The notes below the pieces were generated by a model. It did not search any database, was not told the origin of the DNA, and saw only the letters and a list, made by a program, of their open reading frames with translations. From an uncultured Methylococcaceae bacterium (GTDB lineage Bacteria > Pseudomonadota > Gammaproteobacteria > Methylococcales > Methylomonadaceae): 33,727 bases of DNA. Below are positions 1 through 33,727 of the stretch, in pieces (within the stretch, counting starts at the first letter, position 1; the number at the start of each line of letters is the position of its first letter). A program made the translations under genes and the position numbers. Location of the stretch: positions 1-33,727 of the forward strand of contig CAIQNQ010000105.1 of NCBI GenBank assembly GCA_903873165.1. Reading direction: 5' to 3'.

Positions 1-183
1 CAGCCAACTGGTCATTGCTCGCACATAATCTAAATGTAATTTATCAGGATCGGCTAAAAAAATACTACTTTGTTTTGCTTGCGTGCCAAAATGTAACGAT
101 CGAACGCCATTTTGTTCAACGATCTCTATAATGCCTTCATCGTCATAGCTTTCATGGATAAGGTGGCCTTCATATTTGTGCAT
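1..183 (-). CDS. Spermidine synthase-like protein, N-terminal part (truncated by window edge)
   Basis: The first 61 codons are present; the ATG is at 181-183 and the frame is open to base 1. The translation begins MHKYEGHLIHESYDDEG and continues with RSLHFGT, QSSIFLADPDKLHLDYVRAM. That is the N-terminal beta-hairpin region of the SpeE/polyamine aminopropyltransferase family, which normally has R-L-FG...QS-M--P--L---Y---M. The SAM-binding catalytic domain lies outside the window, so it cannot be told whether this is a true spermidine synthase or one of the many SpeE-like methyltransferase-fold relatives. It is divergent from the gene at 426 and is probably not part of the polysaccharide locus. 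Confidence 0.75.
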   Translation of the reverse strand, partial: MHKYEGHLIHESYDDEGIIEIVEQNGVRSLHFGTQAKQSSIFLADPDKLHLDYVRAMTSWL

Positions 184-319
184 GGCAATCTGACGGTTGT
201 CAGTAAAATTTAACAATTAACACTTATTATACACGAGCTTGATAATTAACTGACTGCTTTGGTAGGAATATGCGTGCGCATTATTTTTATTTTAAGATAT
301 ATTAGCGTTGATTTATTGC

Positions 320-348
320 TTAACTTGATACAATCCTTCTGGTATATT
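320..348 (+). promoter_or_regulatory. Candidate sigma70 promoter for the 426-1866 gene pair
   Basis: TTAACT at 320-325 and TATATT at 343-348 are separated by 17 bases, in the AT-rich space (184-425) between two divergent genes. The -10 matches 5 of 6 consensus bases and the -35 matches 4 of 6. Such AT-rich DNA gives many chance matches, so this is only a candidate. Confidence 0.25.
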
Positions 349-414
349 GTTTTTAGGTGTTTTATGATGTGGTTTTACATGAGTTTGTTTGTACTTAGAG
401 ATAAATTAATAGTG

Positions 415-421
415 AAGGAGG
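415..421 (+). promoter_or_regulatory. Strong Shine-Dalgarno site for a GTG start
   Basis: AAGGAGG lies 4 bases upstream of the GTG at 426. It supports GTG as the start of the 165-residue protein although no ATG is present there. Confidence 0.6.
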
Positions 422-425
422 CAGT

Positions 426-923
426 GTGGAAGAATTGATATTTGTATTGTTTGTTATATTTGTAGCTTATGTGTTTTTTAACTCTGGTAATGAAAAGAAA
501 GCGGAGCCTAAAGCAGCAGATCTTAAAAATACAGCAGAAACAGTTGATGTCGTCATAGATGTGAAGCCAGCTATCTCTGAGCCAGTTAAAAAATCGAGTA
601 TTATCAAACCTAAAGTAATTAAAAAAGCGGCGCCTAGAGTAGTAGAGCCCAAAGTAGAAGCTCCAAAAGAAGTATCTGAAAAGCCAGTTATCAAAGCGCC
701 TGTTAAAACCGCTGCAAAAAAAGGTTTAAAAAATCCATTAACAGGTGAAATAGCTACTACCTATAATAATTACCGTTTTACTAAGCGTTGGATTAAAGAT
801 GCCTTGGTCACAGAAGGATTATTAGAGCAAGTTTATAAAAATGCTGAATTAACCGAAGCAGTAGAAGCTAATATTAAACTTGCTATCAGTCAATTAGAAG
901 CGCTAGATAACTACAAACCTTAA
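426..923 (+). CDS. Small membrane-anchored protein with a Lys/Pro/Val-rich linker, function unknown
   Basis: I do not recognise this 165-residue protein. Three parts can be seen. A hydrophobic segment at about residues 4-19 would act as an uncleaved N-terminal membrane anchor. A low-complexity stretch at about 25-100 is rich in Lys, Pro, Val, Ala and Glu, with repeated PKV/VKK/PVK-type words, and is probably disordered. A compact, likely helical C-terminal region at about 103-165 starts with KNPLTGEIATTYNNYRF and contains no Cys. The layout suggests an inner-membrane anchor that holds a small globular domain away from the membrane. The start is GTG with a strong ribosome site. The next gene follows after 10 bases, so the two are probably co-transcribed. 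Confidence 0.6.
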   Translation: MEELIFVLFVIFVAYVFFNSGNEKKAEPKAADLKNTAETVDVVIDVKPAISEPVKKSSIIKPKVIKKAAPRVVEPKVEAPKEVSEKPVIKAPVKTAAKKGLKNPLTGEIATTYNNYRFTKRWIKDALVTEGLLEQVYKNAELTEAVEANIKLAISQLEALDNYKP

Positions 924-933
924 TTTTTATATC

Positions 934-1866
934 GTGAAAGACCAACCATTTATATTTGATCAAATTCATATTGAAGTTGCTCGTAATGCCACCGATGATT
1001 TCAATTTATTTCATGATAAGCATAAATGGTTACAAATAACTCATAATCCTTTTAAAGGGCCTATCGTATTAGGGTATCAGCTTAATACTTTAATAGAATA
1101 TCAAATTCAGCTTTATAGAGCTGCTCATCATGAAGATCAGATTATCGCCCAAAATAATCTGCGCTTTAGTAATTATCAAATCACATTTGTAAATGCGGTT
1201 CGCCCCAGAGCACCGGTATATTTAGATATAAAGAAAACCCTCATTAAAACCATACCTAATTTAACCCTAGGTAATAGAATTTCAATGAAGTCTGAGGATA
1301 AGACGGTATTACTGGGCTTTAAAAAAGAAACCCAAGTGCCATTGTTTTTGGCGGATACTAAATTAGATAAACTACCTGATCTTAATGAGCTAGATGATTT
1401 AACTATAGTGCCAGGAACTGACTATTTTCTTAAACGTAAATTTATGAATAATGGTTCGGTTAAAAACTTTTTATCAGGTTCTTTGGCGGAACAATCAGAT
1501 TATTTTGATGAGTTAGCCCATGTTGCGCATTACCCAGAAATCTTTCCGTGTAGCTTAAGTTCTGGAGCGTTGCTAGAAAAAGCTCAATTGGAGAATCATG
1601 ATTTTAAATTAAATCCCATGGTTTATACGTCACATGAAATTTCAGTAGATAGACACTATGTCAGTCAATTAAAGAATAATGATCGTTTACATATCTTGGT
1701 TAAACAGCTTCCAGAATCCAGCGATAATACCTTAAACCAAACCAATATATTACAAAGAACCTATCACTGCTACGGTCTTTTACAAAATAACGAGGTGTTA
1801 TTTAGAATGACCATGAATTTAGTTCCCTTAGAAGAAATCCTCAAAAACTTAAGAAAAGCTTCGTAA
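934..1866 (+). CDS. Double hot-dog (MaoC-like) protein, function unknown
   Basis: 310 residues from a GTG start. Residues about 15-60 (ATDDFNLFHDKHKW, then GPIVLGYQL) resemble the core of MaoC-type hot-dog enoyl hydratases and thioesterases, where a D-x-N-x-x-H segment is followed by G-x-I-x-x-G. The second half, from about residue 225 (MVYTSHEISVDRHYV to a terminal beta-like FRMTMNLVPLEEIL), could be a second, more degenerate hot-dog unit. The Asp/His spacing differs from the classical R-hydratase motif, so activity on an acyl-CoA or acyl-ACP is inference only. There is no signal peptide, so it is likely cytoplasmic. It lies 10 bases after the membrane-anchored small protein, and the two may form one unit unrelated to the polysaccharide genes. 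Confidence 0.55.
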   Translation: MKDQPFIFDQIHIEVARNATDDFNLFHDKHKWLQITHNPFKGPIVLGYQLNTLIEYQIQLYRAAHHEDQIIAQNNLRFSNYQITFVNAVRPRAPVYLDIKKTLIKTIPNLTLGNRISMKSEDKTVLLGFKKETQVPLFLADTKLDKLPDLNELDDLTIVPGTDYFLKRKFMNNGSVKNFLSGSLAEQSDYFDELAHVAHYPEIFPCSLSSGALLEKAQLENHDFKLNPMVYTSHEISVDRHYVSQLKNNDRLHILVKQLPESSDNTLNQTNILQRTYHCYGLLQNNEVLFRMTMNLVPLEEILKNLRKAS

Positions 1867-1963
1867 TTGATTGAAATATGCTAAATTATTTAGTTCGTTT
1901 AACTGTCGATCATAAAAAATTAACTTATATGACATATTACTGTAATATTTTTTTGCTCATATT

Positions 1964-1991
1964 TTGATATTATGTCCCAGTTTCCTATCGT
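1964..1991 (+). promoter_or_regulatory. Candidate promoter upstream of the WecG-like gene
   Basis: The 249-base space 1867-2115 is very AT-rich and has no ORF of note. TTGATA at 1964-1969 and TATCGT at 1986-1991 with a 16-base spacer are the best sigma70-like pair I found. The match is weak on the -10 side. No clear terminator was seen after the gene ending at 1866. Confidence 0.2.
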
Positions 1992-2115
1992 TTAAAGTAT
2001 TAGCCCACTAATAATTCATTTTGCTGTTATATTTGTGATTTTATTATGCAATTTGCATCACTTTATTACAATGGATTCAGGTTTAATTACATAAATAACA
2101 TTATTTATAGCTATT

Positions 2116-2940
2116 ATGCGTGCTGCACAAATTAAAATAAAACTACCGAATTTAAATAATAAAATTGATATAGTCGGTATCAAGTTTCCAATACTGAGTT
2201 ATGAAAAATGTCTGGTATTATTTAAGTATTGGATAAAAGAAGGTCAGTCGCATCAAGTATGTATTGCAAATGTACATACTGTTATGACCGCTTTAAAAGA
2301 TCCAGAATTACGTTTTATCAATCATCTATCATTAGTGACCTTGGATGGTACACCATTAGTTTGGTATGCGAAACTAGTTAGAAAATCAAAAGAATTTCAG
2401 CGCGTCTGTGGGCCAGAGTTAATGTTAAGATGTTTAGAGCATGGTCAACAACATCAGTGGAAACATTTCTTTTTAGGTGGAAAAGAAGACGTATTACATG
2501 ATTTGGTGAATGTCGTTAAATATCGTTATCCAAAAGCTAATATCGTAGGATCTTATTCTCCCCCGTTTAGAACACTTACTGAAGAAGAGGATCAAGCATT
2601 AGTTGATTTAATTAACCAACAAAAGCCAGATTTTTTGTGGGTAGGCTTAGGTGCGCCTAAGCAAGAAAAATGGATTGCGGCACACATAGATAGATTACAA
2701 GTTCCCGTGCAACTAGGCGTGGGAGCAGCATTTGACTTTAATTCGGGTCATGTATTACGCGCACCGCTATGGATGCAAGATAATGGGTTAGAGTGGATAT
2801 ACAGAGTTTTTCAAGATAAACGGTTATTTAAGCGTTATTTAGCTACCAATCCTTTATTCCTGATGTACTTTGTTAGAGATCTCTTACATTCTAAGTTATC
2901 TAAAAAAAACCTAACTCCCATTAAGCAAGTTTCCTATTAG
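2116..2940 (+). CDS. WecG/TagA/CpsF family glycosyltransferase (GT26)
   Basis: 274 residues. The family hallmarks are intact: ANVHTVMTA at about 51-59, the substrate-binding LDGTP at 76-80, the LGG nucleotide-site region at about 120-122, and GLGAPKQEKW at 177-186. GVGAAFDFNSG and a C-terminal amphipathic WIYRVFQDKRLFKRY segment, the latter typical of membrane association, follow. Members transfer ManNAcA or a similar sugar from a UDP donor to an undecaprenyl-diphosphate-linked sugar on the cytoplasmic face of the inner membrane. Which sugar is used cannot be read from sequence. It is the only polysaccharide gene on the plus strand and ends 4 bases from the convergent O-antigen ligase. The ATG at 2116 lacks an obvious Shine-Dalgarno site. 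Confidence 0.88.
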   Translation: MRAAQIKIKLPNLNNKIDIVGIKFPILSYEKCLVLFKYWIKEGQSHQVCIANVHTVMTALKDPELRFINHLSLVTLDGTPLVWYAKLVRKSKEFQRVCGPELMLRCLEHGQQHQWKHFFLGGKEDVLHDLVNVVKYRYPKANIVGSYSPPFRTLTEEEDQALVDLINQQKPDFLWVGLGAPKQEKWIAAHIDRLQVPVQLGVGAAFDFNSGHVLRAPLWMQDNGLEWIYRVFQDKRLFKRYLATNPLFLMYFVRDLLHSKLSKKNLTPIKQVSY

Positions 2941-2944
2941 GGTG

Positions 2945-4294
2945 TTATTTCGTCCGTGTAGACGAGGCTTGGGAAACACCGACACCTAGCATTAAAGCAT
3001 AGGTATAAGCGACTGCAGGGATTTGTAAACTAAAATCTGCAAAGGCGTGCGTGCCGACTAACACACTAGCGGCAAATCCTAAAGCGGGGTAAAACCAGTT
3101 TCTTCTGCGTACCCAAACACCGCGTAAACATAATAACGCCAGCCATAGCATGGATAAAAACAAAGCCATGGCAGGTATCCAGCCCAATTCAAAAATATTT
3201 TCTAAATAGGTATTGTGAGCCTTGTCGTAAAAGCCATCGATTGTTTCATCTCGATATAATCTAAAACTGTTTTCAAAGGTACCGTAACCTAAGCCTAAAA
3301 AATCCGGCTCAGTAGCGACTTTAGCTATCATAGTATATACATTTGCTCTGCCGACACTCTCTATATCAAGTCGATCTAAACGACTAATTAATACATCAAA
3401 ACTCTTCGAAAATACCAGCCAAACAATTAATGTCACCATTAACACCAAAGCGAATAAACCAGATTTCTTATTAATTTTATGACTAGCCAATAAAACAATA
3501 ACCAAGCAGATAACAGCAAACAGCGTGCTTAAACAACCACCACGAGATTGCGACATTAATAAAGCTGATATGACCGTAAAGGCCATTAACAAAGGAAACC
3601 AACCTTTAATGAGTACTTGTTCATAAAAAAATTCGCGACCAAAATGACTGCTTAATCCATATTTTAAGCTGGAATCAAACGTATTAAATAGTAAAGGTCC
3701 TATTGCTAATAAGGACAAGCCTGCATACGTGCCATAAGTATTCCGGTTAACAAACGTACTGGTGACATTATCTATGTAAGTCCACTTATCAAACCATAAA
3801 ATGGTTTTAAAGTTACCCAAATAAACAATCAACCCATACAGTGCATAAGCAAAACCAATATAAGCTAAGGCATTAAAAGTTAAAGCGGCTTTATCAGAGT
3901 TTCGATTTAATTGAAAACTTAAAAAAAACACTAGTGCATAACTCATTAAACGCATGAGTGCGGTATAAGAAGCTTCTGCATTAACGCTAATTATTGGCGT
4001 AATAGATGTTTTTAATTGCTCGGCTGCTAACTTCCAAAAAGGATGTACCCAACTATCAGGCACAAATGTAGAGGTTTGGATAAAAATCCAAATAATGGGG
4101 ATACACCATAATAAAGCAGATACCCAAATAGCTTTATTATTAAGTACTATAGTGCGTTTGTTCAATAAGACCTGTATAAAGAAAACTAAACCACACAAGG
4201 CAAATAACATAGAGCATAAGCTCCATGCCCAAGGACGGTTAGCACCAAAGGGCAGTGGAGATAAAAGTACAAAAGCCAATAAAAAATAGTACAT
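2945..4294 (-). CDS. O-antigen ligase / Wzy-type polytopic membrane protein
   Basis: About 449 residues with roughly ten or more hydrophobic segments and a long periplasmic loop. The segment SQSRGGCLSTLFAVI, followed later by GLGYGTFENSFRLYR and KAHNTYLENIFELG, is typical of the Wzy_C / O-antigen ligase family (WaaL, PglL, Wzy). A conserved Arg lies after the S-x-S and a conserved H-N lies in the periplasmic loop. The likely role is joining finished O-antigen to lipid A-core in the periplasm, or polymerisation. Since a separate Wzy-like protein is encoded at 22081, ligase is preferred. I chose the ATG at 4294; a TTG nine bases upstream (4303) is in frame but sits 2 bases from the AGGT ribosome site, whereas the ATG is 10 bases away. 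It follows the WcaI-like gene closely. Confidence 0.8.
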   Translation of the reverse strand: MYYFLLAFVLLSPLPFGANRPWAWSLCSMLFALCGLVFFIQVLLNKRTIVLNNKAIWVSALLWCIPIIWIFIQTSTFVPDSWVHPFWKLAAEQLKTSITPIISVNAEASYTALMRLMSYALVFFLSFQLNRNSDKAALTFNALAYIGFAYALYGLIVYLGNFKTILWFDKWTYIDNVTSTFVNRNTYGTYAGLSLLAIGPLLFNTFDSSLKYGLSSHFGREFFYEQVLIKGWFPLLMAFTVISALLMSQSRGGCLSTLFAVICLVIVLLASHKINKKSGLFALVLMVTLIVWLVFSKSFDVLISRLDRLDIESVGRANVYTMIAKVATEPDFLGLGYGTFENSFRLYRDETIDGFYDKAHNTYLENIFELGWIPAMALFLSMLWLALLCLRGVWVRRRNWFYPALGFAASVLVGTHAFADFSLQIPAVAYTYALMLGVGVSQASSTRTK

Positions 4295-4309
4295 AATAAA
4301 CAAGACCTA

Positions 4310-5542
4310 TTATGTGGGGTTTTTAGTTGTCATTAACTTTACTAAGTTGGCTTCGTAATTAGACAAAATAGCATCAATGCTTAAGTTTGCTTCTGCATAC
4401 ACTCTACCCGCAGCACCAAAAGTAGTACGTAAATTTTTATTTCCTGCTAAAATAGTTATTGCTTCTACTAAGGCGGTGGCATTTTCTGGTTCTATTACTA
4501 AGCCGCGTTCAGATACTACAGAAGCTAATTCAGTACCAACATTTGCCATAGCAATAACAGGCCGAGCACTGGCAAACATACCCGTTAATTTAGATGGCAT
4601 GACTAAATCTGCGGCATCAGCACGTTGTGGTAGTAAATGTATATTTGCAATGGCTAAAAACTCACCTAAACGCTCCGCTGGTTGTAAATCTAAAAACAGA
4701 ACATTTTTAAGGTTTTTGCATAGCTCAACTAAATCTTCGCGTCCTGTCCCTTCTCCACAAAAAACAAAGAATACTTCTGATTCGCATAAATTAGCTGCCT
4801 GAGCTAAAACCTCGAGTCCTTGCTTATTGCCCATGTTGCCAGAATATAAGGCGACAATTGCATCTTTAGGAATACCTAGTTCTGCTCGATACGCTGGATT
4901 ATGGTCATCGTTAGAATAGGTGAAATTACTTAAATCAACCCAGTTAGGAAATAAAACTAATTTATCCGCGTCTATCCCTTTACTTAAGGCTCTAATTAGC
5001 ATGTTTTGAGAAATCGTGCTTACTTGATTAAATAGACGCAGTAATATCCGCTTTATTTTAAGCACTATAGAACGGAGAGTTTTGCCTTTTAATAGTCCTA
5101 AATCAAATGCCGCATCTACCTCAAAATCTTGGATATGCAGACAGGCCTTAGCACCAGAAAGCTTAGCGACTAACAAAGCTTGCGGTGCACAAAATATTGT
5201 GGGTTCTACTACCCAAACAACATCAGGCCGCCAGAAAATTTGTGACAACATCATTGGGAAACTAGTCGCAGCAAAACTGGCTAAATGAATAATCCGTTTT
5301 AAACCAGACATATTAGTTGTTACCCATAAAGGACATCTAAAAATAATGACTGAGTTTACGGCTTCTACTTGCCATTTATTAGCGTAATTATTAGTTATTT
5401 TCCATTGGGGATAATAGGGCAGTGCAGTTACTACTCTAACCTGGTGGCCTTGATCAGCAAACCATTGAGCCATTTCTCCAGTGTATTTGCCAATACCAGT
5501 CAATTCTGGAGAGTAGTTAATTCCGTGAAGGAGTATTCGCAT
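4310..5542 (-). CDS. WcaI-like glycosyltransferase (GT4)
   Basis: 410 residues with the GT-B fold of glycosyltransferase family 4. The N-terminus MRILLHGINYSPELTGIGKY and the ALPYYPQWKI segment are characteristic of the colanic acid transferase WcaI group. The C-terminal donor domain carries ALYSGNMGNKQGLEVLAQAA, CGEGTGREDL and LPQRADAADLVMPSKLTGMF. The Pro-Ser-Lys segment replaces the common E-x7-E of other GT4 enzymes, as is usual in this subgroup. The likely action is transfer of a hexose or 6-deoxyhexose from a nucleotide donor at the cytoplasmic membrane face. WcaI is proposed as a fucosyltransferase in colanic acid, which would fit the gmd gene at the other end of the locus, but donor specificity is not proven by sequence. 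Confidence 0.85.
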   Translation of the reverse strand: MRILLHGINYSPELTGIGKYTGEMAQWFADQGHQVRVVTALPYYPQWKITNNYANKWQVEAVNSVIIFRCPLWVTTNMSGLKRIIHLASFAATSFPMMLSQIFWRPDVVWVVEPTIFCAPQALLVAKLSGAKACLHIQDFEVDAAFDLGLLKGKTLRSIVLKIKRILLRLFNQVSTISQNMLIRALSKGIDADKLVLFPNWVDLSNFTYSNDDHNPAYRAELGIPKDAIVALYSGNMGNKQGLEVLAQAANLCESEVFFVFCGEGTGREDLVELCKNLKNVLFLDLQPAERLGEFLAIANIHLLPQRADAADLVMPSKLTGMFASARPVIAMANVGTELASVVSERGLVIEPENATALVEAITILAGNKNLRTTFGAAGRVYAEANLSIDAILSNYEANLVKLMTTKNPT

Positions 5543-5649
5543 TAGTAAATCTCAAGTATGTTAAATTGACTGGTTAAAAAAATACAAGTTAGGCTTATTC
5601 TTTCAGGCCTCAATTATATTGACTTGAGTTGAAAATAACAATGTATAAC

Positions 5650-6516
5650 TTAATGCGAAGCTGTGTTAATTGCATCTGAAATAATATTAGCGAGTACAGT
5701 ATTACCTTCTGCGGAAGGATGTATGTTATCTCGATAGTAACTGGCTAGCCAGCGTTTATCATTTGCAACCAAAAAATATTTGCCAGGCATTAATGCTAGT
5801 TTTTCAAGGTTCGATGTGAAATGTTGGCTTCTTAGCTCTGCATCTAACAATTCCGGTTTATCAGGATAAATAATATACAAGGGTTTAAGTTGGGAAGTTT
5901 TTAAAAAATCAGCTAATTCAGTCCAAACATTTCCGGGAGGTACTTGTAAACCTTCTGGAACCACATCACATGCATCAAAAGAATGAACATATTTATTAAA
6001 CAAATACCAAAGTGCTAAGGTTGGTTTTGTGCGTGGGTGAGTAAGTTCACATTTCCATGATGAGGCTTCTGCAAAATCACCAGAATTTAATACAAAAACT
6101 ATAACATCAACTTGTTTTATTACTTCAGGATTTGAGCGTAAATAGCTTAGTTCATTACGTAATCCCCAACTACCTGCGGAAATGGGCCATATTTTTTTAG
6201 CAGTTACTTGTTCTAGTTGCGGACCAAGTCGTTCAGTTTGATCTAGTGGATTGCCACCTAATACAATACTGTCACCCACTAATAGTAGGTCTGTTTTAGT
6301 ATCCGGTAAAAATTCAGTAGCTCCCATGTGTAAGGCATTAAATTGCCAATTATGTTTATTTAAAAAACTTCCACTTTGATTAGCGGCTGGAATGTAGCCG
6401 ATAGTCGAGTTTGCATCATATATAGGGAAATCAACCATACCTTTGGCGCGAACAACAATCTCCCCACCCAAGATAATTGTTGTAATTATGATCATTGCTA
6501 TAATATATTTTTTCAT
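5650..6516 (-). CDS. Membrane-anchored or periplasmic SGNH/GDSL-type hydrolase or acyltransferase
   Basis: 288 residues. A hydrophobic N-terminus (about residues 3-19) acts as a signal peptide or anchor. Block I, LLLVGDSIVLGG, places the nucleophile at Ser83. The C-terminal block V, DNIHPSAEG, gives the Asp263-x-x-His266 pair. Block III is likely within VFVLNSGDF (Asn). This is the SGNH catalytic set. The gene follows an acyltransferase-3 gene by about 30 bases. Many OafA-type O-acetyltransferases have AT3 and SGNH as one fused polypeptide, so this protein may be the separate periplasmic acyl-transferring partner. Alternatively it is an esterase that removes O-acetyl groups. Confidence 0.75.
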   Translation of the reverse strand: MKKYIIAMIIITTIILGGEIVVRAKGMVDFPIYDANSTIGYIPAANQSGSFLNKHNWQFNALHMGATEFLPDTKTDLLLVGDSIVLGGNPLDQTERLGPQLEQVTAKKIWPISAGSWGLRNELSYLRSNPEVIKQVDVIVFVLNSGDFAEASSWKCELTHPRTKPTLALWYLFNKYVHSFDACDVVPEGLQVPPGNVWTELADFLKTSQLKPLYIIYPDKPELLDAELRSQHFTSNLEKLALMPGKYFLVANDKRWLASYYRDNIHPSAEGNTVLANIISDAINTASH

Positions 6517-6545
6517 GTTATTTTCTGATTTTTATGTCAAGTTTT

Positions 6546-7634
6546 TTATTTACCGCGATTAACCCATTTATTTATCTTTAATATTACATTTTTTTCAATT
6601 AGGAAGTAAATAATAACTGATCCAATAATCGAGATTGATGATACAACGAATAATACAGATGGAGGGTAAGCATTTTTATTAAGTTTTGACCAAAAACCCA
6701 GAGAGAAAGAGATAAAAAACTCATGAAATAAATATATTGAATAAGATGCTTCACCTAATAATAATAATAAATTATTACCCCATGAGCTTTCATGGGTTTT
6801 ACGAATGATCAACATTAAGATAACAATTGTTGCACAGACAAAAGCCATTAAGGCTGTATCAAAAGTGGTTCTTATTTGCGTTGGATCATTACTTATATAA
6901 CCAGTAATATCACTATAAATCAGAAGGCAAGCACCTAATATAATCGAGATGATAAAGACGTGGCGTAATTCAAATAGTGGTTTGATGTAACCTTTAAGAT
7001 AAAGAACTGCAATAACAAATCCAGCGCCAAAGAGCAAATTTAATTTATTAAAAAAGAAATTAAATAAGGTGGAAGTATTATCAACAAATGGCATAAGGAG
7101 TAGAGGTGAAACAAACCAAGCCCCAATAATCAAAAGATAAAATCTGCCGGCAAACCAAGAGCTACAAAAAATTATATAAAAAAGAGCCTCATGTCTTAAG
7201 GTCCAAATTACGTTTGGTGCTACTTCGCCAATAGGATAGAGAAATAATGCACGCAAAATCGGCAAAGGATCAAAAAAACCATCTCGACCAACATAACGTA
7301 ATAAAGCATAACTAATAATACTAATCCACATCAATGGAATGATACGAATAGCTCTTTTTTGTAAAAATTTTTGTACTGTAATCTTTGGCTTTAAATTGGA
7401 CGATAATGAAGTATAGGCGATAATAAAACCACTAATGACAAAAAAAAGGTCGACACCTGTTCCACCAGCTTTAAAAAATCCGCCCAAAATACTTGTATCA
7501 AAGTATTTTGGGAACTTAGCCATACCTGTAACATGGCTAAGTACGACGATAAAAACTGCAATACCTCTTAAATATTGTATTCCTTCTAGGTTATGAGTGG
7601 TTTTTGATTTAATTAAATTATTATTTTCAGACAT
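6546..7634 (-). CDS. Acyltransferase family 3 (OafA/YrhL-type) membrane protein
   Basis: 362 residues with about ten hydrophobic segments. The N-terminal motif LEGIQYLRGIAVFIVVLSH ends in the conserved His of the acyltransferase-3 family. It is followed by GTGVDLFFVISGFIIAY, KRAIRIIPLMW with the conserved Arg-x-x-Pro, and WTLRHEALFYIIF with the conserved Glu after Trp-Thr-Leu. These enzymes move acyl groups, usually acetyl, across the inner membrane onto surface glycans. No SGNH domain is attached; it is supplied by the next gene (5650-6516). The likely substrate is the O-antigen repeat. Confidence 0.88.
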   Translation of the reverse strand: MSENNNLIKSKTTHNLEGIQYLRGIAVFIVVLSHVTGMAKFPKYFDTSILGGFFKAGGTGVDLFFVISGFIIAYTSLSSNLKPKITVQKFLQKRAIRIIPLMWISIISYALLRYVGRDGFFDPLPILRALFLYPIGEVAPNVIWTLRHEALFYIIFCSSWFAGRFYLLIIGAWFVSPLLLMPFVDNTSTLFNFFFNKLNLLFGAGFVIAVLYLKGYIKPLFELRHVFIISIILGACLLIYSDITGYISNDPTQIRTTFDTALMAFVCATIVILMLIIRKTHESSWGNNLLLLLGEASYSIYLFHEFFISFSLGFWSKLNKNAYPPSVLFVVSSISIIGSVIIYFLIEKNVILKINKWVNRGK

Positions 7635-7689
7635 ATTATTTTATTTGGTTAATTTGATTATTCACATAAGGTTAATATATAATAAAATA

Positions 7690-9648
7690 TCATTTCTTAT
7701 TTAATTTTGGAGGTGAACTGAAATCCAATAGTGCATTGCCACTTTTTATTTTTAAATGACCTTGATCAAGAACCATAAATGGACTGTCAATAACAGGGCT
7801 TGAAGCGGGGGTCTGGATGATGTCATCAATTTTTATTTTTGGCAGTCCTACGACTCGATCAGTTTTTGTTTTTATATCTAGTTGAAACTGCGCTTCTACA
7901 GTTTTATGATCTTCATCAAGATAGGTTAGTTTGACTTGTGATGGTGAAAAATATAAGGCTTTGTTTTTAGTCATTGTAATGAATTGATTAAAATCCATAT
8001 TTTGAGTTTTTTCATCTACTTTGAAATAAATAGCTGTTTTGGGTTGCCTTATTTTAAAGACTTTATAGTCTACTAGATCAGGTTTGTTAGTCGTATCTTG
8101 ATATTCATTTTCGCCAAAAAGTGTACCCATGGCAATAAAAGTATCACCCGCTTTTGCAAAAACCCAGCTTTTTTCTTGCACAAGCTTATCAACTGACAAT
8201 GGAATTCGGCATTGAGCTAGTTGGTATATTGAATTTTGGTGTTCGTTTCGTAATTTAAAAAAACGGTTATTTGCATCAAATACCCAAGGGTCTTTCGAAG
8301 GTATATCAAAAAGCATTACACCTTCTGTTTTTCCTAGATAAACCTGCATAAATGGTGATGAGCGATCATTACTCCAAGCATCTTCTCCTAAATTACTTTT
8401 CCAGTAAGGTTGATAACATTCAATTTGGTTTTTTTCTTCTGTGCTTTTATATAGAATAGAAAAGAGTTCAGTGTCTTCATTATACCATCCAGGATTAAAT
8501 ATAGTAGTTCCTGCACCCAAAGCGAAATTTTTTGTAATATAGGCTTTGCCATATATCTCTGGTGATGTTTTTGCATCCCATATTCCAAAAGTAGGTGTGA
8601 CGGTTTTTATTGTATAAGGTGTGGCGTTGTTTTCTAAAAGTTTTAATACTGATTCAGGTGGCCTCCATTTTGAAAGTGCTAGCATCACTGTATACACTGG
8701 TTCTTTTCGTCCTTCCAGGTCATTAATTCCTAAATTTGGAATGCCATAATAATACCAAAGAATTTGTTGTGACACTGACACGTATTTATGTTTATCTAAA
8801 GTGACGGAGTTTTTTTGTGGCACAATTCCTCTTGCTAAAGGTGGGACAATAACTCCATCAAAGGAATGAGCTTTTAATGCAGAAAGCTGAAGAGTGGCTT
8901 GTAGTTCGACTATTTTTTTTACATCACTATCGCTTGCAAAATCAATAAGATTTAAGAGTGGGGTGAAGTTGGCCATAGCGTAGGTTGGTGATAATAATTC
9001 ATATTGGCCATCCTGCATAAATCGATAATTTCTTCGGAGCAATAATTCTTTAAGAGCGCTCATTAGTTCGGTAGATGAAAAATAATGATCATCCCTGTTA
9101 TGCCATTTTACATCTGGAAAATATTGCGCTAATAGATACCATGATGAAGAGCGTAACATTGCATGGTTAATCGTTCCATGATCTAATAAGGCATGTTTAA
9201 GTGATAATGCTACTTTTATGCGAGTTTTTTGCTCGGGTGTGAGACAATCACCATATTGATATAAATACCTTACCAACGGTGGCAAAGCAAACATTTCAAT
9301 TATATAAATGTTATTTTCTATTTTAGTTGATTCAAAAACCTTAACTATATATTCAGTATATTCTTGAGAGCCACAGCCTTGTAGTGCTGTTATACCTAAA
9401 ATATCATAGGTTTTAAATTTTGGGTTTTCATTGTCGATTGTCTCAGGCTCCATGATACTCAATAACCATTGCTTTCGTGCCTCAATACTTGCTCCATAGG
9501 TCGAAACAACTCTTGATGGTAGCTGCTGATAAGTAGTATTATCTGCATTTGCTTTAGGCAGCAAAGTTATAAGCAGTAATATTAATTGAAAAGACATTAT
9601 CCTATATTTAACATTTTTTAAATTTAATATGACACTCTTAAAGTACAT
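7690..9648 (-). CDS. Large secreted protein, probable alpha/alpha-toroid plus beta-sandwich (polysaccharide lyase-like), unassigned
   Basis: 652 residues; I cannot name a family. A signal peptide is clear: hydrophobic FQLILLLITLLP, then ANA (33-35) before Asp36. Met18 is an alternative start that would give a more standard signal peptide. Residues about 40-380 are helix-rich, with HGTINHAML (157-164) and ELLSPTY (217-223) followed by NLIDFASD. This pattern recalls the (alpha/alpha) toroid of heparinase-type, alginate and chondroitin lyases and GH88/GH105-like proteins. From about 380 the sequence becomes beta-rich, as in the sandwich domains that follow such toroids. Candidate catalytic residues are Asn161/His162, Tyr223 and Arg165. 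It sits between two acyltransferases within the polysaccharide locus, so trimming or remodelling of the same polymer in the periplasm is plausible. Substrate and activity are inference. Confidence 0.55.
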   Translation of the reverse strand: MYFKSVILNLKNVKYRIMSFQLILLLITLLPKANADNTTYQQLPSRVVSTYGASIEARKQWLLSIMEPETIDNENPKFKTYDILGITALQGCGSQEYTEYIVKVFESTKIENNIYIIEMFALPPLVRYLYQYGDCLTPEQKTRIKVALSLKHALLDHGTINHAMLRSSSWYLLAQYFPDVKWHNRDDHYFSSTELMSALKELLLRRNYRFMQDGQYELLSPTYAMANFTPLLNLIDFASDSDVKKIVELQATLQLSALKAHSFDGVIVPPLARGIVPQKNSVTLDKHKYVSVSQQILWYYYGIPNLGINDLEGRKEPVYTVMLALSKWRPPESVLKLLENNATPYTIKTVTPTFGIWDAKTSPEIYGKAYITKNFALGAGTTIFNPGWYNEDTELFSILYKSTEEKNQIECYQPYWKSNLGEDAWSNDRSSPFMQVYLGKTEGVMLFDIPSKDPWVFDANNRFFKLRNEHQNSIYQLAQCRIPLSVDKLVQEKSWVFAKAGDTFIAMGTLFGENEYQDTTNKPDLVDYKVFKIRQPKTAIYFKVDEKTQNMDFNQFITMTKNKALYFSPSQVKLTYLDEDHKTVEAQFQLDIKTKTDRVVGLPKIKIDDIIQTPASSPVIDSPFMVLDQGHLKIKSGNALLDFSSPPKLNKK

Positions 9649-9759
9649 TTTTATATTTCCGTTAAAAAATTAATTAAACAAGTAGGACTTGAATACAGTC
9701 AAGTTGAAATTGGATTATGTTAGATATGACTATGAGTTTTTTGACATTAGTTCAATTTG

Positions 9760-10788
9760 TTATCGTCCAATTATGTTGATGAAACGTTTATTAGAAATGT
9801 TAATCGCCAATTTATGGGCAGGACTTTCTATTAAAATAAAAAAAATATATGCTAACAAAAAAGCACTTAAAATATGAAATATTCTGTCAGTTTCTGTACC
9901 GATGCCAAGACTTTCAATTCCCGCATAACCTAAAATTGATATTGTTAATGGATGTATCAAATATAAAGAATAACTCCAAGAACCGGCCCATTCTAATGGT
10001 TTAAATAATTTCTTATTTGATAAATACATTATTTCAAAACCTAACCAAAAGAAAACTATAACCGCAAATAGGTTTAAACTAAATGCGTTACTTGCCACTA
10101 TGTATGTGGAGTGAAATTTTAGAATTCTTAATAAAAAGACGATAAAAACAATAAGTATTCTTATTTTCCAAATATTGTAGGTTGTTAATATTTTAAATCG
10201 ATGGTAAGTTTCGGCTAAATAACATCCCATTAACCAGCAGGGTAATCCTATGATCCATGTGTGCTTACCAAGTGCTACATATGAATTGTTGGCCGCGTAT
10301 ACCATATCAATATTTAGAAGCAATACCAATATGCTTATTACATAACTTATTAGAATCATGTACAGCATGCCAATGTGAAAACGGACAACTAATAAGAGTG
10401 GATATAGTAAATAGTATATAACCTCACAAGTAACACTCCAAAGGACTGTATCGGTCCAGACATTTTTTGGATTATGAAAAAATATAAAGAAAGCTGCAGC
10501 AGTAATTGCAGGTAAACCAATTCTAATCAGTCGTCTAAAATAATATTTTGGAATATTAATTGTTTGTGTTTTTACAAATGAAAAGTGAATACAAAATCCA
10601 CTAATGACAAAAAAAACAACCACCGCAGCTGGCCCATTAAATATTAACCCTATTGCTGCAGATAAATAGTGGCTTATATTTGTAGGTAAAAAATAAAATG
10701 TGTTTTTATTAATCACACCCAAATGCCCGAATAGAACAAAAAGTGCGCAAATAAATCTGATACTATCTAGACCTTGAATACGATTCAT
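9760..10788 (-). CDS. Acyltransferase family 3 membrane protein (second copy type)
   Basis: 342 residues and about ten membrane segments. The N-terminal motif IQGLDSIRFICALFVLFGH carries the conserved His. It is followed by GPAAVVVFFVISGFCIHF, YYFRRLIRIGLPAI with the Arg-rich cytoplasmic turn, and WSVTCEVIYYLLYP with the conserved Glu. It clearly belongs to acyltransferase-3 but is quite different in sequence from the one at 6546, so it is not a recent duplicate. It lacks an SGNH domain. The likely role is O-acylation of a surface glycan at a different position or on a different sugar. Confidence 0.86.
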   Translation of the reverse strand: MNRIQGLDSIRFICALFVLFGHLGVINKNTFYFLPTNISHYLSAAIGLIFNGPAAVVVFFVISGFCIHFSFVKTQTINIPKYYFRRLIRIGLPAITAAAFFIFFHNPKNVWTDTVLWSVTCEVIYYLLYPLLLVVRFHIGMLYMILISYVISILVLLLNIDMVYAANNSYVALGKHTWIIGLPCWLMGCYLAETYHRFKILTTYNIWKIRILIVFIVFLLRILKFHSTYIVASNAFSLNLFAVIVFFWLGFEIMYLSNKKLFKPLEWAGSWSYSLYLIHPLTISILGYAGIESLGIGTETDRIFHILSAFLLAYIFFILIESPAHKLAINISNKRFINIIGR

Positions 10789-10860
10789 AAGTTATGCTGT
10801 TTAATTGAGAAGTTAAATGTTATTAAAGATATCATGCACTGTAGAAAATTTTAAGTATAT

Positions 10861-11805
10861 TTAATCGTTTAACCAATCAAGATATAATGTTACTCCTTGA
10901 GAAACAGTTAAAAACTCTTTACTATAACCGGCCTGCCTTAAATCTGTTAAATCAGCCTGAGTATAACTTTGATAGGCACCTTTTAAATGTTCTGGAAAAG
11001 GAATGTATTCAATTGTACCTTCTTTATGCCAAGCAATTACCGCTTCTGCTATAGCATTAAATGGTTCTGCAGTTCCAGTACCCAGATTAAAGATCCCACG
11101 TTGTTCTGGATGATCAAAAAACCATAAGTTAACATCGACCACATCACCTACATAAACAAAATCTCGTTTATGCTCACCATTTGCCATGCCATCATAGCCT
11201 TCAAATAATCGAGCCACTTTATATTCTTTAACTTGGTTGTTAAAATGATATGCCGTGCTACTCATAGAGCCTTTATGTTGCTCCCTAGGACCATATACAT
11301 TAAAGTATCTAAAACCTACGATAGGACTTGTTGTAGTAGGCAGTAATCTCCTGACATATTGATCAAATTGAAACTTTGAATACGCATACATATTAATAGG
11401 CTGTTCACAGCTTCTATCAACACTAAAGCCATGATCACCATTGCCATACACCGAAGCGGATGACGCATATAAAAAGGCAATATTGTGCTCAATACAACGA
11501 TGTAAAATACGTTTTGAATAGTCGTAGTTATTATTCATAACAAATTGACCATTCCATTCTGTGGTTGCTGAACAAGCACCTTGATGAAATATGGCTTTAA
11601 CTCCATCTAAAAAGCCTGGCTCATCAATTTTTTGAATAAACTCACTTTTATCCATGTAATCAGCGACATTTAAATCAGCAATATTAAGCATTTTTCGACC
11701 ATTCACTAAATGATCAACTAATAATATATTAGTTTCTCCGCGTAAATTTAATGCTTTAATTAAGTTACTACCAATGAACCCAGCACCACCTGTCACAATA
11801 ATCAT
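10861..11805 (-). CDS. hldD: ADP-L-glycero-D-manno-heptose 6-epimerase
   Basis: 314 residues, close to the usual 310. It is a short-chain dehydrogenase with the N-terminal NADP site GGAGFIG (6-12), the motif [12 protein letters not shown] (73-84), and catalytic Tyr140-x-x-x-Lys144 in [11 protein letters not shown]. The [15 protein letters not shown] segment and the [12 protein letters not shown] block are typical of HldD/RfaD. It converts ADP-D-glycero- to ADP-L-glycero-D-manno-heptose, the inner-core donor, in the cytoplasm. Its ATG overlaps the hldE stop by ATGA (11802-11805), so the two are translationally coupled. Confidence 0.96.
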
Positions 11806-13226
11806 AATGTACCTTTTGCTTTATTGATCATAGAAGTTGTTGATTGACCTTCAACAAACTGCAATATTTTTACTTCTCCGCCGGCTTTAATAACGGCTTC
11901 ACCACCTACCACTTGATCTTCAGTGTAATCTCCGCCTTTTACGAGTACATCAGGTAATAATTTTGTATAAATTCGTTCTGGTGTTTCTTCTTCAAAAGGA
12001 ACCACCCAATCCACACAGGCTAATGCTGATAACACTGTCATTCGTTCTGCCAACTTATTAATGGGTCTTGAATCACCCTTTAGTATTTTTACCGATGCAT
12101 CTGAGTTAACAGCAACACATAATCGATCACCCAAAGCTCTTGCTTGTTTTAAATAGGCCACATGTCCAGCGTGTAGTAAATCAAAACAACCGTTGGTCAT
12201 AATGATTTTTTCGTTTTGAGCCTTTGCTTTTGCAAAAATTTCAAGCAACTCATCTTCTGATACTACACCATATACTACATTTATTGAGCTATGTAATGCT
12301 TCCGTTAGTTCATGGGGCGATACGGTTGAAGTACCTAATTTTCCAACCACAATACCGCCTGATAAATTAGCTAAGTACATGGCTTCTTGTAATGGCAAGT
12401 CAATAGATATTCCTAATGACATAACTGCGATTACGGTATCACCTGCTCCAGTGACATCAAAGACGTCTTTTGCTTGGGCTGGTAGTGAATGTGATTGATC
12501 GGGTTGAATTAATGTCATCCCAGCTTCACTACGAGTCAATAACAAATTCGCGATTTTATACTGATCCAATAAAGCCTGTCCTTTAGCAATTAACTGTTCT
12601 TCATTTTCTATTGTACCGACCACAGCCTTAAACTCAGACAAATTAGGCGTAACCACATCTGCGTAGGCATAACTTTCGTAATCTAAACGTTTAGGGTCAA
12701 CTAATACTTTAGCCCCCGATTGTTTAGATAGAGCGATATAAGTGGATACCTCGGCCAATGTCCCTTTACCATAATCAGAAAACACTACGACATTATTATT
12801 TGGCAGGTGTTTTTGTAGTGCTGCTGTTATGGCAGTGCTATCAAATTGAATGGGTGTTTCTTCAAAATCTATGCGAATCAGCTGTTGATGTTGTGCCATA
12901 ACGCGCAATTTACATATACTTCGGATAGTTGGTTCAATAATAAACTCACAGTCTACGCCTTCTGCTTCAAGCAGTTTTTTAAGAACCTTGCCATCAGCGT
13001 CATCTCCTACCACCCCAATTAAAGTGACTTTGCCACCTAACTTAGCAATATTTAATGCCACATTACCAGCACCACCAATGCGATCTTCAATAGCTTGGAC
13101 TTTAACTACTGGCACGGGTGCCTCAGGTGAAATGCGTGCAGCTTGCCCTGACCAATAACGGTCTAACATGACATCACCAACAACAATAATACGGGCTGTA
13201 TTAAATTCCGGTAGTTTATTAAACAC
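11802..13226 (-). CDS. hldE: Bifunctional heptose-7-phosphate kinase / heptose-1-phosphate adenylyltransferase
   Basis: 474 residues, against 477 in E. coli. The N-terminal ribokinase/PfkB domain (about 1-320) has [15 protein letters not shown] and the phosphate-transfer motif DVTGAGD with catalytic Asp263. The C-terminal cytidylyltransferase-like domain has [12 protein letters not shown] with HAGH at 352-355. It carries out two steps of ADP-heptose synthesis in the cytoplasm. The start is GTG at 13224-13226 with GAGGAG 7 bases upstream. The same bases upstream still read, in another frame, as the last codons of a gmhA gene (ETFSV stop), showing that hldE once directly followed gmhA. A decayed copy of its first 35 codons lies at 16191-16294. 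Confidence 0.96.
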
Positions 13227-13240
13227 TGAAAGTCTCCTCA
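13123..13240. repeat. Direct repeat copy A: intact gmhA/hldE junction
   Basis: These 118 bases align without gaps to 16191-16308 (offset 3068), with about 21 differences by eye, or roughly 82% identity. The stretch covers the first 35 codons of hldE, its GTG, its ribosome site, and a relic of the gmhA tail. Similarity ends sharply at both sides. Confidence 0.85.
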
Positions 13241-13601
13241 GAATATTGGTTATTTAATTTATTTTTAATAATTTGTAGTTATGCTCTAAACTGATTAACT
13301 TTTTGTTTGTTACAGAAACTCTTTTCATTACTAAAGTGATTGTTCAGTGAGTATTTCATTGTTTACTCAGGTTAGATATTTTTCAGATCAAAAAACAATG
13401 GGTGTAAGATTTTAGTTGATTTGAATATTGTATTTATCATAATAAGTTATTTTTAATAAATTGATCTTGGATTTAACTAAAAATAGTTAGTGAAATATAA
13501 ATAACACTTAAACTACCACTTCTAAATATTTTAATTTTTTTCGAGTGATATGCATTACTACGAAATTTTAATTAAAAGAATTAGTAGACTTGGTTGGTTT
13601 T
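13241..13601. other. 361-base AT-rich gene-free region upstream of hldE
   Basis: No credible ORF was seen on either strand. It lies downstream of the aldo/keto reductase and upstream of hldE, so it must hold a promoter for hldE-hldD unless transcription runs through. I found no convincing -35/-10 pair. One small perfect AT hairpin (TAACTA, 4-base loop, TAGTTA) is at 13474-13489, and TTTTAATTAAAA near 13567-13578 is a short palindrome; neither has the form of a good intrinsic terminator. No transposase remnant was recognised. Confidence 0.5.
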
Positions 13602-14558
13602 TTATAATCCCAAATTTTCCAAATTATAATCAATTATTTTTTGTACAAGTAAATCGGCTGGTTTAGATAATTCAGAATTATTAACCGCATTAACATTAGA
13701 TATAATGTTGCGTTTACTAGTTGAGGAAAATAAAATAATTGATGATTTGCGTTTATCTGACGTAGCTTTTAGTATCAACGTTTCAAATGATCCGTCTATT
13801 AAGAGGTCATAATTAATATCTTTTGACCATTCAATTGCTAAGGTCCTATTGGATTTTAGTATTTCTTTAATAATTGATAAAGACCCCGAAAACGTGCGGT
13901 ATAGAATATCAAATTTTGCATATGGTTCTATGTTATCTGTCACGTTCCAGTTATATTGTAATAATTCACAAAACTGGGGGTATTTAATTAGTAATTCTGG
14001 TACGCGTTTTACATCTCCGCCTACACCAAAACTTTTTATTAGACCTTTTGCTTGGCTCTCTTGTAAAGCATCTAATAAAGAAGGGTTAATTAAATCATCG
14101 GGTTGAGCTTCATGCATCAAAAATAAATCTAAATAGTCTCTTTTTAGAAAATTTAGACTCTTTTTTAAAGATTTTACTACTTCATCTCCCGTGAAATTCT
14201 CCCTTATATTAATATGTTGTGAGGTTTTACTAGCAGGTTGGATCATAGGAGATGATTTACGCAGTTTACGTATAATTGGTCTCAGTAATGTACGAGCATT
14301 AGCTAACAATGGATTGCTAATGGGTGGGCGGTTGCCAAATTTTGAACAAATGCTAACGTCATCACTTTTGTTTTTTAGAAACTTCCCAACAAGGAATTCA
14401 GTCTGTCCACGACCGTAGGATCTAGCCACATCAAAATGCCTAATACCTGCATCATAGGCTACATCAAGAAGAAACACAGTTTCTGGTTGTAAATAAGCAC
14501 AACCAAATCCTAATTGTGAGGTTTTCTTATCACTGTTTGGTAATTGTATCTGTCTCAT
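13602..14558 (-). CDS. Aldo/keto reductase
   Basis: 318 residues with the full AKR catalytic tetrad: Asp43 and Tyr48 in FDVARSYG, Lys73 in CSKFG, and His149 in LFLMHEA. The N-terminal GFGCAYL and the C-terminal STSKRNIISNVNAV nucleotide-binding region fit an NADPH-dependent (alpha/beta)8-barrel enzyme. The stretch of about 45 residues between Lys73 and the next helix (about 80-120) is longer and basic compared with minimal AKRs. The gene starts 11 bases after the GMC oxidoreductase, so the two probably form one unit. Together they could oxidise and re-reduce a hydroxyl of a sugar or cyclitol; the substrate is unknown. The pair is cargo between the two direct repeats. Confidence 0.85.
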   Translation of the reverse strand: MRQIQLPNSDKKTSQLGFGCAYLQPETVFLLDVAYDAGIRHFDVARSYGRGQTEFLVGKFLKNKSDDVSICSKFGNRPPISNPLLANARTLLRPIIRKLRKSSPMIQPASKTSQHINIRENFTGDEVVKSLKKSLNFLKRDYLDLFLMHEAQPDDLINPSLLDALQESQAKGLIKSFGVGGDVKRVPELLIKYPQFCELLQYNWNVTDNIEPYAKFDILYRTFSGSLSIIKEILKSNRTLAIEWSKDINYDLLIDGSFETLILKATSDKRKSSIILFSSTSKRNIISNVNAVNNSELSKPADLLVQKIIDYNLENLGL

Positions 14559-14569
14559 ATAGTGATATC

Positions 14570-16150
14570 CTAAAATGTTGAAATATTCAAATGATCTGCA
14601 AGCCTAAGAGCCAGCGCGATTGTGGTATGTGTGGGGTTTACAAATCCAGTACACGGGAAGACTGCACTACTACAGATATAAGTGTTCGTCATGTCATGAA
14701 TTTTAAGGTTTATATCTACAACGCCATCTTTTGGAGATAGCGACATTCTAGCTCCACCAATATGATGGTGCCCTTCTTTAATTTCAGACGTAAATTCAGT
14801 ATTACAATCTAATAGTCTTTTATCTATTTCGATTTCAGCTAATCCTTTTGATTCAAAAGCTTTCTTGGCTGATAATGCATAACTACGTAGACTATGTAAT
14901 TCTTGATTTGATAGTCGCCATTCAAGATGAACTTGAGGTAAACCAAGTTTATCTTTTTGATCACTAAGCCTAACGATACTATCACTGAGTGGTGATTGTT
15001 CACAATGTGCCACTAAAGAAAGTGTAGTAGATTTCGTTTTTGTGGCTTTCATAAGCTTTTGCATTAAAGGTATTTTATGCCAAAGTAATTTATGTGAACA
15101 CAACATTAAGTGGGTTAAGTTATGAAAATTAAGTTTATCAAAGCGCCTAGATTTCAAACTTTTAATCGTAACGAATGCTTGACTTAGGTCATCAACTCCA
15201 TTTGTAACAAAAGTTACTGTTCCTCCAACATCTAACATTTTTAATTGTTCTTGGTGCATCGAAGAAAGTTTGAGTTTTGGATGGTAGCGCCAACCATTTA
15301 AAGAAAAATAATCAAAAAATTTGTCTGGATCTGTTAAATTAATTGGCTTAACAGTAGCAATATTGGCAACTAAATGATCTTGGAAAAAACGCCCAACTTG
15401 ATCATTCACTTGCCAAGGTGCTAACTTACCGTCCGAAATAGGGAACAGCAAAAGACGAGATGTTTCAATTCCACCAGTACATAGCACAAAAATACTGGCT
15501 TTTATTTCAATAGCTCTATTTTCCTTATGGCGACAAATGATAGAAGTAATCTTATTTCTTTGTGAGTTTAGTTTAAATTCGGTCACATTTGCATGCAATG
15601 CTAATGTAAGGTTCGGAAGAGTTTTTAATTCATTTCTATAAAGATCTGAAAAGTCACGTATTTGACACCAGCTTGATATGCCGTGAATAAAATGCTCACC
15701 TAAATCTAGTGGTGATATTTCACGCTTTTTCCAAATTTCCTTTGGGTCGGTAATTGAATCTTTAAGTCCTTCATACTCAATTGCTTCATCATAAAAAGGT
15801 TGAAGTTCGTCTTTATTAAAAAGCCACCCACTTCCTTCAATCCAAGGGCGATTAGGAAAAATATGCTCGTCTATTTCTAGTATTTGCCCACCCCACTGAG
15901 TACTTGTTCCGCCGACTCCCCTAAAGCGTCCTTCACTTAATCCATCAAAGTTTAACCCTTCTGTAGTGCCGCTATAAAGTTCTTGTGCAAACGATTCATG
16001 ATGGCGTCCTCCCGATTCTAAAAGTAAAACTTCTCGTCCCAGTCTTGCTAATTTTATGGCTAAACAAATGCCAACAGGCCCAGCACCTATAATGCAGATG
16101 TCTTTTTCATTAGTAAGAGAGTCTATAATATCGTTTAATTCAACAATCAT
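14570..16150 (-). CDS. GMC-family FAD-dependent oxidoreductase
   Basis: 526 residues. The N-terminal FAD Rossmann motif is IIGAGPVG (20-27), followed by the Glu-containing LLLESGG. FRGVGGTSTQWGGQ is the GMC signature around residues 75-90. The C-terminus has HHHIGGARM (461-469) and NPTHTT (505-510), supplying the His and the Asn/His of the GMC active site. Members oxidise alcohols, often sugar hydroxyls, using FAD. There is no signal peptide, so it is probably cytoplasmic. It lies next to the decayed hldE fragment and 11 bases upstream of the aldo/keto reductase. Such pairs occur in polysaccharide loci, but the exact substrate cannot be stated. Confidence 0.87.
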   Translation of the reverse strand: MIVELNDIIDSLTNEKDICIIGAGPVGICLAIKLARLGREVLLLESGGRHHESFAQELYSGTTEGLNFDGLSEGRFRGVGGTSTQWGGQILEIDEHIFPNRPWIEGSGWLFNKDELQPFYDEAIEYEGLKDSITDPKEIWKKREISPLDLGEHFIHGISSWCQIRDFSDLYRNELKTLPNLTLALHANVTEFKLNSQRNKITSIICRHKENRAIEIKASIFVLCTGGIETSRLLLFPISDGKLAPWQVNDQVGRFFQDHLVANIATVKPINLTDPDKFFDYFSLNGWRYHPKLKLSSMHQEQLKMLDVGGTVTFVTNGVDDLSQAFVTIKSLKSRRFDKLNFHNLTHLMLCSHKLLWHKIPLMQKLMKATKTKSTTLSLVAHCEQSPLSDSIVRLSDQKDKLGLPQVHLEWRLSNQELHSLRSYALSAKKAFESKGLAEIEIDKRLLDCNTEFTSEIKEGHHHIGGARMSLSPKDGVVDINLKIHDMTNTYICSSAVFPCTGFVNPTHTTIALALRLADHLNISTF

Positions 16151-16190
16151 GTTAACCTGACTTTATTTAAATTTTATTATTGTTAGAATT

Positions 16191-16294
16191 TCATGTGAAA
16201 TGCGTACAACTTGTCCTGACCAATAATGATCTAACATGATATCGCCGACCATGATAATGTGGATTTAGTTAAATTCGGGTAGTTTATTAAACAC
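16191..16294 (-). pseudogene. Decayed 5' fragment of hldE
   Basis: Read on the minus strand from the GTG at 16292-16294, this gives VFNKLPEFN, then an in-frame TAA at 16265-16267 (codon 10), then IHIIMVGDIMLDHYWSGQ and VVRISHE. Intact hldE reads [35 protein letters not shown]. The alignment has no gaps; the copy ends at codon 35. Its stop and its missense changes show that it is not functional. It lies exactly where hldE would follow gmhA in the standard operon. Confidence 0.88.
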
Positions 16295-16308
16295 TAAAAG
16301 TCTCCTCA
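16191..16308. repeat. Direct repeat copy B: decayed gmhA/hldE junction
   Basis: Partner of 13123-13240 in the same orientation. It contains the real end of gmhA (GAGGAGACTTTTAGTGTTTAA on the minus strand, where the Glu-Thr-Phe-Ser-Val codons double as the hldE ribosome site and start) plus the dead hldE start. The GMC and AKR genes lie between the two copies. Confidence 0.85.
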
Positions 16309-16850
16309 ATCACATCACACCACCAGTGACCAATTATAATATGAGCTTCTTGAATTCTTGCCGTTATTTTAGATGGAACGTTAATTGAATGAGAAACAAT
16401 TTTGCTCAGTTCTCCACCTTCAGCCCCGGTTAAACCGATAACTAGCATACCTTTTAAGTTAGCAGCTTCAGCGGCTTTTATAATATTCTTGCTACGACCT
16501 GACGTTGATATTGCAATTAAACAATCTTTTTGTGTTGCTAAACCCTCTACCTGTCTGGCATAAACAGTTTCAAAATCAAAGTCATTGGCATGTGCAGTTA
16601 AAATAGAGGTATCCGTTGTTAAGGCAATTGCTGCTAACGCAGGCCGAACTATACGATACTTGACTACTAATTCGGCTGCTATATGTTGACAATCAGCAGC
16701 ACTACCACCGTTACCGCATAAAAAGATTTTACCTCCATTTTTTAATGTTTCAATCAATTTATCCGCTACTGTCTCAATAGTTTCAGAACAGGATACCAAA
16801 CGCTCAATCATTGATTTGTGTTCTTCAAGTTCCAATATAAATTTTTTCAA
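16287..16850 (-). CDS. gmhA: Sedoheptulose-7-phosphate isomerase
   Basis: 187 residues (E. coli 192). It is an SIS-domain protein with LCGNGGSAADCQHIAAEL; the expected zinc ligands His56 and Glu60, and Gln167 and His175 in the C-terminal QEAHIIIGHWW, are all present. ISTSGRSKNI is the sugar-phosphate-binding loop. It makes D-glycero-D-manno-heptose 7-phosphate, the first step to ADP-heptose, in the cytoplasm. Its last codons overlap the dead hldE start, showing the former gmhA-hldE arrangement. The phosphatase gmhB is not in the window. Confidence 0.95.
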   Translation of the reverse strand: MKKFILELEEHKSMIERLVSCSETIETVADKLIETLKNGGKIFLCGNGGSAADCQHIAAELVVKYRIVRPALAAIALTTDTSILTAHANDFDFETVYARQVEGLATQKDCLIAISTSGRSKNIIKAAEAANLKGMLVIGLTGAEGGELSKIVSHSINVPSKITARIQEAHIIIGHWWCDVIEETFSV

Positions 16851-16891
16851 GCTAATACCCCTGATAAAGTCAGTAAAATGATGTGTAAGTT

Positions 16892-17965
16892 TTAATTATT
16901 AGTAAACGAAATCAAATGTATACTTCGTTCAGCAACTTCATTAGCTTGTATAGAGCGAATACAAATCATTTTTTGGTCTACGCATACGCTAAGCTTACAA
17001 TTTGAACAAGGTACTTCATTGTAAAAAACATTTTTTTCATTGCCATAAGGGAACCAAACTCCAGGTTTATCTCTTGCAGCAAAAATACTAATGCAAGGAA
17101 TCCCAACACTACTGGCTAAATGCATTGGTCCACTGTCGTGACCTATGAATAAAGATGCTTGATTTAAAACAGCTGCGCTTTGCCGAGGATTTATTGCCCC
17201 GCATAAATTAAGATATTCACCTTGCCAATTTTTTACAATCGATTCGCATCTTTCATGTTCATCTGGCGAACCTAGAAAAACCAATGAATAGGAACCATTT
17301 AATTTGTCCTGAAGTATTTGCAAAAGTTCTATCCACCGATCAGATCCCCAATCTTTAGCTGCCACTTTAGCGCCAACACTTAAGGCAATAAAAGGCTTAT
17401 GCAAAACATCAAGTAATTTTTTTGCAACATCAAATTCATTATTTTGAAGTTCTAGTGAAAACAGTTTCTGATTCAGTTCGTTTGAACTATATCCAATTGT
17501 CCGGATAATTCGGCCTGCTTCTGATTCATAAAGATTAGAGTTAGAAAGTTTAATATGCGTATTGCAGTTTTTAACTGGGTATAAGCCACGTACTTTTAGA
17601 ATTCCAGATAATAAGAAAAAAAATGCATCCCTTAAACGTTGTGAGTTGGAACGAATTGGCATTAAATAAATACTTCGGTCAGGACTCAATTTTCGAATTT
17701 TATTTATAACCTTAATAAAAGATTTAAAATTAATTTTTCCATGCGGATATTCAATATAGTCATCAATAAGTCCTGAGCCAATTAATATTTGATGACTTGG
17801 GGCGGCTTTTATACCGCCATCAACAGGTGAGTTGGTTAGCAGAGTAATTTTACTATTTGGAAATTCTGCGCGGATTAAATGAAATGCTGGCAAGGCAACT
17901 AAGGTATCACCTAAGCTACCAATTCTAAATATAAGTACATTTTTATAATCTTTTTGATTTAACAT
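16892..17965 (-). CDS. Heptosyltransferase family glycosyltransferase (GT9)
   Basis: 357 residues. The N-terminal VLIFRIGSLGDTLVALPAF is the GT9 signature, with the catalytic Asp after Leu-Gly. The C-terminal half has LSVGAKVAAKDW and FIGHDSGPMHLASSVGIPCI, where ADP-heptose binds, and a Cys-rich tail (CSNCKLSVC, later MICIRSI) seen in many GT9 members. It would add a heptose or related sugar to LPS core or to an O-antigen unit at the cytoplasmic membrane face. Placement directly upstream of gmhA supports a heptose donor. It is not a clear WaaC or WaaF, so no symbol is given. Confidence 0.87.
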   Translation of the reverse strand: MLNQKDYKNVLIFRIGSLGDTLVALPAFHLIRAEFPNSKITLLTNSPVDGGIKAAPSHQILIGSGLIDDYIEYPHGKINFKSFIKVINKIRKLSPDRSIYLMPIRSNSQRLRDAFFFLLSGILKVRGLYPVKNCNTHIKLSNSNLYESEAGRIIRTIGYSSNELNQKLFSLELQNNEFDVAKKLLDVLHKPFIALSVGAKVAAKDWGSDRWIELLQILQDKLNGSYSLVFLGSPDEHERCESIVKNWQGEYLNLCGAINPRQSAAVLNQASLFIGHDSGPMHLASSVGIPCISIFAARDKPGVWFPYGNEKNVFYNEVPCSNCKLSVCVDQKMICIRSIQANEVAERSIHLISFTNN

Positions 17966-18057
17966 TCGTTTTTATTTATTTAGGAACTGCTTGTTGAGAT
18001 TTTAAATTTTATATTCGAATTACTTAGGATATTACTAGTTAAAGATTATAAAAATTA

Positions 18058-18636
18058 CTAATATTTATGTTTCTCTGTACCACTATTGCGTGGTTTAATT
18101 GGCCTCGCAGGCGATCCATAACAAATCATTCCCTCTGGTAAGTCCCCAAAAACAGAACTTCTCGCCCCTACCACTGTACCTCTACCAATTGTAACACCAG
18201 GACCAACAAATACATCGTTAGGTAACCAGACTTCATCTTCAATTTTGATCGGCTTTTCACCGATATCGAAGGTGATTTTATTAATGTCGTGAAAACCAGT
18301 GCATAAATAGACTCTATGTGCAATTGACACATTTGAACCAATTTCAATGTATCCTAAGTTATAAATAATTGATTCATCACCAATCCAAGTATAATCGCCA
18401 ATCGATAATTTCCATGGATAAGTTATCGTCGCGCTCGGGCGAATTAATACCCCTTTGCCTATTTTTGCCCCAAACAATCTTAGTAGTGAACATCTAAATG
18501 AATACATGAATTTAGGTGAGAGCTTGAACAAAGAACTTTGCACAAACCACCACAACTGTGTGTAAACTTTGCTTTTTCCGCGAAAATCAGCTGGGACCGT
18601 AAATTTAGAAAGGTCTTGATATTTGGGTGAGTTCAT
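18058..18636 (-). CDS. WcaF-like hexapeptide-repeat acetyltransferase
   Basis: 192 residues from the ATG at 18636. The frame is open for eight more codons upstream, but this ATG has a GAAGGA ribosome site and overlaps the preceding stop as ATGA, so it is preferred. Left-handed beta-helix repeats run from IGKGVLIRPSATI through IEIGSNVSIAHRVYL and IEDEVWLPNDVFVGPGVTIG to VVGARSSVFG. The catalytic His is in TGFHDIN. The C-terminal GSPARPIKPR is typical of the NodL/LacA/WcaF group. The aromatic-rich N-terminus (VYTQLWWFVQSSLF) matches colanic-acid WcaF-type proteins. It would O-acetylate a sugar of the lipid-linked repeat from acetyl-CoA in the cytoplasm. Confidence 0.88.
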   Translation of the reverse strand: MNSPKYQDLSKFTVPADFRGKSKVYTQLWWFVQSSLFKLSPKFMYSFRCSLLRLFGAKIGKGVLIRPSATITYPWKLSIGDYTWIGDESIIYNLGYIEIGSNVSIAHRVYLCTGFHDINKITFDIGEKPIKIEDEVWLPNDVFVGPGVTIGRGTVVGARSSVFGDLPEGMICYGSPARPIKPRNSGTEKHKY

Positions 18637-19619
18637 ATTTCCTTCTTTTTCAACATCCAATTAACAGTTTCATGTATTCCCATATCCTCAGTATAAGGAA
18701 GATTACCAGTTACTTTTGATATTTCAGAGAAATCGTGAATCATTTCAGTAGTTAAATTATTCAATCTAAAAGTAGTTAATGGCGAGTTTTTATAGCCTAA
18801 ATTTGTTAGAAGATCTCCAGTTTTTGCTAATAAATTCATTAAGAAAAATGGAATAGATAAGGGTGAAGAAACACCGAATTCTTTAGCAATTTTTTTAGAA
18901 AAGCTATCTACTTCAATTGGAATATAGTCACCTAGATAAAATGTTTTGGTATTTATTAAATCAGATTGTGCTGACATTAATTGTCTTAGTTGAAATACTG
19001 AATTGCCAACATAACCGAATGATTTTTTAATTATCATTTTTCCAGGGTGAACGTATCTATGTGCTTTAATGTGATCAAAAAACAAACGGTACGGAACATC
19101 AAACCATGGACCCCAAATAGAAGTAGGTCTGACAATAACCCATTCAAAAGGTAATTTACTATGGTTGCGTACGATTTGTTCTCCCAACACTTTGCTTTCA
19201 CCATAAGCAGTGGTTGGGCAGTAGTCAAGATCGGTTGCGGGTTGATAGCCAATTTTACACACTAGTCGAGAGGAAGCAAAAATCACCCTTTTGACGCTAT
19301 TAGTTTCAATACAGGCGTCAATTAGATTAGTTACCCCTTGTGTGTTTGCAGAATAATCATTGATATTATCTGAATGTAAATCAGTACGCGCACCTAGGTG
19401 AAAAATTTGTGTTGGTGAAAAGTCTTTAATTGTGGATATAAGTTTTTCTCGATCTCTTAAGTCGACATTACACCAAATATTTTGGTGTAATGAACAACGT
19501 GGTTTATCAATATCAATATTCAATATTTCGCAATCATTTTTAAGTAGGTCTTCGATTAAATTAGTGCCAATGAAGCCTGAACCACCTGTTACAACAATCC
19601 TATTGGGATAATCTCGCAT
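18633..19619 (-). CDS. NAD(P)-dependent epimerase/dehydratase (extended SDR)
   Basis: 328 residues. The N-terminal VVTGGSGFIGTNL is the nucleotide site, then FHLGARTDLHSD, and the catalytic Tyr-x-x-x-Lys is in TTAYGESK with an upstream Ser in FASSRLV. PTSIWGPWF fits the substrate pocket of sugar-nucleotide epimerases. The substrate (NDP-hexose, or possibly a lipid-linked sugar) cannot be read from sequence. Its ATG follows directly on the stop of the GT4 gene (no gap), and its stop overlaps the acetyltransferase start by ATGA, so the three genes are tightly coupled and probably act on the same sugar. Confidence 0.83.
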   Translation of the reverse strand: MRDYPNRIVVTGGSGFIGTNLIEDLLKNDCEILNIDIDKPRCSLHQNIWCNVDLRDREKLISTIKDFSPTQIFHLGARTDLHSDNINDYSANTQGVTNLIDACIETNSVKRVIFASSRLVCKIGYQPATDLDYCPTTAYGESKVLGEQIVRNHSKLPFEWVIVRPTSIWGPWFDVPYRLFFDHIKAHRYVHPGKMIIKKSFGYVGNSVFQLRQLMSAQSDLINTKTFYLGDYIPIEVDSFSKKIAKEFGVSSPLSIPFFLMNLLAKTGDLLTNLGYKNSPLTTFRLNNLTTEMIHDFSEISKVTGNLPYTEDMGIHETVNWMLKKKEI

Positions 19620-20771
19620 TTATTTCACCTTAATAATTTTTAAAAGTTGCTCGGCTGCTCGCTTTATATGAAAGCGATTTTTGAAGCACGAAACGGTTTT
19701 TTCTTGCATTGTAGCAAATTCCTCAGGACTCAAGCTTAACCAGCGCGTTAAAAGATCCTCAGTGCCTTCCAGTGTATCGTTAGCTATTAGCCCCGCACCA
19801 TCAGCTTGTATTTCTCGCCAGATATTAACTTTATCACTAATTAAAACTGGTTTTCCACAAGATAAGGCTTCAGCTACTACAATGCCAAAATTTTCTTGAT
19901 GTGAAGGTAAACAAAATACTTCCGCTGCGTAAAAAGCTCCCCACTTCATGTTGTCTTGCAACATACCAGGACAGGTCATCTGATCTGAGATACCTAAGTT
20001 TTCGGCTTGTATTTTGAGTTTAGATAGCCAATTAGTTTGATCTGGCCCAGCTAATACTAAATGTAAATTTGAGTCAAGCTTAGCCACTTTAGCAAATGCT
20101 TCAATCAATAAGTCACAACCTTTTTTTACATGAATACGGCTTAAAAATAAAATAATCCGTTTGCCTTTTAACTGTGGATATTGCGCCAGAAATTTAGCTG
20201 CCAAATCTTCTTTATTGGCGGGTGGGTTAGATATTCCATAAGCTGTAACAGCTTCATTGGCTTTGTATAACCAAAAAGATTCTCTAGCTAACAAGCGTTC
20301 ATCTTCACAAGTAAAAATGACGCGTTTTGCATCGCGTAATACTCTATATTCTGCCCATGGCCAATAAAGCCACTTTTTGAAATGTTTAAGGGGATAAGTA
20401 TTTTTGAACCAAGGATCCAGCATACCATGGGTAAAAACATAATAAGGTGTCTTTGTACCTGCTAAAGCACGCCAAACAGCAAAACCATGATATTGCCAAA
20501 GACCATGAATAATGACCAAGTCAAATCTATGGGTATTTTCTTTTAACCATGGCAATAGATTAACTGTGTAGCCATAACTATTTTTGGCGGGACCCAAAGC
20601 ATGGACAATTGGTAGATTTGTATTCGATAGCCATGTGGCGTTTGGAGGATCACAACAAGCGATTTCTAATTCAACTCCCATTTCAGTCAAAGGCTTTTGG
20701 ATTTGTTTAATCCCCTCTATTGGTCCACCACTGTTCGGATTTACTGATGAAATTACACGAAGGATTCTCAT
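19620..20771 (-). CDS. Glycosyltransferase family 4
   Basis: 383 residues with GT-B architecture. The N-terminal MRILRVISSVNPNSGGPIEG contains the acceptor-side Gly-Gly loop. The middle part HGLWQYHGFAVWRAL and FTHGMLDPWFKN is typical of a GT4 subgroup found next to WcaF-like acetyltransferases. The C-terminal donor domain has LFLSRIHVKKGCDLLIEAF and the E-x7-E motif in HQENFGIVVAEALSCGKPV. It is a retaining transferase acting at the cytoplasmic membrane face; donor unknown. Confidence 0.9.
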   Translation of the reverse strand: MRILRVISSVNPNSGGPIEGIKQIQKPLTEMGVELEIACCDPPNATWLSNTNLPIVHALGPAKNSYGYTVNLLPWLKENTHRFDLVIIHGLWQYHGFAVWRALAGTKTPYYVFTHGMLDPWFKNTYPLKHFKKWLYWPWAEYRVLRDAKRVIFTCEDERLLARESFWLYKANEAVTAYGISNPPANKEDLAAKFLAQYPQLKGKRIILFLSRIHVKKGCDLLIEAFAKVAKLDSNLHLVLAGPDQTNWLSKLKIQAENLGISDQMTCPGMLQDNMKWGAFYAAEVFCLPSHQENFGIVVAEALSCGKPVLISDKVNIWREIQADGAGLIANDTLEGTEDLLTRWLSLSPEEFATMQEKTVSCFKNRFHIKRAAEQLLKIIKVK

Positions 20772-20892
20772 AAAGTATAGTCTTGAGTTATTTGTTTATA
20801 TGAATGTTGTGCTGACTATGAGTGCCTAATCGTATCGTTTGGTCTGAAAATACGAATAAGATATCCATGTTCGCTGTATGTCCTGTAATTTT

Positions 20893-20922
20893 TATATACG
20901 TTCAAAAATCATTGCAGAACAA
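20893..20922 (-). promoter_or_regulatory. Weak candidate promoter upstream of the GT4 gene
   Basis: In the 198-base gap 20772-20969, the minus strand has TTGTTC (20917-20922) and TATATA (20893-20898) with an 18-base spacer. Both hexamers match the consensus in only 4 of 6 places. The gap itself suggests an internal promoter, since neighbouring genes are coupled. Confidence 0.18.
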
Positions 20923-20969
20923 AGCCTGGGGTATTTTGATTTTTAAAAAAATTGTAAAATTAACTATAT

Positions 20970-22013
20970 TCATGGGCATATGGCTGAAATGATTTGCCGG
21001 CAAATATCTTCATTGCCAACTTTATTTTCTAAAACTCGTTTCATACCCGCAATACGAATATTTTCGCGTTTATCGGGGTTTGAAAGCAAATCAAGACACT
21101 TACTTGCACATTCATCCGCGTCTTTCCAAAACACAGCTTCTTTATTTTCTGTATAGAGTTCTAAATGTTCTGTTGTGCGTTCGGCGCAGAGTAAGCCTCC
21201 AGCATAAGGTATTTCCATGCTACGAGTTGTGTGCAAATCTCGGTTGCCTTTTGATAGTAATCCTAAACAAATTTTGGCACCCTGAATGGCCGATACATAA
21301 TTTTGCCCTGATAATGCTCCACCTCGCCAATAATTTTGTAACTTTGCCCAAAGGGGGGATTTTTGCCAACGATCGCCCCAAATAGAAACATTTAATCCAC
21401 TTTCGATTAAATGTAATAAAAACTGGTCACGATTTTCATTTTTCATCCAAGTGCCAATAAAAGCCACATCGGTTTGGAATTTTAGAGGTATGTGTGCAAA
21501 ATCGTTACTGGGCTTATGTAATATTTCATCGTAGCTCATCCATACGCGCAGGACTTTGGGTACACCAAGCTGAAGAAATTCTGTTAGATTTTGGTTTCTT
21601 ACTACTGCGCATAAGTTGTAATTTGGTAATGCTTTAAGGAGTGAGTCAAACTTATTGCCGTCACGACCACCGGTTGGGTCGTCGTTCATATAAAGTATTA
21701 ATGGACGATTGAGTTGTCGTAGCTTGGATATTGCATTATTTCCAATCAGTTCACCGCCATTGACCCAAACCAGGTCTGGAAGATTTTTTGTATGGAATTG
21801 TAGAATGGTATTTACCCAATTGTCCATGCTGGGTTGTAATAACCTGTATCCACTCCGGAAATGAATAGCTCCTAGTATTCGATTTTTTAGTTGATGGGAA
21901 AAAGTACTATATGGGTCAATAATGTGTACTTCATGGCCTAATCGAATTAAAGCATTGGCTCTATGTTGGCTGGTTGATGATGGTGCACTATTGCCAATAT
22001 ATAAAATTTTCAT
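20970..22013 (-). CDS. CgeB-like glycosyltransferase
   Basis: 347 residues. MKILYIGNSAPSSTSQHRANALIRLGHEV is a GT-B N-terminus. LPDLVWVNGGELI and LILYMNDDPTGGRDG recall the CgeB / DUF3880 glycosyltransferase group, as do VAFIGTWMKNENR and SIWGDRW. KICLGLLSKGNRDLHTTRSMEIPYAGG is the donor-binding region with R-S-x-E-x-x-x-x-G in place of the GT4 E-x7-E. CgeB members glycosylate spore or surface structures. The likely role here is one sugar-addition step of the repeat unit in the cytoplasm. Confidence 0.8.
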   Translation of the reverse strand: MKILYIGNSAPSSTSQHRANALIRLGHEVHIIDPYSTFSHQLKNRILGAIHFRSGYRLLQPSMDNWVNTILQFHTKNLPDLVWVNGGELIGNNAISKLRQLNRPLILYMNDDPTGGRDGNKFDSLLKALPNYNLCAVVRNQNLTEFLQLGVPKVLRVWMSYDEILHKPSNDFAHIPLKFQTDVAFIGTWMKNENRDQFLLHLIESGLNVSIWGDRWQKSPLWAKLQNYWRGGALSGQNYVSAIQGAKICLGLLSKGNRDLHTTRSMEIPYAGGLLCAERTTEHLELYTENKEAVFWKDADECASKCLDLLSNPDKRENIRIAGMKRVLENKVGNEDICRQIISAICP

Positions 22014-22080
22014 TTAAACTCGTTTATTATTGTTTGATTAGGGTTCGTTATGCCTTATGCCTAATTTTGTTTACTCATTC

Positions 22081-23697
22081 CTATTTGGAATGTAGTAAGA
22101 GGCGTTGTTTATTATTTAATGACGTGATTATTTGAATAGCTTTATATATTAATGCAAAAATTACTGCGGACTGTGGAAGTGTTCGAAGTAATGCGCCAAT
22201 TATACCAACTAGGGAGTCTATAACGCCAAAATTAAAAACCATCATTATTTGCAGATTAAGTAATAAACTTAAATTTATTTTGTTTCCGATAATAACAAAA
22301 GATTGCAGGGATATAAAAAGTAATATGAATAAAGGAATAACAGCTATAAAAACCAAGTACCCCATTAATCCAATACCATGAGCAATTGTTGAGCCAACTC
22401 TATACCCACCTAGTCCTTTACCGGTTTCTAAATAGTACATAATATCGCCGAAAGAATATTTTAAATTATTTTTATCCAAATTTAAATTTAATGTCTTTAT
22501 TAAAGGTGTTGGCATTAACGCTAAAATTTTATCTAGCGTTACGTCCCATAGTGCTAATGCATATTGCATGGAGCAAATTTGCTTCAAAGAAAGCATATTG
22601 TCCAAAAACTTAGTATATATAAAACGCGCTAAGAAAGGATTGGGTATGTATGTCTCGTTATATTCACCCTGATTTGTTAGATCTAAAATTAATTCACGGT
22701 ATTCTTCAAGTTCTTTTTTGTTTTGAAAAGCTGTTAAAGTTTGGTCTAACATTTCCATGTTGGATATTTCACCTTTTTGGGCCCTCGTTACTACTACCGC
22801 AGTTGCAAAATCAGATAATATAGGGGACAAAAAAATTACAAGTAAAACAGCAATGCCACAATTTCGTATATTTTTTTTGGACACTTCTAATTGCCCCATT
22901 AATATAAGTAATGTAATAGTAATGCCAAGATTTATTATACCTAATATGATTATTCCACGGGCATTAAGTATTGTTCCAAGCAATAATAGTACTAAGGTAT
23001 ATATAGTTAAAAATACTCGAGTAGTCGCTCGGTTTAAATGTGGTTCCTGGTGTTGTTTTGAAGAAAAGTTATCTAAAATTTCTAAAAAATACGGTGCATA
23101 AACTAGATACATAAGCCCGTCTAATAATTTATTGCCAGCATCTCCATATTCTACTGCATCATTAGTGTTTGTGGTGCTCCATGCCATAGCGGTTAAACCA
23201 ATAAGCCCTAGTAACCATGTTTGCAGATAAGTAGGTCGTTGCATCAACCCCATGGGTTTTATTATCAAGTTATTTATTTTTTTACTGATAAACAAAAATT
23301 TTAAATTTTTAAAAACAAAAAGTGAAATTAGTAGGGACACTTGAAACAGTGCTGCGTAAGTAAATGTAGTTTCTGGTACAAGCAGGTTAATTATGAGTGG
23401 TTGTAAAAAAAAGGATTGTACAATAAGTGCGCCGCTCAGATATGAGATGTTATATCCGATAATTACTAGGGTTGGAAATGGTACAGCTCGGATTATATGT
23501 GCTCTGAGAACAAGGTTAAAAGTTATTAGAGAGATTATCAGTACGGTAAAAATGCTGATAAAATTTAGGAGGCTCGGCTCGATACATACTTGCAATATAG
23601 TGGATATAAATAAACCGCTATTTATAATTGTCCGAGCCTTTTTGCACGCTTGGATAGATAAAATAAATTGCTTAGATTTATTATTAGATCTGATCAT
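22081..23697 (-). CDS. Polytopic membrane protein, putative Wzy-type O-antigen polymerase
   Basis: 538 residues with about twelve hydrophobic segments and a large hydrophilic stretch at about 305-430, expected in the periplasm, which fits Wzy topology. The segment KGLGGYRVGSTIAHGIGLMGYL, after the loop, is reminiscent of oligosaccharide-repeat polymerases (O-antigen_polysaccharide_polymerase type). Wzy proteins share almost no sequence, so the call rests on topology and on position between glycosyltransferases and near wzx. The DNA is markedly AT-rich: in the row 22261-22320 I count 13 G+C of 60. The start ATG overlaps the stop of a short upstream frame as ATGA. Confidence 0.6.
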   Translation of the reverse strand: MIRSNNKSKQFILSIQACKKARTIINSGLFISTILQVCIEPSLLNFISIFTVLIISLITFNLVLRAHIIRAVPFPTLVIIGYNISYLSGALIVQSFFLQPLIINLLVPETTFTYAALFQVSLLISLFVFKNLKFLFISKKINNLIIKPMGLMQRPTYLQTWLLGLIGLTAMAWSTTNTNDAVEYGDAGNKLLDGLMYLVYAPYFLEILDNFSSKQHQEPHLNRATTRVFLTIYTLVLLLLGTILNARGIIILGIINLGITITLLILMGQLEVSKKNIRNCGIAVLLVIFLSPILSDFATAVVVTRAQKGEISNMEMLDQTLTAFQNKKELEEYRELILDLTNQGEYNETYIPNPFLARFIYTKFLDNMLSLKQICSMQYALALWDVTLDKILALMPTPLIKTLNLNLDKNNLKYSFGDIMYYLETGKGLGGYRVGSTIAHGIGLMGYLVFIAVIPLFILLFISLQSFVIIGNKINLSLLLNLQIMMVFNFGVIDSLVGIIGALLRTLPQSAVIFALIYKAIQIITSLNNKQRLLLHSK

Positions 23698-23954
23698 TTT
23701 TCATTACCTTCTAAAATCCATCGTGCCCATATAGCTCGATATATAAGCACTCTGTTTATAAGTAGCTCTTGCATTACTGGTCGTGTCAAATGCAAAACGT
23801 TGCCGTAAATGTTTGTTCTGTAATAATTGCAAGTGATTATAGAGTAAAATTGGTATGTATTATATAACATGATATTCAGGCAATTAAGTAAATCAAGTAG
23901 TTGAAGTACAAGTCTTACTTGTATTGGTGTATAGTCAAGTTTCTGTGTTATCAA
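23694..23954 (-). CDS. Doubtful 86-residue frame, possible remnant of an upstream gene
   Basis: It starts at TTG with a TAG three codons upstream, so it has no good start of its own. It ends in LIYRAIWARWILEGNEK and its TGA overlaps the ATG of the Wzy-like gene as ATGA, a pattern usual for coupled genes. The last 30 residues look more protein-like than the first 50. It may be the 3' relic of a deleted gene or only a leader. No family recognised. Confidence 0.25.
   Translation of the reverse strand: MITQKLDYTPIQVRLVLQLLDLLNCLNIMLYNTYQFYSIITCNYYRTNIYGNVLHLTRPVMQELLINRVLIYRAIWARWILEGNEK
23907..23923. promoter_or_regulatory. Small perfect dyad in the 310-base gap before the Wzy-like gene
   Basis: TACAAGT, 3-base loop, ACTTGTA. 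The gap 23698-24007 otherwise holds only the doubtful short frame. The dyad could be an operator or a chance palindrome; no T-run follows on either strand, so it is not a terminator. Confidence 0.2.
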
Positions 23955-24007
23955 TCGGTACTAATGATTTAACTTGTCATTCTATTTTATATAATAAGTT
24001 TTTAATA

Positions 24008-24976
24008 CTATAAGTTAAGTTCATTGATCCTGTCACGTAGTTTGTTACTACTGATATAATAAATGCTGCTTTTGCTCTTCCATATAGGATAAGAAGCAAT
24101 AGCTTTGATTGCAGAAATATTTGCGGGTAGTGCTCTCCATGATTTAAATGCCATTTGAAATTTTCCTTTTAATAAAAACTTAAATGCATAAGAGGTCCTT
24201 GGTGCTATGAAATGTAGGGTCCAATGCTTCCTTATCATATTTTTATCTGATTCGTCGATTATACTAAAAATATGTTCGAGTATTTCGTTTTGTTGGGCAC
24301 ATACTTGATTATTGTCATTTAGGAGCTTCGAGTTTTGTTGTTCATGCATCCTTACATAAATCAACTCTTCTTTTAAGAAAGCCACCCCATAACGCTGTGC
24401 AACTCTCAACCAACACTCGTAATCTCCTGCTGCAGGGAGTCGTTGATTAAAACCTCCTGATTTTAATACCAAATCTGGCCGACAAATCGCTGTTGATAAG
24501 CTCCCTACAACATTACCAAATGTCGCAAACATTAAAATTGCAGCTGCCGGATTAAGTTTTACAGGCACATCACCAAACGAACCGCCGTAACCTGTGGGGC
24601 CGTCTGTTTCTGTGTCACCCATCTGCCAGCAACGACATATCGCACAATCTGGATTATCTGTCATAAAAAGGTATGATTTTTCTAGTGCTCCAGGCAATAA
24701 TTTATCATCGGCGCAGAAGATTTTTGCAATAGGAGTTTCAGCTCTTTCAAGCAAAAAATTAAGATTACCGTAAACACCTAAATTGGTTTCCTGCTTATGA
24801 ATTTTAATGCGGCTATCAACAAGCGTATCAAGATAATTTAGTGTTTCATCCTTGGAGCCGTTGTCGCTAATGATAAGTTCCCAGTCTTTATAATCTTGTG
24901 CCATTACCGATTCAATGGCTTCTTTGATATAGGGCATACCATTATAAACTGGCATTAGAATAGAGATAGTGGACAT
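24008..24976 (-). CDS. Glycosyltransferase family 2
   Basis: 322 residues of GT-A fold. The N-terminus ISILMPVYNGMPYIKEAIESV is the classical GT2 start, followed by WELIISDNGSKDET with the nucleotide-binding Asp and by KIFCADDKLLPG with the metal-binding Asp-Asp. Later, GDYECWLRVAQRYG supplies the catalytic-base region (the E/D-W-L motif). It is an inverting transferase acting on the lipid-linked repeat at the cytoplasmic face. It lies between wzx and the Wzy-like gene; donor unknown. Confidence 0.92.
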   Translation of the reverse strand: MSTISILMPVYNGMPYIKEAIESVMAQDYKDWELIISDNGSKDETLNYLDTLVDSRIKIHKQETNLGVYGNLNFLLERAETPIAKIFCADDKLLPGALEKSYLFMTDNPDCAICRCWQMGDTETDGPTGYGGSFGDVPVKLNPAAAILMFATFGNVVGSLSTAICRPDLVLKSGGFNQRLPAAGDYECWLRVAQRYGVAFLKEELIYVRMHEQQNSKLLNDNNQVCAQQNEILEHIFSIIDESDKNMIRKHWTLHFIAPRTSYAFKFLLKGKFQMAFKSWRALPANISAIKAIASYPIWKSKSSIYYISSNKLRDRINELNL

Positions 24977-25030
24977 AATAAAACCTGTAAAGTTATTAAT
25001 AAATTTGTAGATGCATCATCAAAATATGCT

Positions 25031-26572
25031 TTACTTGGATTTGCTTAACAATTTTGGCACAAACCGCCTTGCTAAACCGCCAGCACGCTCACGAGCCATT
25101 TGAGGCAAAGCGTGCCAGTAAATCACTGTTACAATAGCCGCAGCCAATAGGGCTAATAATAGATATTCTTGCTTGTTACCGGGTACCTCTGCTATCACCC
25201 CTAAGCCTGTCGCTGCAATGATTATGGATGCAAAGGTCGTCGAAAATGCACGCCATGGCCAATGCATACTGTTTTTCCGTAACCAGCGTGTCGCAACCAA
25301 TAGGTAGGCAAGCAGATTAGCCAATTCCGCTAGTAATAAAGCAAACGCAGCACCACGAATTCCATAAAGAGGTACCAGCACGAACAATCCTCCAGTAGTT
25401 ATAAGAGCTGTAAGTACTGATATATATAGTTGGGTACGTACTATATTGTGCCCTTGTATCACAGCGATGGCAGGTTGGGTTAGCGCATATAATAATATGC
25501 TAAGTGAAAGCATACCGAAAACCCATGGGTCGAAAATTATTTTGCCGTGTGTCCACAGTGGAAAAAATTCAGGCGCCAGGTATTGCACTATAAGTACAGC
25601 GGGTGTCAGTCCGACACAAACAACTAGCCATACCACAGAAAATGCACCTTCCGTCCTCTGTTGGTCGCGTGCTTCTATAAAGCGCATCAACTCTGGCATA
25701 ATGGGCCCAGTGACAGTATTTAGGCCTTGTAATGCAAAATTAGCACCTGTGCGCATTGTAGAAAACGCTGCCATATCAGTAACACCTGCTAGAGGTGAAA
25801 GCAGTAATCGTACCCCTTGCTGGCGACTCATTTCTGCTAAACCTTTCAGTGTCAACCATAAGGATTTAACCCCGTTCATGATGCCTAATTTGAGTGTGGG
25901 GCGAGCTAAAAAAAAACCTTCCCGTCGAATTAGACGTACCATATCTGCTAAATGAACAACATAGAATGCAGTCGAAGTAGCACATAGGGCTATCATGGCT
26001 TGCCATAGATCAGCTCCTAAAAAAACAGCAACACCAGGTACTATGCTTGTAATTAATGAATAGAATGTACCCCACCAAGCAATGCGTGGAAAGTGACCGA
26101 AGGGCGTCAATCCCCTTACAATCAATCCTCCCATGCTTGTCGTAAATAAGAAAGTAACGGCTTGTAACATTATTGCTGCATGCCATTCATTTGCCAATTC
26201 AATGTCATGATTCATCCATTTTTCGGTGAAACCGAATTCACCTAGTATAAAAATGAAAAAAATGTCTATTAGTGTAATTAATAGGGCAATTGGTGCTGCC
26301 GAGAAAATGGTGCGGGCTATTTCTATACGGTTATTTGCTCCCAAACGCAGGCATTCATAACCCACATAATCATGGTGCCCCATATCTGCTACAGTAATAA
26401 TTGCCCAAGTTGCCTGAAGCAATAACCATGCGCCGTACACCTCAGGCTTCCAGTTACTCAGATAAAGTGGTACCAAAGCAATTTGAGTAACTATGGTGAT
26501 ACCAATACGTACCCAAGCCGCAGCACTGGCAGAAAGTATACGGGCCATCCCAGTACGTTGCGTAACACTCAT
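25031..26572 (-). CDS. wzx: Wzx-like O-antigen flippase (MOP superfamily)
   Basis: 513 residues with about twelve to fourteen hydrophobic segments. The N-terminal WVRIGITIVTQIALVPLYLSNW followed by YGAWLLLQ is the typical first helix pair of polysaccharide-biosynthesis flippases. The usual basic cytoplasmic loops and a C-terminal basic tail (RRFVPKLLSKSK) are present. It would flip the undecaprenyl-linked repeat to the periplasm. Base composition stands out: in the row 25321-25380 I count 27 G+C of 60, about twice the count in a sample from the Wzy-like gene, which suggests a different origin for this gene. Confidence 0.82.
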   Translation of the reverse strand: MSVTQRTGMARILSASAAAWVRIGITIVTQIALVPLYLSNWKPEVYGAWLLLQATWAIITVADMGHHDYVGYECLRLGANNRIEIARTIFSAAPIALLITLIDIFFIFILGEFGFTEKWMNHDIELANEWHAAIMLQAVTFLFTTSMGGLIVRGLTPFGHFPRIAWWGTFYSLITSIVPGVAVFLGADLWQAMIALCATSTAFYVVHLADMVRLIRREGFFLARPTLKLGIMNGVKSLWLTLKGLAEMSRQQGVRLLLSPLAGVTDMAAFSTMRTGANFALQGLNTVTGPIMPELMRFIEARDQQRTEGAFSVVWLVVCVGLTPAVLIVQYLAPEFFPLWTHGKIIFDPWVFGMLSLSILLYALTQPAIAVIQGHNIVRTQLYISVLTALITTGGLFVLVPLYGIRGAAFALLLAELANLLAYLLVATRWLRKNSMHWPWRAFSTTFASIIIAATGLGVIAEVPGNKQEYLLLALLAAAIVTVIYWHALPQMARERAGGLARRFVPKLLSKSK

Positions 26573-26650
26573 GATCTAATTAAGTTTATTACAAACAACA
26601 AGCTTCAGTGTTGCGATGGTTTGTATTAAAAGCGGATTTAAAGTGGTACA

Positions 26651-26679
26651 TTTATAATCGCATTGATTAAAAGTTGTAA
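26651..26679 (-). promoter_or_regulatory. Weak candidate promoter upstream of wzx
   Basis: In the 185-base gap 26573-26757 the minus strand has TATAAA (26651-26656) with TTACAA (26674-26679) 17 bases away. The -10 is good and the -35 poor. The gap separates the tightly packed CDP-sugar block from the assembly genes and would suit an internal promoter. Confidence 0.2.
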
Positions 26680-26757
26680 TAACAAGAGGCATTATATTTT
26701 GGGAATATGTCTTCATGGATTTTAGCTAAATCTAGATTTAAATTTTAGAGTGGCGCC

Positions 26758-28050
26758 TTAATTGTTAAGTATTTTTTGTGATGCTCTCATTCCACTCATA
26801 AATGCTTGATTACTCCATAGATAAGCCCATTCACCGAATCTTCCGGCAGTTTGAATGCCAACTTGTTTTAACCAATCCAAAACAAGGTCACGTCTTTCTT
26901 CCATGCCCAAATCAAAAACCACATTTCCCCATGGGAGCTGTTTATGATGCATAAAGAGGATTTCATTATCATTTTCTATCAACCCCATTTTTTTTAATGC
27001 CATCATGGTATTGGCTTTCATTTCTTCTGGGCTATGAGTTTGTGGGTTTTTTGGAGACGAGTAAATTTCAAATTGTAATGAGCTATGACCATTTGGGACG
27101 TTATCAGCTGATTTAATACTGGGTGAATAGGCTCTAGCAGCTAAAATTTCTTTATCATAAATGTAAAACCATAAGTGAGGTTGTACGTCAGCCTTATTAA
27201 AGGCGACTGATATTAAATCTACTGAGGTTGCAAATAAAGTTGCTGCAGCCTCACATACATTATCGGGTACATTGTCAATTATCTTGATAAGTTCTGGTAA
27301 TGGCATTGTATTTATTAATTGATCATAGGAACTTGATTCCCCATTTTCAAATTGCACTTCCTTATTATCTATAAAAATCTTTGTAGCTTTATACTCACAG
27401 TGTATATCAACTTCAGAAATCATAGGCTCAATAAAAGCTTTATAGCCACCCTGTTTAGGGTAGCGCATTTCTGTTGCATAGTAATAGCTTGGTGTTTCTG
27501 TAGTAAAGGCTCCATGTAAAACTTCTTTAATATCAGCCCTTCTAACTCTATTACCTATCCAGCCAATTCCAAGTTCACTTGCAGGAAGTGTCCAATATTT
27601 TTCAGTATACGGTAATTGCCATCGGGTGGCGATAGGTTCACCGTATTGATATATGAGCCAGTCTTGATAGTTATTAATTTCAATATTAGGGCGTTCAACT
27701 AGCCCTGAAATTAAATCAACTCGTTGACTTGCTTCTAGGGGAAACATATTATTTTGTACAGGATGTTTCAACCATTGTTCATTATCCCAGCACCAAGAAA
27801 CTGCAGGGTGAGCAGTATGTGGGGTAGGGTCAAATACCTTTCTTACTTCAGGTTCCGTTGCAAAAGAAAGGTGTATTGCGTTATCAAAACGAAATCCGTC
27901 AATTAAAAAGTTATCTAAGAGTCCGCCTTTTTGCGAATTGGCTTCAAAAATAGTCGAATCTATACCTGCTTTCTTTAAATGATAAGCCGCAGAAATACCA
28001 GCTATACCAGCGCCTAAAATTACAATTTTTGGGTTTCGTTCCTGACTCAT
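26758..28050 (-). CDS. UDP-galactopyranose-mutase-like flavoprotein (FAD/NAD(P)-binding)
   Basis: 430 residues. The FAD motif ILGAGIAGISAAYHL (11-25) is followed by EANSQKGGLLDN. Several segments parallel UDP-galactopyranose mutase in order: DNAIHLSF (56-63, compare KYGAHIFH), WLKHPVQNNMFPL (93-105, compare FNLPFNMNTF), YTEKYW (148-153, compare YTEKQW), RVRR (168-171), RYPKQGGYKAFIEPM (196-210) and GRFGEWAYLWSNQA (403-416, compare GRLGTYRYLD). The wider family includes protoporphyrinogen-oxidase-like proteins, so the reaction is not certain. It ends the CDP-sugar block, 6 bases after the SDR, so a pyranose/furanose conversion of that sugar is a reasonable hypothesis. No signal peptide, so it is likely cytoplasmic. 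Confidence 0.7.
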   Translation of the reverse strand: MSQERNPKIVILGAGIAGISAAYHLKKAGIDSTIFEANSQKGGLLDNFLIDGFRFDNAIHLSFATEPEVRKVFDPTPHTAHPAVSWCWDNEQWLKHPVQNNMFPLEASQRVDLISGLVERPNIEINNYQDWLIYQYGEPIATRWQLPYTEKYWTLPASELGIGWIGNRVRRADIKEVLHGAFTTETPSYYYATEMRYPKQGGYKAFIEPMISEVDIHCEYKATKIFIDNKEVQFENGESSSYDQLINTMPLPELIKIIDNVPDNVCEAAATLFATSVDLISVAFNKADVQPHLWFYIYDKEILAARAYSPSIKSADNVPNGHSSLQFEIYSSPKNPQTHSPEEMKANTMMALKKMGLIENDNEILFMHHKQLPWGNVVFDLGMEERRDLVLDWLKQVGIQTAGRFGEWAYLWSNQAFMSGMRASQKILNN

Positions 28051-28056
28051 AGTTTA

Positions 28057-28896
28057 TTATTTTGTGATTAGTGGAACATATCGCATAGGTTCATTAGGGC
28101 GGTAGGTTTTTGCACCCGCTATTATTTTTCCCGTTGCTCCAAATTCAGCCCAACATTTTTCTGCGAACTCAAGCATGGTGATTGTGTTGCCTGTCCCTAC
28201 ATTAGCAACTGTTGGAATTCCTTTTTTTACAATTGTAATGTCTTCGCTTGCATAAAGAAATGCTTCTGCGACTTTCTCTACGGGCATAAAATCTCTAATT
28301 TGTCCACCTGGTGTCATTAAGAAGTCTTCACCATTTAATGCTGCTGATTTAAGTGAAGGCCAAAAATTATTAATGTATTGACCTTCACCATACGCAGAAA
28401 ATATTCTTAGATAACAAAGTTCTATCTGGTTTTCTATTGCAAAGGCATGTGCGGCAATAAAAGCAGCTGCTTTTGATGCCGCATAAGCAGAGGTTGGTAG
28501 TAATGGGGCCTCAGCTGGAATATATTCGTAATTATCCGCAGAAAGACCATATTCAGCAAAAGTTCCTGCGACTACAAATCGTTTAACACCTGCTTTATGA
28601 GCCTTTTCAAATAAATCTAACGTGACCAAAACATTCCAATAAAATAACTCATTCCATGTGGCCGTTTTTGGGCTTACACCGATAGAAGCTAAATGAATAA
28701 AGGTATCTATACCAGAAAAATCAGATGTCTCTAATTTATCCATGTTTTTATTCAACCATACCGGTTGTTTTTTTATATCAATACATGTTTTGGATTGCTC
28801 TCTACATAACGCTGTTACGTGATGTGGCGTTGTACTCAATAGATTTAATAAGTGACTGCCTACAAAACCAGTCCCCCCTGTTAAAAATATATTCAT
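28057..28896 (-). CDS. SDR reductase for a CDP-4-keto-3,6-dideoxyhexose (abequose/paratose/ascarylose synthase type)
   Basis: 279 residues. The N-terminal IFLTGGTGFVGSHLLNLL is the nucleotide site. FIHLASIGVSP and VVAGTFAEYG precede the catalytic Tyr-x-x-x-Lys in TSAYAASKAAA, and RIFSAYGEGQ follows. By position after rfbF/G/H it should reduce the 4-keto group of a CDP-3,6-dideoxyhexose in the cytoplasm. With a 5-epimerase gene directly upstream (ATGA overlap at 28893-28896), the L-sugar route (AscF of Yersinia ascarylose) fits better than abequose or paratose. Sequence alone does not decide the product stereochemistry. Confidence 0.78.
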   Translation of the reverse strand: MNIFLTGGTGFVGSHLLNLLSTTPHHVTALCREQSKTCIDIKKQPVWLNKNMDKLETSDFSGIDTFIHLASIGVSPKTATWNELFYWNVLVTLDLFEKAHKAGVKRFVVAGTFAEYGLSADNYEYIPAEAPLLPTSAYAASKAAAFIAAHAFAIENQIELCYLRIFSAYGEGQYINNFWPSLKSAALNGEDFLMTPGGQIRDFMPVEKVAEAFLYASEDITIVKKGIPTVANVGTGNTITMLEFAEKCWAEFGATGKIIAGAKTYRPNEPMRYVPLITK

Positions 28897-29438
28897 AATG
28901 AAAAAGGTGATTTAAAGTTTTCTAGCGGTTCAAATGATTTATCTCTATCTGATATGCAGATATCTTTCGTTGGCCATTTAATATCAACGGAATCCCAGCT
29001 TATCCCAGCATCTTGATCCGGCGAATAAACAGTGCTTACTTTATAAACCATAATAGCGTTTTCGCTTAAAGCGCAGAATCCGTGTGCCATGCCCTTAGGA
29101 ATATATATACTGTTCGCTTTAGTGCTACTTAATTCAAAGGTTACATGTTGACCGTAGGTGGGCGAGTCTATTCTCAAATCAACTACAACATCCATAACTT
29201 CACCCTGCACGCAGTAAACCATTTTTACATGATCCATAGGAGGCAATTGAAAGTGTAAGCCTCTAATGACATTTTTGTTGGATATAGAATAATATTCTTC
29301 CACAAAGTGTGTCTCTAACCCTAGGTTAGCAAACGCTTGTTCGTGGAATACTTTTACAAATTTCCCACGATTATCAGCAAATACTTTTGGTTGTAGTTCT
29401 AAGCAGCCTTGGATTTTGCAGGTTTTAATATCAAACAT
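28893..29438 (-). CDS. RmlC-like cupin 5-epimerase (AscE type)
   Basis: 181 residues, the normal size of dTDP-4-dehydrorhamnose 3,5-epimerases. The catalytic set is intact: His62 in RGLHFQ, Lys72 in HVKMVYCVQGE, Tyr132 and Tyr138 in MVYKVSTVYSP. GFCAL follows IYIPKGMAHG as in RmlC. No rmlA, rmlB or rmlD is in the window; instead the gene sits 3 bases after rfbH and overlaps the SDR. That is the setting of the CDP-3,6-dideoxyhexulose 5-epimerase of ascarylose biosynthesis. Role in dTDP-rhamnose with partners elsewhere is the alternative. Confidence 0.85.
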   Translation of the reverse strand: MFDIKTCKIQGCLELQPKVFADNRGKFVKVFHEQAFANLGLETHFVEEYYSISNKNVIRGLHFQLPPMDHVKMVYCVQGEVMDVVVDLRIDSPTYGQHVTFELSSTKANSIYIPKGMAHGFCALSENAIMVYKVSTVYSPDQDAGISWDSVDIKWPTKDICISDRDKSFEPLENFKSPFSL

Positions 29439-29441
29439 GAA

Positions 29442-30761
29442 TTACTTAACACCTAAAAATGCTTCAATAGTACTCACCGCAAACTCTAACATTTCTTGAG
29501 TCAATGCAGGCTGTACCCCAATCCAAAAAGTATTATTCATTATATTATCAGTATGAGTTAAATCTCCACTGATACGGAAATTAGCCCCAATCATATAAGG
29601 CTGGCGAGTTAAGTTACCAGCAAATAATAAGCGTGAGCCAATTTTATGTTGATCTAAATGTGTCAGCAATTCTAAACGGGTAACAGGACTATTTTCTTTA
29701 ACCGTAATTGGGAAGCCAAACCATGATGGATCAGAATGTTCTGTGGCTTCGGGTAACTCTAAAAATGCTTCACAACTTTTTAAACGGGCTTTTAAGAATG
29801 CAAAGTTATCTTTACGCGCTTGAATAAAATGCGGGGCTTTTTCTAGCTGTGCCACACCACAAGCCGCTTGCATGTCAGAGATCTTTAGGTTGTAGCCTAA
29901 ATGACTGTATGTATATTTATGATCATAACCTTTAGGCAATTGACCTAATTTAAAGCAGAAACGTTTACCGCAGGTATTATCTTTTCCTGGTGGGCAAAAG
30001 CAATCACGGCCCCAATCACGGAAACTTTCAGCAATGGTTTTAAGTTTTTTGCTGTTAGTAAAAACGGCGCCACCTTCACCCATAGTAATGTGATGGGCTG
30101 GATAGAAACTCAATGTGCCAATGTCGCCAAAAGTGCCGACCATTTGACCGCGATACGTAGTACCTAAGGCGTCACAACAATCTTCAATTAACCAGAGGTT
30201 ATATTTTTTACAAAGCTCAGTTACTACATCTAGGTTAAATGGGTTTCCTAATGAGTGCGCTAACATAATGGCTTTTGTTTTAGGACCGATAGCGATTTCT
30301 ATTTTACTGGCATCAATATTATGAGTTTTAGGATCAACATCCACAAAAACGGGCACAGCACCAAATTGTAAAATAGGGTTAACTGTCGTAGGAAAGCCAG
30401 CGGCCACACCAATCACTTCATCACCTGGTTTAATCGCTCTATCACCTAATTTAGGTGAGGTGAGAGTGGTAAAAGCGACTAAGTTAGCTGAAGAGCCTGA
30501 GTTAACAGTAATTAAATGTTTAACACCAATAAAGGCGGCGAGTTTTTCTTCAAATTCGGCATTAAAGCGCCCCGTGGTTAACCAACCATCTAAAGAGGCT
30601 TCAACCATCAGTTTAAGTTCTTCTGCGCCCAGCACTTTACCAGAAGGAGGAACTACAGTTTCACCTGGGGTAAAGGTTTTAGGTGCATAAGTAATAGCCG
30701 CATATTCATCGACTAACTTGGCTATTTGTTCTCTAAGGGCTTGAGTTTTTGAATTCGGCAT
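29442..30761 (-). CDS. rfbH: CDP-4-dehydro-6-deoxyglucose 3-dehydrase (E1), PMP/iron-sulfur enzyme
   Basis: 439 residues, full length. It has the fold of sugar aminotransferases, but the PLP lysine is replaced by His: [14 protein letters not shown] has His223 (and His224) where aminotransferases have Lys, the mark of the 3-dehydrase. The [2Fe-2S] ligands are present with the E1 spacing Cys-x57-Cys-x1-Cys-x7-Cys at 196, 254, 256 and 264. It removes the C3 hydroxyl of CDP-4-keto-6-deoxyglucose using PMP and electrons from a reductase (E3). No E3 gene (ascD/ddhD-like) is found in the window, so electrons must come from a protein encoded elsewhere. It lies between rfbG (6-base gap) and the epimerase gene (3-base gap). 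Confidence 0.96.
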
Positions 30762-30767
30762 AGGTTT

Positions 30768-31847
30768 TTATGAGTGAGAAGTTAAATTTTGATAATTTTT
30801 AATTTGTGACAGTGTTAAGTCTCGTAGATTTACCCCTGCTTGTTTTTGTTTTGACCAGTCAATAATGAGCTGTAGGGCTTCATTTAAGCGTAAAGCAGGG
30901 TGCCAGTCAAGTCGACTACGGGCTTTTGAAATATCTAGCTTTAGATAATGCGCTTCATGTGGATGACTACCTGTATCAATTTGCCACTGCGCATCGTTAC
31001 CCCATAGGTTTGCCATTTGCTCGACAATCCAACCGACTGGTTTAGCATCTTCATCATTGGGGCCAAAGTTCCACCCTTCTGCAAAATTGGGTCCGTATTC
31101 GTATAATTTTTCGGCTAAGGTTAAATAGCCGCGTAACGGTTCTAAAACATGTTGCCAAGGTCTAATAGCGTGTGGGTTACGAATATCCACAAATTGGCCT
31201 TGTTCAAAGGCGGCAAGAATATCAGGAATTAAACGATCTTGGGCCCAGTCACCACCGCCAATTACATTACCCGCACGCACAGTACCTAAGGCAACGCCGT
31301 GTTCTGCGTAAGTATCGGCATTAAAAAAAGAGGAGCGATAAGCAGAGCTGACTAATTCGGCACAACCTTTACTATTACTATAAGGGTCATAACCGCCCAT
31401 GGGTTCGTTTTCTCGATATCCCCAAGCCCACTCTCGGTTTTCGTAACACTTATCTGTAGTGATATTAACGACCACTTTAACACTAGGGCAATGTCTGACG
31501 GCTTCAAGTAAATTGACGGTACCCATGACATTAGTAGAGTAGGTTTCTACTGGATTTACATAAGAATATCGCACCAAAGGCTGTGCTGCCATGTGAATGA
31601 CAATCTCTGGTTGATGTTCAGCAAAAACAGCCTGCAACTTATCTAAGTCACGAATGTCTCCGATAATACTAGTCATGCCAGAGCCAACATCTGCAGCTTC
31701 AAATAAGCTAGGATCAGTAGGTGGTGATAGTGCATACCCCGTGACATGTGCACCTAAGCTTTGTAACCACAACGACAACCAACTGCCTTTAAATCCGGTA
31801 TGTCCAGTTAACAGGACATTTTTACCTTGCCAAAACGCTGGGGTCAT
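30768..31847 (-). CDS. rfbG: CDP-glucose 4,6-dehydratase
   Basis: 359 residues from the ATG at 31845-31847. The frame is open for five more codons, but this ATG overlaps the rfbF stop as TAATG, has GGAAGG upstream, and begins [19 protein letters not shown] as in RfbG. The NAD site is GHTGFKGSW; the active site has NITTDKCYEN and the Tyr-x-x-x-Lys of DPYSNSKGCAELV. RPWQHVLEPL is family-typical. It makes CDP-4-keto-6-deoxyglucose, the substrate of RfbH. Confidence 0.96.
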   Translation of the reverse strand: MTPAFWQGKNVLLTGHTGFKGSWLSLWLQSLGAHVTGYALSPPTDPSLFEAADVGSGMTSIIGDIRDLDKLQAVFAEHQPEIVIHMAAQPLVRYSYVNPVETYSTNVMGTVNLLEAVRHCPSVKVVVNITTDKCYENREWAWGYRENEPMGGYDPYSNSKGCAELVSSAYRSSFFNADTYAEHGVALGTVRAGNVIGGGDWAQDRLIPDILAAFEQGQFVDIRNPHAIRPWQHVLEPLRGYLTLAEKLYEYGPNFAEGWNFGPNDEDAKPVGWIVEQMANLWGNDAQWQIDTGSHPHEAHYLKLDISKARSRLDWHPALRLNEALQLIIDWSKQKQAGVNLRDLTLSQIKNYQNLTSHS

Positions 31848-32617
31848 TACCACACCTTCCAAGGCGCTTTACCGGCTTGCCATAGCTCTTCTAAATGGAC
31901 TTTATCGCGGAGTGTATCCATAGGTTGCCAAAATCCGTGATGAAAATAAGCCGACAATTGATCATCTTGTGCTAAACGTTCCATAGGTTCTCTTTCCCAT
32001 ACCGTATCATCACCATCTATATAATCAATGACTTTAGGTGACATAATAAAAAAACCACCATTGATCCAACCGCCATCACCTTGAGGCTTTTCTTGAAATC
32101 CATGTACTTTATGATCAGACAAACCTAACGCACCAAAGCGTCCGGGGGGTTGCATAGCACTTAATGTGGCTAAAGTGTTTTGTTTTTTATGAAACTCAAT
32201 TGATTCAGTGATATTAACATCGCCAACACCGTCACCATAAGTAAAACAGAAATCTTCATCTTCATTTAGATATTGACGGACGCGTTTTAAACGACCACCA
32301 GTCATAGTGTTTTCGCCCGTATCCACCAAAGTCACTTTCCATGGTTCGGCATTTTTTTGATGGACTTCCATGTTGTTGTTGCTCATGTCAAAGGTAATGT
32401 CGGACATGTGTAAAAAATAGTTAGCAAAGTACTCTTTAATGACGTAACCTTTGTAACCACAGCAAATAACAAATTCATTAATTCCATGATGAGAATAAGT
32501 TTTAAGGATGTGCCATAAAATGGGTTTTCCGCCAATTTCTATCATAGGTTTAGGTCGGGTATTGGTATCTTCTGAGATGCGTGTGCCCAGTCCACCTGCT
32601 AATATAACTGCTTTCAT
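31847..32617 (-). CDS. rfbF: Glucose-1-phosphate cytidylyltransferase
   Basis: 256 residues, the usual length. The N-terminal [20 protein letters not shown] is the nucleotidyl-transferase signature, with the RfbF-specific T[10 protein letters not shown]. [11 protein letters not shown] carries the metal-binding Asp. It makes CDP-glucose from CTP and glucose 1-phosphate, the entry step of CDP-deoxysugar synthesis. It is 24 bases after gmd. Confidence 0.96.
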
Positions 32618-32641
32618 ATTAATTTTCGGTTAGTTAAAAAA

Positions 32642-33727
32642 TTATTCTCTGCTTACGGAAATTGTATAACCTTCACTTTTTAGGACGGCGACTTTTTTGG
32701 CTTCATCGTGATCGTAAGCCACCATTTCATTGATCATTTCTTGTAAAGTAATTTGTGGAACCCAACCCAATTTTTCTTTCGCTTTACTTGGGTCACCTAA
32801 TAAAGTTTCTACTTCAGCAGGTCTAAAGTAACGTGGGTCAATAGCCACAATATTTTGATCTAAAGTTAAGCCTGGTGCTTTATCACCTACAATAGCAGAC
32901 ACATAGCCTTTTTCGTCAACACCCGTGCCTTCCCAGCGGATACTAACGCCTAACTCTTGAGCAGCCATTTCTATAAATTGTCTCACAGAATATTGCACGC
33001 CAGTTGCAATAACGAAGTCTTCTGGTTGCTCTTGTTGCAACATCATCCATTGCATACGCACAAAGTCTTTCGCATGACCCCAATCTCTTAATGAATCCAT
33101 GTTGCCCATGAATAGACATTGCTCTAAACCTAAAGCAATGTTACTTAAGCCACGGGTAATTTTACGGGTTACAAAGGTTTCACCCCTGCGAGGCGATTCA
33201 TGATTAAACAAAACTCCATTGCATGCATAAATACCATAAGCTTCACGGTAATTTACGGTGATCCAATAGGCATAAAGCTTTGCTACCGCATAAGGTGATC
33301 TTGGATAAAACGGGGTGGTTTCTTTTTGCGGGATTTCTTGTACTAAACCGTATAGTTCTGACGTTGATGCTTGATAAAAACGGGTTTTACTTTCTAGCTT
33401 TAAGAAACGGATAGCTTCTAGTAAGCGTAAAGTACCCATCGCATCGACGTCGGCTGTGTATTCAGGGGATTCAAAAGACACTGCTACATGGCTCATTGCG
33501 CCTAAATTGTAAACTTCATCCGGTTGAGTTTCACTTAAGATACGCGTTAAGTTAGAACTATCGGTCAAATCACCGTAATGAAGATGGAATTTAGGGTGGG
33601 TAGTGTGTGGATCTTGGTAGATGTGATCAATGCGCTGGGTATTAAATAGAGATGAACGACGTTTAATGCCGTGTACCTCATACCCTTTTTCTAATAAAAA
33701 TTCAGCGAGATAAGAACCATCTTGTCC
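32642..33727 (-). CDS. gmd: GDP-mannose 4,6-dehydratase (5' end cut by window edge)
   Basis: The frame is open to the last base; the visible part begins [20 protein letters not shown] and includes [14 protein letters not shown] and HYGDLTD, which are near the GMD N-terminus. Only about ten codons are missing. The active site is in [12 protein letters not shown] and the Tyr-x-x-x-Lys of [31 protein letters not shown] is specific to GMD. It makes GDP-4-keto-6-deoxymannose, the precursor of GDP-fucose, GDP-rhamnose, GDP-perosamine and others. The partner that decides the product is not in the window and may lie just upstream. Confidence 0.95.

Follow-up and report, generated by a model that had tools for sequence, protein, structure and literature searches.

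A probable insertion scar between gmhA and hldE in a freshwater methane-oxidizing bacterium

We describe a locus in a freshwater methane-oxidizing bacterium that is very probably an insertion scar, in which a segment encoding a GMC-type oxidoreductase and an aldo/keto reductase (AKR) entered the ancestral junction of the heptose genes gmhA and hldE and left a short stretch of that junction on both of its sides. The DNA analyzed (here, the window) is contig C105 of genome G000, 33,727 nucleotides long; the assembly is a draft of 298 contigs, and the arrangement is known from this one genome, as a second isolate was not found. As a trace of gene insertion the locus is clear but fairly ordinary: events of this kind are known, this one happens to be cleanly preserved, and it opens no new class of system. 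It offers one snapshot of accessory genes entering an overlapping core operon without breaking it.

All of the genes concerned lie on the minus strand, in the order GT9 (16892 to 17965), gmhA, hldE fragment, GMC, AKR, spacer, hldE, and an NAD-dependent epimerase (10861 to 11805) that we take for gmhD. The sedoheptulose-7-phosphate isomerase gene gmhA (16287 to 16850) is intact and carries a SIS domain (PF13580 SIS_2; E = 4.2e-29). The gene for the bifunctional heptose-7-phosphate kinase/adenylyltransferase, hldE (11802 to 13226), is also intact, with PfkB and CTP_transf_like domains in a reading frame of 474 amino acids, in keeping with the claim of an earlier note on this DNA that a working hldE was retained; its nearest named relatives are in uncultured Methylococcaceae and Methylococcales genomes. 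The two genes are separated by a decayed copy of their junction (16191 to 16308), which comprises 14 nt of the gmhA end with the ribosome site, the GTG start, and hldE codons 1 to 35, followed by a 40-nt AT-rich joint (16151 to 16190; 17.5% G+C) leading to the start of the GMC-type FAD oxidoreductase gene (14570 to 16150; 526 amino acids; PF05199, E = 8e-20), the AKR gene (13602 to 14558; 318 amino acids; PF00248, E = 7.4e-21), and a 361-nt AT-rich spacer (13241 to 13601; 22% G+C) with stop codons in each of the three frames of the transcribed strand. The intact copy of the junction (13123 to 13240), with ribosome site and hldE codons 1 to 35, comes last and heads the complete hldE. Codon 35 is incomplete in both copies.

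A pairwise alignment that included the flanks matched 13123 to 13240 with 16191 to 16308 over 118 nt without gaps and with 21 differences (82.2% identity), so that the coordinates and the count given in the earlier note are exact. When the window was compared with itself by BLASTN (E ≤ 1e-3), this repeat, which bounds the segment on both sides, was the sole direct off-diagonal match (E = 2.4e-27); the one further match was an imperfect 34-nt palindrome (88%) at 28450 to 28483, within the open reading frame (ORF) at 28057 to 28896. A protein search also picked up the fragment (E = 2.7e-10), read in its own frame and interrupted by a single TAA, which falls at hldE codon 10 of the right copy, as had been claimed. 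The right copy had also been placed directly after gmhA, and the two do adjoin, but they overlap: because the end of gmhA and the GTG start of hldE overlap, the right copy contains the last codons of gmhA and its TAA (16287 to 16289), and the first 22 nt of the fragment are still gmhA coding sequence. It follows from the same overlap that the left copy, rightly identified as the start of the intact hldE, additionally holds, ahead of the hldE GTG, 14 nt that used to be gmhA coding sequence and that include a GAGGAG ribosome site. The similarity of the copies stops sharply at the edge of these 14 nt, and the flanks beyond the 118 nt are unlike each other. The breakpoints of the insertion lie at about 16190/16191 and about 13240/13241. 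BLASTN alignments to relatives end at 13239/13240 for the left copy in 18 of 21 loci and at 16190/16191 for the right copy in 10 of these 21 loci, some of which belong to the same genome. One joint lies where the left copy begins, immediately ahead of the ribosome site, and the other where the right copy breaks off at codon 35.

Related genomes show the junction without an insert. Among the 35 genomes of the genus that were searched, 30 gave an hldE match (the other 5 being uninformative on the junction), and a second hldE start was present in 1 of these 30, G000 itself. In all 29 readable congeners gmhA runs straight into the hldE GTG; for alignments that fell short, the end of gmhA was placed by extrapolation to residue 187, and the junction sequences were read directly for part of the set. 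The uninterrupted operon that the earlier note anticipated in related strains is therefore general among the readable congeners; the other cargo that it proposed to look for at this site appeared in none of the 29, and a full second hldE was found in none of the 35 genus genomes. Since 29 of 29 congeners are uninterrupted and only 1 of 30 genomes has a second start, the claim that the GMC/AKR pair entered a core heptose operon is well borne out. In two more distant named loci, gmhA and hldE are near each other (84 nt apart in L077 and 20 nt in L078), and in nine order-level loci gmhA was not found within the 1.5 kb beside hldE. One genome, G042, has an odd open frame of 1,938 amino acids over hldE, probably a masked or N stretch because long frames are open there on both strands.

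From the arrangement in the readable congeners we infer an ancestor in which gmhA ran into hldE. A segment of ~2.95 kb, consisting of GMC, AKR, and the AT-rich spacer, would have entered after about hldE codon 35, leaving on both of its sides the sequence that runs from the ribosome site as far as codon 35. The inner copy would then have headed the complete hldE with a ribosome site of its own, while the outer copy, cut at codon 35, would have decayed except insofar as its first 22 nt still encode the end of gmhA. Because the ribosome site and the start are both contained in the repeated piece, each neighbor keeps an intact reading frame.

The outer copy bears the marks of such decay. Using 6 sister sequences and another 24 congeners to polarize the 21 differences, we assigned 13 as derived in the fragment, 3 as derived in hldE, and 5 as unclear, including position 12, where both copies differ from every relative; for 4 of the 13 fragment changes the assignment comes from the sister sequences only, as some outgroups share the fragment's base. 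The 13 fragment changes are spread over codon positions 1, 2, and 3 as 3/7/3, with 10 of the 13 at the first two positions, whereas the differences between the window and the sister genome G011 are distributed 46/16/198 across the whole of hldE (Fisher p = 1.4e-4) and 3/0/13 across the same 34 codons (p = 0.003). Eleven of the 13 are changes from G/C to A/T and 1 is from A/T to G/C. The fragment has thus lost both its frame and its codon-position constraint, as a pseudogene fragment of hldE would, and it looks to have decayed without visible selection, with the substitution pattern of unselected DNA; a single substitution in a TCA serine codon, the codon that G011 has there, would account for the TAA at codon 10. 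The earlier description of the right hldE start as dead accordingly agrees with both the stop codon and the pattern of decay, and on a small scale the fragment documents how unselected DNA decays in the genome of a methanotroph.

Of all sequences compared, the fragment is nearest to the hldE of the window itself (21 differences; 28 to the next nearest), which disfavors a distant donor of the junction. The hldE of the window differs less from the hldE genes of the sisters (18 to 19 differences) than from the fragment. In a maximum-likelihood tree of the 118 nt the fragment and the window hldE are paired with a bootstrap of 98; AU tests did not reject trees in which the fragment groups with G011, joins the sister group, or falls outside (p = 0.07 to 0.11). 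When the fragment, the window hldE, and G011 are compared three ways, the odd one out is G011 at 12 sites, the window hldE at 5, and the fragment at 14. Among the 12 are codon 2 (TTT) and codon 5 (CTA), whose forms in the fragment and the window hldE are absent from the six sister sequences. Over nearly the same codons, the synonymous divergence between fragment and hldE (0.60) lies between that of the window and G021 (0.57) and that of the window and G011 (0.73), so the insertion is old and may date from around the time at which these species diverged; whole-gene values for hldE are 1.15 for window and G011 and 1.10 for window and G021. We counted 8.5 synonymous differences between the copies where about 4.7 would be expected had they been identical when formed (P about 0.09), which is at most a hint that the two were already different alleles when joined. 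Trees of the genes around the junction were compared for discordance and show no clear conflict: the window stands beside G011 for gmhA and hldE (bootstraps 100 and 86), and G011 is grouped with the G021 group for gmhD (bootstrap 74). The window branch is long in the gmhA tree (0.259, versus 0.063 for G011), and the contrast is milder in the hldE tree (0.185 versus 0.127).

How the segment was joined is less clear than that it entered. The earlier note had offered two routes, import of a segment carrying its own junction or duplication followed by decay; import from a distant donor is disfavored, as noted above, while 118 nt are too few to distinguish local duplication from an import whose donor was a close relative, and the two fit the anatomy about equally. 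We tentatively take one-sided homologous import as the most likely route, with the reservation due to any reading held at somewhat less than even confidence. DNA of a close relative in which the cargo precedes hldE would have recombined homologously within hldE at one end, the other end would have been joined illegitimately inside the resident hldE, and the duplicated stretch would be where the two joints overlap. Natural transformation could deliver such DNA; the genome encodes a member of the ComEC family (PF03772; E = 2.4e-66), as do 10 of 14 control genomes. No donor with the cargo ahead of hldE, as this route requires, was found. The competing route, which we also regard as a substantial possibility short of an even chance, needs no homologous donor: the start of hldE would have been copied in place, through fill-in or template switching at the insertion or through an earlier tandem duplication whose first copy took the insert. 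The nearness of the fragment to the window's own hldE is what such copying would give, and the start of hldE is not more foreign than the rest of the gene (pS against G011 of 0.465 for codons 2 to 35 and 0.588 for the whole gene). Local duplication sits less well with the slight synonymous excess between the copies and with the genome's lack of a match to Ku (PF02735), which would serve end joining; nor does this route itself account for a copy that begins exactly at the ribosome site, which selection to keep hldE working would explain.

Other origins of the repeat appear less probable than either route. A direct repeat flanking an insert is exactly what Campbell-type integration predicts, in which a circular DNA bearing the cargo and a 118-nt piece of the hldE start would integrate by a single crossover at hldE, but the insert has two intact ORFs, for GMC and AKR, and neither is an integrase, relaxase, or replication gene, and a circle carrying an hldE piece of the same lineage presupposes an earlier event; we consider this origin unlikely. 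Direct repeats on either side would also suit site-specific or transposon insertion with target duplication, a reading that is extremely improbable here: usual target duplications are far shorter than 118 nt, the ORFs of at least 90 amino acids in the insert are GMC and AKR only, with no integrase, transposase, or other recombinase gene among them, and no terminal repeats were seen at 13241 and 16190. We considered a 24-nt pattern within 13570 to 13595 of the spacer as a possible element end. It occurs with 1 to 2 mismatches in 8 of 35 genus genomes, that of the window included, and in the five inspected of the seven others it lies antisense in a conserved coding region, read as rpsH, so it was rejected as an insertion sequence; at up to 2 mismatches G000 has no copy beyond that in the spacer, which otherwise gives only short matches to the rest of the genus (20 to 55 nt, 77 to 100%), and the recurrence is probably due to chance in AT-rich DNA.

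An assembly chimera would be in keeping with a draft of 298 contigs and an arrangement found once, but the pattern of decay, in its codon positions and its G/C to A/T changes, fits natural decay and not misassembly, and 20 of the 29 window ORFs tested have a counterpart in largely the same order on a single G011 contig, making this explanation very improbable. Nor do we give much credence to the fragment having been kept as a functional leader, a 9-codon ORF plus spacer that couples GMC translation to gmhA, which we hold to be quite improbable: the first 41 nt are better kept than the remainder (3 differences in 41 versus 18 in 77; p = 0.04), but the difference is not significant once the 22 gmhA-coding nt are set aside (2 in 19 versus 18 in 77; p = 0.35), and the changes elsewhere in the fragment look unselected.

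The preferred reading, a scar left by an inserted segment, has parallels in the literature. Repeats flank 10 to 18% of the variable segments in bacterial genomes surveyed in PMC2884548, and the present locus resembles those segments in being a small insert between conserved genes with direct repeats at its bounds; in that survey 66 to 94% of the repeats are shorter than 30 bp, whereas here the repeat is a gene junction of 118 bp that is 18% diverged. The same source describes homology-assisted illegitimate recombination for three species that are naturally competent. Homology-facilitated illegitimate recombination (de Vries and Wackernagel 2002 and Prudhomme et al. 2002, both via PMC2884548; PMC3240628) combines one homologous with one illegitimate joint and would yield the anatomy seen here; unlike in those cases as they are summarized there, the joint at this locus is old and no donor with the required gene order was found. 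Transformation-induced merodiploids, as outlined in PMC3784515, carry intact and cassette-broken copies of an essential gene, and the window likewise has an intact and a broken copy of such a gene in one chromosome; there this follows DNA uptake, and the duplications span about 100 to 900 kb between repeats rather than 118 bp. Among the open-literature matches listed, none by title concerned insertions in the gmhA/hldE operon or gene fragments of this kind, none was found on heptose in Methylococcaceae, and for GMC and aldo-keto pairs in polysaccharide clusters only a fungal genome study came up, again by title.

The cargo genes belong to families with solved members. By sequence, the best solved relative of the GMC enzyme is the large subunit of fructose dehydrogenase (E = 1.5e-20) and that of the AKR is 1ynp, with the D-Y-K-H residues, which we take to be the AKR active site, readable in the alignment. 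Judging from the protein families and the neighborhood, which are the grounds for the proposal, the pair probably oxidizes and reduces a sugar of the neighboring polysaccharide.

Distant versions of the pair recur across genomes. On contig C228 of G011, the counterparts other than those of the acetyltransferase, GMC, and AKR (25 to 37%) are 58 to 96% identical to the window proteins. Its GMC-AKR pair (25% identity for GMC and 37% over 180 residues for AKR) lies not between gmhA and hldE but upstream of GT9, where its neighbors are an acetyltransferase-like gene on one side and a methyltransferase gene on the other. The GT4-GT9 interval there (locus L150, 12340 to 17399) holds acetyltransferase-like, GMC, AKR, FkbM methyltransferase, and GT2 genes, and its counterpart in the window (16892 to 19619) holds genes for an SDR epimerase and a WcaF-like acetyltransferase, so that one block is swapped in a largely matching cluster. 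On the megaplasmid of Cupriavidus metallidurans CH34 a pair in the same order has 37% (GMC) and 33% (AKR) identity to that of the window (NC_007974.2, locus L213, 8974 to 11614); a second GMC gene lies downstream, and no evident polysaccharide cluster was present among the neighbors scanned. Genome G265 has the pair in reverse order beside glycosyltransferase and polysaccharide-export genes. With a profile built from these four pairs, whose matches at the four sources are by construction, no AKR was found at 11 other GMC loci, in one of which (L188) the GMC gene is at the contig end. Relatives of the GMC protein occur in 13 of 301 order-level genomes, its own included, at E ≤ 1e-30, a limit at which G011 is not counted. 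The AKR was matched in only its own genome among 369 class-level genomes (E ≤ 1e-20) and in two, its own and G011, among 41 relatives (E ≤ 0.001); in viral contigs, where it was the sole cargo query, it was not found.

The GMC of the window is nearer to that of Cupriavidus (37%) than to that of G011 (25%), and the AKR match to Cupriavidus is longer and stronger (E = 4e-54 versus 3e-32 for G011), though not higher in percent identity, which argues for separate acquisition of the pair in the window and in its sister. It is possible, if doubtful, that the pair is a portable sugar-tailoring module needed by the polysaccharide, which the two sisters would have acquired independently at different places; if so, one of these acquisitions split a core heptose operon and left its duplicated start. 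Elsewhere in the window, four long ORFs (7690 to 9648, 20970 to 22013, 22081 to 23697, and 25031 to 26572) have no NCBIfam match, the first of them no Pfam match either, and all four have homologues in G011.
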